Assembly (NCBI GenBank): GCA_004124475.1
Contig: SCKK01000001.1
Location: forward strand, 1-64,000
Length of the DNA stretch: 64,000 nucleotides
From: Fidelibacterota bacterium
GTDB taxonomy: Bacteria > Fidelibacterota > Marinisomatia > Marinisomatales > SCKK01
Direction of reading: 5' to 3'
Shown here: one piece after another, positions 1-64,000 of the stretch
Position numbering within the stretch: the stretch's first letter is position 1
Layout: the number at the start of each line of letters is the position of its first letter
Translations under genes and position numbers: made by a program
The notes under the pieces: generated by a model
The model's input: only the letters and a program-made list of their open reading frames with translations
Told to the model about the DNA's origin: nothing
The model's database searches: none

Positions 1-2
1 CT

Positions 3-1075
3 TGAATTCAACTATTAAGTGCAACTCAAACACTGTTTGTAAAGAAAGCGGAGCTGCTGTAGGCTCTCCTCTTTTCTTTAAGACAAAAATGAGGAGCACA
101 AATGAGACACTACAACCAGCTCACGCTGGAACAAAGATACGGAATATATTCTTTGCTTAAAACAGGTCATAATCAATCAGAAATTGCTTTAACAATTGGC
201 GTCCATAAATCGACAATTAGCCGAGAAGTGAAGCGGAACCGTGGTCAACGCGGCTATCGACATAAACAGGCTCATGTCAAGGCGCTAGATCAACGACAAG
301 GTAAAATCAGACCACATATTGATGGAAGTACCTGGGCTTTTATTGAGCGTTTGATACAAAAGGAATGGTCTCCTGAACAGATACACAGCTGGATGAAGGA
401 TAACATGGCCATGTCTGTAAGTCATGAATGGATTTACAGGTACATTCTTAAAGACAAACAGGCTGGTGGTTCTTTGCATCTTCATTTAAGGTGTCGGAAG
501 AAAAGGAAGAAGCGTTATGGGGCTCATGACCGACGGGGAAGTATCAAAAACAGAGTCAGTATTGATGAGCGTCCTATTGTGGTAGAAGAGCGAAGTAGAA
601 TTGGCGATTGGGAGGCGGATACCATTATCGGTAAAGGTCATAAACAGGCTCTGGTCTCTTTGACAGAACGTAAATCCAGGCTGTCTCTGATCTACAAAGT
701 TGAAAGGAAAACAAAAGACGAGGTAACCGATGCTGTGACTAAATTGCTTAATCCAATCAAGGATAACGTCCTTACGTTGACGTCGGATAATGGGAAAGAG
801 TTCTCCGGTCATGAGACTATTGCTGATCATCTTAGTGCTGACTTTTATTTTGCTCACGCGTATTCTGCCTGGGAAAGAGGCACAAACGAAAACACCAATG
901 GGCTCATCAGACAATACTTCCCCAAAAACAGAGACTTTAGAACCATCACAGATGATGAAATAATCAGAGTTATTAAAAAGCTAAATAACCGTCCGAGAAA
1001 ATGTCTCGGGTTCAAAACCCCCAATCAGGTATTTTTCGGGGAACTTTCAAATGTCGCACTTACTACTTGAATCCA
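3..1075 (+). mobile_element. IS30-family insertion sequence
   Basis: This is a complete IS30-like element. Imperfect terminal inverted repeats of about 23 bp lie at roughly 3-25 and 1053-1075; they share the pattern TG-ATTCAA-TA-TAAGTGC-AC. One transposase gene fills the interior. The right repeat overlaps the end of the transposase gene. The element sits inside a molybdopterin hydroxylase gene whose 3' part continues directly after it. The left flank is cut by the window edge, so the target duplication cannot be read. Confidence 0.85.
102..1070 (+). CDS. IS30 family transposase
   Basis: This 322-aa DDE transposase catalyses cut-and-paste movement of the IS30-like element that contains it. 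The N-terminal 50 residues form a helix-turn-helix (LTLEQRYGIYSLLKTGHNQS, then a second helix ending in STISREVKRN), which is the family signature. The catalytic core shows DWEADTIIG for the first Asp, TSDNGKEF for the second Asp and ENTNGLIRQYFPK for the Glu. Length is normal for the family and the frame is intact, so it may be active. The start follows a GAGGAG ribosome binding site. Confidence 0.95.
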   Translation: MRHYNQLTLEQRYGIYSLLKTGHNQSEIALTIGVHKSTISREVKRNRGQRGYRHKQAHVKALDQRQGKIRPHIDGSTWAFIERLIQKEWSPEQIHSWMKDNMAMSVSHEWIYRYILKDKQAGGSLHLHLRCRKKRKKRYGAHDRRGSIKNRVSIDERPIVVEERSRIGDWEADTIIGKGHKQALVSLTERKSRLSLIYKVERKTKDEVTDAVTKLLNPIKDNVLTLTSDNGKEFSGHETIADHLSADFYFAHAYSAWERGTNENTNGLIRQYFPKNRDFRTITDDEIIRVIKKLNNRPRKCLGFKTPNQVFFGELSNVALTT

Positions 1076-1842
1076 GCGAATATATCACCTTACCAATTCC
1101 TTTTAAGGAAAAACTCGATAGGGTAGCCTTGCATGGTGCTAAGAATCTCCCCTATACGATACCAAACATTTTAATAGACTATAAAATGGCCAACACAGCC
1201 ATCCCTGTGGGTTGGTGGCGGTCTGTCTATAATTCACAGAATGCTTTTGCCAATGAATGTTTTTTAGATGAATTGGCAGAATCTGCTGGGGAAGATCCCT
1301 TTGATTTCCGGTTCAAACTTCTCTCAAATTCACCACGCCACGCCAATGTATTAAAATTAGTTGCCAATAAATCAGGTTGGGGAAATCCTTTGCCACAAGG
1401 TCACTACCAGGGAATCAGCTGTCATGAATCCTTTGGTTCTTTTGTAGCTCAAGTGGCAGAAATCTCAATAAACGAGGAGAAAGGTGTCAAGGTTCACCGG
1501 GTGGTCTGCACCATTGATTGTGGACAGGTTATTAATCCAGATACTGTTGAAGCACAGGTTGAAAGCGCCATTGCATACGGTCTAACCGCTACAATAAAAA
1601 GTAAAATCACCATTAAAAATGGCCGTGTACGACAAAGCAACTTCCACGATTTTAAAATATTGCGAATGGATGAAATGCCTCAAATCGATGTACACATCAT
1701 CCCCAGCACAGAATCTCCTGGTGGAGTAGGAGAGCCAGGTTTACCTCCTATTGCACCAGCAGTAGCCAATGCTGTCTTTGCCGCCACAGGAAAACGAGTC
1801 AGAAAATTACCCATATTGCCGAAAGACCTTAAAACAATATGA
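1075..1842 (+). pseudogene. Molybdopterin hydroxylase large subunit (isoquinoline 1-oxidoreductase beta-like), 3' part cut by IS30
   Basis: This is the C-terminal third of a xanthine dehydrogenase-family molybdopterin-binding subunit, closest in style to isoquinoline 1-oxidoreductase beta subunits. The motifs PVGWWRSVYNSQNAF and DCGQVINPD are visible. Near the end, GVGEPGLPP carries the conserved active-site Glu that abstracts a proton from the molybdenum-bound hydroxyl. The N-terminal two thirds are missing: the reading frame enters from the IS30 right repeat, and its apparent ATG at 1051 belongs to the IS. The stop overlaps the ATG of ogt by four bases (ATGA), so the two were probably one transcriptional unit. 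It is non-functional here unless the upstream part lies left of the element. Confidence 0.85.
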
Positions 1843-2336
1843 TTCTTTATACCTCAATAGACACACCTATTGGGAAAATACTGATAGCAAAAACAGAAAA
1901 AGGTATCTGCCGCATTGGATTACCGTCAGACGATGAAGAATCCTTTACCAATTGGACGGCAACTCAATTCCCCAACGAGAATGTCATTAAAAATCTCAAA
2001 GCATTTGATAATGAAATAAATCAACTGGAAAAATATTTTACAGGAAAGCTTAAGAAATTCAATCTTTCATTAGACTTGCAATCTTCACCTTTTTATAAAA
2101 AGGTTTTAATGGTAGTTAAAAACATCCCTTATGGCAAGACAGCTTCATACAAACAAATTGCATACTGGATTGATAATCCAAAAGCAGTGAGGGCTGTAGG
2201 AAATGCTAATGCCAATAATCCTATCCCAATCATCATCCCATGCCATCGGGTCGTTGCGAGTAATGGGTCATTAGGTGGATACGGTGGTGGGCTAACAATG
2301 AAACGTTGGCTGCTTGAGCTTGAAGGTGCTTTGTAA
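1839..2336 (+). CDS. ogt: Methylated-DNA--protein-cysteine S-methyltransferase
   Basis: This 165-aa suicide enzyme transfers the methyl group of O6-methylguanine (or O4-methylthymine) in DNA to its own cysteine. The active-site motif PCHRVV is present near residue 131, followed by the usual GGYGGGLTMKRWLLELEG tail. The N-terminal ribonuclease-like domain precedes the helix-turn-helix segment (NIPYGKTASYKQIA), which inserts into the minor groove. Length is typical of Ogt/MGMT. The start overlaps the disrupted molybdopterin hydroxylase stop (ATGA), indicating translational coupling, so the upstream IS30 insertion may have altered its expression. Confidence 0.95.
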   Translation: MILYTSIDTPIGKILIAKTEKGICRIGLPSDDEESFTNWTATQFPNENVIKNLKAFDNEINQLEKYFTGKLKKFNLSLDLQSSPFYKKVLMVVKNIPYGKTASYKQIAYWIDNPKAVRAVGNANANNPIPIIIPCHRVVASNGSLGGYGGGLTMKRWLLELEGAL

Positions 2337-2408
2337 ACGTGCCTGAAATTGATACTGTTTGAAACCTCTCCCTTGTTTACCGTAATGCTTCAGTGAAACC
2401 GAAGTACT

Positions 2409-2427
2409 ACGCACTTTGAAAGTGCGT
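2409..2427. repeat. Perfect 19-nt palindrome after ogt
   Basis: ACGCACTTT-G-AAAGTGCGT is a perfect palindrome with one central base. It lies 73 nt after the ogt stop. There is no T-run after it, so it is more likely an extragenic palindrome than a classical terminator. Confidence 0.6.
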
Positions 2428-2612
2428 GGCACTTAAGGTACAAGGTGGATTTTTTTTATCGAATGAACTTTGTTAACTAAATAACAAAACTTTGAACTTT
2501 GAGTCTTGAATCTTTTATCTTTTTTTTTAAACCTACTGGTAACTCTGGGGTTAATCTTCGCATTCCCTTATCATTGTTCAATTGTTATTTCAAATGTAAC
2601 TTTGGCTAATCT

Positions 2613-3218
2613 ATGGCAAGCATATTAAAAAATATTCGGGGTAAAATCATGGCAGGGTTTGCAACACTTGTACCCATTGCTGCCACAGTATGGATCATAA
2701 AAGTTCTTTTCAATTTTTTTGATGGTTTTGCCTCTCCTTTCCTTGACAAAATTTTACCTTTCCACATCCCAGGGTTGGGTCTTATTGTTTCATTAGGGTT
2801 TGTTTTCATTCTTGGAATAGTAGTTACAAATTTCCTTGGTAGAAAGCTTGTATATTGGGGAGAAAGAATTCTGGAAAAAATTCCCGTGGCAAGCACGATT
2901 TACAACACAGCCAAACAAATCACGCAAGCGATTGGAGGGTCTTCAAGCCGTGCCTTCCAGAGAACAGTCTACATCCAATATCCGAGAAAAGGGCTGTGGA
3001 CAATAGCATTTGTAACAGGAGAATCGAAAGATAAAGATGGTAATGACTATTTTCATCTTTTTGTCCCAACCACGCCGAACCCTACATCAGGAGTTTTGAT
3101 CATTTTACAAAAACAGGATGCTATTGATGCTAACATTTCGGTAGAACAAGGAATGAAAGCAATTATTTCCGGGGGAATGTTGGCGCCCACCAAAACTGAA
3201 ATTTCAGCCACAGACTAA
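2613..3218 (+). CDS. DUF502 family membrane protein
   Basis: This 201-aa protein of the DUF502/COG2928 family has no established function. Two transmembrane segments are visible near the N-terminus (about residues 14-34 and 52-74), followed by a soluble domain. Family hallmarks are the PGLGLIVSLGFVFILGIV segment and IPVASTIYNTAKQITQAI, with VFVPTTPNPTSG-like text near residue 150. Length matches the family, and the start lies at the first ATG. It stands alone between ogt and plsY. Confidence 0.9.
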   Translation: MASILKNIRGKIMAGFATLVPIAATVWIIKVLFNFFDGFASPFLDKILPFHIPGLGLIVSLGFVFILGIVVTNFLGRKLVYWGERILEKIPVASTIYNTAKQITQAIGGSSSRAFQRTVYIQYPRKGLWTIAFVTGESKDKDGNDYFHLFVPTTPNPTSGVLIILQKQDAIDANISVEQGMKAIISGGMLAPTKTEISATD

Positions 3219-3270
3219 AATCTATAGCTAAATTGACATTAAAATTATTCAGGTTTACAGCACAGTATGA

Positions 3271-3286
3271 TCCGCCAGCTGGCGGA
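3271..3286. repeat. Dispersed palindrome TCCGCCAGCTGGCGGA
   Basis: A perfect 16-nt palindrome between the DUF502 gene and plsY. A one-base variant occurs at 36904-36919. Confidence 0.7.
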
Positions 3287-3420
3287 TTAATAATTGGTTA
3301 CCATTCAGGCATATAAAAACCAGCCCGGGAAGCTAATGTGGGGTTAAGGAGGGTGAGACAAACAGCTCCCCGAACTGGCAGTGATATCACATTTACTATA
3401 ATGGTATTGAAAAGTTCCCA

Positions 3421-4101
3421 ATGCTATCACATTTTATCCTCACGAAAATGATTAGTCTAATCACGTTACTGCTGTTAGGATATATTATTGGATCCTTCCC
3501 CACTGCCATATTAACTGGAAAGACTTTTAAAGGAATTGATATACGTCAACACGGCAGTGGGAATGCAGGGGCTACAAATGTATATCGTGTCCTTGGCTTA
3601 AAACCTGCTCTCCTCGTAGTGACCGTAGACATTCTTAAAGGCTGGCTTGCCACTACTTATCTACCTGTTTTAATGGAGTTGACACCTAACATCGATATTG
3701 ATATTGGGATCACTCATATTCTTGCAGGACTGTCTGCCACTGTTGGTCACACATTTAGTGTCTTTGCAAAATTTAGAGGAGGTAAGGGTGTCGCTACTAT
3801 TGCGGGTATGATTATCGCACTCTATCCCGTTGCGGTTCTATTCTGCTTGTTTGTGTTCATGGTCACGCTTATAATCTGGGGTTATGTTTCCTTGGCTTCA
3901 ATTGCAGCTTCACTTATTCTCCCAATAATTGTTCATTTCTATTCAATATTTGGACTTTTACCACCACTCACATCAATAAAATTTTTCTCATTAATCATAC
4001 CACTTTTTGTATTGTATACCCATCGAAGTAATGTCCGACGACTGTTAGATGGAAGCGAGAATCGTTTTGAGAAGGTGATGATATTCAGAAAATCCCGGTA
4101 G
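3421..4101 (+). CDS. plsY: Glycerol-3-phosphate acyltransferase PlsY
   Basis: PlsY transfers an acyl group from acyl-phosphate to glycerol-3-phosphate in the inner membrane, the first step of phospholipid synthesis. The protein is polytopic, with about five hydrophobic segments. The three family motifs are visible: GSFPTAILTGK, then RQHGSGNAGATNVYR, then FRGGKGVATIAG, with HRSNVRRLLDGSE near the end. Length (226 aa from 3421) is slightly longer than usual. The internal Met at 3448 (MISLITLLLLGYIIGS) is an equally good start and gives the normal N-terminus. Confidence 0.95.
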   Translation: MLSHFILTKMISLITLLLLGYIIGSFPTAILTGKTFKGIDIRQHGSGNAGATNVYRVLGLKPALLVVTVDILKGWLATTYLPVLMELTPNIDIDIGITHILAGLSATVGHTFSVFAKFRGGKGVATIAGMIIALYPVAVLFCLFVFMVTLIIWGYVSLASIAASLILPIIVHFYSIFGLLPPLTSIKFFSLIIPLFVLYTHRSNVRRLLDGSENRFEKVMIFRKSR

Positions 4102-4322
4102 TGTTTAATAAAACTTATTTTTTCGTTTCTGACAAGTTAGAGGGAAATTGTTTTTTATGGATGCTATTACGCCCTAAAGGTACTGTGGACAAGATTATAT
4201 CTTGCTTCTTGACTATAGAATTCACTACAACCCATGATATAATCAAAAAGGGGTTAATTTTATAAAAGCAAAAGAAAATGAATGGGATAAACCTACAGGT
4301 AGAATAAAGTATTTTTCCCTTG

Positions 4323-5972
4323 CTATAGAATCTTTCCATCATCTTCTTTTAACATCAGCATTCTCACCAGTGGGATTGGTGGAGCGCCAAAGGATAAAAC
4401 TGTATCATGAAACCTTTTGAGGGAATAATTGTCTCCTTCCTGAGCCTTCCAGTCATCACGAAGTTTTAGCATCATTAATTTTCCCAAAGTATAATTAAGA
4501 TAACCCGGATCGAAAGTACCTCGCTCTGCTTCCTTCCTTGCTGGAGTTTCTTCCATATACGAATTTTCCATGAAATATTGTGTTGCCTCATCCACTTTCA
4601 TATTTTGAGTATGCATCTTAATGGCGCATATGAACCGGCAATCCCGCAATAATGCCTCAGAAAGTTGAGCGAGGTGATACCTCGGATCATCCTTATGCCA
4701 CCCTTCCTCTATCATCATTTGCTCTGAATAGTGAGCCCATCCTTCCCAAAACGAATATGCTCCTTCAATTTTTGACACTTTTGAAGGAGCAGAAAGTGTG
4801 TGTAAATAGTGAATAAAATGACCGGGATACGCCTCGTGAACCGACACATTATCCAAGGTAGCGTAGTCGAATTTTGTCAGCCACTCTTCTTTCTCTTTAT
4901 CCGACCATTCAGGCAGCACATTGGTTACGTAGTAAAAAGACTCGGAAGCTGTTTTCTCGAAAGGACCTGGGGTATCACACATGGCGAATGCCCACCTCAA
5001 AAAACCGGGTGTTTCGGCAACCTGAATTCGAATTTCAGACGGAACAGATACTATATCACGATCTAACAAAAACTGCCGGATATTTTCCAGCATATCCCTT
5101 GTTTCACCAATAAGTTTGTCTGAAGATGGATGATCCTTTGCAATACTTAGCATAACATCTCTGGGAGATATTCCTGGCATTAATTTAGACGCTATTTCTT
5201 CAAATTGTTTTTTATTCTTTTGCAGGTCGGTTTCCCCAATGGTCAACAAAGAATCCAAATCAATCTCCACCATTTCGCCAAATCGCAACATATCAATAAA
5301 ATTGAATCGACCAATAGAAAATTCATCAGTAGAATCCGGCAACAGTGTTTTTTCCCCATACGTCAAGAATTTCTCTAATGCTTGTGCAGCCTTACGGATT
5401 GATTGTTCTAACTCAAGTTTTGATGAATCACTTTTGACAGATTTGAAAACTTTTGGTACATCAAGGGTATAAAATTCGATAAAACCCTGATACATTTCCA
5501 ACGTAGTTTTCAGGTTAATTTTTGGCTGGACTGCTATGAGATTATACTTCTGACAGGTTAAAAATCGTTCAATTTGTGATAAATGTTCTATCGTATGTTT
5601 CAATCTCGTTTTCAATGGGGCATAATTTCTCAGCAAGTAGTGACTAACATCAAGGTGTCCACTATAACTCATTGGATTTTCAGCCCAGTTTCTTAACTGC
5701 TGTAATTGGAATCGCTCATAATTGATCGTCAATTCCAGTTGAACCAAATCTGCTTTCTGCTGAGAAGTGAAATCTTCTTTTCTAAGCCGATTGACTTCAA
5801 TCTGATAGAACTGTAGACGTTTGACAATTCCCATAACATTTTCATAACAAAAATCCGGGACCTTACCCAAGTATCTATGGAATCCAATCTGGCGACCTAA
5901 GGTGGGATTAAATCTGAAATAATCGTCGTAAAAACGGTTTACAAAATCGTTGAATTTTCCAATAATTGACAT
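4323..5972 (-). CDS. DUF885 family putative metallopeptidase
   Basis: This 549-aa protein belongs to DUF885, a family of predicted zinc-dependent carboxypeptidase-like hydrolases. The motif VHEAYPGHFIHYLH supplies a His-Glu pair and a following His that resemble a zinc-binding helix, and EGWAHYSEQMM provides a downstream Glu. PARKEAERGTFDPGYLNYT near the C-terminus is also typical. There is no clear signal peptide. It starts 19 nt after the stop of the Omp85-type gene and is likely co-transcribed with it. The substrate is unknown. Confidence 0.85.
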   Translation of the reverse strand: MSIIGKFNDFVNRFYDDYFRFNPTLGRQIGFHRYLGKVPDFCYENVMGIVKRLQFYQIEVNRLRKEDFTSQQKADLVQLELTINYERFQLQQLRNWAENPMSYSGHLDVSHYLLRNYAPLKTRLKHTIEHLSQIERFLTCQKYNLIAVQPKINLKTTLEMYQGFIEFYTLDVPKVFKSVKSDSSKLELEQSIRKAAQALEKFLTYGEKTLLPDSTDEFSIGRFNFIDMLRFGEMVEIDLDSLLTIGETDLQKNKKQFEEIASKLMPGISPRDVMLSIAKDHPSSDKLIGETRDMLENIRQFLLDRDIVSVPSEIRIQVAETPGFLRWAFAMCDTPGPFEKTASESFYYVTNVLPEWSDKEKEEWLTKFDYATLDNVSVHEAYPGHFIHYLHTLSAPSKVSKIEGAYSFWEGWAHYSEQMMIEEGWHKDDPRYHLAQLSEALLRDCRFICAIKMHTQNMKVDEATQYFMENSYMEETPARKEAERGTFDPGYLNYTLGKLMMLKLRDDWKAQEGDNYSLKRFHDTVLSFGAPPIPLVRMLMLKEDDGKIL

Positions 5973-5991
5973 TAATTCGTATTAATACCTG

Positions 5992-7275
5992 TTAAAATTT
6001 ATGACCTATATCCATATGCCACGTACCTGACTGCCATTTCCCTTTATAATACCCAAAACCAAAATCAATTCGTAATAGTCCTCCTCCCGGAACAAAAAAT
6101 CGCACCCCTATGCCCGTTCCAAATATAGGTTCTTTTTTTAACATTGTGAAAAACTTGTCATCAGCAGCGCCCACATCCAGAAATTCCGCAAGTATCACTC
6201 CAAACTCGGTATTAGCAGATGTAAGATACTTCGGAACAAGTGTCTGCCGCAATTCAAAAGATGCATAATAACTATTTAAACCTACGCGATAGTTCTCTTC
6301 AACATCATCTGGAGTAATTATACGCCATCCCCTGACACTTTGAGTTCCGCCTACCCATTGAATCCGATACGGAATTTCTTTTCCAAAATATTTATGAAAA
6401 AATAATGACCCACTCAATACCCACTTCTTCTTCCCTGGAATTAGAGTGCGATACCCGCTGATCTGGGTTTCCCAAATGTTGTTATAGGGTTCCGTTTTCC
6501 CCAAACCAAATTCGGGACGAATCTCATTAAAAATTAACATACCCTTCGCCGGATCCAAATAAATGTCACGCGTATCATAGATGAGCTTAAACTTTGTTTG
6601 AAAGTAATTGTGTTGAAAATCCTTATCCACGTTTTCAACGTAACTTACCCACCGCTTTTCAAGGCTTCCGGTCACCCATACTTTCCAATGATACCCAAAA
6701 TACCGACCAACTGTTATTTCACTGTCTATTTCTCTATAGTCGTATTTTAAGAAAGGATGGTTGTAAAGTGTGGTAAAAAGGTGTCCCTGTATTGAAATAT
6801 GATCTCCGACAATCCAGGGATCATGAAAAAATAACCCACCGAATTCTGTCCCTCCAAATGCTCCCAAAACCTGAAATGTTTGATTCCGACCTCGGAAATT
6901 ACTAACAGTCAACCCCGCTCCGTACGACCAACCCGTCCGCTCCTCATAAACGATCACGGGAAATGGAATATACCTCCACGTTTCAACCACCAGGTACGTT
7001 AATATATTCGACCCGTTATCACTTTGTGTCAAAAAGAATGTAACTTCACTAAAAATTCCAAGGTTGTCAATACGGTTTCTGTCTTTAATCGCGATAAGTG
7101 AATCGAAGGGTAAAGCTACCTGATGCTGAATTTCACGCCGAATAATATGTTCCTTCGTTACTTGATTTCCCCGTATAACAATATGGTGTACAATGGGATG
7201 GGAAATCTGATTTTCAGTTGCTCTTGAAATAGAGACCACAGTTATCAGGGAGAAAAATATTTTTAGTAGGTTCAA
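5992..7275 (-). CDS. Omp85/BamA-superfamily outer membrane protein
   Basis: This 427-aa protein carries an N-terminal signal peptide (about residues 1-19), one POTRA-like domain (about 25-105, containing VIRGNQVTKEHIIRREI) and a C-terminal beta-barrel of the bacterial surface antigen type. The barrel shows TRDIYLDPAKGM, GGTQSVRGW and a final strand ending in MDIGHKF. With a single POTRA domain it is much shorter than BamA (five POTRAs), so it is probably an accessory Omp85 or TamA-like/patatin-type translocator rather than the main assembly factor. The QSVRGW motif corresponds to the conserved loop-6 VRGF/Y motif. Confidence 0.88.
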   Translation of the reverse strand: MNLLKIFFSLITVVSISRATENQISHPIVHHIVIRGNQVTKEHIIRREIQHQVALPFDSLIAIKDRNRIDNLGIFSEVTFFLTQSDNGSNILTYLVVETWRYIPFPVIVYEERTGWSYGAGLTVSNFRGRNQTFQVLGAFGGTEFGGLFFHDPWIVGDHISIQGHLFTTLYNHPFLKYDYREIDSEITVGRYFGYHWKVWVTGSLEKRWVSYVENVDKDFQHNYFQTKFKLIYDTRDIYLDPAKGMLIFNEIRPEFGLGKTEPYNNIWETQISGYRTLIPGKKKWVLSGSLFFHKYFGKEIPYRIQWVGGTQSVRGWRIITPDDVEENYRVGLNSYYASFELRQTLVPKYLTSANTEFGVILAEFLDVGAADDKFFTMLKKEPIFGTGIGVRFFVPGGGLLRIDFGFGYYKGKWQSGTWHMDIGHKF

Positions 7276-7295
7276 AACTTCGCTCTAATCCACAA

Positions 7296-7324
7296 TCAAG
7301 TTACTAGCAGAGTCCTGCGGACAA
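7296..7324. repeat. 29-nt dispersed repeat, copy 1
   Basis: A 29-nt stretch beginning TCAAGTTACTAGCAGAGTCC and ending TGCGGACAA. It recurs at 16708-16736 with one substitution. It is intergenic, downstream of an M20 peptidase gene. Confidence 0.75.
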
Positions 7325-7508
7325 ATTTCATTCGTTGGTTGGTAGATAAGTTTGATGCGTTATGTCTTATGCAAGAACTCAAACACTTGCGCCATTAGTG
7401 TCCCTGTGACCCAGAGGGTCTCCCTTGGAGGGAAATACATCAACACCTGATACTTGTCACTTGTTATCTTCAAACGGTCTAAAATGAAAATCCCTACCCA
7501 CCTGAATG

Positions 7509-7526
7509 ATCCCGAAGTTTCGGGAG
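7509..7526. repeat. CCCGAAGTTTCGGGA palindrome
   Basis: One of several copies in the window, here flanked by CCTGAATG and GGTAGG. The same extended context occurs inverted at 46803-46835. It lies in the 3' region of the M20 gene. Confidence 0.7.
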
Positions 7527-7541
7527 GTAGGTACGATCCAG

Positions 7542-8924
7542 TTAATATGAGGTGAGATTCGAAATTTCTTCATAAAGATATATGCAACTTAAAATACCGT
7601 TTTTAAAATTTTCCAAATCCAGCCATTCATTGGGGGCATGGGCATTCTCATTAGGGAGTCCAAAACCGAGAAGCAGGCAGGGAATATTCAATGTTTCTTG
7701 GAAGGTCCGAACGATGGGGATGGATCCACCTTCTCTAATAAAGACGGCATCAGCATTAAATCCTTTTTTCAGTGCAGCAATTGCAGCAGTAAAAACTTGA
7801 TGGTTAGTATCAGCAAGATACGGCATGCCACCGTGCATTCTATCGATACTAATTTCCACCTCAGGAGGAGTAATTAAATGAATGTAACTTTCAAATAACT
7901 CTGCGATCTTTTCCGGAGTCTGGTCGGGTACCAGCCTCATACTGACTTTTGCGTGGGCTTCAGAAGGAATAATGGTTTTTGACCCTTCGCCTGTGAATCC
8001 ACCCCATATCCCACAAACATCCAAGGTAGGACGACACCAAATATTTTCCAGGATAGAATATCCGGATTCCCTAAAAAGTTTTTTAACACCAATTTCTTCT
8101 CTATACGAATCTTCATCGAAAGGTAGCAAAGCTAAAGCTTTCCTCTCCCCAGGAGACACGTCTACAACATCCTCGTAAAATCCAGGAATGAGGATTCGAC
8201 CATTTTCATCTTTTAATTGAGTCAACATTTTTGATAAAGCATGAATCGGATTGATAACAGAACCACCATAAGATCCTGAATGTAAATCTTGCTTTGAGCC
8301 TCTCAGATTAATTTGAAAATAAGCCAATCCCCGTAAACCATAGCAAATACTTGGGTAGCCTTTTCTGATCATGGGTGTATCGGAGATAACAGCATAATCT
8401 GAGGATAATAATTTACGGTTTGGTTTCAAGAAGTCTTCGAAATTTTCACTTCCTATCTCTTCTTCTCCTTCAACAATAAATTTAATATTCAGTGGAAGAG
8501 AACCATGCATTTTCATCCATGACTCAATGGCTTTGAAATGAATGTAGACCTGTCCTTTGTCATCTACTGTACCTCGTCCGTACATTCTTCCATCATTAAT
8601 TTCAGGCTCGAACGGTGGCGTATCCCATAGGTCAATTGGATCGACAGGTTGAACATCATAGTGACCATAAATGATAATAGTGGGTTTTTCAGGAGCTCCC
8701 AACCATTCTCCATATACAACCGGATGACCTTGAGTTTCAAAAATCTCTGCCCGCTCAAGACCTATCTCCAACATCTTATCCTTTAAAAATTCTGCACAAC
8801 GATGAACATCCACAACATGGTCTTTACTGCTGGAAATACTGGGAATTCTAACCAGGTCTTTTAATTCTTCGATAAACCTATCCTGGTTAGCTTGGGCAAA
8901 TTTAATTACATTATTATGTAACAT
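7542..8924 (-). CDS. M20 family dipeptidase
   Basis: This is a zinc-dependent M20/M25/M40 exopeptidase that cleaves dipeptides or short peptides in the cytoplasm. The metal-binding motifs are in order: IIYGHYDVQPVDP, GRGTVDDKGQ and EGEEEIGSE. The dimerisation domain follows (SMRLVPDQTPEKIAELF), then the second metal site near GGSIPIV. The ATG at 8924 is preferred over the longer reading frame from 9038. It is preceded by GAGG at a good distance and begins MLHNNVIKFAQANQDRFIEE, the normal N-terminus. The 38 extra codons would overlap the cytochrome remnant upstream. Predicted length is 460 aa. Confidence 0.93.
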   Translation of the reverse strand: MLHNNVIKFAQANQDRFIEELKDLVRIPSISSSKDHVVDVHRCAEFLKDKMLEIGLERAEIFETQGHPVVYGEWLGAPEKPTIIIYGHYDVQPVDPIDLWDTPPFEPEINDGRMYGRGTVDDKGQVYIHFKAIESWMKMHGSLPLNIKFIVEGEEEIGSENFEDFLKPNRKLLSSDYAVISDTPMIRKGYPSICYGLRGLAYFQINLRGSKQDLHSGSYGGSVINPIHALSKMLTQLKDENGRILIPGFYEDVVDVSPGERKALALLPFDEDSYREEIGVKKLFRESGYSILENIWCRPTLDVCGIWGGFTGEGSKTIIPSEAHAKVSMRLVPDQTPEKIAELFESYIHLITPPEVEISIDRMHGGMPYLADTNHQVFTAAIAALKKGFNADAVFIREGGSIPIVRTFQETLNIPCLLLGFGLPNENAHAPNEWLDLENFKNGILSCIYLYEEISNLTSY

Positions 8925-9165
8925 TAGTTTTCCTCGAAATTCTATTAATGTTTGTTCTGTTTTTCTCTTTTGTACCAGATATATCTCTTTCCGGATACTC
9001 ATCTCCACGGTGGCAAGTCCAACAAGAAATCGAATCAAATTTTAATGGAGCCATTACATTTTCATTAATATCTATCACCATCTTCATCATTTCATGACCA
9101 ATGGTTTTATGTGCTTTTTCATCTGATGAATAGTCTTTTATATTGTGGCAGAATTTACACTTCAC
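8914..9165 (-). pseudogene. c-type cytochrome remnant (reaction-centre cytochrome-like)
   Basis: An 83-codon remnant contains two haem-binding motifs, CKFCH and CWTCHRG, spaced as in the photosynthetic reaction centre cytochrome c-like domain found in many non-phototrophs. The segment between them (SSDEKAHKTIGHEMMKMV) fits that family. The conserved LGVKC context continues three codons upstream of the GTG and then meets an in-frame TAG, so the normal N-terminal region with signal peptide is missing. Without export the protein cannot receive haem, so this is most likely a broken gene. Its 3' end overlaps the M20 start by 11 nt. Confidence 0.7.
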
Positions 9166-9416
9166 ACCTAAAGACTACACAATTGGGGTCAAAAATGAGC
9201 ATCTGGATTTCTAAGATGTAATCCAACTGCCCAAATGCAATCCAGGGTGATATGAGAAGATACCCGATGATTTTTCTGACTGAATATTTTCTAATCGCTC
9301 TATTATAAACATTGTGGGGTGAATCAAACTGTTAAAGTATGTTTAAATTATTGAGGATTTCTTTTTCACCTACTAACTTGTATCAAGGAAGATGATTTTA
9401 AGAAGATTTGGCCAAT
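9166..9416. other. Gene-free spacer
   Basis: No gene or clear RNA element is visible between the cytochrome remnant and the terminator of the tandem-repeat mini-protein. If the cytochrome once had an N-terminal part it would lie here, but no frame with a signal peptide was found. Confidence 0.5.
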
Positions 9417-9444
9417 AAAAAAACCCCCAATATTGGGGGTTTTT
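9417..9444 (-). terminator. Rho-independent terminator
   Basis: CCCCC-AATATT-GGGGG is flanked by an A-run on one side and TTTTT on the other, so it can act in both directions. It lies 24 nt beyond the stop of the minus-strand mini-protein gene and ends that monocistronic unit. Confidence 0.88.
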
Positions 9445-9467
9445 AAAATCAATAACCTACCGCGAGG

Positions 9468-9695
9468 TTATTTACGGCCTCTTGCCATTTTCGCGCGAGA
9501 GACGTCTCCATCTTTATCGATAAAATAGAGATATCCACTTGCTCTGGTAACGCCAGCATCTGCGACTTTTTCGGCATTCCCGCCGCCTTTACCAGCACGA
9601 GCCATCTTTGAACGCCATACATTGCCATCCTTTCCGAGGTAATACAGATAGCCTGAGGCTTTACTTACGCCAGTTGTTTTCACTTTTTCAGCCAT
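9468..9695 (-). CDS. Small basic protein of two tandem KDG-V-R-KMAR repeats
   Basis: This 75-aa protein consists of two copies of a roughly 35-residue unit. Each unit reads approximately V-x-x-x-G-V-x-x-ASGYLYY-x-x-KDG-(N/D)-V-x-R-x-KMAR, followed by a Lys/Gly-rich linker. It is strongly basic, cytoplasmic and without membrane segments. Similar short proteins of unknown function occur in several bacterial phyla (recalled, not searched). The start is supported by GAAGGAG seven nt upstream. The gene is monocistronic, with a promoter at 9749-9777 and a strong terminator at 9417-9444, suggesting high expression. A nucleic-acid or ribosome-associated role is only a guess from charge. Confidence 0.88.
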   Translation of the reverse strand: MAEKVKTTGVSKASGYLYYLGKDGNVWRSKMARAGKGGGNAEKVADAGVTRASGYLYFIDKDGDVSRAKMARGRK

Positions 9696-9748
9696 TATCT
9701 TTCTCCTTCAATTGAGTTAAGAAAAGCTTATTTATTTTACCGACGGGA

Positions 9749-9777
9749 ATTTTATACGTTTTCGTCGAGAAAGTCAA
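9749..9777 (-). promoter_or_regulatory. Sigma70-like promoter of the mini-protein gene with overlapping direct repeats
   Basis: On the minus strand TTGACT (9772-9777) and TAAAAT (9749-9754) are separated by 17 nt, a consensus-quality housekeeping promoter. An 11-nt direct repeat (plus strand TCGTCGAGAAA) occurs at 9762-9772, inside the spacer, and again at 9796-9806, 34 nt away. This arrangement resembles a paired operator. Confidence 0.6.
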
Positions 9778-9921
9778 GTTCTTTTGACAGAGTGCTCGTC
9801 GAGAAAATTTTCAGTAAAATCACTGAAATTAGTGTCTGTCTATACAGTTGTAGAATGTGAGATTAACTCACAGTTTCAGAGGCTGTGTGATAACGTCAAT
9901 CCAACACTTGAAAGTACACTG

Positions 9922-9937
9922 TCCGTCAGCTGATGGA
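9922..9937. repeat. TCCGTCAGCTGAYGGA palindrome, copy 1
   Basis: A near-perfect 16-nt palindrome, also found at 14696-14711 (perfect) and 58017-58032. Confidence 0.65.
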
Positions 9938-9981
9938 TTCTTTGGAAAAGCGTACATTTGGTTTTCCTGGTTCTTTTTGAT

Positions 9982-10001
9982 CACCCAGATGAATCTGGGT
10001 G
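9982..10001. repeat. 20-nt palindrome CACCCAGAT/ATCTGGGTG
   Basis: Two 9-nt perfect arms are separated by GA. It is intergenic and not followed by a T-run. Confidence 0.6.
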
Positions 10002-10150
10002 CTAATCTTATAATTAATTTAAGATTGGTAGTTTGCATCACGCTTGACCGATTCAGTCGAGCAAGTAATAGCCTTATTTTCCTTGTAAACATGTTTTCAA
10101 TAATGCATTCATTTAAACTTGCACAACGAGTTTACCTAATGATTCAAACA

Positions 10151-11299
10151 TCAAAAAACCGTTTTTAACACCTTTTTAAAAAATGACCCCATATTCCACA
10201 ATTCCTTCACCAAGAATTTGATTCCCTTTTTATAGACGTCAACTTCCGAATGCCCATATAAGTGACTTATATATGTTTTCACAATCTTTCCCTCTGATCT
10301 CAAAATCCGGCTGAATTTAACAGTTTCTGTAAAGGGAACCATATTATCCTGTAATCCATGCATTAGAAACAGTGGAAAATTGATTTTATTGATGAAATAC
10401 CTGGGAGACAATGCTATGTTTACATCTTTCAATTTCGGAAGAATTTCTTCTGCCAATTCCATTGTCTCTTTTCGATTCCCATCTACAATCTTCCGAACAA
10501 ATAGTTGTTCCTGTTCAGACATCTTTTTAAATGCATCTTCAGCTCCATTCTTATCATTCTGCACCAATTTTAATATGTAAGGACGTACTCTCTCAGAATT
10601 TAAATGTTCTTCCAACAGATCCAAATGGTTATGGAAAAACACAATTCTTCCCCACTCATTAGGATCTGTATGATACTGTTCATTCCCATCGCTAAAATCA
10701 CCTGTTAAAGCAAATCTCAATGTATCTACAAAGTCAAAATAACTACCATAAGATAATATACAAGCTGGCATGGTAGTTATTGACTCCTCGGCAAAAGCCT
10801 TTATCACGAGGCTACCACAAAAACTAATTCCCACCACGGCAATTTTCTCGGGTTTAACATCCGATCTCTGACCCACCTGACGATATGCTTTGATGATTTC
10901 TTCGGTAGTTTCTCTTTGAATAAGAACATCCTTCAAGGCTGACAATCGCGGTAAAAATACTCTCAAACCTAATTTTGCCATTCCTTCACCCAGTATATTT
11001 AATGCTTCGTGTTCCTCACCTGTAGGGGATGCACCCGGAAAGAAAATAAAAACCGGTCGTCTACCGGATTTCTTGGGATGATATACCCTCATGGGTATCT
11101 TTTCCCCTTTTACCCCTATGTAGTGTGTAGTTTCCATATAAACTGATGGCAAAAGCGCTGCCAAGAGACGAGAAGGTGTACCGGGAATAATAATGGAAAC
11201 CAAAACTGCCAATCTCCAATTTCGACGGATAATTTCAATCACAATTAGAGAGAATAGAGCAAGTGCAATAAGGAACATGGAGTTAATTGACTGATTCAT
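10151..11299 (-). CDS. Alpha/beta hydrolase (dienelactone hydrolase-like)
   Basis: This 382-aa serine hydrolase has two hydrophobic N-terminal segments (about residues 8-22 and 30-52), so it is probably anchored in the inner membrane. The nucleophile elbow is VVGISFCGSL, with Ser in a G-x-S-x-x-G context. The acid is probably the Asp in MHGLQDNMVPF, and the His lies in SHLYGHSEVDV. Esterase or peptidase activity is likely but the substrate cannot be read. No strong ribosome binding site precedes the ATG. Confidence 0.82.
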   Translation of the reverse strand: MNQSINSMFLIALALFSLIVIEIIRRNWRLAVLVSIIIPGTPSRLLAALLPSVYMETTHYIGVKGEKIPMRVYHPKKSGRRPVFIFFPGASPTGEEHEALNILGEGMAKLGLRVFLPRLSALKDVLIQRETTEEIIKAYRQVGQRSDVKPEKIAVVGISFCGSLVIKAFAEESITTMPACILSYGSYFDFVDTLRFALTGDFSDGNEQYHTDPNEWGRIVFFHNHLDLLEEHLNSERVRPYILKLVQNDKNGAEDAFKKMSEQEQLFVRKIVDGNRKETMELAEEILPKLKDVNIALSPRYFINKINFPLFLMHGLQDNMVPFTETVKFSRILRSEGKIVKTYISHLYGHSEVDVYKKGIKFLVKELWNMGSFFKKVLKTVF

Positions 11300-11391
11300 T
11301 ATTTGTATCCATTCAGTCGTTTATCGTAAGTCTCAACGAACATGAGACTAAGCCTTAATATTTACCATTAATTAAATAGTTCCAATCCCCG

Positions 11392-12438
11392 CTACAGGCA
11401 ATCTCGTGGAACCCCAATTTTATAAAGTGTAGCAACATTTCGAGCCAACACATTATCAATTGCCTGAATTTCTGCCGCTTCTTCAAGAGTCATACGTCCA
11501 AAGAAATAGTACGGACTGGTTGCAGGAAAAAATTGGAGGGGAAAATCACTTCCGTAATAAAGCCGATCAAAATACGATGGATTATCCAATAGATAACGGA
11601 GGCGGTGGATTTTATGGAGAAGGCTAAGTGCTGATATCTCTCCCATCAGATTCGGATAGGATTCGAGCATTTCCAGAAAATGGAAAAAGTATGAGCCGTT
11701 TTCATCACGACCCTCTACCGCGCAATGAGCAACAATTACCTTAACTCCTTCCTCGAGAGACAATTGTAATAACTTCGGATTTCCTAATTTCTGATCATAT
11801 GCCGGAATCGCATATTCCGTGCCACAATGTGAAAGTAGAGGTAAACATACTTCCACCATCTTTCTATAAAACGGGATCAATTTTTTATCTGATGGATCTA
11901 TTGCCTGGCTATTTGGAATCCACTTGATAAATATTGCCCCCCTTTCTGCTACCTGGTCCGGTTCGGTCAGGGCATCACGGCGAAGAGGATTTACAGATGC
12001 ACCGGGAAAAAGTTTTTGACTCCGATCGGTAATGTTAAAGAGGCAATCGTTAGGTATTAGAAATGGGGTTTGAACCTCATCCAATCTGCCACTTGCATTA
12101 TATACGCCATCCATAGCAAGAAGTATTCCGGATTGATGATCAGGGGAAGACTCAATGGTAGAAATCAACCAGTCAACATATTGGTGATCCTGATCTTCAA
12201 GAGATCCATTCGAATCAATTTTTAAAAATAATTTCTGTAATCTATAAACAATTGACTTTTGTGTCTTGTTATTAACATAGCAACCATTCTTAGGACTTAA
12301 TCCGATGAGGTGCATATGAACATCACAAATTTTGAGCTGTAAATCATCAAATATTGGATCATATCTCTTTTGTCTATTGGGAAAAGGTTGAAGGAATAAG
12401 AAAGCGGATAATGATTGGATGAACTGACGTCGCTGCAT
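11392..12438 (-). CDS. Amidohydrolase-family metal-dependent hydrolase, probably exported
   Basis: This 348-aa TIM-barrel hydrolase has the motif ICDVHMHL, which supplies the first metal-binding His pair. Conserved His residues lie in LLSHCGTEYAIP and VIVAHCAVEG, and the final Asp is in YYGSDFPLQFF. It resembles amidohydrolase 2 (ACMSD-like) enzymes. The N-terminus MQRRQFIQSLSAFLFLQP has a twin-arginine-like start plus a short hydrophobic stretch, suggesting Tat export. The start codon overlaps the stop of the DUF2231-like gene, so the two are translationally coupled. The substrate is unknown. Confidence 0.82.
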   Translation of the reverse strand: MQRRQFIQSLSAFLFLQPFPNRQKRYDPIFDDLQLKICDVHMHLIGLSPKNGCYVNNKTQKSIVYRLQKLFLKIDSNGSLEDQDHQYVDWLISTIESSPDHQSGILLAMDGVYNASGRLDEVQTPFLIPNDCLFNITDRSQKLFPGASVNPLRRDALTEPDQVAERGAIFIKWIPNSQAIDPSDKKLIPFYRKMVEVCLPLLSHCGTEYAIPAYDQKLGNPKLLQLSLEEGVKVIVAHCAVEGRDENGSYFFHFLEMLESYPNLMGEISALSLLHKIHRLRYLLDNPSYFDRLYYGSDFPLQFFPATSPYYFFGRMTLEEAAEIQAIDNVLARNVATLYKIGVPRDCL

Positions 12439-12896
12439 TATTGTCCCACACCGACACCGTATCTCATCACGAGTTCCCCACCAAGATATCCGGTTATCCC
12501 CACAGAGAGAGACAAAAGGAATAAAAATGCTAAAGCTATATAGTCAATGCCGCTATTTTTAGGATAATTTTTCCCAAGATGCTGCGCAAAATATAGGTAT
12601 AACCAGCCAATGAGAAATATAAGAGATCCCCAGATAGTAAAGTTCGCAAATCTCTCATGGGTTTCGATGGCATTACGTGTGAAGTCCAGGAGTATCATTT
12701 CGGTAATCGCCATTGTTGCTGCATCCTGCCCAGATATACCGGCAAGGATAGATGTAATCACACCCAACCCCAATAGTAACATGGGTACAAGTCTGTTAAC
12801 CCAAGTCGGTTTCCAGATAGCAAAAATCTGAAACACAAATGCTACCATGATCAAGGTTATAGGAAAATGAATTAATTGAGTATGTAGTTTTGACAA
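12438..12896 (-). CDS. DUF2231-like membrane protein
   Basis: This 152-aa protein has four hydrophobic segments (about residues 10-28, 35-55, 88-108 and 120-142). The start LHTQLIHFPITLIMVAFVF matches the HPxxVHFPI-type opening of DUF2231 proteins, in which the His may bind haem or metal. It lies between the epimerase and amidohydrolase genes with almost no spacing, so the three form an operon. The function is unknown. Confidence 0.75.
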   Translation of the reverse strand: MSKLHTQLIHFPITLIMVAFVFQIFAIWKPTWVNRLVPMLLLGLGVITSILAGISGQDAATMAITEMILLDFTRNAIETHERFANFTIWGSLIFLIGWLYLYFAQHLGKNYPKNSGIDYIALAFLFLLSLSVGITGYLGGELVMRYGVGVGQ

Positions 12897-12898
12897 TA

Positions 12899-13846
12899 TT
12901 AATCTTTCTTCGCTTGCGCCCCAGCAAATGCTCGGATGGCATCTTTAGAAGAATATTGATAGCGAAAATCTGTCTTTTGCTCAACTTTACTGCCATCTAC
13001 AACCCATGGATATTGAAGAAAATCAATCATCGCTGCAGGCGCTTCTGTGAGCGAAGTAATGTGAAATTTCCACGCTAATCCCGTCATCATATTAAGTAAC
13101 CAAGATCCAAAAAAAATCGGTTTCCCTCCAAGAATTTGTGCGATCTTTACTGCATGGATTGTATTGGGTGGACCTAAATTATAGACGCCGTCAGGAGCTT
13201 TTGTTGCAAGATGATATAATGCTTCCGCAGCATCTTCTTCGTGTAAAAATTGCATTTCTGTGTCACAATCCTTTACCAAAAGAACAAAAGCCTTGTTTAT
13301 ATATCTCGAAATTAAATTCCCGATATGAGCTCCACAAACGATGGCAGTTCGAGCAATAATAATGTCGACTTCAGGATGATTCTCACCAAATTCATGGAGC
13401 CTCTTTTCTACAATCATCTTGTCCAGGGCATACTGGTAATCTTCGTTACCCCGCAAAGGATGAGCCTCAGTAAGTAGGTCGGGATTGTCCGGATGAGCTC
13501 CGTAAGCTGTTGCAGAACTGGTTACCAAAATCCGTCGAACATTATATCTCTCAGCATAGTTAAGTATATTTTCCATACTCCCAACGTTTATCCGGTACAT
13601 TGCCTCAGAATCATGTGTCATATTTAGAATGTATACCAAATGAATGAGCGTATCTATTTTATGTCTTGTGAAAATATTGTGCAAGTCCCCGTTACAGTCT
13701 TGTTTGTAAAATTTTAGTTTTGTGAATGACTCTTTCGGGTAAATCAAGTCCAATCCCATAACTTCCTCTATTCCAGACTCCTTATCAAACCGTCTACAAA
13801 GTTCTGTTCCGATGTATCCTGACGGCCCTGTAATTAATATTTTCAA
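12899..13846 (-). CDS. NAD-dependent epimerase/dehydratase (extended SDR)
   Basis: This 315-aa protein is an extended short-chain dehydrogenase. The Rossmann motif is GPSGYIGTE at the N-terminus. The catalytic set is Ser/Thr in TSSATAYG and the YxxxK motif in YQYALDKM. It probably acts on a nucleotide sugar or similar substrate, and the C-terminal half decides which. It is the first gene of the operon with the DUF2231-like and amidohydrolase genes. Confidence 0.88.
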   Translation of the reverse strand: MKILITGPSGYIGTELCRRFDKESGIEEVMGLDLIYPKESFTKLKFYKQDCNGDLHNIFTRHKIDTLIHLVYILNMTHDSEAMYRINVGSMENILNYAERYNVRRILVTSSATAYGAHPDNPDLLTEAHPLRGNEDYQYALDKMIVEKRLHEFGENHPEVDIIIARTAIVCGAHIGNLISRYINKAFVLLVKDCDTEMQFLHEEDAAEALYHLATKAPDGVYNLGPPNTIHAVKIAQILGGKPIFFGSWLLNMMTGLAWKFHITSLTEAPAAMIDFLQYPWVVDGSKVEQKTDFRYQYSSKDAIRAFAGAQAKKD

Positions 13847-13865
13847 ATTTCCCCCCTTTAAGATT

Positions 13866-14561
13866 TTAGTTATTAAAATCTACTTTCTCGGGTTGTTCTG
13901 TAGATTCCACAGACCTTTCTATAATTTGGAAAGTAGTAAATCCGAGTTGATATCCCTTGGAATCAAAAACCACGACTTGCCAATCTCCAATCAATCGAGG
14001 CTGGATACTCTTAATACTCCATGTCCGCCAGAATGGCGACCTGCCTACCTCCAAATCGATAGTAGCCATTTCTCTCCCATTGTAATACCACGTATGAGTT
14101 ACAGAATCATCGGTAACCAAATTTTCTATCGCTGTAAAACAGAATAATGCCCCTATATCGTTGGGAAATATCTTATCTACTCCAAGTGGAATCCTTTCAT
14201 TTGAAACCTCTTTGCACACCACAATTCTTCTTAAAATCATTTCAGATTCAAGTTCATCAACGTGCTCTTCTAACACCTCAACTATAGGAAACGAATCTAC
14301 AGGTACAATAACAATTTGTGTATCGACGTCCGCTGGAATGGTATCTTCGGGTATTACCACAATTTGATCATTTACCATCATTCCCTCAACCTGTAATTCT
14401 GGTTTGGATTCCTCCACTGGATGGGTTGAAGTAAGTTTAATTCCTGCATAAATAAAATAGACAACAATTAAGATTGGTATTCCTTTGTACAACTTCTGCC
14501 AAATTGCAACACCTATGAGCAGTAATAGAATAACTCCTACCAATAAAAGAGCTGAATCCAT
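13866..14561 (-). CDS. DUF2914 domain protein with N-terminal membrane segments
   Basis: This 231-aa protein has two hydrophobic segments near the N-terminus (about residues 3-18 and 26-46), an acidic linker rich in Val, Glu and Asp, and a C-terminal DUF2914 domain from about residue 115. That domain shows IGALFCFTAIENL, HTWYYNGREMATIDLEVG and the strand GDWQVVVFDSKG. DUF2914 proteins are thought to sit on the outer face of the inner membrane, but their role is unknown. It precedes the epimerase operon by 19 nt and may belong to it. Confidence 0.85.
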   Translation of the reverse strand: MDSALLLVGVILLLLIGVAIWQKLYKGIPILIVVYFIYAGIKLTSTHPVEESKPELQVEGMMVNDQIVVIPEDTIPADVDTQIVIVPVDSFPIVEVLEEHVDELESEMILRRIVVCKEVSNERIPLGVDKIFPNDIGALFCFTAIENLVTDDSVTHTWYYNGREMATIDLEVGRSPFWRTWSIKSIQPRLIGDWQVVVFDSKGYQLGFTTFQIIERSVESTEQPEKVDFNN

Positions 14562-14877
14562 TTTTTTAATCTATGAATAAATATTATTTATTGAATTGGA
14601 CTGATTACCTGATTGTTAAAATTTACAAAGGAGATCGATGAATTCAAGACAAAAGAAAGGGGAAACACGGGGAATAATAACATAGTTCCGACCCGTCCGT
14701 CAGCTGACGGATCCTTTGGGATAGGGTCTCTCTGTGGGAGTCCCTGTCTGACAAAATGACGTTAGTCAGCCTGGTAGAGAACCCCTGTTGCAGAGTTAAC
14801 TTAAAACCAGCTCTAACCTCCACCTAATTGTATTATTAAAAGAAAAGGATCTGATAACCAGAACCATTTTTACAACG
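14562..14877. other. Gene-free spacer
   Basis: No gene is visible. The spacer holds the perfect palindrome at 14696-14711 and a short GTCTC/GAGTC-rich stretch after it. Confidence 0.5.
14696..14711. repeat. TCCGTCAGCTGACGGA palindrome, copy 2
   Basis: A perfect 16-nt palindrome in an intergenic region. Related copies are at 9922 and 58017. Confidence 0.7.
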
Positions 14878-14949
14878 TGACCCCTAGGGGAGTCGAACCC
14901 CTGTTGCCAGGTCGAAAACCTGGAGTCCTGACCGCTAGACGAAGGGGCC
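14878..14949 (-). tRNA. tRNA-Glu (TTC)
   Basis: A 72-nt cloverleaf on the minus strand. The acceptor stem GGCCCCT pairs with AGGGGTC, followed by discriminator A. The D arm includes TCTAGCGGTCAGGA. The anticodon stem is CCAGG/CCTGG, enclosing TTTTCGA with anticodon TTC. The T arm is AGGGG-TTCGACT-CCCCT. CCA is not encoded. Confidence 0.97.
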
Positions 14950-15226
14950 AATTTTAGATTGCCGTGATTTTCTCACCTAAAAAAGGCGGCGAAATATAAA
15001 AAATCAAATGAGAATGAACAAACGCTATTACGTCTATTTCGTAATGTCTCAGTCATGGATAGATAGTATAGTTGAAAAAGACCCAAAAACCCCCGTACAG
15101 TCGCAAGCTCCTTACGAGGCAGGCAAGAGCCAAGAACCAAACATTTTTTTATCGACGATTCATGCAATCTTGGTTCTTTATGTGCCTACTAATAACTGAG
15201 GGGTTACTCTATATCCCAGATTTATC

Positions 15227-15556
15227 TTATGATGTTACAGCAGCCTTTTCAGCATTTTCTAGTAATGTTTTAAGTTCACCATTCTTGTGGAGTTCCAGAG
15301 TAATATCACTTCCACCAATAAACTGCTGGTTGATGAACAGTTGAGGGATAGTAGGCCAGTTTGTAATTTCGGAAAGCTTATCTCGCATCTCGGGTGTTTC
15401 TAAGATATTGATATCAACGAATGGAAGCCCATATTGATTCAATACCTGAACCACAGCATTGGAAAAACCACACATGGGCATCTCTTTTTTACCCTTCATA
15501 AACAGAACAATCATATTCTCATTGATCTGTTTTTGGATCCATTCTTTAAGGTCCAT
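15227..15556 (-). CDS. grxD: Monothiol glutaredoxin (Grx4 family)
   Basis: This 109-aa CGFS-type glutaredoxin binds and transfers [2Fe-2S] clusters together with BolA proteins. The CGFS motif is in KEMPMCGFSNAVVQVL, and the glutathione-binding segments NWPTIPQLFI and FIGGSDI are present. Length and order are standard. It follows the BolA gene at 28 nt on the same strand, which supports a Grx-BolA cluster-trafficking unit. Confidence 0.95.
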   Translation of the reverse strand: MDLKEWIQKQINENMIVLFMKGKKEMPMCGFSNAVVQVLNQYGLPFVDINILETPEMRDKLSEITNWPTIPQLFINQQFIGGSDITLELHKNGELKTLLENAEKAAVTS

Positions 15557-15584
15557 TTTAATCTCCTATACTAACTTATATTAA

Positions 15585-15824
15585 TTAGATACCAATTTGA
15601 TCAGGCGTTAAAGTCTTGATTTGAAGTGCATGGATCTCCTGTGTCATATATTCACCTACGGATTCAAATACCTTTTTGTGTTGCTGAACCAGTCCCAGCC
15701 CTGCGAATCCATTCCATATAACAACAGCCTTAAAATGATCGCCTGTTCCTGTCGTATCCGTCACTTCCACCTTTGCACCTGGTAGTCCCTTTGTGATGAG
15801 ATTTTTAACTTCTTCACCTGTCAT
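15585..15824 (-). CDS. BolA family protein
   Basis: This 79-aa protein partners CGFS glutaredoxins in iron-sulfur cluster handling. The family core is seen as GAKVEVTDTTGTGDHFKAVV followed by QQHKKVFESVGEYMT and EIHALQIKTLTP. The His before Ala-Leu and the GDHF His fit the cluster-coordinating positions of IbaG/BolA2-type proteins. It is encoded directly upstream of the glutaredoxin. Confidence 0.93.
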   Translation of the reverse strand: MTGEEVKNLITKGLPGAKVEVTDTTGTGDHFKAVVIWNGFAGLGLVQQHKKVFESVGEYMTQEIHALQIKTLTPDQIGI

Positions 15825-16001
15825 TCCTTAGCTAATGTAAGAATTCTTGTATAAGGATGCCAATTCTTTAATCATTAGGTATTTATTTCTCAGCAAGTTA
15901 TTTCAAAGGAGTTTCGTTTATTTTTAACCTAATTTGATATGACTTAGCTTGGATTATCCACAGGATCTTCCGCAGGATCCTCCGGATGAGATTTATCACT
16001 A

Positions 16002-16019
16002 ATCCCGAAGGTTCGGGAT
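16002..16019. repeat. CCCGAAGGTTCGGGA palindrome
   Basis: A member of the CCCGAA(G/A)NTTCGGGA family. It differs from the 46882 copy at one central base. Confidence 0.65.
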
Positions 16020-16112
16020 TATTCGTAATTCGTATCCTCTCCGCTTCTCTGTTCCCTCTCTCCCCTACTCCCTGTTGGAGTGTAACGCCTGTCTGCCATG
16101 CTGGATGGGCAG

Positions 16113-16130
16113 GTACACGAAGTGTCGGGG
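16113..16130. repeat. GTACACGMAGTGTCGGGG repeat, copy 1
   Basis: An 18-nt element that recurs with one substitution at 57059-57076, in both cases in a GC-rich spacer. Confidence 0.6.
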
Positions 16131-16302
16131 CTCCCCCGCACTTTTCCCCACAGGGTCCTTCGGATAAGAAATTCGTGAACTATGTTCATACTTGAATTAG
16201 GTAAATCCACCCAATTATAAACAGACACCCCTTCTAATTTCCTTCTCGATTGCAAATCAGAAATCCCGTAACTTTGTATCAGATAAAATCATTTAAGAAA
16301 CG

Positions 16303-16701
16303 ATGTTAGCCAAACTTATTTTAATTTTTGTCGGAATCCCGTTTATCGAAATAATGATTCTTATCAAATTGGGGGAAGTGTTCGGGTTCTGGAATACCAT
16401 TTTACTGGTAGTTGGAACAGGAGTTTTAGGCGCTTACCTTGCGAAGGCGCAGGGATTTTGGATCTGGCGTCAGATACAGCAGGAACTTCAGTTGGGAAGA
16501 ATGCCCGCAGAAAAACTGATTGATGGATTCCTTATACTCATTGGTGGCATCGTCCTTTTAACACCGGGATTACTCACAGATATATTTGGATTTGTCTTGC
16601 TGGTTCCTTTCTCACGAAATATGTTCAAAAAATGGATTCGTTCAAAATTGGAGATGATGATACAGACCGGTGAAACAAAGACGACATTCTTTATTAGATA
16701 A
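16303..16701 (+). CDS. fxsA: FxsA family membrane protein
   Basis: This 132-aa cytoplasmic-membrane protein of the FxsA family was named for suppressing F-exclusion of phage T7 in E. coli when overproduced. It has three or four hydrophobic segments. The opening LIFVGIPFIEIMILIKLGEV, the core KAQGFWIWRQIQQELQLGRMP and the segment GGIVLLTPGLLTDIFGFVLL are diagnostic. Its normal cellular role is unknown. Confidence 0.93.
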   Translation: MLAKLILIFVGIPFIEIMILIKLGEVFGFWNTILLVVGTGVLGAYLAKAQGFWIWRQIQQELQLGRMPAEKLIDGFLILIGGIVLLTPGLLTDIFGFVLLVPFSRNMFKKWIRSKLEMMIQTGETKTTFFIR

Positions 16702-16707
16702 GAAAAT

Positions 16708-16736
16708 TCAAGTTACTCGCAGAGTCCTGCGGACAA
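16708..16736. repeat. 29-nt dispersed repeat, copy 2
   Basis: Matches 7296-7324 at 28 of 29 positions. It lies just after the fxsA stop. Confidence 0.75.
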
Positions 16737-16905
16737 GTTGTCATATATTCTGAAGTATCGGGATGACAAATCTTCTTCCGAAAATTCACTAATTTCAGGA
16801 TAGATACTAAATTGGGCAACACGTGAATGCATGAACATTAAATGATAATCTAATGTAAACATTTTTATTAATCGTAACATATAAGATGCATAGAATCATT
16901 CCTTA

Positions 16906-18264
16906 ATGAAACGAACCTACTACCACAGTACCAATAGAGATTTATCGCCTCACTATACACCACCCGTTACTTTTAAAGATGCGCTCTTTATGGGTTTGGC
17001 TCCTGATGAAGGTCTTTTCATGCCGAAGATTCTCCCTTCATTAACTAAACAAGAATTAAAAGAAATCAAGCATAAACCATATTCAGATGTAGCATTCCTG
17101 ATACTCAATAAATTTCTTAGTCATGACATTGAAGAAAATACACTTCGTTATATTATAGAAAAAATTTATGACTTTAAATTACCCATCGAACCCATCGATA
17201 ATATAACCTACCTGATTCGCCTTGATCAAGGACCTACCGCATCGTTTAAGGATTTTGGAGCCCAGTTTATGGCTCAAATGATGGCACATCTAAAAACGGA
17301 TTCATCTGACATTACGGTTCTGGTAGCTACTTCCGGTGATACGGGTAGCGCTGTCGGAGAAGCTTTTAGAGATTTGGAAGGATTCAAAGTATATCTGCTA
17401 TACCCTAAAAATGAAGTCAGCAAAATTCAGGAACATCAACTCACTTCGATTGGAAATAACATTCAAGCTATCGCCATTGATGGAAAGTTTGACGACTGTC
17501 AAGCTCTGGTAAAGTCAGCATTATCCGATAATAGTCTTGAATTCCTCCATTTTACGTCAGCAAATTCCATCAATATTGGCAGAGTTCTACCACAAATAGT
17601 GTATTACGTATATGCTTATATCAATATTGCCAGAAATAGTGAACCCATGGTTTTTTCCATCCCGTCCGGCAATTTTGGGAATTCACTTGGGTGTGAAATT
17701 GCCCGGCGAATGGGGCTCCCTGTTAAAAAAATTATTATTGCCGTAAATGAGAATGATGAATTCCCCAAATTCCTAAGTGCCGGTTCATACCAGAAGGTCT
17801 CCCCCTCGCGTAATTGCTTATCCAATGCTATGAATGTGGGAAATCCAAGTAATCTTGCTCGGTATTTCGATTTTTACGGAGGCATCCTCACAAAAGAGGG
17901 AACGATACACAAACAACCAAACTTAGAAAACATGAAGAAGAAATTATTCTCGGTATCAGTGAGTGATGTTGAGACAGTAGACACAATTATTAAAATGAAT
18001 AGTAAAAATAATTTATTAATTGAACCTCATGGCGCTGTAGGAATCTACGCTCTGCAAAAGTATCGTGAAAATAATCGAGCTGAACCCGCTATCTGTATCG
18101 AAACGGCACACCCTGCAAAATTTCCTGAGGTGTTAGAGGAAGTTCTGCACACAAAAATCGATTCTCCTCCTTCTTTATTGAAGTACAAATCCAGAAGTAC
18201 CAAGGTTACCCTTATCGACAATAAATACACTGAGTTTAAGTCCTATTTATTGGACAACAAATAA
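16906..18264 (+). CDS. thrC: Threonine synthase
   Basis: This 452-aa PLP enzyme converts O-phosphohomoserine to threonine. The PLP lysine lies in GPTASFKDFGAQF, and the phosphate-binding segment ATSGDTGSAVGEAF follows. SGNFGNSLGCEIARRMGLP and the C-terminal HGAVGIYALQKY are also typical. The opening YHSTNRDLSPHYTPPVTFKDAL is the class-I (bacterial, longer) form. The stop is one base before the thrB start, so the two are an operon. Confidence 0.96.
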   Translation: MKRTYYHSTNRDLSPHYTPPVTFKDALFMGLAPDEGLFMPKILPSLTKQELKEIKHKPYSDVAFLILNKFLSHDIEENTLRYIIEKIYDFKLPIEPIDNITYLIRLDQGPTASFKDFGAQFMAQMMAHLKTDSSDITVLVATSGDTGSAVGEAFRDLEGFKVYLLYPKNEVSKIQEHQLTSIGNNIQAIAIDGKFDDCQALVKSALSDNSLEFLHFTSANSINIGRVLPQIVYYVYAYINIARNSEPMVFSIPSGNFGNSLGCEIARRMGLPVKKIIIAVNENDEFPKFLSAGSYQKVSPSRNCLSNAMNVGNPSNLARYFDFYGGILTKEGTIHKQPNLENMKKKLFSVSVSDVETVDTIIKMNSKNNLLIEPHGAVGIYALQKYRENNRAEPAICIETAHPAKFPEVLEEVLHTKIDSPPSLLKYKSRSTKVTLIDNKYTEFKSYLLDNK

Positions 18265-18265
18265 C

Positions 18266-19189
18266 ATGAGTTGGATAAAAGTATTTGCGCCGGCAACTAT
18301 CGCGAATATCGGTCCTGGTTTTGATGTACTTGGTATGGCAATTAAAGGGGCAGGTGATATAATTAAAGCAAGGAAAACCGCTTCTGGTGTTATAATAACA
18401 CAGATCGAATCCACCGGAGATATCCCTAGCGATCCTAATAAAAATACTGCCGGTATTGCTGCACAGGAAGTCTTAAAAATCATTGGTGAATCAGGGGGAT
18501 TGGAATTGAGAATAAAAAAAGGACTTCCCATTGGTTCCGGGCTCGGTTCCAGCGCCGTTTCCGCAGCAGCAGGCGCATTCGCTGCTAACTACTTATACGG
18601 ACAAAAACTTTCAATAGAAAAGCTGATCATTCCAGCTACATTAGCCGAAAGTAAGGTGTCGGCGTTTCATGCAGATAATACGGCCTCGACATTATTAGGA
18701 GGGGTTGTCCTGGTACGCTCAGTCTCCCCTCTCGATGTTGTTCAATTAGGAGTCATCGACAATTTGACTCTTATTGTAGTCACACCCAACATTATAGTAT
18801 TAACCAAGATGGCTCGAGAGGTACTTCCACAAAAAGTTGATTTCTCTGCTTTTGTTCAGAATCTGGGAAATGCTTCGGCAGTTACCGCATCATTCATTAC
18901 CAATGACTACAACCTTTTTGCCAGAAGCTTTTCTGATGTTGTGGTAGAACCTGTGAGGGCGCCGTTAATTCAGGGTTTTCAGCAGGTCAAGGAAGCTGCC
19001 TTATCCGCAGGAGCTGATGGTGTGGGAATTTCCGGTTCGGGTCCTACTTTATTTGCCATTACAAACCGCTCGGAAAATACCGCCGCTCAGATTGAGAAGG
19101 CTATGGTCAACGGTTTCAAAGAAGCTGGTATCGCAACCAGCAGTTTTATTACCACCGTAGATGAGGAAGGGGTAAGGATATTGGAGTAA
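18266..19189 (+). CDS. thrB: Homoserine kinase
   Basis: This 307-aa GHMP kinase phosphorylates homoserine with ATP, supplying the substrate of threonine synthase. The start VFAPATIANIGPGFDVLGMA is the family signature, and the nucleotide-binding motif is GLPIGSGLGSSAVSAAAG. The third motif GISGSGPTLFAI lies near the C-terminus. The start is one base after thrC. Confidence 0.96.
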   Translation: MSWIKVFAPATIANIGPGFDVLGMAIKGAGDIIKARKTASGVIITQIESTGDIPSDPNKNTAGIAAQEVLKIIGESGGLELRIKKGLPIGSGLGSSAVSAAAGAFAANYLYGQKLSIEKLIIPATLAESKVSAFHADNTASTLLGGVVLVRSVSPLDVVQLGVIDNLTLIVVTPNIIVLTKMAREVLPQKVDFSAFVQNLGNASAVTASFITNDYNLFARSFSDVVVEPVRAPLIQGFQQVKEAALSAGADGVGISGSGPTLFAITNRSENTAAQIEKAMVNGFKEAGIATSSFITTVDEEGVRILE

Positions 19190-19227
19190 TATTGATATTT
19201 GCACATATCTCCTCAAAGGAGGAACAA

Positions 19228-19308
19228 ATGGATGGATTAAAAGAACTGATTATGAATGATTCTATATTTAAAACAATACCTTACAATAGCTTTACTAATG
19301 AATATTGA
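19228..19308 (+). CDS. 26-aa small open reading frame with strong ribosome binding site
   Basis: ATG at 19228 follows AAAGGAGGAAC, a near-perfect ribosome binding site. The product is 26 residues, MDGLKELIMNDSIFKTIPYN and then SFTNEY. It lies 38 nt after thrB. It could be a real small protein, the start of a decayed longer gene (a spacer without other genes follows) or a leader peptide. No family is recognised. Confidence 0.35.
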   Translation: MDGLKELIMNDSIFKTIPYNSFTNEY

Positions 19309-19705
19309 TAATGAGCCTATAAAAGATTCAGATTTCTATAAGAGTTCATCCAAGGGGAAACGGCAAAAGGATTTATATTAAGTACCGCTTGTTCAATTGC
19401 ACTGCATGTCCAAAGGGAAAGAGTGCGGTTGTTGACTCAACTTGTAGAAGAATATAGCAAGTGTTGACTCTGACTCGATTGTAACGATCTAATAAGATTA
19501 TTGCGAAGGATTTGATTAAACAACCAAGATTGTGATTGAAATAAGAAATTTGTCTACTGGGTCACATGTTTGGCTTACTTTGGAAAAAAAATCTATCAAG
19601 AAACTCACATGTGTATTTTACAAAATATTGAAAAATCATATAAGTAAGGACCAATATCAGAATATCACTTCGTAGATAATTCAGAAATCAGATTAGGGGG
19701 AGCTA
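19309..19705 (+). other. Spacer between thrB and the symporter gene
   Basis: Nearly 400 nt without a supported gene. No terminator hairpin was found after thrB. The final bases carry GGGGGAG, the ribosome binding site of the symporter gene. Confidence 0.5.
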
Positions 19706-21502
19706 ATGAATCTTTCAGTTTTGGATTGGACCATCATCGTAATCTATTTTGTCTTCAGTTTATCAATAGCTGTTTATTTTTATAGACGGGCAAGCAAGAA
19801 CACAAGTGAGTTTTTTCTCACTGGCCGAAATCTGCCCTGGTACATCGCCGGGACGACCATGGTAGCCACTACTTTTGCAGCAGACACCCCATTAGCTATA
19901 ACGGAACTGGTGGCTAAAAATGGAATTGCCGGTAACTGGTTATGGTGGAATATGCTGTTTGGAGGAATGCTAACGGTATTTTTCTTTGCAAGATTGTGGC
20001 GACGGGCTGGAATTATGACAGATGTTGAGTTTGCTGAAATCCGTTACTCAGGGAAACCTGCAGCTTTTTTAAGAGGGTTCCGTGCCATATATCTCGGATT
20101 GCTTATGAATATCGTCATCATGGGGTGGGTCAATTTAGCCATGGTGAAAATACTTACCGTCATGTTCCCTGATCTTACTTTTTTTGGGTTAAATGGTGTG
20201 TCTATTTTGGGTTTTCATTTCAGCGCTCAATTGTTGGTTGTGGGTATCATCATGTTGATTGTCGCAGTCTACGCATCTCTTTCTGGTCTTTGGGGTGTAT
20301 CCATTACAGATGCCTTTCAATTCGTTATGGCGATGGCAGGAACTATCATTTTGGCTGTAATTGCTGTCAACATACCCGAAATCGGTGGAGTTGCCGGTTT
20401 GAAAGAAAAATTACCCGAATGGGTTTTTCAATTCACACCTGCATTTGGAAGTTCCGATACATCCGTTGGCAATGTCTTATCGATGACGCTTGCAGCATTT
20501 ATCGCATACATTGGCGTTCAATGGTGGGCATCGTGGTATCCAGGCGCTGAACCGGGCGGCGGTGGATATGTGGCTCAGCGAATGATGTCGGCTAAAGATG
20601 AAAAACATTCCCTCCTTGCTACTTTGTGGTTCATTATCGCCCATTACGCCATTCGTCCCTGGCCTTGGATTATGGTGGCTCTTGTCTCTTTGGTTTTGTA
20701 TCCGGATTTGGACATGGCACACAAAGGTGAAGGCTTTGTTATGGTGATGCGAGACTATCTCCCCTCAGGATTATTAGGCCTACTTCTGGCGGCATTTTTG
20801 GCTGCATACATGTCCACAATTTCAACACAGTTAAACTGGGGATCATCTTACATTGTTAATGACTTTTACCGTCGCTTTTTTAGAAAAAGTGGGGATGAAA
20901 AATACTATGTTCGAATTTCCCGGATTACCACAATACTCCTTATGATCTTATCCCTAATTGTGACATCAAAAATGGATAGAATCATTGATGCCTGGGCGTT
21001 TATTCTGGAAGCGAGCGCCGGAATTGGGATAGTGCTTATTTTACGTTGGTTCTGGTGGAGAATTAACGCCTGGTCAGAGATCTCAGCCATGATAGCACCG
21101 TTCATTATTCTTCCGTTTATTAAACCTTTCGTAGAATTCCCTCACACTCTCTTTTTCATTGTCGGATGGTCCAGCATTGTTTGGCTGTCTGTTACTTTTA
21201 TGACAGCTCCAACCAACGAAAAAACGCTTATCTCCTTCTATGAACGGATTCATCCCGGGGGTGTGTTGTGGAAACCTATTTCAAATAAATTACCACACGT
21301 GAAAAGTGATAGTGGCTACACACAACTTTTTATCGATTGGGTTGCCGGCTGCATCCTGGTTATCTTTTCTCTCTTTGGATTTGGAAAATTAATCCTTGGG
21401 GAGCAGGGGACCGGGTTTCTATTTCTATTCATTGCCGGGTGTGCAGGATACGTGATATATTGGCATTTATCAAAGATGGAATGGGGAAAAGTATTACAAT
21501 AA
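19706..21502 (+). CDS. Sodium:solute symporter family protein
   Basis: This 598-aa inner-membrane transporter of the SSS family couples sodium entry to solute uptake. About 13-14 hydrophobic segments are visible. The opening VIYFVFSLSIAVYFYRRASK, then SEFFLTGRNLPWYIAGTTMVATTFAADTP, is a typical first repeat with the sodium-site region. The substrate (sugar, proline or other) cannot be read. GGGGGAG precedes the ATG at normal distance. Confidence 0.92.
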   Translation: MNLSVLDWTIIVIYFVFSLSIAVYFYRRASKNTSEFFLTGRNLPWYIAGTTMVATTFAADTPLAITELVAKNGIAGNWLWWNMLFGGMLTVFFFARLWRRAGIMTDVEFAEIRYSGKPAAFLRGFRAIYLGLLMNIVIMGWVNLAMVKILTVMFPDLTFFGLNGVSILGFHFSAQLLVVGIIMLIVAVYASLSGLWGVSITDAFQFVMAMAGTIILAVIAVNIPEIGGVAGLKEKLPEWVFQFTPAFGSSDTSVGNVLSMTLAAFIAYIGVQWWASWYPGAEPGGGGYVAQRMMSAKDEKHSLLATLWFIIAHYAIRPWPWIMVALVSLVLYPDLDMAHKGEGFVMVMRDYLPSGLLGLLLAAFLAAYMSTISTQLNWGSSYIVNDFYRRFFRKSGDEKYYVRISRITTILLMILSLIVTSKMDRIIDAWAFILEASAGIGIVLILRWFWWRINAWSEISAMIAPFIILPFIKPFVEFPHTLFFIVGWSSIVWLSVTFMTAPTNEKTLISFYERIHPGGVLWKPISNKLPHVKSDSGYTQLFIDWVAGCILVIFSLFGFGKLILGEQGTGFLFLFIAGCAGYVIYWHLSKMEWGKVLQ

Positions 21503-21566
21503 GTCGAAAAGATTAATTCAATCCTGTTCCATTTCGGAAAAGTTTTTGATAGATTCGGTAAAAAAT

Positions 21567-22350
21567 ATGAATCCACCAAGACTCGAAAAAGGCGACACCA
21601 TCGGAATTGTTTCCCCAGCCCGGTGGTTAGAGGAAAAATCACTTGTAAAATCAGTCAGATTATTAGTAAAAGCTGGATATGTGGTCAAAGTCGGGAGTGC
21701 CGCTCGTTTAAGAGAAAACCAGTATGCCGGAACTACAGAAGACAGGGTAAAAGAGCTTGAAGAAATGTTCAGCGATAAAGAAGTCAAAGCTATTATTTGC
21801 TCTCGCGGAGGATATGGAGCCATTCGCGTTACGGATATGATCAACTACGATTTGATAAAACGCAATCCTAAAATTTTTATAGGATATAGCGATATTACTG
21901 CTCTGCACTCAGCTATTTTAAAATCTACCGGACTCACAACATTTCATGGTCCCATGTTGATTAGCTTTGTTGACACAAAAGATGAATTCACATGGAAATA
22001 TCTATTTGAAGTTATTTCGTCTTATACTCCATCAGAGATTATATTTCCCAAAGATCAACAACCAAAAGTGTTACGTCAGGGGAATGCAGAGGGACGACTT
22101 TTCGGGGGAAACTTGACACTCCTGATTAACATGATTGGCACTCGCTTTGATTTCAATACAGAGGGAAAAATATTATTTATAGAAGATACAGATGAAAAAC
22201 TTTATAGTATTGATCGTCTGCTTTTACATCTTAAAAGGTCGGGGAAATTAGACAGGATAGCTGGATTGATTGTAGGGGAAGTGACCAAACTCAGTGATGA
22301 AGAAATACCTTTTGGAAAAAGCCCGGACGAAATTGTTTTAGATGTATGTA
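21567..22350 (+). pseudogene. S66 LD-carboxypeptidase, 5' part, interrupted by ISNCY-like element
   Basis: S66 peptidases remove the terminal D-alanine from tetrapeptide stems during murein recycling. This part has the opening GDTIGIVSPA and the nucleophile region ICSRGGYGAIRV. The ATG at 21567 is chosen over the TTG at 21546. The frame runs into the IS at 22351. After removing the IS and one copy of the 6-nt target duplication, the frame continues at 24184-24326. It then encodes CGHGVHQMTIPYDTMARI and FTLLESAVV, which supply the catalytic His and the normal C-terminus. The reconstructed protein is about 308 aa. Confidence 0.93.
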
Positions 22351-24183
22351 GTGTCTGAACGAAAAGTCCTATTTTCTAAGATTTTTGATAAAAAATTAGG
22401 ATGGTAAACATTTCTAATTCACAAGAAGAAAGGTCAAATGGATTTTGATTGACCAACAACTAACGAATGTGTTGATTTTTGCTGATTTTAGACATTTTTG
22501 GTTATACGTCTCCGTGAGGTTCTTTAATAACTCAATTTTTCGCAGTGTTCAAGCCAACGCTAATCTGAGCCGTCGGCGTTTCTTTATTTTCTTCCGATCC
22601 TTTTCAATTAAAAGGTTTCCAAGCCGATGCAAATTAAACGAAAGAATTCCCAAAGAGATGTATCGCTTGAAATGGTCGATCCCACTATCCGGACAGCGAT
22701 CCAAACCATGATGCTCCAATGAATTAATATCCGACTCTACTGCTGAATGTTCATGACGTAAAGCGATAAACTGTTTTGAATGCTCACGCTCGTATTCTTC
22801 CTTTGACGATTTCCCCTTTTTCCGTATGACAACCTCTGGAATTAAGGTGGATAATGCCTCATAATTATCCTGACTCCAAAACCCCATATCATAACTGACA
22901 CTGCCTATGGGAATGTCAGATCGTTCAATAATCTGTTCAGTCATTGGTACCGCTATGGCCACATCCTGTTCCTTCTCCAAAACATGGTGATCAATACAAA
23001 ATCCATACTGATCCGTCGCCACAGCTACATTCAGACCTAAATCAATACAGTTGCCTGATTTCCCCTTCTTTATCCATTCAGTATAGGGCTCAAACAGGGA
23101 AAACATCTTCTCATTATGGGGAATCTTCTCTTCCTTAATTATACGACGTTCTACCAGGTCTATGTGCTTATCCAACATTTCTTCAAAATAGAACAACTCC
23201 ATTAAGCAAATCGTTTTCGGAAGGGAACCTTCCGTTGCTTTAGTCAAAGCCTCCCTGGATGATTTTATCTTCTCACTGATGGTCTTGGTCAGCCGTAAAT
23301 ATTCCTTCGTTGACTCCTGTAAACGGACGGCCTTATTCTTGCCCCCGCTTGCCATATGTTTACTCACACGAAGATAAGCATTCTTAATCTCACGTACCCA
23401 AGCCTGACCTTTTCGCCATCCCCGTATATCTGTCCCCACCACTATCTTTAATACCATCTGAATACTTTTACGAGCTGCATCCCACAGTAAATTTACATCT
23501 GTTGGAAAATGAACATTGCTTTCCACCGGGTAGGTATCAATCTTTACCCTTAGAGCCTCGTCTTTTTTTTTGATACGATGACCAACCTTTACAACAATGC
23601 CGTTAATTTCATCAAGAAGCTCCTCACTCAAGAAGCCTACATTGTCTTTCAACGTCTGCAAAGGGTAAACCTTTTTATTCCTTCCAAAATAGGATAAACC
23701 CAATAACTCTCGGACTAACATATCATAATTGGTCCCGAAGGATCGGGATTCCAACCGATCATAATCTGCGTCTAAGGTTAATCGGACAACACCAAACACC
23801 AATATCTCCCATAAACTCATCCCTGGACGCCCATTGCCAGTAATGACAATTTCGGACTCAAGGAGATCGAAAACCTGTTCATTGATTTCCGGGGTTGTAT
23901 AGATATACTGCAATGCACGCAATACAGGGGGAAGTTCATCCCTGCTTTTCAAGGGAATGCCTATTTCTTCAATGGGACATGAACCTATTTCCAATTGAAT
24001 CTCGAATCTTTTCCGCATAATCTGAATTCCTGTGCTTTTTCTACTGTTTTATTGACCGAATGTTTGGCTAAAACACCACTTTTAGCTCATTTTTGTATGG
24101 AATTTAGCTACAATTCGATGACAATTACAAGTATATTATTACTGATATCAACAAGTTGTGCGTTTTCGTTCAGACACTATGTA
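22345..24183 (-). mobile_element. ISNCY-like insertion sequence with 6-bp target duplication
   Basis: The element is 22351-24177 (1827 bp). Its ends are perfect 15-bp inverted repeats, GTGTCTGAACGAAAA at 22351-22365 and the complement at 24163-24177. The target duplication TATGTA is at 22345-22350 and 24178-24183. It contains one transposase gene on the minus strand. Perfect ends, perfect duplication and an intact target reading frame indicate a recent insertion. Confidence 0.93.
22549..24018 (-). CDS. ISNCY family-like transposase
   Basis: This 489-aa transposase mobilises the element at 22351-24177. The opening LKSRDELPPVLRALQYIYTT and GRPGMSLWEILVFGVVRLTL resemble ISNCY/IS1202-type transposases. 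DDE-like acidic residues occur near KIDTYPVESNVHFPTDVNLL and GFCIDHHVLEKEQDVAIA, with a later SYDMGFW segment. The frame is intact with basic C-terminal residues (KKIKKRRRLR). A CCCGA-CGGGA-like palindrome lies inside the coding region near 23732-23752. The exact IS family assignment is from memory of sequence style. Confidence 0.85.
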   Translation of the reverse strand: MRKRFEIQLEIGSCPIEEIGIPLKSRDELPPVLRALQYIYTTPEINEQVFDLLESEIVITGNGRPGMSLWEILVFGVVRLTLDADYDRLESRSFGTNYDMLVRELLGLSYFGRNKKVYPLQTLKDNVGFLSEELLDEINGIVVKVGHRIKKKDEALRVKIDTYPVESNVHFPTDVNLLWDAARKSIQMVLKIVVGTDIRGWRKGQAWVREIKNAYLRVSKHMASGGKNKAVRLQESTKEYLRLTKTISEKIKSSREALTKATEGSLPKTICLMELFYFEEMLDKHIDLVERRIIKEEKIPHNEKMFSLFEPYTEWIKKGKSGNCIDLGLNVAVATDQYGFCIDHHVLEKEQDVAIAVPMTEQIIERSDIPIGSVSYDMGFWSQDNYEALSTLIPEVVIRKKGKSSKEEYEREHSKQFIALRHEHSAVESDINSLEHHGLDRCPDSGIDHFKRYISLGILSFNLHRLGNLLIEKDRKKIKKRRRLRLALA

Positions 24184-24326
24184 GAAATACTCAATTCCCC
24201 ATTATTTCAAATTTCCCATGCGGTCATGGTGTACATCAAATGACTATACCATATGATACCATGGCTCGAATATTATGTACAAAAGACAGATTTTCATTTA
24301 CCCTTTTAGAATCTGCCGTCGTTTAG
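24184..24326 (+). pseudogene. S66 LD-carboxypeptidase, 3' part
   Basis: This is the continuation of the gene interrupted at 22350. Joined through one TATGTA copy it reads RNTQFPIISNFPCGHGVHQM and then TIPYDTMARIL, with a stop at 24324-24326. The GHG His is the third member of the Ser-Glu-His triad of S66 peptidases. The fragment has no start of its own. Confidence 0.92.
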
Positions 24327-24334
24327 TACAGGTT

Positions 24335-24850
24335 TTACAATTTCCGTTTCGCTAATTCCCGCTGGTAAACCTCAAAAACTTCACGTAAAAAACAGACGAA
24401 GATTACCCTTTTAAGTTCCTTGTATATTTCGAGAAACTTTAACGTTTCATGGATTGCTATCTGAGTTGCCTTTTTCAAGGGAAACCGATATACACCCGTG
24501 CTGATTGCCGGAAAAGCCACTGATTTAATGGAGTAATCCTTCACCAGCGTAAAACAACTTTGGTAACAACTTGCCAGTAACTCCTCTTCACCGTTATCGC
24601 CACCATACCAGACCGGACCGACAGTATGGATCACATATTTCGCAGGCAAATTATACCCCTTTGTAATTTTGGCTTTTCCCATCTCGCATCCACCCAATGT
24701 TTTACATTCATCCAACAGTTGAGGTCCTGCCGCTCGGTGAATAGCTCCATCTACACCTCCGCCACCCAATAGCGATCTGTTGGCAGCATTTACAATGGCG
24801 TCAACCTTCATTTGGGTGATATCACCTTGAATGACTACAATTTTATTCAA
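24335..24850 (-). CDS. Macrodomain protein (O-acetyl-ADP-ribose deacetylase-like)
   Basis: This 171-aa single macrodomain is of the YmdB/MacroD type, which binds ADP-ribose and hydrolyses O-acetyl-ADP-ribose or mono-ADP-ribosyl-protein bonds. Motifs are [36 protein letters not shown] and [16 protein letters not shown]. These match the catalytic loop and the substrate loop of MacroD-type enzymes. It lies downstream of the type I restriction island on the same strand, separated by about 280 nt. A defence link is possible but unproven. Confidence 0.93.
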
Positions 24851-25131
24851 GTAGATATTTCCTCTGTTTAATAGTGATGTATTTCAATATTCTTTTCAGA
24901 CGCCTTCCAAAACATTTCTATTTTGACAATAATTCACTTTTATTGATATAGCAATTTCCATATTCTTTAAATTAAGTAAAATCTTTTTCGACGGATTCCA
25001 GACACTGTAAAAGGTAAAATATTATGGATTATGTATGCAACTGCTTTACTGGTTGATTCTTAATACATTTTAAATCGTCGACAAAATATCGGCAGGGCGG
25101 GGGGGGTGTTGTGTGGTTGTTGCCATCTAGT
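24851..25131. other. Spacer between the macrodomain gene and hsdR
   Basis: No gene is visible. A GGCAGGGCGGGGGGGG run occurs near 25090-25105, just after the hsdR C-terminal stop. Confidence 0.45.
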
Positions 25132-26166
25132 TCACTTCATCTCTGTTAGTTCGCCTGCTATCAATTCAGCTTGTTTTAACACCGTTTCCGTTGCCAGTTT
25201 TTGCATATCTGGTGGATAACCGTATTGACGTAGCGTTCGTTTTACAATTACCTTGAGCTTTGCTTTCACACTTTCCTTTATTGTCCAGTCAATTGAAGCA
25301 TTCTGTTTGACACGCTCGAATAGGATGACTGCCAATTCACGCAATTTATCTTTCCGCATTAATTCGCGGGCACTTTTATTATTAGCAATCGCAGTATAGA
25401 AGGCATATTCAAATTCAGACAAACCCATTTCCTGGGGTTCCTTGTCCATCTTTTTTATTTCTCTGCTAAGTGCGATCAACTCTTCGATAACTTCGACAGC
25501 AGTTAGAATCTTGGCATGGTATTTCCTTATGGAGTTCTCCAACATCTCCATCAGCGTTTTACCCTGAACCAGGTTAGTTTTTATACGCGATTTGATTTCA
25601 TCATTTAGCAGTTTCTTTAACACTTCCAGAGCAATGTTTTTATGCTCCATATTCTTTACTTCCAGAAGGAATTCCTCCGAAAGGATCGATATATCCGGCT
25701 TCTTGATTCCGGCAGCATCGAAAACATCAATCACTTTATCCGTTACAAGAGCTTGGTCAATAACCTGCCGTATAGATGTTTCTATATCTTCATCAGTCCT
25801 TCGGGTCCCGGTAGTGTCAAATTTCACCAGCCGTGCTTTTACCGCTTGAAAGAAAGACACCTCATCCTTTACATCCATTGCCTGCTCGTGTGGAATTGCG
25901 ATAGCAAAGGCTCTGGATAATGCTGTTACTTCATCAATGAAGCGCTTCTTTCCATTTTCCAGGCTGAGGATGTGTTCTTCGGCAATCAGGATAATTTTCA
26001 GTTTGGTGATCGTATCGGCTGTAAAGTATTCTTCGTATAAAAGCCCTCGATCTTTACCAAGAAAAGGTACAGACGGATCTCTGACAGCATTTTGATACTC
26101 ATAAGAATAATCCTTAACCGGTTTCTCAAAGAACATTTGTGATACAATCTCTATTTTTTCCAACAT
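25132..26166 (-). CDS. hsdR: HsdR C-terminal part (type I restriction enzyme R subunit, frameshifted)
   Basis: This 344-aa frame matches the helical C-terminal region of type I restriction R subunits, which contacts the methyltransferase core. It continues the 26151-28478 frame: the last residues there read EKAVQL and this frame continues as [13 protein letters not shown]. The two overlap by 16 nt in different frames. Joined, they give about 1,115 aa, a normal HsdR length. No separate ribosome binding site stands out, but the ATG lies eight codons before the upstream TAG, so reinitiation is conceivable. A run of six A (minus strand, 26154-26159) sits at the overlap. Confidence 0.88.
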
Positions 26167-28478
26167 AGTTGGACAGCCTTTTCCTGAACCAACAGAGGAT
26201 CACCCTTACCACCGCTCTCAGAGTAAAAAGACAATGCTTTTTTCAAATCGGATGCAACCCCCAGATAGTCTACAATTAGACCGCCATCAATTTGATTGTA
26301 AACCCGATTTACCCGGGCTATAGCCTGCATTAGGTTATGTCCCCGCATGGGCTTATCGATATACATCGTTTTGAGACAGGGCGCATCAAACCCGGTGAGC
26401 CACATGTCCCGAACGATGACAAGCTTCAGTTCATCTTCAGAATCTTTCATTCGTTCTGACAACGCCCTTCGCTGGTCTTTGGTGGTGTGATGTTTTGCCA
26501 TCTTTGGGCCATCGGATGACGCTGCGGTCATGACAACTTTTATCATTCCTTTCTTCAAATCATCGTCGTGCCATTGTGGTCTTATTTTTATGATTTCACT
26601 GTACAGATCAACAGCAATTCTTCGGGACATGGCGACAACCATACCTTTACCTTCAAATACTTCCTGTCTTTGCTCAAAGTGTTTTACAATATCCTGCGTA
26701 ACCTGTTTTATCCGGTCTTCACTTCCTATTAACGCTTCTAACTGTGTCCATTTTGCCTTCGCTTTTTGTGTTTCAGTCAGGTCGCCTTTCTTTAGTTCTT
26801 CGTCTAACTCAGAGACTAATTTTTTACCTTTTTCGCTCAGATTTACCTTTGCCAGCCGGCTCTCATAATAAATCTTGACCGTAGCACCGTCGGCAACCGC
26901 CTGGGCGATATCGTATATGTCAATGTAATTGCCAAATACGGCCGGTGTGTTTACATCAGTGTTTTCAATCGGTGTACCGGTAAATCCCAGGTAGGTAGCG
27001 TTGGGCAAAGCATCCCTCATATATTTTGCAAACCCGTAGACAATTTTCTTCCCGGTTACAATTCCCTGTTTATCTATTTCATCAATTGTTTTGGCTTTAA
27101 AACCATATTGGGTTCGGTGAGCCTCATCAGCAATAACAACAATATTATTCCTGCCGGAAAGTTGCTCGTACACATTGCCTTCGTTCGGTTGGAATTTCTG
27201 TATGGTTGTAAAAACAACGCCCCCTGATGCCACTTTCAGGAGTTCTTTTAAATGCTCCCTGTTTTCCGCTTGAACAGGGTCCTGCCGGAGGAGCTGTTTT
27301 GAAGCGGCAAATGTGTCGAATAACTGGTCGTCCAAATCGTTCCGGTCAGTAATCATTACTATGGTTGGGTTATCCAATGCCAGCACAACTTTACCGGTGT
27401 AAAAAACCATGGATAAGGATTTCCCGCTGCCCTGCGTATGCCAGACCACACCGCCTTTTCGGTCGCCTGAGGGTTGTGAATTCACCCCGGTGACACCGTA
27501 GCTTTCGGGTGATTCCATTACTGCATTTTCGATTTTGAGATAACCGGAAGCCCTCAAGGTCGATTCCACTGCACGATTCACCGCATAGTATTGGTGATAA
27601 GCGGCAAGCTTTTTCACCGTCTCGATAGTGAAAACACCGGTCTCTTTATCCTCTTTTTTTGACTTCTCGAAGACGATGAAATGGCGTATTAAATCCAGCA
27701 ACGTTTGTTTATTAAGCATGCCCTTAATCAGGGTTTCCAATTCACTGACCAAATGGGAGACTTCGGATTTTCCATCGGCGGACTTCCAAGTCATGAAACG
27801 GCTGTAACCGGCGGAAAGGGAGCCGGCTTTCGCTTCCAATCCATCGGAGATGACCATTAATCCATTGTAGGTAAATAGGCTGGGAATAGCTTGTTTGTAG
27901 GTTTGCAACTGCCTAAAAGCTGATTTGATGGTGGCATGTTCTTCCACCGGATTTTTTAGTTCAATTACCACTAAAGGTAATCCATTGATAAACAGAACAA
28001 TATCCGGGCGTTTGTTTACAGTTCCGGTTACTGAGCTTGTCGAAGTAACGGTATACTGGTTCACTACCAGGAAATCATTATTTTCCGGATTCTCAAAATC
28101 AATGAGCCAGACCAGATCACCCCGGCTTTCTGTGCCGCCTGCCTGTCCTGCGGACGCAGGCAGGTCTTTTTGATAACTGACCTTTATTCCTTCGGTGAGC
28201 AAACGGTGAAAGGCTTCGTTATTGGCGATGAGTTCAGGAGAGTTCAAGCGTTGAATTTGCTTTAAAGCGTCATCCCGGGAAGCTTGGGGAATGTTAGGAT
28301 TTATCCTGCCAACGGCTTTTTGTAGACGATCTAAAAGCAGCACATCTTCAAAGGATTGCCGTTCGGGTGTGTTGCTATCGGGAGCGATATCAGGAGCATA
28401 AAGGTATTGAAAGCCGTTGCTTTCTAATAATTCAACGGCAAATTCTTCGATTTCGGATTCGGTGATTTTATTTACCAC
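26151..28478 (-). CDS. hsdR: HsdR N-terminal part: nuclease and translocase domains (frameshifted)
   Basis: This 775-aa frame holds the nuclease and motor of a type I restriction enzyme. The PD-(D/E)xK nuclease is visible as [21 protein letters not shown]. Helicase motifs follow: Walker A in [17 protein letters not shown] in [14 protein letters not shown], motif III in LGFTGTPIE and motif VI in [12 protein letters not shown]. The frame stops at QLCWKK just before the C-terminal domain. Two REP-like palindromes (28027-28049, 28138-28164) are embedded in frame. The enzyme would translocate and cut unmodified DNA if the frameshift is bypassed. Confidence 0.92.
28027..28049. repeat. REP-like palindrome inside hsdR (CTGAGCTTGTCGAAG type)
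   Basis: GTTACTGAGCTTGTCGAAGTAAC contains the CTGAGC-N-GTCGAAG motif of a common extragenic palindrome class, with GTTACT/AGTAAC arms. Here it is translated in frame as part of [11 protein letters not shown]. Confidence 0.65.
28138..28164. repeat. Palindromic insert inside hsdR (CCTGCCTG...CAGGCAGG)
   Basis: CCTGCCTG and CAGGCAGG arms enclose TCCTGCGGACG. It encodes roughly LPASAGQAG between KD and GTES in HsdR, without breaking the frame. It looks like an extragenic-type palindrome captured by the coding sequence. Confidence 0.65.
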
Positions 28479-29490
28479 TGCCCTTTTTCCCGGTAATACG
28501 CTTTATTTCTTTGTCAAAATCAGAGATGTAATTTTTATCTTGAGTGACACGATATATTTCATATTCCTTGTCAGCCTTTATTTTAGCTTCCAGGGCGCTG
28601 ACTTTGCCCTTATTCAGTAGTATCGGATAGTCGGATAATTCCAGAAAACGGTGGAGAAATTGAAACCAGTCCTGCATTTTCATCAGTATCTGCCGCTGTG
28701 CCCGATTTTCTGCCAAATCAAGATAGGCGGAGACGATCCGGTTCAGTTCCTTGATGTGGGTTTCACTTAAGTAATTTTTAGCAATGTGAATATCAGATTT
28801 TAAAATTTTACCGTCTCGCGCATGTTTCCAGTTGGTCAAACCCATATACGTTTTGGTTGCATCTGCTGAATCATAAATGATTTCGGCAGCCGTTTTTCCG
28901 GTTATGGCCCAATGAAGTCTATTTTGGACGGAAGCAAAAAATTCTTTTGTAATAGGAGCATTTTTATCATAATCAGCAGAAATGGCGTAAATATCGGTAA
29001 TCTTTTGGTAAAAGCGCCGTTCACTGGCCCGGATTTCCCGGATGCGCTCTAAGAGTTCGTCAAAATAATCCTTGCCGAAAAACCGATTGCCTTGCTTGAG
29101 CCGTTCATCATCCAGAACAAAGCCTTTGATGATATATTCTTTCAGCGTCCTGGTTGCCCAAATGCGGAACTGGGTAGCCTGATAGGAGTTAACGCGGTAG
29201 CCTACGGAGATAATGACGTCGAGGTTGTAGAATTTTGTATCGTATGTTTTACCGTCAGCGGCAGTTGTTCGGAAATTCCGAACAACTGAATCTTCATCCA
29301 ACTCACCGGTTATAAAAATATTTGTAAGATGTTCACTTATCGTTGCTTTTGATTTTCCAAACAGAACACCGATTGCCTTTTGCGTTAGCCAAATCGTTTC
29401 GTCTTTTAAAAAGACTTCGACATTTACCTTACCGTCTTTTCCGGTGTAAAAAAGGAAATCGGATTGTTTGGCGGGGAGATTGTTTTTCAT
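28468..29490 (-). CDS. RhuM family protein
   Basis: This 340-aa protein belongs to the RhuM family (named from a Salmonella pathogenicity island) and is often found inside type I restriction operons. The family core is visible: an N-terminal winged-helix-like part [20 protein letters not shown], then [20 protein letters not shown] and [23 protein letters not shown] helical C-terminal half follows. The biochemical role is unknown. The 3' end overlaps the hsdR start, and the ATG overlaps the stop of the short hsdR-start remnant, so translation is coupled through the operon. Confidence 0.92.
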
Positions 29491-29603
29491 TATATAACCC
29501 TCTCTTCCGTCTCTCCTAAGGGATATACCACCCTCTCTCCCAAGAGGAGAGAAACTTGTTCAATAACAAATTCTTCGATTTCGGATTCGGTGATTTTGGT
29601 CAT
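29490..29603 (-). pseudogene. Duplicate hsdR 5' end (37-codon remnant)
   Basis: This short frame begins [16 protein letters not shown], almost identical to the true HsdR start at 28478 ([17 protein letters not shown]), and then loses homology and ends. The matching DNA (minus-strand copy of 29563-29597) closely parallels 28433-28470. Its ATG overlaps the TGA of the 1181-aa gene (ATGA), and its TAA overlaps the ATG of the RhuM gene. It is the scar of an hsdR start that once followed the 1181-aa gene. Confidence 0.82.
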
Positions 29604-32600
29604 ACTTCGGTTAATAGCTTATGTTCTTCAACAACAGCAATTGCTTCACGATCATATGATTCAGAAACAGCTTTAAGTGTTGATGCCAGACGATGATACC
29701 CGTTGTTTTCAACTTCATCAGCTTTTTTTCTCCACTCTGAGGCAAGCTCTTTTTCTGGTTTACTTGTCGGATCGACGAAATGTGCACCCCTAGAATTAAA
29801 TATTTCAGAATAAAAACCGCTTCGCATATCCTCATTATCCTTATTATTTAGAGCCTCGGCAGCAAATTTATTTATCCATAAACCATCAACATCTGAGGGA
29901 CAATAAAAAAGGACTTTACCAACATGACTCAATGCAACTTCAAGGTGCCCTGATTTTTCAGTAGACTTTATTATTTCATCAAGCCACTCATTTAGTTTAT
30001 CACCAGAAAAACTTCCATCTGTTTGCGTACCTGGCGGCGTGTGCCACCCCTCAAGTGACCTCGATGCGTTGGAAGCGACGGTTTTTTCCTGCTTAGATGG
30101 TTCTTGCTCTGTTTTTGGCGTATCCTTTGAGCGATAAATAAGGCGTATTACATCACAAAAAAAGTTTGGGTCAGTAATTAGACGATTTTCTAATAATTTT
30201 GGTCTTGCACCAGAATGACCATCCAAAAGCGGCAGATATGCCCATTCTATACGAAACAGATCATCAGGATTGACATCAGAATCCTCTTGTAAAAATTTAA
30301 TTATTTCTATTGTATCGTACGCATCTAATCTATCAACTATTTCTTTAGATGATAGAGCAGATAGGAGCGCTTTAATTGCTCTTTGTATATCTAATTGTCT
30401 ATGAATATGAAGATTTTTACTGAGACATTTAATAGCTGAATTAGGTCTGCCATATTTTATTAGCTTATCAACTGCCATATTTATATCACCGTCAGTTTGA
30501 TAAGGATTTACGATAACCTGACTCCAATAATCACCTTCAGATTTAGGAATATGTTCGTATACTCTTTTCCATGTTTCTGAAGTAAATGGAAGATAGGATA
30601 AAAAACGAGCTATTTGTTGAATAGTCAAATTTTCCATCTCAATATTATCAACCCATTCCCATCCTTGACTTTTGTGTCTACTCCAGACATATCCACTAAT
30701 AAAATATTCAAAATTTTTATTTTCGGTGCCGATTAGACTAGGGAGAATATCCGAATCAACAGATACATCAGCCAATGAACCGTAGGAATCCCCGACACCC
30801 ATTGGTGACTCAACCATTTCTACAAACTTAAGTATGGTTTTTTTCCCGCCAGAGTCTAAAATGTCTTTTATTGCCTTCTGTTTACGTTTTTCAAGTTTCT
30901 TCTGTTGCGTTTGCCAATCCTCATTTTTTTCATAAAGATCATAGTTATGTTCATTAAATAATCTTCTATATAGATTTAATGGGTTTTTTGGTGAAAGGGC
31001 ATTAGCAACCTCCTCAATTTTTGTAACTATATCGCCACTTAGAGCCCATTCAGTATCAGAAAACCGTTTATGTTTTGATGCGAAGTCAGTTAATCCCTCC
31101 CAAATATTCAATCTTTGGGACTCTGGTATTTTTATAATTGCTTGAGATTCTAGGTGATTAAGAATTTTATCAAAGGACACTTTGGGCAGATTATCAAGAT
31201 GACCAATAAGTTCATTAAGTTTATCATGATCATCTTTAGCCATTTTTACTGCAAGGTCCGCGTAGAAAGAAACCTGTTCAAAATATTCAACTTTTTTAAT
31301 TTTTATATTGATGCCCTCTACACTGATGTTTCGCCATCTTGGTTTATAAGATCCTGAAGAAGTTTGATGCTGATTTGGTAGTAGACTAACTAAAAGCTGC
31401 CATGTTATATCTGGATTTTCATTCAGAAGTGTTTGCATTGCGACTTTTCGTTTATCAAATGACGCCAAAGTTTGTGGAAGCCATGGGAGAAAAATAGTTG
31501 ATAAAGAATTTGATGGGCGATTACCCCAATTACCTCCTGGGTCGAGAGATGCTAATTCTCCAAGAATAACGGAAACTCTTACTAAATACTGTTCTTCCCA
31601 GGCAAGAGCTTCAAGCGACCATAGCAAGCCAGTCATATAATTACTACCAGTTATACCATCGCCTTCTTCACTGAATAGCATAGTAATAGGGCATGGGGTT
31701 TTTTTAATTGCTTTTTCAACAGAAATTAGGAATTCATCGGGTGAGGATTCAGCAAGTACTGGAAGTAAAGAGTTTAAGCTAGCCCAAAGAATCCAATCCG
31801 AATCTTGAAATATTTCACGGATGGTTAAAACCGCACTAGTCTCACATTTATTCATTGAACAATTGACCAGAACACTTGAATAACAAGCAATTAGAGCTAA
31901 ACCCTCAGCAAGACCTGTTCGTAAATTGGTTGAATACTTCGGTACTTTATCATATAAGCTTGCGGCAAATCTATCTTCTTTTGATAGTTCAAACTTCGGA
32001 TCACGTTCCGTTAAAACAGATACTGCACATTGTTTGAATAGATCAAGATTATCATCGAAAATTCTAGTTCCTAATTCTAACCAGAGACTTTTTCGATCTT
32101 TTATTTTCCAAATTCCATTCTTCAGATTTATAGGGCTATTAGGATCTTGTAAAACTTCCCGAATTTTCAGTATCCAACTACTATATTCTTCCCTTGCTAA
32201 TTGACTAATAATTGCCCTATCATTATCAGCTTTATCATCCCATGAACCGATGAGATTAGCAATTGCAAGTTCATTTGCATATTTGTGTTGATTCCAATCT
32301 TGAATCTGTACTTCAATTTTCTTTTCTATAAGATCGCTCGGTATTACGTTTAAAGGAGCTTTTTTGAAAACAGAACTGATTCCTTCATCAATTGTGCTAG
32401 TTGTTACAAAGCCAGCGTGCTCGCTTTCCCATTCAACATGATCCTTTATCTGTGCCCACAGCGCATTAGTGTTTTCATGGGAATATTGACCAATAATTGT
32501 ATGCAACAAGGAAAGTGTTACACCCTTGATGTCAAGATCATAAATAAGTAAGTGGAAGGATTTTAAAAACCTAAAAACCTGATCGTCTGTTAAATCTATA

Positions 32601-33145
32601 CCATCGTTTGCGTTTTTTAAATGTTCTTTAAAGATTTGAAGTTTTGCACGCTGATCATTACTAGTAAATTTTCCAAGATCAACCCGAGCAATAAAATCAT
32701 CAGCATTCTCAGAATGTTCAGCTTGGTGTAAAAGTGATCGCACGCTATCAGTATCCCTAGAAGACAAGGGTCCGCTGATCAATGCAATAGCGTCATTAGT
32801 CTTTGAGAATATTTTTGCGTTATTGTAATCATTCCAGGCAGACTGGATAACCTCTCCTAAAATTTTATTCCGTTTTGTGAAATTAATCTTGTGTTTTATT
32901 TGACATAATAATTTTGCTTGTCTTTCAGATTCAGGTTGTTGTACATATACGATAATATCATCTGTTTCAAATCCCTTATATTTCCCTTGTAACTTTATTT
33001 TAACAATTGGCCAAGTAGGTAAACAGGGTGCAAAACCACCAGCAAGCATCAGAACTACAAATGAAGTTTGTACACGGTTTTCAAAATGAATCCCCAGACC
33101 ACCAGTAGACGCCGGATTGCTAATTTGCTTTCCAGTGTTACTCAT
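29600..33145 (-). CDS. 1181-aa protein with putative N-terminal PD-(D/E)xK nuclease, cargo of the type I RM island
   Basis: I do not recognise a named family for this large protein. The first 140 residues look like a DUF4297/Cap4-type restriction-fold nuclease: E22 in FENRVQ, D62-D63 in GFETDD and Q82-I-K84 in LLCQIKHKI fit the E...D...(E/Q)xK order. The conserved-looking opening GGLGIHFENRVQTSFVVLML precedes IALISGPLSSRD. The remaining thousand residues appear helical, without a convincing Walker A, and may be a sensor or scaffold. Its ATG overlaps the TGA of an hsdS 3' remnant, and its TGA overlaps the ATG of an hsdR 5' remnant. A role as an additional anti-phage or nuclease component is an inference from position and fold. 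Confidence 0.8.
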   Translation of the reverse strand: MSNTGKQISNPASTGGLGIHFENRVQTSFVVLMLAGGFAPCLPTWPIVKIKLQGKYKGFETDDIIVYVQQPESERQAKLLCQIKHKINFTKRNKILGEVIQSAWNDYNNAKIFSKTNDAIALISGPLSSRDTDSVRSLLHQAEHSENADDFIARVDLGKFTSNDQRAKLQIFKEHLKNANDGIDLTDDQVFRFLKSFHLLIYDLDIKGVTLSLLHTIIGQYSHENTNALWAQIKDHVEWESEHAGFVTTSTIDEGISSVFKKAPLNVIPSDLIEKKIEVQIQDWNQHKYANELAIANLIGSWDDKADNDRAIISQLAREEYSSWILKIREVLQDPNSPINLKNGIWKIKDRKSLWLELGTRIFDDNLDLFKQCAVSVLTERDPKFELSKEDRFAASLYDKVPKYSTNLRTGLAEGLALIACYSSVLVNCSMNKCETSAVLTIREIFQDSDWILWASLNSLLPVLAESSPDEFLISVEKAIKKTPCPITMLFSEEGDGITGSNYMTGLLWSLEALAWEEQYLVRVSVILGELASLDPGGNWGNRPSNSLSTIFLPWLPQTLASFDKRKVAMQTLLNENPDITWQLLVSLLPNQHQTSSGSYKPRWRNISVEGINIKIKKVEYFEQVSFYADLAVKMAKDDHDKLNELIGHLDNLPKVSFDKILNHLESQAIIKIPESQRLNIWEGLTDFASKHKRFSDTEWALSGDIVTKIEEVANALSPKNPLNLYRRLFNEHNYDLYEKNEDWQTQQKKLEKRKQKAIKDILDSGGKKTILKFVEMVESPMGVGDSYGSLADVSVDSDILPSLIGTENKNFEYFISGYVWSRHKSQGWEWVDNIEMENLTIQQIARFLSYLPFTSETWKRVYEHIPKSEGDYWSQVIVNPYQTDGDINMAVDKLIKYGRPNSAIKCLSKNLHIHRQLDIQRAIKALLSALSSKEIVDRLDAYDTIEIIKFLQEDSDVNPDDLFRIEWAYLPLLDGHSGARPKLLENRLITDPNFFCDVIRLIYRSKDTPKTEQEPSKQEKTVASNASRSLEGWHTPPGTQTDGSFSGDKLNEWLDEIIKSTEKSGHLEVALSHVGKVLFYCPSDVDGLWINKFAAEALNNKDNEDMRSGFYSEIFNSRGAHFVDPTSKPEKELASEWRKKADEVENNGYHRLASTLKAVSESYDREAIAVVEEHKLLTEV

Positions 33146-33246
33146 GTTGCTACCCGTACTTCACCACTCATCAATTTGGGTAGCAGGGTGTCTCGGAGTT
33201 TTTCTAGGGTGCGGATTTGATTATTGTTAATAACAATTTTATCCAT
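33142..33246 (-). pseudogene. Duplicate hsdS 3' end (34-codon remnant)
   Basis: This frame ends QIRTLEKLRDTLLPKLMSGE and then VRVAT, nearly identical to the last residues of the full HsdS (RILEKLRDTLLPKLMSGEVR). Homology-like text extends upstream to about 33290. The stop TGA overlaps the ATG of the 1181-aa gene. It is the relic of an hsdS gene that once preceded that gene. Confidence 0.85.
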
Positions 33247-33327
33247 AATCGGTGCTTCTTGAATATCCATCACTTCATTTATGTATTTACCTTATTTTAT
33301 AAAATGTTTTGTGTAATGAATTAGAAA

Positions 33328-33588
33328 TTAACTCCTTTGATGTTCAGTATAAGACCTTATCAACTTGCTCATTGGTTCTTTATTCACAATCCCATCTTCA
33401 AGATTAAACCATGTCTTCACAGCCAGACCCAAATTCCGATTTGTTGTGTCCAGATTGCTATCCCGACCGATAACACGCAAGTATTCTTGCATTAAATCTT
33501 TGTCATCTTCAATGTAACAAAAGAATAAATCGGTTATTTCCCGTGTAAACTCTGTTAGTGCATGTTGTTGAAATTCACTTAAAGTCAT
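33328..33588 (-). CDS. 86-aa protein of unknown function between hsdS and the 1181-aa gene
   Basis: The start follows AAGGAGG, an excellent ribosome binding site, so this is very likely translated. It is a compact, acidic, probably helical protein (EFTREITDLFFCYIEDDKDL and RVIGRDSNLDTTNRNLG). I recall similar small proteins near restriction genes but know no function. It begins 16 nt after the hsdS stop and is followed by the duplicate hsdS 3' end. Confidence 0.8.
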   Translation of the reverse strand: MTLSEFQQHALTEFTREITDLFFCYIEDDKDLMQEYLRVIGRDSNLDTTNRNLGLAVKTWFNLEDGIVNKEPMSKLIRSYTEHQRS

Positions 33589-33603
33589 TTTATTTCCTCC
33601 TTG

Positions 33604-34713
33604 TTAATAAGCCACCCTCACCTCACCACTCATCAATTTCGGTAATAGTGTATCTCGGAGTTTTTCAAGGATGCGGATTTGAGATTTATTATTACTTCTC
33701 TTTTCAAAAACCTGCTTTGTGAATTCAGAAAATTTCTTGATTAATTCAGTAGGTGGAATTGTTAACTCAACACTTAAAGCAATATTCCGATTGAGACCAG
33801 GAACAGCACTATCAGTATTCATTTCTTCGAAGTTTATGTTTTTTAAAAGAAAGTATTCAAAAAATAAACTGTTACTATTTATTCTGGATTTAACATAATA
33901 AGTAGTATCGATTGGGTAAAAGTTATCTTCGATATAAATAGTTTTACCTAAAGTTCCTTTTCTGCCAATTACAATACCAGGGCCTTGCACAAGATAATTG
34001 GAATGAAAACCAACTATTCCACTTGAACCAACAACTGGGTAACCAACCCCAGCTCTCTCACTTCTTTTTAGTCCTTTACCATAAACTAACTCTATTAAAT
34101 CACCTAAAGTCCCTTCCTCCCAATCCTCCTGCGCTTTCTCAACAAACCATTGCCTGAAAAGTGTTTCTGCCATTGCTTCAAGGGTTTTATTCTGGCGTTG
34201 GAGCAGGTCGATTTTGTCATCAAGACTAGAAAGCACTGAGACGATGGCTTTTTGTTCGAAGAGAGGAGGGAGAGAAATATCAAGATTGTATATGTGGTCA
34301 AATGTAATTTGAGGAAATGTGCCTGACCTATCTTCCGCTATCATTTGCAGATATTCAAGTCGTTCTTTAGATGTGAGAAAAATTTTAAAAAAGTTTCTAT
34401 CGATTTTATCATTGCAGCGGAGAACCATTAATTTTGTTGAAACGACGTAATTCTCAGCATTAAAATCAATCATTGCATAACGTCCATTTGCTGGACGTAT
34501 TTCACTAAATAAAAAATCCCCATTTTTTATTTTCTTTTTCGCCTGTCCTGGTAAACCAGCGGAATCTTGTAATTCGTGATTAATTACACGGCCGAGCAAA
34601 ATATCTGAAGTATTTAAAAAAACAACTTGTTCATATGGTTTGAATTTATATGTTTCTGAAATGCTATCTACATATTCACCCAGCTTAGATTCTTTCCATT
34701 CACCCATCCGCAT
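33604..34713 (-). CDS. hsdS: HsdS type I restriction enzyme specificity subunit
   Basis: HsdS reads the bipartite target sequence and holds two HsdM subunits. This 369-aa protein has two target recognition domains (about residues 5-150 and 195-335). Each is followed by a conserved coiled-coil spacer: FEQKAIVSVLSSLDDKIDLL after the first and NKSQIRILEKLRDTLLPKLM after the second. It lies 21 nt after hsdM. The specificity cannot be deduced. Confidence 0.95.
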   Translation of the reverse strand: MRMGEWKESKLGEYVDSISETYKFKPYEQVVFLNTSDILLGRVINHELQDSAGLPGQAKKKIKNGDFLFSEIRPANGRYAMIDFNAENYVVSTKLMVLRCNDKIDRNFFKIFLTSKERLEYLQMIAEDRSGTFPQITFDHIYNLDISLPPLFEQKAIVSVLSSLDDKIDLLQRQNKTLEAMAETLFRQWFVEKAQEDWEEGTLGDLIELVYGKGLKRSERAGVGYPVVGSSGIVGFHSNYLVQGPGIVIGRKGTLGKTIYIEDNFYPIDTTYYVKSRINSNSLFFEYFLLKNINFEEMNTDSAVPGLNRNIALSVELTIPPTELIKKFSEFTKQVFEKRSNNKSQIRILEKLRDTLLPKLMSGEVRVAY

Positions 34714-34734
34714 TAACCGTTTTGAGCCTTTCCA

Positions 34735-36330
34735 TCATAGTAAATGCTTCTTTATCAAATTTTGAGAAGACGAACCATTTTTTAGTTCAATCTTCGCCAG
34801 GTTTTCTTTTATTAAAGCGTTGAGTTTTGTTTCCTCTTTCAACTGCTCCTCAAAATCTGCTTTTAACTTGCTAAACCGCTCATTAAAATCAAAATCATCC
34901 TCGCCATCCTGCAAGCCTACATACCTGCCCGGTGTCAGCACATAATCCAGTTCTCTGACCCGCTCAATGGAAGCTGACTTACAAAAGCCTTTCACATCTA
35001 CATAATCCCCCGCGGCTGAGCCCGTCGAAGCCCGCCAGTTATGATAGGTTTCGGAAATTTTCATAATGTCTTCCTGAGAGAATTCCCGGGTCCGGCGATT
35101 GATTAGATGTCCCAGGTTGCGGGCATCGATAAACAGAATTTCATCGGTGCGGTTGCGGAACTTGCCGTTGGCTTTATCGCGGCTCAAGAACCACAAGCTG
35201 GCGGGTATCTGCGTATTCAAAAACAGTTTGGCGGGCATGTTTACGATACAATCCACCAAACGGGCTTCAATCAGTTCTTTGCGAATGTCTCCTTCACCGG
35301 ATGTTTTAGAAGTCAACGCGCCTTTCGATAAAACAAACCCCGCTTGTCCGCTAGGGCTTAAATGATAAATGAAGTGTTGTATCCAGGCATAGTTTGCGTT
35401 TCCGGTCGGGGGTACGCCATACATCCATCTGCCGTCTTTTCTAAGAAGATCACCACTCCAATCACTGTCATTAAACGGCGGATTGGCAATCACATAATCG
35501 GCTTTTAAATCCTTATGGCTGTCATTTAAGAAAGAACCTTCGTTGTTCCACTTCACCTGTGAACTGTCTATGCCCCGAATCGCCAGATTCATTTTCGCTA
35601 GTCGCCATGTAGTTTGGTTACTTTCCTGGCCGTATATAGAGATATCATTCACCTTGCCCTGGTGCTCGGCGACGAACTTTTCCGAATGCACAAACATACC
35701 TCCTGAACCACAGCAGGGATCGAACACCCGTCCTTTATAAGGTTCCAGCATTTCAACCAGCAGTTCGACCACACTTCTGGGGGTGTAGAACTGGCCACCC
35801 TTTTTCCCCTCCGCCAGGGCAAATTCACCCAGGAAATATTCAAAGACATGTCCAAGGATGTCAGCGCTTCGTGCTTTTGCATCACCCAGGGCGATATTAC
35901 CGATCAGGTCAATCAAACCACCGAGATTAGTGGGATCCAGATTGCCTCTGGCATACACCTTTGGTAAGACATCTTTCAGCAATGGATTATCTTGTTCGAT
36001 GGCATCCATGGCTGCATCCACATCTTTACCAATTTCAGGCAGTTTTGCTCTTTTTAATAAATATGACCACCTGGTTGATGGCGGAACAAAGAACACGTTT
36101 TCAGCCTTATACTCATCTCTATCCTCAGGGTCGGCACCGGCATATTCTCCTTCACTCTTTACAAGTTTAGAGTGTAATTCCTCAAAAGCATCAGAGATAT
36201 ATTTCAGAAAGATTAGTCCAAGTATAATGTGTTTGTACTCAGCGGCGTCAATATTTTTGCGCAGTTTATCAGCGGCTTTCCAGAGTTGTTTTTCAATAGG
36301 TTCTGTTTTGGTGTTACTTTTTTTGGCCAT
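34735..36330 (-). CDS. hsdM: HsdM type I DNA N6-adenine methyltransferase
   Basis: This 531-aa methyltransferase subunit transfers methyl groups from SAM to adenine in the HsdS target. The N-terminal HsdM_N domain begins [20 protein letters not shown]. The SAM motif is [12 protein letters not shown], and the catalytic motif NPPF is in [32 protein letters not shown] precedes the SAM site as usual. A REP-like palindrome at 35014-35032 is embedded in the coding region. A long reading frame on the opposite strand is a shadow. Confidence 0.96.
35014..35032. repeat. REP-like palindrome inside hsdM
   Basis: GGCTGAGCCCGTCGAAGCC has the same CTGAGC-N-GTCGAAG core as the copy in hsdR. It is translated in frame in the ASTGSAAGD region of HsdM. 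Confidence 0.6.
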
Positions 36331-36387
36331 GTATCTTATTTCTACCTTTTATTCTTTAATGATGGAATTATTGCTTTACGTTGGGTT

Positions 36388-36618
36388 TCAATTTGTTTCG
36401 GTGTCAGCTAATATTTCTCTAGCATTTATTAGAAAATCTAATGTTTTTGTGAATCCTTCAACTGTATCATTTAAGGCTGATTTTAAGTGGATCGGTATTT
36501 GTCGTCTTTTTTCCATCAATCGAAGAATTTCACTTCTATCTGAAGTAGCAAATGAACGTTTATACGAGAAGTCGGACCCACTACCAAAATAATGAACAAT
36601 ATTATCTGTTAAACTCAT
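36388..36618 (-). CDS. 76-aa hypothetical protein upstream of hsdM
   Basis: This short frame is immediately upstream of hsdM on the same strand (58 nt gap). The product is basic near the middle and probably helical (SEILRLMEKRRQIPIHLKSA). The ribosome binding site is weak (GAGAGCGG). A longer frame on the opposite strand covers most of it, but that one is antisense to hsdM and less credible. No family is recognised. Confidence 0.45.
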   Translation of the reverse strand: MSLTDNIVHYFGSGSDFSYKRSFATSDRSEILRLMEKRRQIPIHLKSALNDTVEGFTKTLDFLINAREILADTETN

Positions 36619-37166
36619 ATTTTTTTACCCGCTCTCATTATATTTTATTATCGAGGTTATAACAATAACCTAGGTATTTGATACACCTTAAAATTATCTC
36701 AAAATCCCATCCCAAAACAGCCTTTTCTATCTCAAAACTCATCTCAAAATCAAAGTCTAACAGGCAGGGGAGTCTATCTGTTAAATGTTACCGGTTTTCA
36801 ACTCTTCTTTGTTTCAGGGATTTTTTACTTTTAACTGATATCTATATTGAGTGATTCAACCCCTATATTCGATGAAGAGGTAATAATCAATGGAGTGATG
36901 CAATCCGCCAGTTGGCGGACATTCAAATCAACCAATGAACACAAGCAGGGATGCTTTTTCTACCCCGAAACTTCGGAGCTCAATTTAGGTGTTAGAATGT
37001 TGGGCAACATTTCATAAAAGAACAAAGCTACATCCAGATGTAATGACATAATCCTATATTTATTGGTTTTGATGATTCATTCAAACTTCTTACAATTCGT
37101 TTAGCTGAGTATCATAATTTTCATATTTTCGTAATTAGGGGAAACAAATTTTCAATTTTTATTTTG
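36619..37166. other. Spacer between the RM island and the sulfotransferase gene
   Basis: About 545 nt without a supported gene. It has short repeats of the type ATCTCAAAA(T/C) near 36695-36755, the palindrome at 36904-36919 and a decayed CCCGAAACTTCGG at 36964-36976. It probably holds the promoter of the RM operon on the minus strand. Confidence 0.5.
36904..36919. repeat. TCCGCCAGTTGGCGGA palindrome
   Basis: A one-base variant of the palindrome at 3271-3286. Confidence 0.65.
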
Positions 37167-37958
37167 ATGGATATAAATTTACTAAAAAGAATTATTATCA
37201 TTGCTTCTTTCCGTCGTTCAGGAACTCATCTTACGATTGATTCTTTAATCAATAATTCTTCAAATATTTCAACAAAATTGGTCGTTATAGATCAACTCTC
37301 CAAAAAACATGGTTTGAATATTCCCCTCACGAAGTTTTTAAAGAAATTGGAGTCAGCAACCAAAAGAAAACAATATATTATTTTCAAGACTCACCAACCT
37401 GACTCTACTTATCCACTTGCAGCAGAAAGCCGATCATTTCTAGAAAATGTATTAGCTAATGCCAAGAAAGTTTACGTGGTACGAGATGGTCGAGATGTTA
37501 TGGTCTCTCTATGGTACTATCTTCAAACTATCAAATCTGAAAAGGGAAATAGTTTTACTGATATCCTAAACAGGTATGCTTCTGTTTGGCAAGTACATAG
37601 TGATCATTGGTTACAGAAGGACGTTTATTTACTCAAGTTTGAGGATTGGCACAAGGAATATGAAATAACTCTTAATCGTCTATTCGACTTTATTGAATTA
37701 CCATCACCCCGAAAGATTAAAAATATGGTAGGTACATTTCAAGCTGATCTTAGACATGATAATCGTTTACCGTCAATCTTACAACGGATACTCCGAAAAA
37801 CACCATGGAAAGGAAAAAGACTAACTACTGTGGAACCAAGAGCAGGTAAAATAGGAGAATGGGAAAATCATTTTTCATCAGGAGATAAAACCATTTTTAA
37901 GCATTTAGCCGGAGAAATGTTGATAAAATTAGGTTATGAAGAAGACAATGATTGGTGA
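37167..37958 (+). CDS. Sulfotransferase domain protein
   Basis: This 263-aa protein resembles PAPS-dependent sulfotransferases. The 5'-phosphosulfate loop is ASFRRSGTHLTIDSLI and the 3'-phosphate-binding motif is VVRDGRDVMVSLWYYL. FEDWHKEYEITLNRLFDFI and the C-terminal GKIGEWENHFSS follow, as in the family. The ATG at 37167 is preferred over the TTG one codon upstream. The acceptor is unknown. It stands alone on the plus strand between two accessory regions. Confidence 0.88.
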   Translation: MDINLLKRIIIIASFRRSGTHLTIDSLINNSSNISTKLVVIDQLSKKHGLNIPLTKFLKKLESATKRKQYIIFKTHQPDSTYPLAAESRSFLENVLANAKKVYVVRDGRDVMVSLWYYLQTIKSEKGNSFTDILNRYASVWQVHSDHWLQKDVYLLKFEDWHKEYEITLNRLFDFIELPSPRKIKNMVGTFQADLRHDNRLPSILQRILRKTPWKGKRLTTVEPRAGKIGEWENHFSSGDKTIFKHLAGEMLIKLGYEEDNDW

Positions 37959-38240
37959 ATGGTTAATTAGATTGGTAATGTCTTTAATGTAGAGCGCTAT
38001 TGATCATGAAAAAGCTAATAAATTGGGGTTCAACTATTAACAAGTAATAGCTTGTATAATACAACTAATTATTGCAAATATTCCTGTTTAACGTTAACTG
38101 CTCTCTCCCCTTTGACATCAAATTCCACGTCAAACAGGAGTCTCTGACTCCTATGCAATCCTTTATTTTTTAGATGAATTCTTAAACCACATGTCGGCGG
38201 ACTTGAACCGACCACCGCTACAGCTTAAAGCCACGTCGAT
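37959..38240. other. Spacer with a tRNA T-arm-like stretch
   Basis: No gene is present. On the minus strand around 38178-38215 the sequence GGTCGGTTCAAGTCCGCC resembles a tRNA T arm. The TTCAAGT loop has four of five stem pairs, and no acceptor partner was found. It may be a tRNA fragment left by an integration event. Confidence 0.3.
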
Positions 38241-38360
38241 AACGGTTAGGGTATGAAACGTAGGGCATTCGGAGCACTTCCTTGTCCACCGAAACCAAGG
38301 CTGATAGAACCCCAAAACTTGCGGAAACAACTTTCTGCCCTATGTTTTATACCCATTGTT
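38241..38360 (-). repeat. attC-like inverted repeat A (after the MBL-rhodanese gene)
   Basis: The arms at 38241-38267 and 38336-38360 share GGGTATRAAACRTAGGGCA in inverted orientation, with about 70 nt between. On the minus strand the element starts ACACAAC and ends GTTATCG, near the RYYYAAC...GTTRRRY layout of integron attC sites. It begins 14 nt after the stop of the upstream gene. Confidence 0.6.
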
Positions 38361-38373
38361 GTGTGCAGTGTTT

Positions 38374-39735
38374 TTATTCATTAAAGCCAACAATGTTTTC
38401 GCTTAGATCTAACACCGTTTTGCTCGGCAAAATATTCTTTACTATGCTACTACCAGCAGCACTTCTATAACCGCCTGCACAATGTACTAAAATAGGCTTG
38501 TCAACTGGGATTTCATTTGTTCTCTCTCTTAATTCTGCCAATGGTATGTTTATGCTATTTTTAAAAATTTGTTTTTCTTTTACTTCCGAAGTATTACGAA
38601 CATCCAAAATAGTATAATCTGTTTGGTTATTTGTAAAATGATTAAGGTCTAATACATCTTCTTTTGTGGAATAAAACATTCCTACAAAGGCTCCTTTTAT
38701 TTGTGATTCATAGCCAATTTTAGCAATACGTTCAATTAGTTCATCTAATTCATTTACGGTATTGGCATTTAAATAAAAAAATTCGTTTGGTGAAATAATA
38801 CTCCCTAACCAAGTTTCAAACTTACCTTCAATTTGAAGATTAATACTATAGGCAAAATGTCCTTCTTTAAATTGTTGTTCTGGTCTAGTATCAATGATTA
38901 AAATATTACCATCTAATTTGTTCGCACAATTTTCACAGGTTATTTTTTCAAGTCTTGGCACAATGCTAATATTTAGTAAAAACGGATTAGCACCTTTTTT
39001 ATTGAGCCCAACATCAAAGCCAAAATATTTAGGAATAAATGGTTGATCGGCAATTAATTGATTTACAAATTGAGTTTCTGTGGTGGATTGTAAGCTCCAA
39101 TTGCTTATTCTTTCTGTTCCAATTGAGCTACTGTTAGCTTCACTTAGTTCTTTACCACAAAGTGTGCCTGCGCCATGTGCTGGATAAACCAAGACATCAT
39201 CATTCAATGTTAGTAGTTTATCTCTTAAAGAATGAAACATATTTTTTGCTAAATCGGCTCTTGTAGATTTAATGTTACCTACATTTTCACGTAAATCGGG
39301 TCTTCCACAGTCACCAATAAATAAAGTGTCGCCTGTAAATATGGCTATATCTATATCTTCGCTTACCAACACAATACAAATGCTATCTGGCGAATGTCCT
39401 GGGGTGTTTAATGATTTTAAATTTACATAGCCAAGATTAATACTATCCCCTTCGTCAAAAAACGTGTGATGATATTTTGCACCTACCAATTTACTTACAT
39501 AAATGGTTGCTCCTGTTGCATTGTGTATTTCTAAATGACTACTCACAAAGTCAGCGTGCGGGTGAGTTTCTATTACACCAACAATTTTTGCATTTTGTTT
39601 TTTAGCAAAGTCGTAATAGGGCTGTGGATTTCTGGCTGGGTCAATTAAAATTATTTCCCCTTGGCTCACTACGGCATAAGAATAATGCGATAATGGTTTG
39701 TCTTCAAACTGTTTAATTGAATATGTATTGTTCAT
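38374..39735 (-). CDS. MBL-fold hydrolase with tandem rhodanese domains (persulfide dioxygenase-like)
   Basis: This 453-aa protein joins an ETHE1-like metallo-beta-lactamase domain (residues 1-250) to two rhodanese domains (about 265-350 and 370-450). The metal motif is ETHPHADFVSSHLEIH, with further ligands in FTGDTLFIGDCGR and VYPAHGAGTLCG. The last rhodanese has an active-site Cys in VHCAGGYRSAA; the first lacks an obvious catalytic Cys. Such fusions oxidise glutathione persulfide to sulfite. It is the downstream member of a sulfur cluster whose other genes (rhodanese, TauE/SafE) are broken here. Confidence 0.9.
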   Translation of the reverse strand: MNNTYSIKQFEDKPLSHYSYAVVSQGEIILIDPARNPQPYYDFAKKQNAKIVGVIETHPHADFVSSHLEIHNATGATIYVSKLVGAKYHHTFFDEGDSINLGYVNLKSLNTPGHSPDSICIVLVSEDIDIAIFTGDTLFIGDCGRPDLRENVGNIKSTRADLAKNMFHSLRDKLLTLNDDVLVYPAHGAGTLCGKELSEANSSSIGTERISNWSLQSTTETQFVNQLIADQPFIPKYFGFDVGLNKKGANPFLLNISIVPRLEKITCENCANKLDGNILIIDTRPEQQFKEGHFAYSINLQIEGKFETWLGSIISPNEFFYLNANTVNELDELIERIAKIGYESQIKGAFVGMFYSTKEDVLDLNHFTNNQTDYTILDVRNTSEVKEKQIFKNSINIPLAELRERTNEIPVDKPILVHCAGGYRSAAGSSIVKNILPSKTVLDLSENIVGFNE

Positions 39736-39769
39736 TTTTGTTTAATTTAAGAACTAATTATTGAATGAT

Positions 39770-40030
39770 TAATGAGGTAATTTTTCTCTATAATGGATTT
39801 TGCTTGATCGCTGCGGTTACCACTTTGACAAAAACTACGATGTGGTTTTTGTTTTTGAATTTTGATAGTTGATTTTGCACGCGGTCAAGAGGAATATTTA
39901 TTGTCCCTGTGGCCGAACCACTTTTAAATTCAGATACTGAACGAACATTAACCAAAAAAGGATTTTTGGCTAATATTGTTTTCAAATCGTTTACACTTGG
40001 GTTGCAAAATAGTTTGCTTAATAATTTTTA
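39770..40030 (-). pseudogene. Single-domain rhodanese, frameshifted at the active-site cysteine
   Basis: The readable part NPFLVNVRSVSEFKSGSATG, then TINIPLDRVQ, is a rhodanese domain. At HIVVF the frame becomes VKVVTAAIKQ. Adding one T restores VVFCQSGNRSDQAKSII, the active-site loop with its Cys. The N-terminal extension (KLFCNPSVNDL) also lacks a proper start. The gene lies between the TauE remnant and the MBL-rhodanese gene, a common order in Bacteroidota. A one-base sequencing error is the alternative explanation. Confidence 0.8.
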
Positions 40031-40050
40031 AACCATTTTTTATGTATGAA

Positions 40051-40341
40051 TTATTGAATGAGAAGTAACTCTTTTATGATTATATAAACACCTGTGCTTA
40101 GCACAAACCAATCAAAGGCAGGTTTTAGTTTTTCATTGCTTATTTTTTTGCTCAAATACATTCCTACAAAAATTCCCATTTAATGGGATTGCTATTCAAA
40201 CTTCCTGCAAAGCCAATAAGTGAGTTGGAAGCAATGATTATTAAGGAAGTGGCAACTGCTTTTTTCATTGGCAATTTTGCAGAAAAAATCAACGTAGGAA
40301 TAATTAAAAAACCACCGCCAACACCTACAAAACCTGTAATT
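40051..40341 (-). pseudogene. TauE/SafE sulfite exporter-family remnant
   Basis: Two fragments in different frames are visible. The first reads [20 protein letters not shown] and then [20 protein letters not shown], the hallmark second half of TauE/SafE anion exporters. It stops at KWEFL. The second continues GMYLSKKISNEKLKPAFDWF and then VLSTGVYIIIKELL. The N-terminal half is absent and a stretch between the fragments is deleted. A normal protein has about 250 aa. Confidence 0.8.
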
Positions 40342-40417
40342 TATCTGTTTGTATTCGTTCAGTTAAAATCATGCTGCTTAATTTAAGATGCAATGATATA
40401 TATGTTTCTATGTAGCA

Positions 40418-40502
40418 GTGCCTTGTTAGGATTGCGACGGTACGCTTTATGCAAAAACATCGTTGCTTTAGCATAGCGGAAGCTTCACTTGCTAACTGGC
40501 AC
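40418..40502. repeat. 85-nt inverted repeat, not canonical attC
   Basis: The outer arms are GTGCCTTGTTAGG (40418-40430) and TTGCTAACTGGCAC (40489-40502). The inner arms are CGCTTTATGC and GCATAGCG. The GTTAG and CTAAC cores are in the opposite order to an attC site. Confidence 0.5.
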
Positions 40503-40561
40503 GACCCATGTTTATTTAAAGCTCGTTTTCTACCAAACCAATTTACAAATTTTGCAAAGCA

Positions 40562-40616
40562 TCCTAACCCCTAAATCAGCCGACGCATTAGCGTTGGCTG
40601 CATTGATTTGTTAGCA
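40562..40616 (-). repeat. attC-like site B (after the peroxiredoxin gene)
   Basis: A 55-nt imperfect hairpin. On the minus strand it opens TGCTAAC and closes GTTAGGA. The inner arms AAATCAATGCAGCCAACGC and GCGTCGGCTGATTT pair, leaving a TAAT-like tip and an ATG bulge, as in integron attC sites. It starts six nt after the peroxiredoxin stop codon. Confidence 0.75.
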
Positions 40617-40621
40617 ATTAA

Positions 40622-41281
40622 TTATTTGGGTTGCTTTAAAGTTCTCAAATAAGGTTTTACCGTTTCCCAACCCCCTGGAAACATTTTATCAGCTTCTTCA
40701 TTGGAAACAGCGGGCAAGATGATTACATCATCACCATCTTTCCAATTTACAGGGGTGGCTACTTTGTGTTTTGCTGTTAACTGCATAGAATCGATGACTC
40801 GTAAGATTTCATCGAAATTACGTCCTGTCGACATTGGATAGGTTAACATTAGTTTAATCTTTTTATCTGGGCCAATAATAAATACTGATCGAACTGTCGC
40901 ATTTGCCATCGCTGTGCGTCCTTGTGATGTACCTTCTTCTTTAGCAGGTAGCATGTTATATAATTTTGCAACAGCTAAATCACTATCACCTATCATTGGA
41001 TAATTAATAGCGTGCCCTTGAGTTTCTTCTATATCCTTAGACCATTCAGTATGATCTTCTACTGGGTCAACACTTAAACCAATAATTTTACAATTCCTCT
41101 TGGTAAATTCGGGCTCCAAGCCAGCCATATAACCTAATTCGGTGGTACAGACGGGCGTAAAATCTTTAGGATGTGAAAACAAAACTCCCCAGCTATCACC
41201 TAACCATTCATGGAAATTGATTTCCCCTTGAGTGGTTTGGGCTTTGAAGTTAGGTGCTTCGTCGTTGATTCTAAGTAACAT
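40622..41281 (-). CDS. 1-Cys peroxiredoxin (Prx6 type)
   Basis: This 219-aa thiol peroxidase reduces hydrogen peroxide and organic peroxides. The peroxidatic Cys is in HPKDFTPVCTTELGYMAG. No resolving Cys in the 2-Cys position is seen. The long C-terminal arm (NWKDGDDVIILPAVSNEEAD, ending FPGGWETVKPYLR) is typical of the Prx6 subfamily. An attC-like site follows directly, and no other gene shares its transcription unit, so it fits a gene cassette. Confidence 0.95.
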   Translation of the reverse strand: MLLRINDEAPNFKAQTTQGEINFHEWLGDSWGVLFSHPKDFTPVCTTELGYMAGLEPEFTKRNCKIIGLSVDPVEDHTEWSKDIEETQGHAINYPMIGDSDLAVAKLYNMLPAKEEGTSQGRTAMANATVRSVFIIGPDKKIKLMLTYPMSTGRNFDEILRVIDSMQLTAKHKVATPVNWKDGDDVIILPAVSNEEADKMFPGGWETVKPYLRTLKQPK

Positions 41282-41343
41282 AACGTTCTCCTTTAGTTAA
41301 TTGAAAGATTTATTGTAAATAAATATCCATTTACACCAAAAAA

Positions 41344-41434
41344 TGCTAACATATATTATGTGTTTCATTCATTTTCAATGTAAACACGCAAAAGCTGTAG
41401 GCGTTATCCTTTGGTTTCATCCATAATGTTAGCA
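41344..41434. repeat. attC-like inverted repeat C (upstream of the peroxiredoxin gene)
   Basis: TGCTAACAT at 41344 and ATGTTAGCA ending at 41434 are exact complements, extended by ATTATG/CATAAT after a 4-nt bulge. The spacing of 91 nt fits a small attC site. The segment from here to site D contains no reading frame. Confidence 0.5.
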
Positions 41435-41577
41435 ATATTTTTTATCAAAAACAAATATTTTCAATAGGGATTGGCAATAAATTTCCACAAATCATTGCAT
41501 TTATCAGACAAAAGTTCTTGAATTTATGTAAGTCATTTATTTTGTCCTTTCAAATTCAAAACAGTTTTCATTAGGCA

Positions 41578-41667
41578 AGCTAACGCCCCGGTTGAGCAGT
41601 GCCGCCAAAGATTCAACCGGGTACCGTCATTGTGCTTTCCGGCGTCGGCTCGATCCGATGGTTAGAC
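41578..41667 (-). repeat. attC-like site D (after the SAM methyltransferase gene)
   Basis: On the minus strand the 90-nt element opens GTCTAAC, a match to RYYYAAC, and closes GTTAGCT. The inner arms around CGGATCGAGC and GCTCAACCGGGGC are partly complementary. It starts 10 nt after the stop of the methyltransferase gene and has higher GC than its surroundings. Confidence 0.75.
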
Positions 41668-41676
41668 CTCATATTT

Positions 41677-42306
41677 CTATTCTCTCCGTTCCCATACTTC
41701 CCAACGCTCGCGACCAGCAAATACTGGGACAGAGTCTCTAACATGTACATAGGCGATCCTCTCAAAACTGTCACCGATAAGCGATGGCAATTCATTCTCT
41801 TTCAAACAAAACGGAGGACCACCTTGCTCTTCGCCGTAAACAAAAAATCCGAGAAGCTTCCCCCCTTGACGAAGCAATTCCGATACTCGGGCCGCATACC
41901 CGTTCCACATCTTTCGTGGCACCGACGCCAGGAAGGCACGTTCATAAATTAGGTCGAATGGCTGTTCGCCGAAATCATATGAGAAGAAATCTCCAAGGAC
42001 CACCTCCACAAGAACATCTCCTATCTGGGCATTTGCCATTTCGACCGCAGCTGGACTAAAGTCGATCGCGACAACATCGTATCCTTTCTGTGAAAAAGAA
42101 AACGCCTCATAGGCCGTTCCACATCCAGGTATCAGTACCCTGCCACCACCCTTGTCTTTAGCCAAGTAGCGTTCTAATAGTGGCGGGGTAGTTCCGGCGT
42201 CCCAGGGCATTCGCCTCTCAGAGATGCGATTATTCCAAAATTCTGAAGTTGCAGGGTCGTCTGATGTGATCATGCAGAGTAATCTATTGTAGCTCAACCC
42301 TGTCAA
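41677..42306 (-). CDS. SAM-dependent methyltransferase, thiopurine methyltransferase-like
   Basis: This 209-aa class I methyltransferase resembles the thiopurine S-methyltransferase family. The opening EFWNNRISERRMPWDAGTTP, the SAM loop RVLIPGCGTAYEAFSFSQKG and the acidic VVAIDFSPAAVEMA are typical, as is FDLIYERAFLASVPRK. A likely initiator lies within the first 12 codons (Met12 is an alternative). Local GC is clearly higher than the neighbouring genes, and an attC-like site follows, both consistent with a captured integron cassette. Confidence 0.88.
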   Translation of the reverse strand: MTGLSYNRLLCMITSDDPATSEFWNNRISERRMPWDAGTTPPLLERYLAKDKGGGRVLIPGCGTAYEAFSFSQKGYDVVAIDFSPAAVEMANAQIGDVLVEVVLGDFFSYDFGEQPFDLIYERAFLASVPRKMWNGYAARVSELLRQGGKLLGFFVYGEEQGGPPFCLKENELPSLIGDSFERIAYVHVRDSVPVFAGRERWEVWERRE

Positions 42307-42622
42307 TATGTGTAATATTTTGACTCATATCACCCTTATAGTTGGAGATATTTTCACCGATAGATATGTGTTTACCCCGTGCACAATCAAGCATCTAAAT
42401 ATTAAGGTGCAATTCGTAATCTATTAGGCAAATATACAATATACCGGGACTTCTCGAAACAATTTACGTTAATTTTCCACTGCCTACCTCATGAGCTACG
42501 GGGAAAAAATAGCGTGGCGCACCTGTTCGGCTTTAAACTCGAAAAATCCCAAAAAAAGGAGTTATATATAATATTCTAGGGTAAAGTCGCATTTTAGCCA
42601 CTAATGTTGTTAAAATACACAT
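42307..42622. other. Gene-free spacer
   Basis: No gene, hairpin of note or repeat family is visible between the cassette-like region and the trpF remnant. Confidence 0.4.
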
Positions 42623-42897
42623 ATGAGAGGAAAGATAAAGTGTTCCCGTTGTGGAGGGAAAAACTCTTTTCCATTCGATGAGAAAAGGTGGGTTGCGACG
42701 CTTGCTTCCCCAAAGTTAGTAATTCTGGCGGGAGGGCTAACACCTCAAAATGTTAAAAAAAAGCAATTTTATATGTAAAACCAGCAGGTGTGGATATACA
42801 TTCAGGAGTTGAAAATAAATGGGGTAAGAAAGATTCAGAGTTGGTAAAATTGATTATCGATGAAACACTAACAGGGTTTCAAAACATTAAAAATTAA
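42623..42897 (+). pseudogene. trpF: Phosphoribosylanthranilate isomerase (TrpF) C-terminal remnant
   Basis: The frame from 42623 reads KLVILAGGLTPQNVKK, the phosphate-binding AGGL motif of TrpF. It ends after a run of eight A near 42752. In the shifted frame it continues as VKPAGVDIHSGVENKWGKKD and then SELVKLIIDETLTGF, the end of TrpF. About 120 N-terminal residues are missing. Two extra A in the run explain the frame change. No other trp gene lies in the window. Confidence 0.8.
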
Positions 42898-42901
42898 ACA
42901 T

Positions 42902-43912
42902 ATGAAAATCAAACTGACCCCTGCCCTATTATTTTGTATCCTTTTTAATTTTGTTTACACACAGCCTGTTAAAAATTCTGACACTCTCAGGATCGGTTTT
43001 TGGAATGTAGAAAATCTATTTGATCTGGAAGATGATCCTGACAAGAACGATGAAGAATTTACACCAAATGGTAAAAAACATGTTACCCAGGAAATACTTG
43101 ATCTCAAATTAAACCAACTGACAAAAGTACTAAGAGATTTGAATGTAGATATATTGGGTCTTTGTGAAGTTGAAAATCGCGTAGTAATGGAACTTCTGAA
43201 CAAACGATATGCTGAGAAGGACTATGAAATCATTCATTACGAGTCTCCCGATCGTCGGGGAATTGATGTGGGATTATTCTACGATCCATCTCGATTTAAA
43301 GTCATATTATCCAAACCCATTTCAGTGCAATTAGGTGAGGGGCAAGTTACTCGTGACATTCTTTATGTTATGGGAGAATTTGAAGATATTACTCTTCACC
43401 TATTCGTCAATCATTGGCCATCTCATTGGGGTGGAACTGAGGCAACAATACCTTTACGCAAAATTGCAGCTAAAACTCTCAGGAGAGAGGTTGACATTAT
43501 TATCGATAAAGATCCTGAGGCGGAAATTCTTATTATGGGTGACCTGAATGATAATCCTTGGGATGCTTCTGTAAAAATACACCTTGGGAGCACTCTGGAA
43601 GAAGATTCTGTCTTCGTTGAGGGGATATATTTATGGAATCTAATGGCGCCATTCGTAGGAAAATCAAACGGGGGCACTTACAAATACCGCGGTCAAGATA
43701 AAATTATCGATCATATCATTATTAGCCCTGGACTAAATGATTCAGAAGGTCTTTCCGTCCTCTCACAATCAATTCAGATTTTAGACACACCGGAATATCG
43801 TCAACAGGTAGGAAACTATATCGGCTATCCCTTCCGATTCTGGGCTGGCGATAAATTATTAGGGGGATACTCAGATCACCTGGCAATAAAAGTTGCCATT
43901 ATCAAAAAGTAA
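42902..43912 (+). CDS. Endonuclease/exonuclease/phosphatase family protein, exported
   Basis: This 336-aa protein has a signal peptide (residues 1-20, ending near VYTQ) and the EEP fold. The motifs are IGFWNVENLFDLEDD with the metal-binding Asn and Glu, then LCEVENR, VNHWPSHWGG with the catalytic His, LIMGDLNDNP and the final YSDHLAIKV. It is probably periplasmic or extracellular and may hydrolyse nucleic acids or phosphodiesters. It begins four bases after the trpF remnant. Confidence 0.9.
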   Translation: MKIKLTPALLFCILFNFVYTQPVKNSDTLRIGFWNVENLFDLEDDPDKNDEEFTPNGKKHVTQEILDLKLNQLTKVLRDLNVDILGLCEVENRVVMELLNKRYAEKDYEIIHYESPDRRGIDVGLFYDPSRFKVILSKPISVQLGEGQVTRDILYVMGEFEDITLHLFVNHWPSHWGGTEATIPLRKIAAKTLRREVDIIIDKDPEAEILIMGDLNDNPWDASVKIHLGSTLEEDSVFVEGIYLWNLMAPFVGKSNGGTYKYRGQDKIIDHIIISPGLNDSEGLSVLSQSIQILDTPEYRQQVGNYIGYPFRFWAGDKLLGGYSDHLAIKVAIIKK

Positions 43913-43933
43913 TTATATCATCAATAGTTCAAA

Positions 43934-44212
43934 TTACTCCCACTCATTAGGAAATTCCGTTTCAACTCTTGCTCCTGCAATTGCAAGTTCTTTCGCTTCT
44001 TTCACATAAGGAAGCATGGAAATCAGACTGCCCTTCTTCAATTGCGATTACCCACCCATAAGGGCAAGGATAGGATCAAGGTTACCCTTCAATATACGTC
44101 TCCAATTCTTGGGGGATGCAGAAATGATATACTGAACTGCCTCCAAATCCCCCTCTGAAGCTACTCTGGCTTCTCTGCACTCACCATGCCATAGATCCAC
44201 ATTTACAGCCAT
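43934..44212 (-). pseudogene. SCP2 sterol-binding-like domain remnant
   Basis: On the minus strand the frame reads AVNVDLWHGECREARVASEG, then DLEAVQYIISASPKNWRRIL and KGNLDPILALM. It meets an in-frame TAA at 44048-44050 and continues QLKKGSLISMLPYVKEAKEL. This pattern fits SCP2-like lipid-binding domain proteins. The N-terminal part is also missing, so the gene is dead. Confidence 0.65.
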
Positions 44213-44436
44213 ATAACTTTATTTTTACTTTCGTTTGGTAAATCTTCGATAATTCCCTATGGAACATTTTCCCGAATGCCCCATATTGAATAATGCAAAT
44301 TAATCGATAAAAGTGAGATGACCATCAATCATCCACTTTTCTTAAAACTACTGGATACAAATTCGTTAACTATGTTACACGATTTGACAATATCCCTGAT
44401 CATTATTTAACTTCAACAAATGAGAAACAGAACAAT

Positions 44437-45471
44437 ATGACGCTACCAAACATTCGATATCCCTTTCTCATCATTTATGGAACGCTCATTTTATTTTCTT
44501 GTGATGAGCCGACAAAACCATCATCCATAAGCAATCTTTCCCAAATAGTGTTTGTATCCGATAGAAATGATAATGATGACATTTACATTATGAATATGAG
44601 CGGAATAATTCAGACAACCTTAACCGACTACTCAGGTGATAACTTGAGTCCACAATTTTCGCCGGATGGATCAAAAATTGTATTTGTGTCAGATCGATTT
44701 AACGAAAAGGAAATTTATATCATTGACTCAGATGGTGTTAATCAAACAAGGCTAACCTACAATTCGGAAATTGAAAAAACGCCCCGGTTTTCACCCGATG
44801 GTACCAAGATTGCATTTCAATCTATTATGGATGGTAATTGGGATATTTATCTCATGAAAATAGATGATAATACCATAATGAGGTTAACCACCAACAACGG
44901 TTTCGACGGGTGGTGGGGATTTCAGTTCTCTCCTGATGGATCTCAAATAGTTTATCAATCGTCACAAGGCAGTAATGAAGAAATCTACCTTATGGATGTG
45001 GACGGATCTAATCAAACCAACGTGACAAATCATGCATTCTTCGATATATATCCTCAATTTTCACGAGATGGTTCAAAGATCGTGTTCCAGTCAAACAGAG
45101 ATGGCAACTGGGAAATTTACATGATGAACACCGATGGAAGTAATCAGACCAGAATAACCAATTTTGAAGGGGCGGATAACCTTCCCCGATTCTCTCCGGA
45201 TGGTTCTATGATTGTTTATGAGTCTTTCATTGACGATAATTGGGAAATAGTTATCTCGGATGTAGATAAAGCTGACCGATCCAGACTGACTTTTAATTCA
45301 GAATTTGATGGATCTGGGCAGTTCTCTCCTGATGGATCAAAAATTGTGTTCACGTCACGCAGGGATGGTAATTATGAAATCTACCTGATGAACATAGACG
45401 GAAGTCAACAAATCAATTTGACTCGTAATCCATTTGATGATCATTCACCACAATTTCAACCGAATTTCTAA
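44437..45471 (+). CDS. TolB-like beta-propeller lipoprotein (PD40 repeats)
   Basis: This 344-aa protein begins with a signal peptide and lipobox (LILFSC, Cys about 25), so it is a likely outer-membrane lipoprotein. The rest is at least six PD40 repeats of about 42 residues, each with FSPDGSKIVF(Q/V)S-R-DGN-EIY-M-x-x-DGS-Q. This forms a beta-propeller as in TolB. The function is unknown. It is monocistronic as far as can be seen. Confidence 0.92.
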   Translation: MTLPNIRYPFLIIYGTLILFSCDEPTKPSSISNLSQIVFVSDRNDNDDIYIMNMSGIIQTTLTDYSGDNLSPQFSPDGSKIVFVSDRFNEKEIYIIDSDGVNQTRLTYNSEIEKTPRFSPDGTKIAFQSIMDGNWDIYLMKIDDNTIMRLTTNNGFDGWWGFQFSPDGSQIVYQSSQGSNEEIYLMDVDGSNQTNVTNHAFFDIYPQFSRDGSKIVFQSNRDGNWEIYMMNTDGSNQTRITNFEGADNLPRFSPDGSMIVYESFIDDNWEIVISDVDKADRSRLTFNSEFDGSGQFSPDGSKIVFTSRRDGNYEIYLMNIDGSQQINLTRNPFDDHSPQFQPNF

Positions 45472-45528
45472 CCATCATCAAAAAATGGAACAACAATTTC
45501 ACTTTTATAGTATATCCTTTTATATCTT

Positions 45529-46689
45529 ATGAATTACAGAAAAAATTCTTTTGTGATGACTAATCCACCTGTTATAGTTAGTAAAGCAGAACAGATAATA
45601 AGAGACCTTTTTGCACAGGCAGATATCCAGATTCATGGCCAAAGACCGTGGGATTTACAGATACATAATCCCAACTTTTATACAAGAGTACTCAGGGGTG
45701 GATCACTTGCACTGGGAGAATCATATATGGATGGCTGGTGGGACTGTGAAAGTCTTGATCAGTTCTTCTATAAAGTTATCAGAGCCAATTTAAAGGAAAA
45801 AATTAAGCCCTTTTCACAATGGTTAGCCAAACTAAAGTCAAAACTAGTCAATATGCAAACCCGAACAAGAATTAAAACACTGGTTAAAAAGCATTACGAT
45901 CTAAGTAGTGATTTGTACATGTCATTTTTAGACCCTTTTAACCAGTATACCTGCGGTTATTTTAAAAATACTGAAGATCTCAACACCGCACAAGAAAAGA
46001 AACTGGACTTGATTTGTAAAAAGCTCATGATTAAATCGAAGGATAAAGTCCTGGATATCGGTTGTGGTTGGGGTGGATTTGCAAAGTTTGCAGCGGAACG
46101 GTATGGATGTCATGTAACAGGTATAACCATATCCGATGAGCAGATAAAGTATGCGAAAAAATTCTGTGATAGACTTCCAGTTACGATTATTAAATCAGAC
46201 TATAGAGATTTCAAGGGAATTTTTGACAAGGTGTTAGTATGTGGTATGATTGAACATGTGGGATACAAAAACTACAAAACTTTAATGGGAACAATTCACG
46301 ATAATTTAAAAAACGATGGTCTGTTTTTATTGCAAACAATCGGAAGAAATGATTCGACAACTTACGGCGACCCCTGGATGAGTAAGTATATATTCCCAAA
46401 TTCAATGCTCCCCTCATCGGAACAAATCACCACAGCGACAGAAGGTTTATTTGTGTTAGAGGATTGGCACAGTTTTGGATACTATTATGACGAAACAACT
46501 ATGGCTTGGTGTAAAAATTTCAAGAAAAACTGGGATCGCATCAAAGAGCACTTCAACGAACGCTTTTATAGAATGTGGACTTACTATCTACTTAGTGGAG
46601 CGGGTTCTTTCAGGTCAGGAATACAACGTTTGTGGCAAATTGTGTTTTCTAAAAATGGGATTAAAGAAGGTTATCAAAGTATCCGCTAA
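45529..46689 (+). CDS. cfa: Cyclopropane-fatty-acyl-phospholipid synthase
   Basis: This 386-aa enzyme adds a methylene group from SAM across the double bond of unsaturated phospholipid acyl chains at the inner membrane. The N-terminal region GGSLALGESYMDGWWDCESL is typical, and the SAM site is VLDIGCGWGGFAKFAAERYG. HYDLSSDLYMSFLDP, QYTCGYF and VCGMIEHVGYKNY follow, and the C-terminus contains YDETTMAWCKNF. Met10 (45556) is a possible alternative start. Confidence 0.95.
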   Translation: MNYRKNSFVMTNPPVIVSKAEQIIRDLFAQADIQIHGQRPWDLQIHNPNFYTRVLRGGSLALGESYMDGWWDCESLDQFFYKVIRANLKEKIKPFSQWLAKLKSKLVNMQTRTRIKTLVKKHYDLSSDLYMSFLDPFNQYTCGYFKNTEDLNTAQEKKLDLICKKLMIKSKDKVLDIGCGWGGFAKFAAERYGCHVTGITISDEQIKYAKKFCDRLPVTIIKSDYRDFKGIFDKVLVCGMIEHVGYKNYKTLMGTIHDNLKNDGLFLLQTIGRNDSTTYGDPWMSKYIFPNSMLPSSEQITTATEGLFVLEDWHSFGYYYDETTMAWCKNFKKNWDRIKEHFNERFYRMWTYYLLSGAGSFRSGIQRLWQIVFSKNGIKEGYQSIR

Positions 46690-46802
46690 CCCTCAAAACA
46701 ATGTGCCGGTTTCACTCACTTATTCAGCTAATTTTTAAGAAAATACTTTATTCCTCCTGATTTTCAATTAGAGCTTGTCAATTTAACTTGATTGTACCTG
46801 CC

Positions 46803-46818
46803 TCCCGAAACTTCGGGA
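46803..46818. repeat. TCCCGAAACTTCGGGA palindrome
   Basis: A CCCGAA-TTCGGG family member, followed by ATTCAGGCGGGTAGG. That is the inverted context of the 7509 copy. Confidence 0.7.
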
Positions 46819-46881
46819 TCATTCAGGCGGGTAGGAATTTTCATTTTAGACGGAATTAACAAGATATACAGGATATATTAC

Positions 46882-46899
46882 ATCCCGAAGTTTCGGGAT
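46882..46899. repeat. ATCCCGAAGTTTCGGGAT palindrome
   Basis: The 18-nt family consensus form, 64 nt from the previous copy. Confidence 0.7.
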
Positions 46900-46977
46900 A
46901 ATCATGCTCATCCTGTCTATCCAGTCAAAAGTCCGCAGAAGGCGTTAAGTACTTCAATTGGTTTCCTTCATTTTGTA

Positions 46978-47614
46978 TCAATTATCAATTGTAGGAAGTT
47001 TTTTCATCCTCCCAACCAATAAATAGACAAAAGGGGTATCTGCAACAGTCATCAACCATTTTACCACTAACTGACCTCCTATGAGTGGTAACAATGTTCT
47101 ATCACCGTAAAATGCAATGATAATAAATATATTTGTATCGAGGGTTTGGGAAAGAAATGTGGAAATATTATTTCTTAGCCAGAGATGCCGATGTTTAAAC
47201 CGTTTTTTTAAGAGATGAAATAGCCACACATCGTGGAACTGACTGATCAGATAAGCTATTATGCTGGCGATGGTGATTCGTGTTGTCGATCCCAAAATAG
47301 CGGCAAATTCCTGTTCTTTATTCCAACAAAGGTGCAGATGGCCATATCAGGGACAATTGAATTAATCCATAAACAACCACCAGGTTAAGAAAACCTCCCA
47401 GAACCATACAGTTTGCTTTTTCCTTTCCTTATAATTCGCTGACGGTATCGGTCATAAGGAAAGTTATGGAATAAGCAAGGACACCCGCTGGAAAAACGAA
47501 GGGTCCGAGTATTGCAATCTTGCCGACAAGAACAGAAGCAATCACAAGTGCGCCTAAAAATATAGATGTAAGAAAAATAAAGGCTGTATTTCTCGTCAAA
47601 ATAATTATCCCCAT
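46978..47614 (-). pseudogene. yhhQ: Queuosine precursor transporter (YhhQ family), broken
   Basis: The N-terminal part (47429-47614) encodes LGALVIASVLVGKIAILGPF and then FPAGVLAYSITFLMTDTVSE, the YhhQ signature. It meets an in-frame TAA at the position of a Tyr. After a further frameshift near 47345, the C-terminal part (46978-47295) reads ASIIAYLISQFHDVWLFHLL and so on. The family imports queuine, preQ0 or preQ1. queF lies 1.7 kb away on the same strand. Confidence 0.78.
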
Positions 47615-47705
47615 GTTTTAATCCAATTTCTTTTGGGTTAAATTACTATTAGCAAGATGAATTTTTTTAAACTTATAATCTGAAAATGTCAACAGCTATT
47701 ATAAA

Positions 47706-48851
47706 ATGAAAATTCGCACCATTACCACGGGGATCACTTTTAATTCTGGGATAGACGTTGAAAAAATCGAGCAAGTCGCTGAATTCAATCAACAGGCAAA
47801 AAAACAATTTGAACAGAATGGATACGAAATTCAAACAACCAGGATCGCCACTAATTCCTGGGAAGAATACCTGTCTGACCTTCATTATAATAAAGTATTG
47901 GAGGAAATCACAAAAATTGAAAATAACTGTAAACGTTATGATGTAGATAACTTTAATATTGGTTATTCCCAATCACCTGGACTAATCAAATTGATTCCAC
48001 AAATAATTACTAATTCACCAATAATATCTTGCTCCACTAAAATTGGAGATAGCGAAAAGGGAATGGATGATCGTGCAATTCGAGCGAGCGCAGAGGTGAT
48101 TAAACAACTATCAGAAACGACTCCAGGGGGGCTTGGCAATTTCCAGTATTGTGCCTGGGTAAACTGTCCACCTGGAATCCCCTTTTTCCCCACAGCTTAT
48201 CATAAAGGTGAGACATCTTTCGGGATTGGATTGGAGTGTAGCGACCTTGTAATGAAAACATTTTCCCACTCTAAGGATTTGAATGAAGCGTCTGAACTAC
48301 TGGATGAAATTTTGGAGAAAGAATTTTCAGAGGTTGCTGCCATTGCAGAAAATGTAGAAAAAATATTCGATATTCCATTCCGTGGAATAGATACGTCTAT
48401 TGCCCCTTCTTTAGATCCCAAAGAAAGTATTGCTTATGCTTATGAAAAATTTGGGATTGATAAATTTGGTCATGCAGGGACCCTCACCTTATCCTCTCTT
48501 ATCACACAAGTCATCAAACAACTTTCTGTCAAAACAACCGGTTTCTGCGGACTCATGCTGCCTGTAAGTGAAGACGTCGGATTGGCTGAGCGGGTCAGTG
48601 AAGGGACTCTCAATCTTTCCAATTTATTGCTGTATTCCTCAGTGTGTGGGACAGGATTGGACACTATTCCCATCCCTGGTGACACAAGCATTGATAAGAT
48701 CGAAGCTATTCTTAGGGATGTAGCAACACTTGCCATTCAATTGAACAAGCCTCTATCCGCCAGACTGCTTCCTGTTCCTGGGAAAAAAGCCGGTGAAATG
48801 ACTTCTTTTGACTCTCCCTACATGGTGGAGAGTAAAATTATGGACGTTTGA
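47706..48851 (+). CDS. DUF711 family protein
   Basis: This 381-aa protein of the DUF711/UPF0210 family has no established function. Family features include RAIRASAEVIKQLSETTPGG, NCPPGIPFFPTAYH and PFRGIDTSIAPSLDP. FGHAGTLTLSSLITQVIK and GFCGLMLPVSEDVGLAERV are also seen. The length is a little short against the usual 400-450 residues but without an obvious gap. The cytoplasm is the likely location. Confidence 0.85.
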   Translation: MKIRTITTGITFNSGIDVEKIEQVAEFNQQAKKQFEQNGYEIQTTRIATNSWEEYLSDLHYNKVLEEITKIENNCKRYDVDNFNIGYSQSPGLIKLIPQIITNSPIISCSTKIGDSEKGMDDRAIRASAEVIKQLSETTPGGLGNFQYCAWVNCPPGIPFFPTAYHKGETSFGIGLECSDLVMKTFSHSKDLNEASELLDEILEKEFSEVAAIAENVEKIFDIPFRGIDTSIAPSLDPKESIAYAYEKFGIDKFGHAGTLTLSSLITQVIKQLSVKTTGFCGLMLPVSEDVGLAERVSEGTLNLSNLLLYSSVCGTGLDTIPIPGDTSIDKIEAILRDVATLAIQLNKPLSARLLPVPGKKAGEMTSFDSPYMVESKIMDV

Positions 48852-48992
48852 TCATTTGATCTCCGAGTAAAAAGAATTTTGAATGGGTTGTTCCGACATA
48901 TCATTTTTGTTTTACCATAATCTTTGTAAATTCCCCGTGAACGGGTTTACTATTCCCCAATAGGAATATGAAATAACAAAGGAGGAGAAGTC

Positions 48993-49172
48993 ATGAATGA
49001 ACAAATCGTAAAAGCATCCTGGATTGTGGCAGCCGTATTTGTGCTCGCCGGGGTTGTAAGCAAACTGGCTGGATTGGATATTCTAACTGTTCAAAACAAC
49101 ATCAATTATTTCCACGCTGCTAACACTGCCCTGCTATTTGGCATACTATTTTCGCTCCAGAAAAAAGGGTGA
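48993..49172 (+). CDS. 59-aa small membrane protein
   Basis: ATG at 48993 is preceded by AAAGGAGGAG, a strong ribosome binding site. The product has one long hydrophobic segment (about residues 9-30, KASWIVAAVFVLAGVVSKLA) and a second moderate one near 43-55. It resembles short uncharacterised inner-membrane proteins with two segments. No family name can be given. Confidence 0.65.
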   Translation: MNEQIVKASWIVAAVFVLAGVVSKLAGLDILTVQNNINYFHAANTALLFGILFSLQKKG

Positions 49173-49303
49173 TCCCCTTTTAAAAAAGACAGTTACAAAG
49201 AGCTAATATAGCGGAAGGTTTTTCTTTTATTAATAAAGAGAAAGACGTGACAGGATTTCATACCACCTTGGACAAAGATGCCGAAGTGTTGAATGGCAGT
49301 GGG

Positions 49304-49699
49304 TTACTCTGAATTAATATTCCCTTCTATACAAGTTGAATTGAACCCGCCTCGAATATTGTAAACGGTAGTAACCCGAATTCGATTCGTTTCCAGGATC
49401 GACTTTAAATCAGAATAAATGCGTTTGGTGACCGCTTCCTGATAAATTCCCACATTCCGGAAACTGATGAAATAATATTTGAGACTTTTGAGTTCCACAC
49501 ACTTCCCTCCATCGGGGTAATATTCGATTTTCACATAAGCCAGATCGGGTAGTCCACTAAATGGACAAACAGCACTGAATTCATCTGTTTCCGTTGTGAT
49601 ATATTGATTGGGACTATCGAATTCAAAGGTCTCTAAAAAATCAGTTTGAATGTGACTCTCATCTAAAAAGTCGAATGATTTTCCTTCTGCTTTCGCCAT
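49304..49699 (-). CDS. queF: NADPH-dependent preQ1 synthase
   Basis: QueF reduces preQ0 to preQ1 in queuosine synthesis. This 131-aa unimodular form has the catalytic Cys in [13 protein letters not shown] and the QueF signature with Glu-Leu-Lys-Ser in [17 protein letters not shown]. The usual C-terminal VYNIRGGF follows. The broken yhhQ-like gene on the same strand suggests preQ1 precursor uptake was once encoded nearby. Confidence 0.95.
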
Positions 49700-50295
49700 A
49701 ATATTCTCTCCGTTTAACCTAAAGTATTTGAATTACTTATAGTCTTGTCATTTCTCCAACGATCTGTGGAATGGGTTCTCCTATATGGACTCCTCTTGTG
49801 GAAACCCAGAATCCTTACCTTATCTTCTGCCATAATAATACAAACTTAGACTCATGATAACAACTTTGTCTCTATTAATTTTCTTCATCATTATTAACAT
49901 ACAAGGATTCTTTGGATAATCTATCCCGAAACTTCGGGATAGTGGGGTAAGGGAGTACAGACTGTCCCCCCGACCCCGACTTGTCGGGGGGGGGTTGGGA
50001 ACTGTATTAGGGAGCGGATTGGGGTATCTTTACGGTAAATAATCCGGATTGTACCAATTATTATTCTCTTTTACTTTTACAAAATATAATTTTTAACTAA
50101 GAATGATGTATAAAGTCGATGGATAAAATTCACCGTAATTGTCAATATAGAAAGTTATAAGATTCCTGAGAAAAATTCTGCACTTTTTGTATTTTCTCCT
50201 AATATTTATTTTTGTTGATGAATTTTATTAATAAATTAACAGCCGATTTTTAGAGTATTCTACCTATCAAAGAGATAACATATAGGAGTTATAAA
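49700..50295. other. Long spacer before the cytochrome operon
   Basis: About 595 nt without a supported gene. It contains the palindrome at 49923-49940 and a GC hairpin near 49964-49989 (CCCCCCGACCCCGA / TCGGGGGGGG). The last 100 nt are AT-rich and probably hold the promoter, with GGAG before the ATG. Confidence 0.5.
49923..49940. repeat. ATCCCGAAACTTCGGGAT palindrome
   Basis: A further perfect copy of the CCCGAA-TTCGGG family. It stands between queF and the cytochrome operon. Confidence 0.7.
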
Positions 50296-51882
50296 ATGAT
50301 TACAACAAAGTCAAGGACAATACATTACTGGTTGATTGTGGGGTTAATTTTTATCTGTTTTCAGAAGATTTCAGCAATCCCCGCTTTTGCAAAGAAATAT
50401 GGAAAACCGTGTCAAACTTGTCACGTTACGGAACCCAAATTAAATGCTTTTGGTGAACTTTTTCGTATCAATGGATATCAGTTAAGGGGTACTGAAGAAG
50501 ATACACCTCCCTGGGCTGTTGAAAATGTACAACTCTCAGGAATGCTTCACGAGATGTTTGTTACTCGGGAAATTTCCAACAACATGGCTGCGGTCCCTCC
50601 TCCGGGTATTCCATCAGGGAAATCTTATAAAGTAAATTCCTTTAGAGATATGGGCGGTCATCTTTGGATGGCTGGTTCTTTAGGAAGGAAATTATCCTTT
50701 TTTGCAACCCTTGGTATTGAATCTGAACTCGATATAAGTAACGGTCGCTTTGGGTCCGAAACCCACGTTCATTGGGATCAGGCTTTCTTTCAGTATAATA
50801 ATATGTTCAATTCCTGGGCTCATCTTACATCGATAAAATTCGGATTGTTTGAACTGGAATTACCCTTCTCCGCTTTAAGGAACCTCGGATCTGCAATAGC
50901 GCCATACGAGGTTTATGACATTCGCGGAGTGAAAGGCGCTGCAAAGTTAGGTGCGACCCAAATGGGAACGTCATTTAATGGGCTATCTCATTTTGGGGTC
51001 AGTTCCATTCGATATGAACTGGCAATGATTAATGGAACCAATGGAAATTTTGATTCCAATGTGGAATTTGATTTCTATAGTCGGATAGCGCTAGCAAGGT
51101 TATTTGATAAATTTCTCCACCGGGTACAAGTCGGATTTCTATACTATTCAGGAACCCAAAATTTAAAGGATTTACCCGGGAATCCGTTTCCTAATTCGGC
51201 AATGCTGGAATATTGGCAGATTGATTCGCTCTTTCTTGAATTCAATGAGGACCCCCTAAATGTTCACATTGATCCTGAAAATTCCAACTTTAACCGATGG
51301 GGAGTGGATGGTTCAATTGATTTTGAATTGGCTGGTTATCCCATAAATATCTATGGACAATATTTGGTTGGGCACGATGATGATATTGATATGACAAACC
51401 TAAAAATGCCTCACCTGGGTTCCGAAGGTGAAGGAGACGGCGACGATCATGGAGATCATTTAGCTAAAATTCTTAGCAGTGAAGATAAATGGGTCACCCG
51501 CCCTTTTGATTATTCCGGCGGTTTTATTGGCGTTGATGTAGTATTAAAACCGGCAAAACTTTTTTTTACCCCAAGATTCGATTGGATCTCAGTAAGCAAT
51601 CAATGGACAGACGAAATAGATGGACGTCGTCCTCGTGGTGATGATAAAATGATTTGGAATATGACAAATAAACTGTCGGAATATTCCAGGTATATATTAG
51701 GATTACGCTATCATCCCATAATGCCACTTACGATTACTTTTGAGTGGGGTTTTCAAGAAAACCTGTTCGGATTTCCTGAACCTGATGAAGCTATGTACAA
51801 CCCCGCTTGGGTCGCCGGTATGGGACGTGTAGTCGATATTGATTCGAACTGGTTTATGATAATGGTAATGTTCGTATTTTAA
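50296..51882 (+). CDS. Outer-membrane monohaem cytochrome-porin fusion (Cyc2-like)
   Basis: This 528-aa protein has a signal peptide (residues 1-27) ending at AIPAFAKKYGKPCQTCH, with one haem motif (CQTCH, 39-43). KLNAFGELFRINGY follows. The order AxPxFA-xx-G-xx-CxxCH-xxx-P-LNAFG is very close to the N-terminus of the Cyc2 iron-oxidising cytochrome-porins. The rest (about 100-528) alternates aromatic and polar residues with beta-barrel-like strands and ends in MVMFVF. It is the first gene of an operon with a dihaem cytochrome. An electron conduit across the outer membrane is inferred; iron oxidation is not shown. Confidence 0.82.
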   Translation: MITTKSRTIHYWLIVGLIFICFQKISAIPAFAKKYGKPCQTCHVTEPKLNAFGELFRINGYQLRGTEEDTPPWAVENVQLSGMLHEMFVTREISNNMAAVPPPGIPSGKSYKVNSFRDMGGHLWMAGSLGRKLSFFATLGIESELDISNGRFGSETHVHWDQAFFQYNNMFNSWAHLTSIKFGLFELELPFSALRNLGSAIAPYEVYDIRGVKGAAKLGATQMGTSFNGLSHFGVSSIRYELAMINGTNGNFDSNVEFDFYSRIALARLFDKFLHRVQVGFLYYSGTQNLKDLPGNPFPNSAMLEYWQIDSLFLEFNEDPLNVHIDPENSNFNRWGVDGSIDFELAGYPINIYGQYLVGHDDDIDMTNLKMPHLGSEGEGDGDDHGDHLAKILSSEDKWVTRPFDYSGGFIGVDVVLKPAKLFFTPRFDWISVSNQWTDEIDGRRPRGDDKMIWNMTNKLSEYSRYILGLRYHPIMPLTITFEWGFQENLFGFPEPDEAMYNPAWVAGMGRVVDIDSNWFMIMVMFVF

Positions 51883-51895
51883 TCAGGAGAAAATA

Positions 51896-52636
51896 ATGAT
51901 GAAAAATAATATAGTTATATCCGTTTTGATATTTTGTTTCTCTATTTTGGTAGCTGAAGACGATATTATTAAAAAAGGTGAACAGATCTACATAATCAGC
52001 TGTGCAGTCTGTCATGGTCTTTCTGGGAAGGGAGATGGAATTGTAGCCGGAAATTTAATAGTAAAACCCCGGGATTTTACCAGCGGAAAATACAAGGTAA
52101 GATCCACATCCTCCGGACAAATTCCTCTAGATCAGGATCTTTATCAGACTATAGGTTTCGGCATGGGACATGATAATACGATGCCGGGGTGGTCCCATTT
52201 AAGGTCAGATGAGAAGGAAGCGTTAGTACAGTATATAAAAACTTTTTCCGACAAATTTTCCAATGGTGAAGAAATCAATATTGTTCCCATTCCTCCAAGA
52301 AAACCCAGCACTCCGGAAAGTGTGAATGCGGGGCGTAGATGGTACAATGACATCGAATGCTGGAAATGTCATGGTATGGGAGGTCATGGCGATGGTCCCA
52401 GTACACCTACTTTGAAGGATGATTGGGGGTATAAAATTGTACCACCGGATTTATCGAAACCGTGGCTTTTCGTGGGTGGATCTGAACCTGAAGATATTTA
52501 TCGGACGTTAGTTACAGGTCTCGACGGTAGTGCAATGCCGGCAATTGAAGGTTTGATCACCGAGGACGATAATTGGGATCTTGTCAACTTTTTAATGCAT
52601 GAGTTTATCGACCAAGGTAAACGCGCGCCTCGTTAA
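51896..52636 (+). CDS. Dihaem c-type cytochrome, periplasmic
   Basis: This 246-aa protein has a signal peptide (about 1-20). There are two cytochrome c domains with haem motifs CAVCH (36-40) and CWKCH (155-159). Distal Met ligands are likely in NTMPGWSHL (about 96) and DGSAMPAIEGL. GKGDGIVA and GGHGDGPST follow the haem motifs, as in class I small cytochromes. AGGAG precedes the start, which lies 14 nt after the cytochrome-porin gene, so the two are co-transcribed and likely exchange electrons. Confidence 0.92.
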   Translation: MMKNNIVISVLIFCFSILVAEDDIIKKGEQIYIISCAVCHGLSGKGDGIVAGNLIVKPRDFTSGKYKVRSTSSGQIPLDQDLYQTIGFGMGHDNTMPGWSHLRSDEKEALVQYIKTFSDKFSNGEEINIVPIPPRKPSTPESVNAGRRWYNDIECWKCHGMGGHGDGPSTPTLKDDWGYKIVPPDLSKPWLFVGGSEPEDIYRTLVTGLDGSAMPAIEGLITEDDNWDLVNFLMHEFIDQGKRAPR

Positions 52637-52671
52637 TTATAAACATCATTCATTAATAAGGAAAACAAATA

Positions 52672-53142
52672 ATGAAGAAAACAACAATACTATCTGCTGT
52701 TTTATTGACCGGCTTAGTCTTTATGTCTTGCGAAGATGATAAAGATGAATTTTCCGGAATATTGGAGGTAACGGTTATTTTTGATGACGCCGAAAAAGGG
52801 TCGGATGATATGATCATGGCATTTCTTTGGAAAGGATCATCTTTCACATCAGCCAAAGACGCCGGAACCGTTGACTCCTATATGTTTAGTTTTGGCACCG
52901 ATACAGTAATCACACAAACGGCATCAATTCAATTAGAGGACTTATCTGAAGGTTCTTACTACTTTGGTATTTTCGAATCACACGATATGGATTTTGATGA
53001 ACATTCTGAAGCCATGGGCTATTATTGTGCTGATTCAACAAATACTACAGGATCTGCTAACCCTACAGCTATTACTCTCGATTCGGATAATGAGCATCAA
53101 ACAATTTCATTGACGATTACTCACCACGGTGATCATCAATAA
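52672..53142 (+). CDS. Lipoprotein of unknown function in the cytochrome operon
   Basis: This 156-aa protein has a lipobox signal peptide (LVFMSC, Cys about 20). The mature part is very acidic with several His residues at the end (HHGDHQ) and looks beta-rich, as in small carbohydrate-binding-like or DUF-type lipoproteins. No family is recognised. It starts 36 nt after the dihaem cytochrome and appears to close the operon. Confidence 0.75.
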   Translation: MKKTTILSAVLLTGLVFMSCEDDKDEFSGILEVTVIFDDAEKGSDDMIMAFLWKGSSFTSAKDAGTVDSYMFSFGTDTVITQTASIQLEDLSEGSYYFGIFESHDMDFDEHSEAMGYYCADSTNTTGSANPTAITLDSDNEHQTISLTITHHGDHQ

Positions 53143-53156
53143 GATTAATAACTTTT

Positions 53157-53293
53157 ACCTAAATTGAGCGATTTGCGTAGGATAAGTTGTCAACTTGTCC
53201 TCGTGATAAGACGTAATATCTTTAGTAATGATAACAACCAATTAAGTATATATATGTTCTTTAATAATTGGCATAAAATCGCTCAATTTAGGT
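53157..53293. repeat. Perfect 18-bp inverted repeat pair between convergent genes
   Basis: ACCTAAATTGAGCGATTT at 53157-53174 and its exact complement at 53276-53293 enclose 101 nt. The enclosed part has CCAATTAA/TTAATAATTGG arms. It lies between the lipoprotein gene and the convergent 5-oxoprolinase gene. It may be a terminator-like or miniature mobile structure. Confidence 0.6.
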
Positions 53294-53309
53294 TCAAGAA
53301 AAAAATCTA

Positions 53310-56300
53310 TTAACCATCCTTCCTCCCAAATCCCCCTCCCCCCGGTGTCTTAATTACAATCGTTTCACCGGGATTCACTATTCGCTCCACTTTTCCCCCA
53401 AGATTGATGTATGTTCCATCATTCTTTATCAGGATGTTTTTCCCTTTAGCACCGGGACTCCCTCCTGCCATCCCATAGGGGGGATATTTTCTCCGTTCGG
53501 AAAGAATGGATATCTTCCGGGGTTGAAGGAACCTGATCTTCCTAATCGTCCCGTCACCTCCCTTATATTTCCCCTTGCCTCCTGATCTATTACGGATAGC
53601 GAAACTTTCCAGCCGCAATTCCGGGTACCGCTGTTCCAACACTTCCGGATCGGTGATTCGGGTGTTTGTCATGTGCACCTGCACCGCTGAGGCTCCCGGA
53701 TGACCCATGGTTGCGCCTGAGCCCCCTGCAATGGTTTCGTAGTACTGCTTTCCTTTTCCATCCGCTCTACCGAAGAGAAAATTGTTCATAGTCCCCTGGG
53801 AAGCTGCCGCAATCCCCAAGGAGCCCAAAAGCACATCCACGACCCGCTGGGATGTCTCCACATTCCCGCCCACAACAGCTGCATCAGAAGATGGATTCAA
53901 TAAGCATCTATCAGGAATGCGAATATCTATGGGATCCAAGCAGCCTGAATTCAAAGGAATATCTTCGTCAATCAAGGTGCGGAAAACATAAAGGACAGCC
54001 GCTTTTGTTACCGCTACAGGAGCATTCAGATTACCAGACATCTGATGATCTGTCCCCTCAAAATCAACGATCACCCTGCACGTATTAGGAGACTTACCAT
54101 CCCAGGTTATTGAAATTTTTACCGCTATTTTCGAACCGTTATCCAGATAATCTTCAAAATAATTCTCATACTTCTTACGATCACCTAAGTAGATAGCCAA
54201 TGCATCTCTCATGGCTTCAGCGGCATTATCCCGGATATGATCCATGTAGGCGTGAACCGTGTTAAGGCTGTATTTATCCACTAACCGCCTCAATTCCCGT
54301 TCGCCATTCCGAATAGCCGCTATCTGTGCTTTGAGATCTGAAATCCGCTCATCAATATTTCTTGCAGGATAGGGACCCGAAAGAAGCAGTTCTCTCACTT
54401 CTTTTTCTCTAAACCGGTTATCTCTGACCAATAAAAAATTGTCAATCACAATTCCTTCTTCCGCCAGATTTTTCCCAAATGGAGGCATGGATCCGGGTGT
54501 AATTCCACCGATGTCGGCATGATGACCCCGGTTAGCAGTGTAAAAAATAGGATGGTTATCCTCCCCGAATATAGGGGCAATGACTGTTACATCCGGAAGG
54601 TGGGATCCACCCCGGTGAGGATTGTTCATCATATAAATATCCCCACGCTTCATCTTTCCCTGATTATCACGAATAATGGATTTGACTGATTCCCCCATAG
54701 CGCCTAAATGAACAGGTATGTGAGGGGCATTCGCCACGAGGTTCCCCTCATAATCAAAGATGGCACAGGAAAAGTCCAGCCTTTCCTTGATATTGACGGA
54801 ATGGGCACTGTTTTCGAGTGTATAACCCATCTGTTCAGCTACACTCATAAATAGATGATTAAAAACTTCCAGCATGACAGGGTCTCTTTCCCCGCTGACT
54901 ATTTCCGTTTCCACCTTCGTCTGCGTCAAAACTAAATGACCGAATTTATTCAGACTTACTGAAAAACCCGGTTCCACAACCGTGGTGGAATAATCCTCTA
55001 CTACAATGACAGGACCTTGAATCTGCGTATGAACGTCGATCTCCTCCCTTTTATAAACGGGAGTGGGAGTCGCCCGCTTACTCCAATAAACCTCCACAAT
55101 ACCGATAGGATTTAAGGGACGATTTTGTTGTGTAACAGTACCCTGTGTATATCTTAAACTATCCATACCCTTTTGATTCTCTTCAAAGTGTCTAAAATCA
55201 TCCCCCTTTCCAATCACCTCCACCCGGAGATTCACCAACTCTAAAGGCGTTTCGGATGGATCAAAACCATAATGCTGCTGGTAAACAGAAAAAAATGTTT
55301 GTTCTAACTCACGGATGGATTGAACAAAAGGGATGGAAAGATAAGAGTCGGTCCCCATAGGTCTCAAGTCGAGAAACCGAGAGACAACAATTTTATCTTT
55401 CGGAATATTTTTCTTACGAAGATCTTCAATTAGAGGTTGCTCAAGTCGACTAAATTCTTTATCCAAGATTTGAAAACTCTGACTATCCATCTTTTTTATA
55501 ACAGAAGTCGCTGCATATTGGAGATGATCTGCCATGGCTATTCCGTAAGCCGATAAAAGTCCTGCTAGTGGGTGAATAATGATGGTTCGTATACCCAATA
55601 TTTTTGCAATGGCGCAGGCATGTTGGGCAGCAGCGCCCCCAAAACAGATAAGAGAATGTTGCCGAATATCAAACCCTCTTGACACAGAAATTTCCTTGAT
55701 GGCTTTTGCCATCGTTTCGTTGGCAATTTTCACAAAACCGAGGGCAACTTCCACAGGTGTGAATTGATGATTTAACCGGTTATTGATAGTCCGTGTAATT
55801 TCTTCAAATTTTCTCACCACAATTTCCCTGTCCACCTGATCATTTTGTGAATCACCAAAAGTAGACGGGAAGTAGTCCGGAATTATCCTCCCGAGCAACA
55901 CATTGGCATCGGTGAGGGTTAGTGGGCCTCCTCTCCCATAGCACACAGGACCGGGAATTGCTCCTGCCGATTCAGGACCTACACGCAGTTTTTGTCCATC
56001 AAACCAGAGAATAGATCCCCCGCCGGCTGCCACGGTATTCACACTCAAACTGGGCACCTGAAATTGAATTCCACCTATTTCCATTTCGTAAGCTTTTTCA
56101 TAGGCTCCCCCAAATCGGGAGACATCCGTGGACGTCCCTCCCATATCAAACCCGATGGACTCTTCTAAATCGTTAACCCTTGCTACGGCAGCAGACCCAA
56201 TAACACCTCCCGCCGGACCAGAAAAAATAGCATCCTTCCCCGTGAATGATCCTGCATCCGTAATGCCACCCGAACTTTGCATAAATTCCAGGGGAATCTT

Positions 56301-57005
56301 CCCTGTGAATCGTCTCACTGAGTTGATGTAATTCATGAGTATGGGATTCAGATAGGCATCCACAACAGTGGTCTGAGCCCTGCCCACGATCTTAATCAAC
56401 GGCATGATTTCACTGGAGACTGAAACCTGTTTAAACCCTGTTTTTCGAGCGATATCTCCGACGATTTTCTCGTGCGTGTTGTTCTTCCAGGCGTGCATCA
56501 GTACGATAGCGACGGATTGAATCCCCATCCGGCGGATTCTTTTCAGGTCTGCTTCCACCAAATCTTTGTCCAGTGGTTGAACAATACGCCCCTCAGAATC
56601 AATTCTTTCGTTTACTTCTTTCACACACCGATATAGCTGCTGAGGCTTTTTAATCACGAGGTTAAAAAGTTCCGGGCGGTTCTGATATCCGATTTTCAGA
56701 AGATCCCGAAATCCTTTGGTAATGAATAAGGCAACCGGCACTCCCTTTCGTTCCAGAAGGGCATTGGTGGCAACGGTAGTCCCCATGCGAATTCGATCCA
56801 CCCGGTTTTCCGGGATGGATACTCTACTGGAAAGTTTCAGCATTCTTCTCATCCCCTCAATGGCAGGATCATCATAAAAAGGCGATTCTGAGAGGAGCTT
56901 CAGAGTGTGTAGCTGATCCTTGGGGTCGATTCCGATTACATCGGTAAATGTCCCACCACGATCAATGGAAAATTTCCACTTACTTAATATAGACGAACTA
57001 TCCAT
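53310..57005 (-). CDS. Fused hydantoinase A/B (5-oxoprolinase family)
   Basis: This 1231-aa protein joins a HyuA half (about 1-690) to a HyuB half (about 700-1225), as in ATP-dependent 5-oxoprolinases. FSIDRGGTFTDVIG opens the ATPase-like domain and SIGFDMGGTSTDVSRFGG is the second phosphate loop. SGPAGGVIGSAAVARV also belongs to HyuA. HyuB shows RGGSHLPDVTVIAP, YTANRGHHADIGG and the final IKTPGGGGFG. It probably hydrolyses a cyclic amide such as 5-oxoproline in the cytoplasm; N-methylhydantoin or acetone-type substrates are alternatives. Confidence 0.94.
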   Translation of the reverse strand: MDSSSILSKWKFSIDRGGTFTDVIGIDPKDQLHTLKLLSESPFYDDPAIEGMRRMLKLSSRVSIPENRVDRIRMGTTVATNALLERKGVPVALFITKGFRDLLKIGYQNRPELFNLVIKKPQQLYRCVKEVNERIDSEGRIVQPLDKDLVEADLKRIRRMGIQSVAIVLMHAWKNNTHEKIVGDIARKTGFKQVSVSSEIMPLIKIVGRAQTTVVDAYLNPILMNYINSVRRFTGKIPLEFMQSSGGITDAGSFTGKDAIFSGPAGGVIGSAAVARVNDLEESIGFDMGGTSTDVSRFGGAYEKAYEMEIGGIQFQVPSLSVNTVAAGGGSILWFDGQKLRVGPESAGAIPGPVCYGRGGPLTLTDANVLLGRIIPDYFPSTFGDSQNDQVDREIVVRKFEEITRTINNRLNHQFTPVEVALGFVKIANETMAKAIKEISVSRGFDIRQHSLICFGGAAAQHACAIAKILGIRTIIIHPLAGLLSAYGIAMADHLQYAATSVIKKMDSQSFQILDKEFSRLEQPLIEDLRKKNIPKDKIVVSRFLDLRPMGTDSYLSIPFVQSIRELEQTFFSVYQQHYGFDPSETPLELVNLRVEVIGKGDDFRHFEENQKGMDSLRYTQGTVTQQNRPLNPIGIVEVYWSKRATPTPVYKREEIDVHTQIQGPVIVVEDYSTTVVEPGFSVSLNKFGHLVLTQTKVETEIVSGERDPVMLEVFNHLFMSVAEQMGYTLENSAHSVNIKERLDFSCAIFDYEGNLVANAPHIPVHLGAMGESVKSIIRDNQGKMKRGDIYMMNNPHRGGSHLPDVTVIAPIFGEDNHPIFYTANRGHHADIGGITPGSMPPFGKNLAEEGIVIDNFLLVRDNRFREKEVRELLLSGPYPARNIDERISDLKAQIAAIRNGERELRRLVDKYSLNTVHAYMDHIRDNAAEAMRDALAIYLGDRKKYENYFEDYLDNGSKIAVKISITWDGKSPNTCRVIVDFEGTDHQMSGNLNAPVAVTKAAVLYVFRTLIDEDIPLNSGCLDPIDIRIPDRCLLNPSSDAAVVGGNVETSQRVVDVLLGSLGIAAASQGTMNNFLFGRADGKGKQYYETIAGGSGATMGHPGASAVQVHMTNTRITDPEVLEQRYPELRLESFAIRNRSGGKGKYKGGDGTIRKIRFLQPRKISILSERRKYPPYGMAGGSPGAKGKNILIKNDGTYINLGGKVERIVNPGETIVIKTPGGGGFGRKDG

Positions 57006-57058
57006 CAGGTGGCGGATAGCCCAACGCTTTTTTCCTTTCGGAGCGCAGCGGAGACCCC

Positions 57059-57076
57059 GTACACGCAGTGTCGGGG
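57059..57076. repeat. GTACACGMAGTGTCGGGG repeat, copy 2
   Basis: Matches the element at 16113-16130 at 17 of 18 positions. Confidence 0.6.
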
Positions 57077-57150
57077 TGCCTTCGCCTTCGCCTGCCTGTC
57101 CGTCGTAACGGTAGTGTAGACGGGCGCCTTAGCCTTAATAGTTACCACGC

Positions 57151-57801
57151 TTATAAAACCTTAGCCACTTCACGAAAGAATTTCTTTTTCAATTTGGGTA
57201 CTTTCGTCTCTTCCTCAGGAAATCCGACGGGGATGAGCAAAAACGGCTTTTCGTTTGAGGGGCGATTTAATATTTCTGTCAGGAATTTCATGGGACTGGG
57301 TGTATGTGTCAAAGCCACCAATCCCGCATTGTGGATAGCCATAAGGAGAAATCCGGAGGCAATTCCCACAGACTCGTTTACATAATAATTTTTTCGCTGT
57401 TTCTCTTTATCAACTCCATAAACCTGTTTAAAAAGCACGAGGAGGTAAGGAGCCTTTTCCAGAAATTCCTTATGCCAGTCTGTCCCAAATTGGTTTAGAT
57501 CCTCCAGCCATTCCCGCGTAAACCTGTGCTCGTAATTTTCCTTTTCTTCTTTTTCCGCCGCTTCACGGATTTGCCTTTTTACTTCCGGATTACTGACAAT
57601 CACGAAAGTCCAGGGCTGCTTGTTGGCGCCGGAGGGGGCTGAAGCAGCTGTCATTACGATGTTTTCAATAACCTCAAAGGGTACCGATCTCTCCGAAAAT
57701 GTTCGAACACTTCTACGGGTTTTCATTTGAGCAAGAAATAGAGATGATCTCTCTACCATCTCTTCATGGGTCAATGGTTTGTATTTAAGATTTTGAAACA
57801 T
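57151..57801 (-). CDS. Nitroreductase family protein
   Basis: This 216-aa FMN-dependent oxidoreductase begins its fold with MKTRRSVRTFSERSVPFEV, the family FMN-phosphate motif. AAPSGANKQPWTFVIVSNPE and VGIASGFLLMAIHNAGLVAL follow. It reduces nitro- or quinone-like compounds with NAD(P)H; the true substrate is unknown. It is encoded downstream of selD with about 230 nt between. Confidence 0.92.
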   Translation of the reverse strand: MFQNLKYKPLTHEEMVERSSLFLAQMKTRRSVRTFSERSVPFEVIENIVMTAASAPSGANKQPWTFVIVSNPEVKRQIREAAEKEEKENYEHRFTREWLEDLNQFGTDWHKEFLEKAPYLLVLFKQVYGVDKEKQRKNYYVNESVGIASGFLLMAIHNAGLVALTHTPSPMKFLTEILNRPSNEKPFLLIPVGFPEEETKVPKLKKKFFREVAKVL

Positions 57802-58016
57802 GTATCCCTCTAATATTCAAGGTTAAAGCCATTACTTATTATGTTGAAACAATCTATAAAGAAGAAATATTCAAAACAACCGGATTGCTACATTATCACC
57901 CCTCTTTCAGACCTGTTAATTTGATCAAAAATAACAGATCGAACCATGCGTAAAACAGGAATTTCTACTTAAATAGAGTCTGTCTATAATGTTGGGATTT
58001 TTTTCCCTAACCCCGC

Positions 58017-58032
58017 TCCGTCAGCTGATGGG
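58017..58032. repeat. TCCGTCAGCTGATGGG palindrome, copy 3
   Basis: A near-palindromic copy ending at the selD stop codon. Confidence 0.5.
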
Positions 58033-59082
58033 TTAAGCCAGAAAGATTGAGTGGTCTTTCTTCGGGACAATTCTCCCTATTTTGAAGGCAAGAATGGAAG
58101 AGTGTTGATTGAATTCCTCTAAAAATGCATCTGCGTCAGCCTCTGAGAACGCCAAAAGTAATCCACCGGAAGTCTGGGCATCAGCCGCCATAAGTTTCCG
58201 GTAATCTTTTATACCGGAATCGAACTTCGTATCTTTTTCCACGAAATTTAAATTGCGTTTCGTGCCTCCAGGAATAATTCCTTGTTGAGCTAAGTTTATG
58301 ACTCCATCGATAAATTGGATTACATGAAACTCAATTTCCGCGGAAACGTTGCTGCCACGACACATTTCTAAGAGGTGCCCCAAAAGACCATAACCGGTTA
58401 CATCCGTAGCGGCATGTACTTTGTGTTTTAACATGAGTTCAGCGGCTCGGCTGTTTAATGTTTTCATCACGTTGGTTGCAGTCCGGATCATAGATGAATC
58501 GGCAATACCCTTTTTTATGGCTGTTGCAATGATACCGGTTCCCAACGGTTTTGTCAGGACAAGGACATCCTCAGATTCTGCTGTGGAGTTTCTAACAAGA
58601 TTGGGAAGGTAAATTTCTCCCGTTACCACCAAGCCGTATTTCGGTTCTATGTCATCAATTGTATGACCGCCCACGATGGATATTCCCGCCTCTTTAGCTT
58701 TATCCGCTCCTCCCAATAGGATTTCGATTAGCGTTTTTCTTGGCAGGGTTTGAATTGGGAAACCTACAATGTTCAAGGCAAAGAGTGGTTTGCCTCCCAT
58801 GGCGTAGATATCCGACAGGGAATTGGCAGCAGCAATTTGTCCGAAATCATAGGGATCGTCCACGATGGGGGTAAAGAAATCGACGGTTTGGACAAGCGCT
58901 TTATCTCCATCCATGCGTACTACGGCGGCATCGTCAGAATTATTAAACCCGACAACCACACGGGGATCCTCGATAGGCGGCAAATGACTCAGAACCTGAG
59001 CCAGGTCCTCAGGACCTAATTTGCTGGCTCAACCGGAACCGTGACTAAGTGTCGTGAGGCGCTTTATTTCATCATTAACCAT
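58033..59082 (-). CDS. selD: Selenide, water dikinase (selenoprotein with Sec18)
   Basis: SelD makes selenophosphate from selenide and ATP for selenocysteine and selenouridine synthesis. The frame from 58983 lacks the N-terminus. Reading from ATG 59082 gives MVNDEIKRLTTLSHGSG, then an in-frame TGA (59029-59031), then ASKLGPEDLAQVLSHLPP. The TGA is at the catalytic Cys/Sec position, and Lys three residues on is the conserved partner. GGHTIDDIEPKYGLVV and DVTGYGLLGHLLEMC follow. A SECIS-like hairpin starts at the TGA. The full protein is 349 aa. Confidence 0.95.
58997..59031 (-). promoter_or_regulatory. Bacterial SECIS-like hairpin at the selD UGA codon
   Basis: On the minus strand, UGAGCCA beginning at the UGA pairs with UGGCUCA 28 nt downstream. 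An upper stem GGUCC/GGACC closes a UGA tip, and GCAAAUUA is bulged. The position directly at the UGA and the upper stem-loop fit a bacterial SECIS recognised by SelB. Confidence 0.8.
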
Positions 59083-59246
59083 AGTAGTAAATTTAGGAAT
59101 CTGATTAGTAGTAAGGTAGAGGAAAGGTGGGAATGAGAAAGATTCCAGCTATTTTTATCTTCCGGTGAATTAAATACTTACTATTCAAGCTTTGTGTATA
59201 CTTACTCATTATGACTAAGGTATATGGTTTTGATTGATTGCCGGCT

Positions 59247-59432
59247 CTAATATTTTTCTAATAAATCTTCTCTACCGGATTTAACTTCGTTTCGGATATG
59301 CCAATAAGAAAAATGTTTGATGGATGACAAATAGGATTTAATCGTCCGCGGGCTGTAATTTCGGATAGTAAGTTTTTGTTCTGCGGTTTTTAATAATTCA
59401 GCTTTACGCATGATAATACGGTTAAAATACAA
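59247..59432 (-). pseudogene. Tyrosine recombinase N-terminal fragment
   Basis: Only the core-binding (SAM-like) domain start of a phage-type integrase is present: AEQKLTIRNYSPRTIKSYLS, then SIKHFSYWHIRN. The frame ends after 61 codons without a catalytic domain (no R...HxxR...Y). It lies at the border of the type II restriction island and is likely a leftover of the element that brought it. It could be an integron-type or other site-specific recombinase; the fragment is too short to decide. Confidence 0.7.
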
Positions 59433-59513
59433 CTACAACATAAAGAGTAAACCTGCTAAACGCGATATTGGGTTTAGCACAACGTTGGCAGAATTGATGC
59501 TAGAGGAATCAAG

Positions 59514-60545
59514 ATGAAAAGACTTCCCCGAAAAGTAAAAGAATTGATTGAAAAGTCGAGAGAGTCTGCGATATTAGCAGTAGATATTTACAATAAACCT
59601 GCTACAAAATTTCGCTCATTTACTTTCATCATCTTGATGAATATTTCTTGGACATCGCTATTACATGCAACATTTGAACGACAGGGAATCAAATACTTTT
59701 ATAAAAAAAGTAACTCGAACAGATATATTTACATTGATGGACAAAAAAAGGCATGGGACCTGAGCGAATGTATCAATGAATATTTTAAAGATCAAAATTC
59801 TCCTACGAGAGAAAATCTACGATTCTTTATTGGCCTTAGAAATCAAATTGAACATCGGTTCTTACCCGCATTGGATCTGGACATTTTTGGAGAATGTCAA
59901 GCACTTTTGCTTAATTATGAGAAACTTTTAACGCAAGAATTTGGAGAAGATTACAGCTTGGCAGAATCGTTAGCGATTCCTCTGCAATTATTAACGGTTG
60001 ATTCAAAATGGAGAAATAAGGTGTTGAAAGAAATTCAGTCGAGAGAGTACGAAGCAGTTAAAGAATACATAGATACATTTCGGTATTCATTAGATGAAAG
60101 TGTATGGGATAGCTCCGAGTATAATTTCAAAATTTTTCTTGTTCCTAAGCTTGGAAACAGGCAAAGGTCAGCGGATATAGCTGTAGAATTCATCCCATAT
60201 GATAAAGATAACCCAGAAGAAATGGAAAAATATAAAAAAGTAGTTGCATTTATTAAAGAGAAACAAGTTCCGGTTGTAAACCCAGGAAAACTTAAACCAG
60301 GGGACGTATCGCAAAGGATGGAACAAACTCTTGGTATAACCTTTCATCCGAGCTCACACCATGTAAGATGTTGGAAATATTATAAAGTTCGCCCATCATC
60401 AAATAGCAAATCTCCTGAGAAAACTAAAATCAAATATTGTCAATACGATGTAGCTCATGGCGACTATGTATATACAGAAGAATGGGTAGAATTTCTAATA
60501 GCAGAATTGTCTGTTTTAAAAAAAAGAAAGGAAGTGTTAGAATGA
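59514..60545 (+). CDS. DUF3644 protein with HEPN-like motif
   Basis: This 343-aa protein belongs to DUF3644, a family frequently found beside restriction-modification genes. The N-terminal 170 residues are helical and contain GLRNQIEHRF, which matches the R-x4-H motif of HEPN ribonucleases (R109, H114). A C-terminal part from about 230 to 330 (VVNPGKLKPGDVSQRMEQTL) looks like a DNA-binding or sensor region. It precedes the methyltransferase gene by about 180 nt. A role as an RNase effector of defence is inferred. Confidence 0.85.
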   Translation: MKRLPRKVKELIEKSRESAILAVDIYNKPATKFRSFTFIILMNISWTSLLHATFERQGIKYFYKKSNSNRYIYIDGQKKAWDLSECINEYFKDQNSPTRENLRFFIGLRNQIEHRFLPALDLDIFGECQALLLNYEKLLTQEFGEDYSLAESLAIPLQLLTVDSKWRNKVLKEIQSREYEAVKEYIDTFRYSLDESVWDSSEYNFKIFLVPKLGNRQRSADIAVEFIPYDKDNPEEMEKYKKVVAFIKEKQVPVVNPGKLKPGDVSQRMEQTLGITFHPSSHHVRCWKYYKVRPSSNSKSPEKTKIKYCQYDVAHGDYVYTEEWVEFLIAELSVLKKRKEVLE

Positions 60546-60726
60546 AAAGAATAATGCACCACATTAGAAAACACGGTGTATGCGGTTCGGGCTTACGCCC
60601 TCACCCAAATTCCTCGCTTTGCTCGGAACTTCAGATTTACTCAAAACATTATCTGCAATTGCGGGCAGGGGAAAAAGTAAATATCAAGGTATGTTATATA
60701 TAAAAATTAATCGAAGGTAATCAGAT
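60546..60726 (+). other. Spacer between the DUF3644 and methyltransferase genes
   Basis: No gene is supported. It holds a GGGC-TTAC-GCCC hairpin near 60588-60600 and GGTAATC just before the methyltransferase ATG. Confidence 0.4.
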
Positions 60727-62328
60727 ATGAACCAGCTAACATTTCTTGAAGAAGCAAAAAAACTAATCAATTTAAGAGAAGCCAGCGAATGGGCTTCGCA
60801 ATATTTAAATCGTAACGTTACCACCTCCAATATTTCATATTTACTGCAATACGGAAGAATAATAAAGTATGGGAGTAATGGAAATCCCTTAATAAATATT
60901 GACGAATTAAAAGAATATTACGACTCTTTTGATAAGGAAAAACAGTGGAAAAAGAAATTAGGTGAAGACCTTAATTGGCATTTGTCTTTTATAGAATACA
61001 AGGAATCAGAGAGAACAAAGCATGTTCACAGATTACACCCTTATAAAGGTAAATTTATCCCTCAATTGGTAGAATATTTCCTTGATTCTCATACCGATGA
61101 ATTCAAGAAACAAATATATTTTCATAAAGGTGATATTGTGTTGGATCCATTCTGTGGAAGTGGAACAACGTTAGTTCAAGCAAATGAATTAGGGATGCAT
61201 GCCATTGGTGTAGATATTTCTGCGTTTAATGCAATGATTAGCAAGGCTAAGATTGAAAAGCATAATATCCCAAATATTAGGGAAGCTATTCACAATATCA
61301 CATTAAACTTGGTAAATTTTCAGAAAACAAAAAATAATATTGCTTTTGAAGAACATCTACTTTCAGAACTTTCAAAATTTAACTACAGGTATTTTCCATC
61401 GCCAGAATATAAAATAAAAGTAAGAAAAGGTAAGATTAACGAAAAAGAATATGCAAAAAATAAAGAACAAAAGTTTCTTAGCATTTATTATGATTTAGTG
61501 GAAAAATATAAAATCAAAATTAAACAAGATAAAAATAATTCTTTCTTAGATACGTGGTTCTTATTTCTAGTGAGAGAAGAAATCGACTTTGTATTTAAGG
61601 AATTGAAAAACGTTGGTAATAAGGATATTAAAAAAATATTAGCAATAATCTTTAGCAGAACCGTTCGCTCCTGCAGAGCAACTACTCATGCTGATCTAGC
61701 AACCTTAAAAGAGCCTGTCACAACTACATATTACTGTAAGAAACACGGCAAAATATGCAAACCAATTTTTTCCATTAAAGGATGGTGGCGAAGGTATACC
61801 ATAGACACATTAAATCGCCTTAATGAATTTGACAGATTAAGAACCGAAACATTTCAAATATGTTTGATAGGGGATAGCAGAACGATAGATATTTATAAAG
61901 AAATCAAAAAAAGAAATTCAAGGTTAGCAGAATTATTGCTGAAACAAAAGATTAAAGGTATTTTCTCAAGTCCACCTTATGTCGGACTTATTGATTATCA
62001 CGAACAGCATGCATATTCCTATGAAATATTTGGATTTGATCGAAAAGATGAATTAGAAATCGGACCCCTTTCTAAAGGTCAGGGAAAAGAAGCAAGGAAT
62101 TCCTATGTCAAAGGCATAGCGGTATCTTTAAGAAATTGTAAAAAATATCTTCAAAAAGATTATGACATCTTTTTAGTAGCCAATGACAAATTTAATCTTT
62201 ATCCAGATATTGCACAGTTATCAGATATGAAAATTGTTAATCAATTTAAGCGGCCTGTGTTGAATAGAGTGGAAAAAGATAGGTCTAATGCCTATGCAGA
62301 AATAATATTTCATCTAAAGGAGAGATAA
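60727..62328 (+). CDS. Type II DNA methyltransferase (probably N4-cytosine or N6-adenine)
   Basis: This 533-aa amino-methyltransferase has an N-terminal excisionase-like helix-turn-helix (NLREASEWASQYLNRNVTTS, about 15-70). The family block RLHPYKGKFIPQLVEYF and the SAM motif VLDPFCGSGTTLVQ (about 139-150) follow. The catalytic motif is SSPPYVGLIDY (about 413). SPPY is most common in N4-cytosine enzymes, but N6-adenine is not excluded. The long insert between the motifs is probably the target recognition domain. It is one base from the endonuclease gene. Confidence 0.92.
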   Translation: MNQLTFLEEAKKLINLREASEWASQYLNRNVTTSNISYLLQYGRIIKYGSNGNPLINIDELKEYYDSFDKEKQWKKKLGEDLNWHLSFIEYKESERTKHVHRLHPYKGKFIPQLVEYFLDSHTDEFKKQIYFHKGDIVLDPFCGSGTTLVQANELGMHAIGVDISAFNAMISKAKIEKHNIPNIREAIHNITLNLVNFQKTKNNIAFEEHLLSELSKFNYRYFPSPEYKIKVRKGKINEKEYAKNKEQKFLSIYYDLVEKYKIKIKQDKNNSFLDTWFLFLVREEIDFVFKELKNVGNKDIKKILAIIFSRTVRSCRATTHADLATLKEPVTTTYYCKKHGKICKPIFSIKGWWRRYTIDTLNRLNEFDRLRTETFQICLIGDSRTIDIYKEIKKRNSRLAELLLKQKIKGIFSSPPYVGLIDYHEQHAYSYEIFGFDRKDELEIGPLSKGQGKEARNSYVKGIAVSLRNCKKYLQKDYDIFLVANDKFNLYPDIAQLSDMKIVNQFKRPVLNRVEKDRSNAYAEIIFHLKER

Positions 62329-62329
62329 A

Positions 62330-63106
62330 ATGTCGCTTATAAAGGAACAAATAAAATTAATCGAGAATACTATCAAAGATAGCCTACGGAAAAAGTTTAA
62401 GACATATAAGCCAGAAACGAGTCATATGCCTTTTCATTATCGCTTACTCGGTCGTGATAGAATGGCATTATTTTCCTTTATCCACTCATTAAACACGACT
62501 TTTGGTACATCTATTTTTGAACCTGTTGCTGTAACTTTGGCAAGTTTGAACTTTGAATTTGCACAAAAACAGTATGTCGTCGGTGATACTATCAGTGAAC
62601 AAGCCCAATCTGAAATTCAACGTATTATGAATGAACTCACAATTGGAAAAAATCCGCATAAAGCGGAAGAAATCGAAAGGATAAGAAAAGTTTGCAACAA
62701 GGGTACAATGAACAAATTAAAAACTGTAAAAGTAGATTTATTTGTTCAGAGTACTAGTGGAACAGTCCATTTGTTTGACTTAAAAACAGCAAAACCAAAT
62801 ATCAGCAATTTTAAAGATTTCAAAAGGACATTGTTAGAATGGATAGCAATTTATTTGGCAAAAAATCCAAGTGCAAAGGTAGAGTCATATATTGCTATCC
62901 CCTACAATCCATACGAACCAAGACCTTATGAAAGATGGACATTGAAAGGTATGTTAGATTTGGATAATGAGTTAAAAGTTGCAGAAGAATTGTGGGACTT
63001 TCTTGGGAATGATGGTGCCTATGAAGAATTATTAAATTGTTTTGAAAGAGTAGGTATAGAATTAAGACCGGAAATTGATGCATATTTTGCAAGATTTAGA
63101 AAATAA
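62330..63106 (+). CDS. TdeIII/MjaII-type type II restriction endonuclease
   Basis: This 258-aa endonuclease follows the methyltransferase gene with a one-base gap. RDRMALFSFIHSLNTTFGTS and FEPVAVTLA look like the TdeIII family, whose characterised members cut GGNCC (family knowledge, not shown here). The PD-(D/E)xK core is likely D136 in VKVDLFVQ and D150-L-K152 in HLFDLKTAKPN. It protects the host DNA only together with the upstream methyltransferase. Confidence 0.82.
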   Translation: MSLIKEQIKLIENTIKDSLRKKFKTYKPETSHMPFHYRLLGRDRMALFSFIHSLNTTFGTSIFEPVAVTLASLNFEFAQKQYVVGDTISEQAQSEIQRIMNELTIGKNPHKAEEIERIRKVCNKGTMNKLKTVKVDLFVQSTSGTVHLFDLKTAKPNISNFKDFKRTLLEWIAIYLAKNPSAKVESYIAIPYNPYEPRPYERWTLKGMLDLDNELKVAEELWDFLGNDGAYEELLNCFERVGIELRPEIDAYFARFRK

Positions 63107-63416
63107 CCATTGCATTTGCAATCACATTTCCAATTTGTTCAAGCCAACACACGAGCCAATAATTGCAAAAGAGCTTGAAAAGCCAACCCGAACAAAAAAG
63201 AAAAATTAAAAAAGCACGAACACGCAACAAAAAATAAAACGCATTGAAACGTTCTTTATTTAAACAGTTGGACTAAACCTTCGGTAGTAAATTTTTCTCC
63301 TATAATGAACCTGTATTCTCTCTCACCTTTGCCGATACCTGTTTTTCCGGTTTCATGACCTTCCCATTTCCCAAGGGAAAAATGGAAGGGTTCCTATGGA
63401 AGTGAACTGTCCGTAG
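63107..63416. other. Spacer at the right border of the type II RM island
   Basis: About 310 nt without a gene. Near 63135-63185 it has two partly similar stretches (CAAGCCAACACACG and AAAGCCAACCCGAAC). No terminator with a T-run was found. Confidence 0.4.
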
Positions 63417-63998
63417 CTACTCTTCTCCCATCTTGCTACTCAACCGCTTCACGTCCTCGATACTCCGAATGGTAATGTTTTTCAGATTCTCCAGATGAAT
63501 GGACTTAAAAGCGAACTTAATTTGGAGATTATCGATGTAATTCCTCAGGTCAATGGGAAAATGATGCGTTTTAACAGCAATGGCTTTGAGGGGATAATCG
63601 GGATAAGTTTTGTCTAAGGTATGCAGTGTCAGGTTTTGAGATTCGATATCTTTTCGTACTTCCCGAATATGGTTCATCAGGATATTTTCTGAGAATTCCC
63701 AAGGAGCAGTATCATCCTTTATGTTGGAAAGGAACCGGTAACCCTTATCAAAAGTAGTCAGGAAATATCTGCTGTACTTTTTTCCGCTCAGCGTGTCTTC
63801 TAAAAACATTTGGATTTGTGTTTTTCGGTCTTCAACAAACTTCATCCAAATCCGGAAATAGGGTCTGAAAAGAAAATAGCCAAACGGTGTTTTAAATGAA
63901 TTCTGCCGATTGAAAAAGCTCTTTATATCGTAGGTTAGCCGTCTCATTTGGTGACGTATCTCTTTTGGAAACAGGTGATAAACAGGTGAAACCAGATT
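63417..63998 (-). CDS. Hypothetical protein, partial (runs off the right edge)
   Basis: The frame is open to the window edge. Upstream of the Met at 63947 it reads NLVSPVYHLFPKEIRHQ without a stop, so the true start probably lies beyond 64000. The visible C-terminal 190 residues are rich in aromatic and basic residues (FFNRQNSFKTPFGYFLFRPY) and probably mixed alpha/beta. No family is recognised. It could be the C-terminal end of a larger enzyme or a mobile-element protein. Confidence 0.6.
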   Translation of the reverse strand, partial: NLVSPVYHLFPKEIRHQMRRLTYDIKSFFNRQNSFKTPFGYFLFRPYFRIWMKFVEDRKTQIQMFLEDTLSGKKYSRYFLTTFDKGYRFLSNIKDDTAPWEFSENILMNHIREVRKDIESQNLTLHTLDKTYPDYPLKAIAVKTHHFPIDLRNYIDNLQIKFAFKSIHLENLKNITIRSIEDVKRLSSKMGEE

Positions 63999-64000
63999 GT

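Follow-up and report, generated by a model that had tools for sequence, protein, structure and literature searches.

A predicted selenocysteine-containing selenophosphate synthetase in a Marinimicrobia-type bacterial order and the hairpin behind its UGA codon

The window, by which the whole analysed stretch of 64,000 nucleotides from a Fidelibacterota bacterium is meant, carries on its minus strand a frame for selenide water dikinase (selenophosphate synthetase, SelD), running from an ATG at 59082 through an in-frame TGA (59031-59029) to a stop at 58035-58033 (Table 1). With the TGA read as selenocysteine (Sec), the translation of this frame is MVNDEIKRLTTLSHGSG-U-ASKLGPEDLAQVL..., a protein of 349 aa; no clear Shine-Dalgarno sequence was found ahead of the ATG. 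The protein matches TIGR00476 over its full length with 393.4 bits (cut-off 125) and PRK00943 with 373 bits (cut-off 299), contains the AIRS (PF00586) and AIRS_C (PF02769) domains, both above their gathering scores, and aligns with Escherichia coli SelD (PDB 3u0o) with an E value of 9e-75. In this alignment the motif SHGSG-U-ASK is placed on SHGAGCGCK and the TGA falls on Cys17, which is the Cys/Sec position of the family; the Lys that follows this position is invariant in the 17 sequences compared. A match to a curated model, AIR-synthase-like N- and C-terminal domains, and a Cys/Sec residue followed by Lys, the characters by which a SelD is recognised, are all found in this protein. Compared with the E. 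coli protein it is the same enzyme with the same domain structure; however, E. coli SelD has Cys and needs no recoding, whereas the window protein has a predicted Sec. It is also the same enzyme as the Aquifex-type SelD (2yye/2zod), of which the solved construct aligns over residues 9-318, but it scores nearer to 3u0o (255 bits) than to 2yye (218 bits). The native Aquifex SelD is a selenoprotein.

An earlier note on this DNA had stated that a start at 58983 misses 33 codons, and this holds exactly, the mechanical ORF opening with TTG at 58983 having 316 aa against 349; its placing of the TGA at the catalytic position (LSHGSG-U-ASK) is likewise borne out by the alignment with Cys17 of the E. 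coli enzyme. It had also held that automated annotation would truncate the protein, which is likely but not certain: in one survey of 298 known selenoprotein genes of bacteria, 195 had a correct annotation at NCBI (PMC12013277). Inside the window selD is the sole convincing gene with an in-frame TGA, and TGA terminates 11 of the 43 large ORFs. The TGA between 33607 and 36348, the only end of a TGA-terminated large ORF to be followed by a long open stretch, was rejected as a second case, being an ordinary stop between hsdM and hsdS.

Table 1. Positions of selD, of the elements within and around it, and of related genes elsewhere in the genome (plain positions are those of the window; C, contig; L, locus; G, genome).
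Feature	Location	Strand	Remark
selD, selenide water dikinase (selenophosphate synthetase), predicted Sec18 form	58033..59082	-	349 aa; stop codon counted in span
In-frame TGA, predicted Sec18 of SelD	59029..59031	-	falls on E. coli SelD Cys17 in the alignment
Shortened SelD ORF, TTG start 58983	58033..58983	-	316 aa; expected output of a standard caller
Conserved bacterial SECIS core, upper stem GGUC(C)/(G)GACC, 3-5 nt loop	59004..59016	-	112/116 core pairs
Full 35-nt hairpin, lower stem UGAGCC/GGCUCA holding the UGA	58997..59031	-	complete in window gene, incomplete in many relatives
Nitroreductase-family protein directly downstream of selD	57151-57801	-	weak resemblance to BluB, score far under cut-off
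Restriction-modification-like block that separates selD from the gene usually found upstream	59240-63106
Truncated tyrosine-recombinase (integrase) N-terminal domain remnant	~59240-59410	-
DUF3644	59514-60545
N6/N4 DNA methyltransferase	60727-62328
TdeIII-type restriction endonuclease	62330-63106
Uncharacterised ~270-aa protein upstream of selD	63417-63998, on to C16:64241; L020:3418-4242	-
selA	C25:34889-36232		530 bits
selB	C25:39631-41490		349 bits
tRNA-Sec, UCA anticodon	C69:4499-4592		Rfam model above gathering score, and ARAGORN
SelW-like selenoprotein gene	C67:22254-22472		CxxU
SelW-like selenoprotein gene	C14:3420-3635		CxxU
PrxQ/BCP-like peroxiredoxin	C40:837-1199		TPGU
SelL-related redoxin	C46:114010-114396		YYUP
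Selenoprotein candidate, ResA-like domain	G000:C65:74062-74430 (L142:1129-3273)	-	715 aa; UxxC

The genome to which the window belongs (3.15 Mb in 77 contigs, 95% complete) was found to contain selA and selB on one contig, with about 3.4 kb between them, as well as a tRNA-Sec gene. These three genes had been predicted in the earlier note, and since they are present its finding is not refuted; the search for further genes with in-frame UGA that it had proposed returned at least five, two SelW-like and three of the AhpC/TSA fold. The selenoproteome given here is a lower bound, the families having been searched one by one in this genome with stops read through. Each client gene has a bSECIS-like hairpin with a G in the first two loop positions. 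The 715-aa protein, in which LVIVD repeats, a DUF1573-like region, the ResA-like UxxC domain and a C-terminal tail of the type IX secretion kind are combined, is a candidate for an exported selenoprotein of unusual architecture, as predicted from its domains. A CMD/AhpD-like selenoprotein was also considered and rejected, the one weak match in this genome being without TGA.

Behind the UGA the transcript may fold into a hairpin, for which the bacterial SECIS (bSECIS) consensus specifies a loop of 3-9 nt, an upper stem of 4-16 bp, a G in the first two loop positions, a spacing of 16-37 nt and at most -7.5 kcal/mol (PMC13188914). The window hairpin fits this consensus with a 3-nt loop (UGA), an upper stem of 5-8 bp, about -8.9 kcal/mol and a spacing of 17 nt, the loop beginning 17 nt past the UGA in the 5-bp form of the stem; in contrast, several relatives keep only a 4-bp stem, and their loop (e.g. 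CAGAA) starts with two nucleotides other than G, which places them outside the published consensus. A subset of bacterial selenoprotein genes is known to depart from the early-G loop rule (PMC13188914). No matching SECIS model was obtained from Rfam, in which only chance-level matches appeared. Folded as a single sequence, the 43-nt stretch with the hairpin reaches -17 kcal/mol (z -2.1 against shuffles), and the 122-nt context of the window gene folds no better than shuffles (z 0.17). Folding of one sequence is no more than suggestive; the question is decided by comparative pairing, for which 29 SelD genes were set against 500 shuffled sets, made by exchanging synonymous codons inside each gene. 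When the nucleotides are numbered from the T of the TGA, the core pairs are 16-28, 17-27, 18-26 and 19-25 (59016-59004), and 112 of the 116 cells are paired, whereas the shuffles average 89.8 and never exceed 98; the 29 genes are related and do not count as independent events. The lower stem that holds the UGA is paired in 149 of 174 cells among the same related genes (shuffle mean 133, maximum 144); its pairing is above chance yet imperfect, and less conserved than the upper stem-loop. Codon usage agrees in detail: GGT encodes the hairpin Gly in all 25 of 25 genes but makes up 29% of the Gly codons in the rest of these genes, GAC encodes the Asp in 28 of 29 against 33% elsewhere, and the loop codons vary freely. 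These comparisons indicate that selection keeps the small upper stem-loop at 59016-59004 through synonymous codon choice. A hairpin of 35 nt starting at the UGA (59031-58997) had been claimed earlier; the palindrome is present, but the conserved part is the upper one, and the full structure is only partly conserved because its lower stem is incomplete in many relatives.

It could be argued that such a hairpin is not a SECIS element and arises as a by-product of the encoded amino acids (G-P-E-D-L), which are conserved in this segment, the more so as the hairpin of one sequence is unexceptional in its long context. However, shuffles that preserve the amino acids stay at or below their maximum of 98 core pairs against the 112 observed. 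Moreover, Sec-type SelD genes of other phyla (n=25) have a mean of -5.3 for the hairpin against -2.8 for synonymous shuffles, whereas Cys-type genes (n=22) show no excess (-1.5 against -1.7), so that the by-product reading is very improbable.

The distribution of the gene was followed in 61 genomes, the window's own and 60 others from its genus and order. Of these, 47 contain SelD, and all 47 non-fused SelD genes that cover the site (45 genomes, own included) have exactly one TGA; three fusion-type matches and one fragment that ends short of the site were left out of this count. Similarly, each of the 42 full-length SelW-like genes of the order contains one TGA. In these genomes, the near-complete relatives among them, selD is nearly always accompanied by selA, and the exceptions are mostly incomplete genomes. 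Nine genomes of one family (f15), of 0.8-1.0 Mb, lack selD and SelW-like genes alike and have no selA match that exceeds the cut-off, so that the Sec trait is lost here as a unit. Sec decoding is common to most families of the order and was lost together in this one reduced-genome family. The best named SelD matches come from Candidatus Marinimicrobia/Neomarinimicrobiota MAGs, and by SelD similarity alone the bacterium most likely belongs to this phylum; TGA-type SelD also occurs in loci of Gemmatimonadetes, Verrucomicrobia, Chloroflexi, Clostridia and others, and Cys is found at the Sec18 position in SelD homologues of other phyla. A published listing counts SAR406 single-cell genomes among the holders of an "orphan" SelD, without any selenium trait (PMC5029168); since selD is nearly always found with selA here, those cases may reflect incomplete genomes. 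The excluded fusion-type matches (G023:C50, G030:C252 and G031:C193) have their SelD domain inside an open frame of about 740 aa that contains no TGA; they are probably the known NADH-dehydrogenase-like/SelD fusions, described as Cys-type (PMC4561486); in two of the three genomes a Sec-SelD coexists with the longer frame. Second Sec-type copies of SelD were seen in two genomes (G001:C191:12108-13133 and G049:C18:104344-105369) and may be either paralogues or assembly contamination.

The UGA might instead be an ordinary stop, SelD then starting at TTG 58983 or being a pseudogene, and the existence of the mechanical ORF and the normal use of TGA as a stop elsewhere in the window would agree with this. 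Against it, the catalytic position and the conserved Lys lie upstream of 58983 and are conserved throughout the order together with the single TGA, the choice of synonymous codons near the site is under constraint, and the genome has the full Sec machinery; the chance that the codon terminates translation is accordingly very small. A genome-wide reassignment of UGA (e.g. to Trp or Gly) with nothing selenium-specific about it would explain why several genes have an in-frame UGA, but it is contradicted by the routine TGA stops of the window, by the redox Cys positions that UGA occupies in the genes found (CxxU, UxxC, TPGU), and by tRNA-Sec, selA and selB, and can practically be dismissed.

The window gene thus almost certainly encodes a functional selenoprotein form of selenophosphate synthetase, in which the UGA at codon 18 would be read as Sec. 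A conserved TGA at a Cys position, selA, selB and tRNA-Sec in the genome, and a stem-loop under selection, the marks of a bacterial selenoprotein gene, are found together. When the ribosome reaches the UGA at codon 18 of selD, SelB with GTP and Sec-tRNA-Sec would bind the mini-hairpin directly behind this codon, and Sec would be inserted at position 18 with no termination. The finished enzyme would use Sec18 to make selenophosphate from selenide and ATP, and this product would supply SelA in the formation of Sec-tRNA-Sec for SelD itself and for the client redox selenoproteins (SelW-like, peroxiredoxin-like and ResA-like). In this scheme the gene with its codon, the selected hairpin, the decoding machinery, the client genes and the co-loss in one family are drawn from sequence, and the translation event and the chemistry of SelD follow established bacterial Sec decoding. 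The supply of SelD would as a consequence be dependent on Sec, that is, on itself.

Sec-containing SelD (SPS2) has long been known and accounts for about 19% of prokaryotic SelD genes (PMC4561486). The window gene shares with it the family, the Sec position, a SECIS-like hairpin after the UGA and the co-occurrence with selA, selB and selC, and shows no essential difference apart from its origin in a Marinimicrobia-type order. No paper describing selenoproteins of this order was found in the literature searched; the addition is its documentation across the order, together with a corrected selD annotation for a poorly studied uncultured lineage.

The data also bear on what maintains the Sec trait. 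It has been proposed by Zhang et al. (2006) that, where the formate dehydrogenase FdhA is missing, Sec-SelD may sustain the trait, perhaps for selenouridine (PMC1794560). Family searches of the window's own genome detected neither a Sec formate dehydrogenase nor a selenouridine synthase; the two molybdopterin-domain proteins, considered for the former, are without TGA and resemble by eye a NarG/DMSO-reductase-type protein and NuoG. Selenouridine synthase exceeds the cut-off in only 8 of the 61 genomes. It is limited to family f6 and one genome of f7, and Sec-SelD with selA occurs in nearly all families. Neither FdhA nor selenouridine is available here as a reason for the Sec trait, with a small doubt from MAG incompleteness. 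A speculative and rather unlikely extension is that in this order Sec-SelD is kept by small redox and exported selenoproteins, not by FdhA or selenouridine synthesis, and that SelD, because its own synthesis needs Sec, acts as a selenium-gated positive-feedback switch, possibly with its upstream neighbour gene.

This neighbour, of about 270 aa, has no Pfam or NCBIfam match, and its structure model has a mean pLDDT of 41. It was found in 35 of the 61 genomes; in all 29 cases in which it shares a contig with selD it lies upstream and co-directional, at 15-291 nt in 21 of them. It was not found in f15, the family without selenium use, nor beside selD outside Marinimicrobia-type loci. It is possibly a selenium-linked gene, or its position may merely reflect conserved gene order. 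In the window it lies 4.3 kb from selD (63417 onward), with the restriction-modification-like block between; relatives are without this block and have a gap of 15-300 nt. As restriction-modification genes and an integrase remnant separate selD from its usual neighbour, the arrangement suggests the insertion of a restriction-modification island on the upstream side of the gene. Downstream, the nitroreductase-family gene was not seen in the loci of other relatives and is kept in one sister genome (G001, 95% identity).
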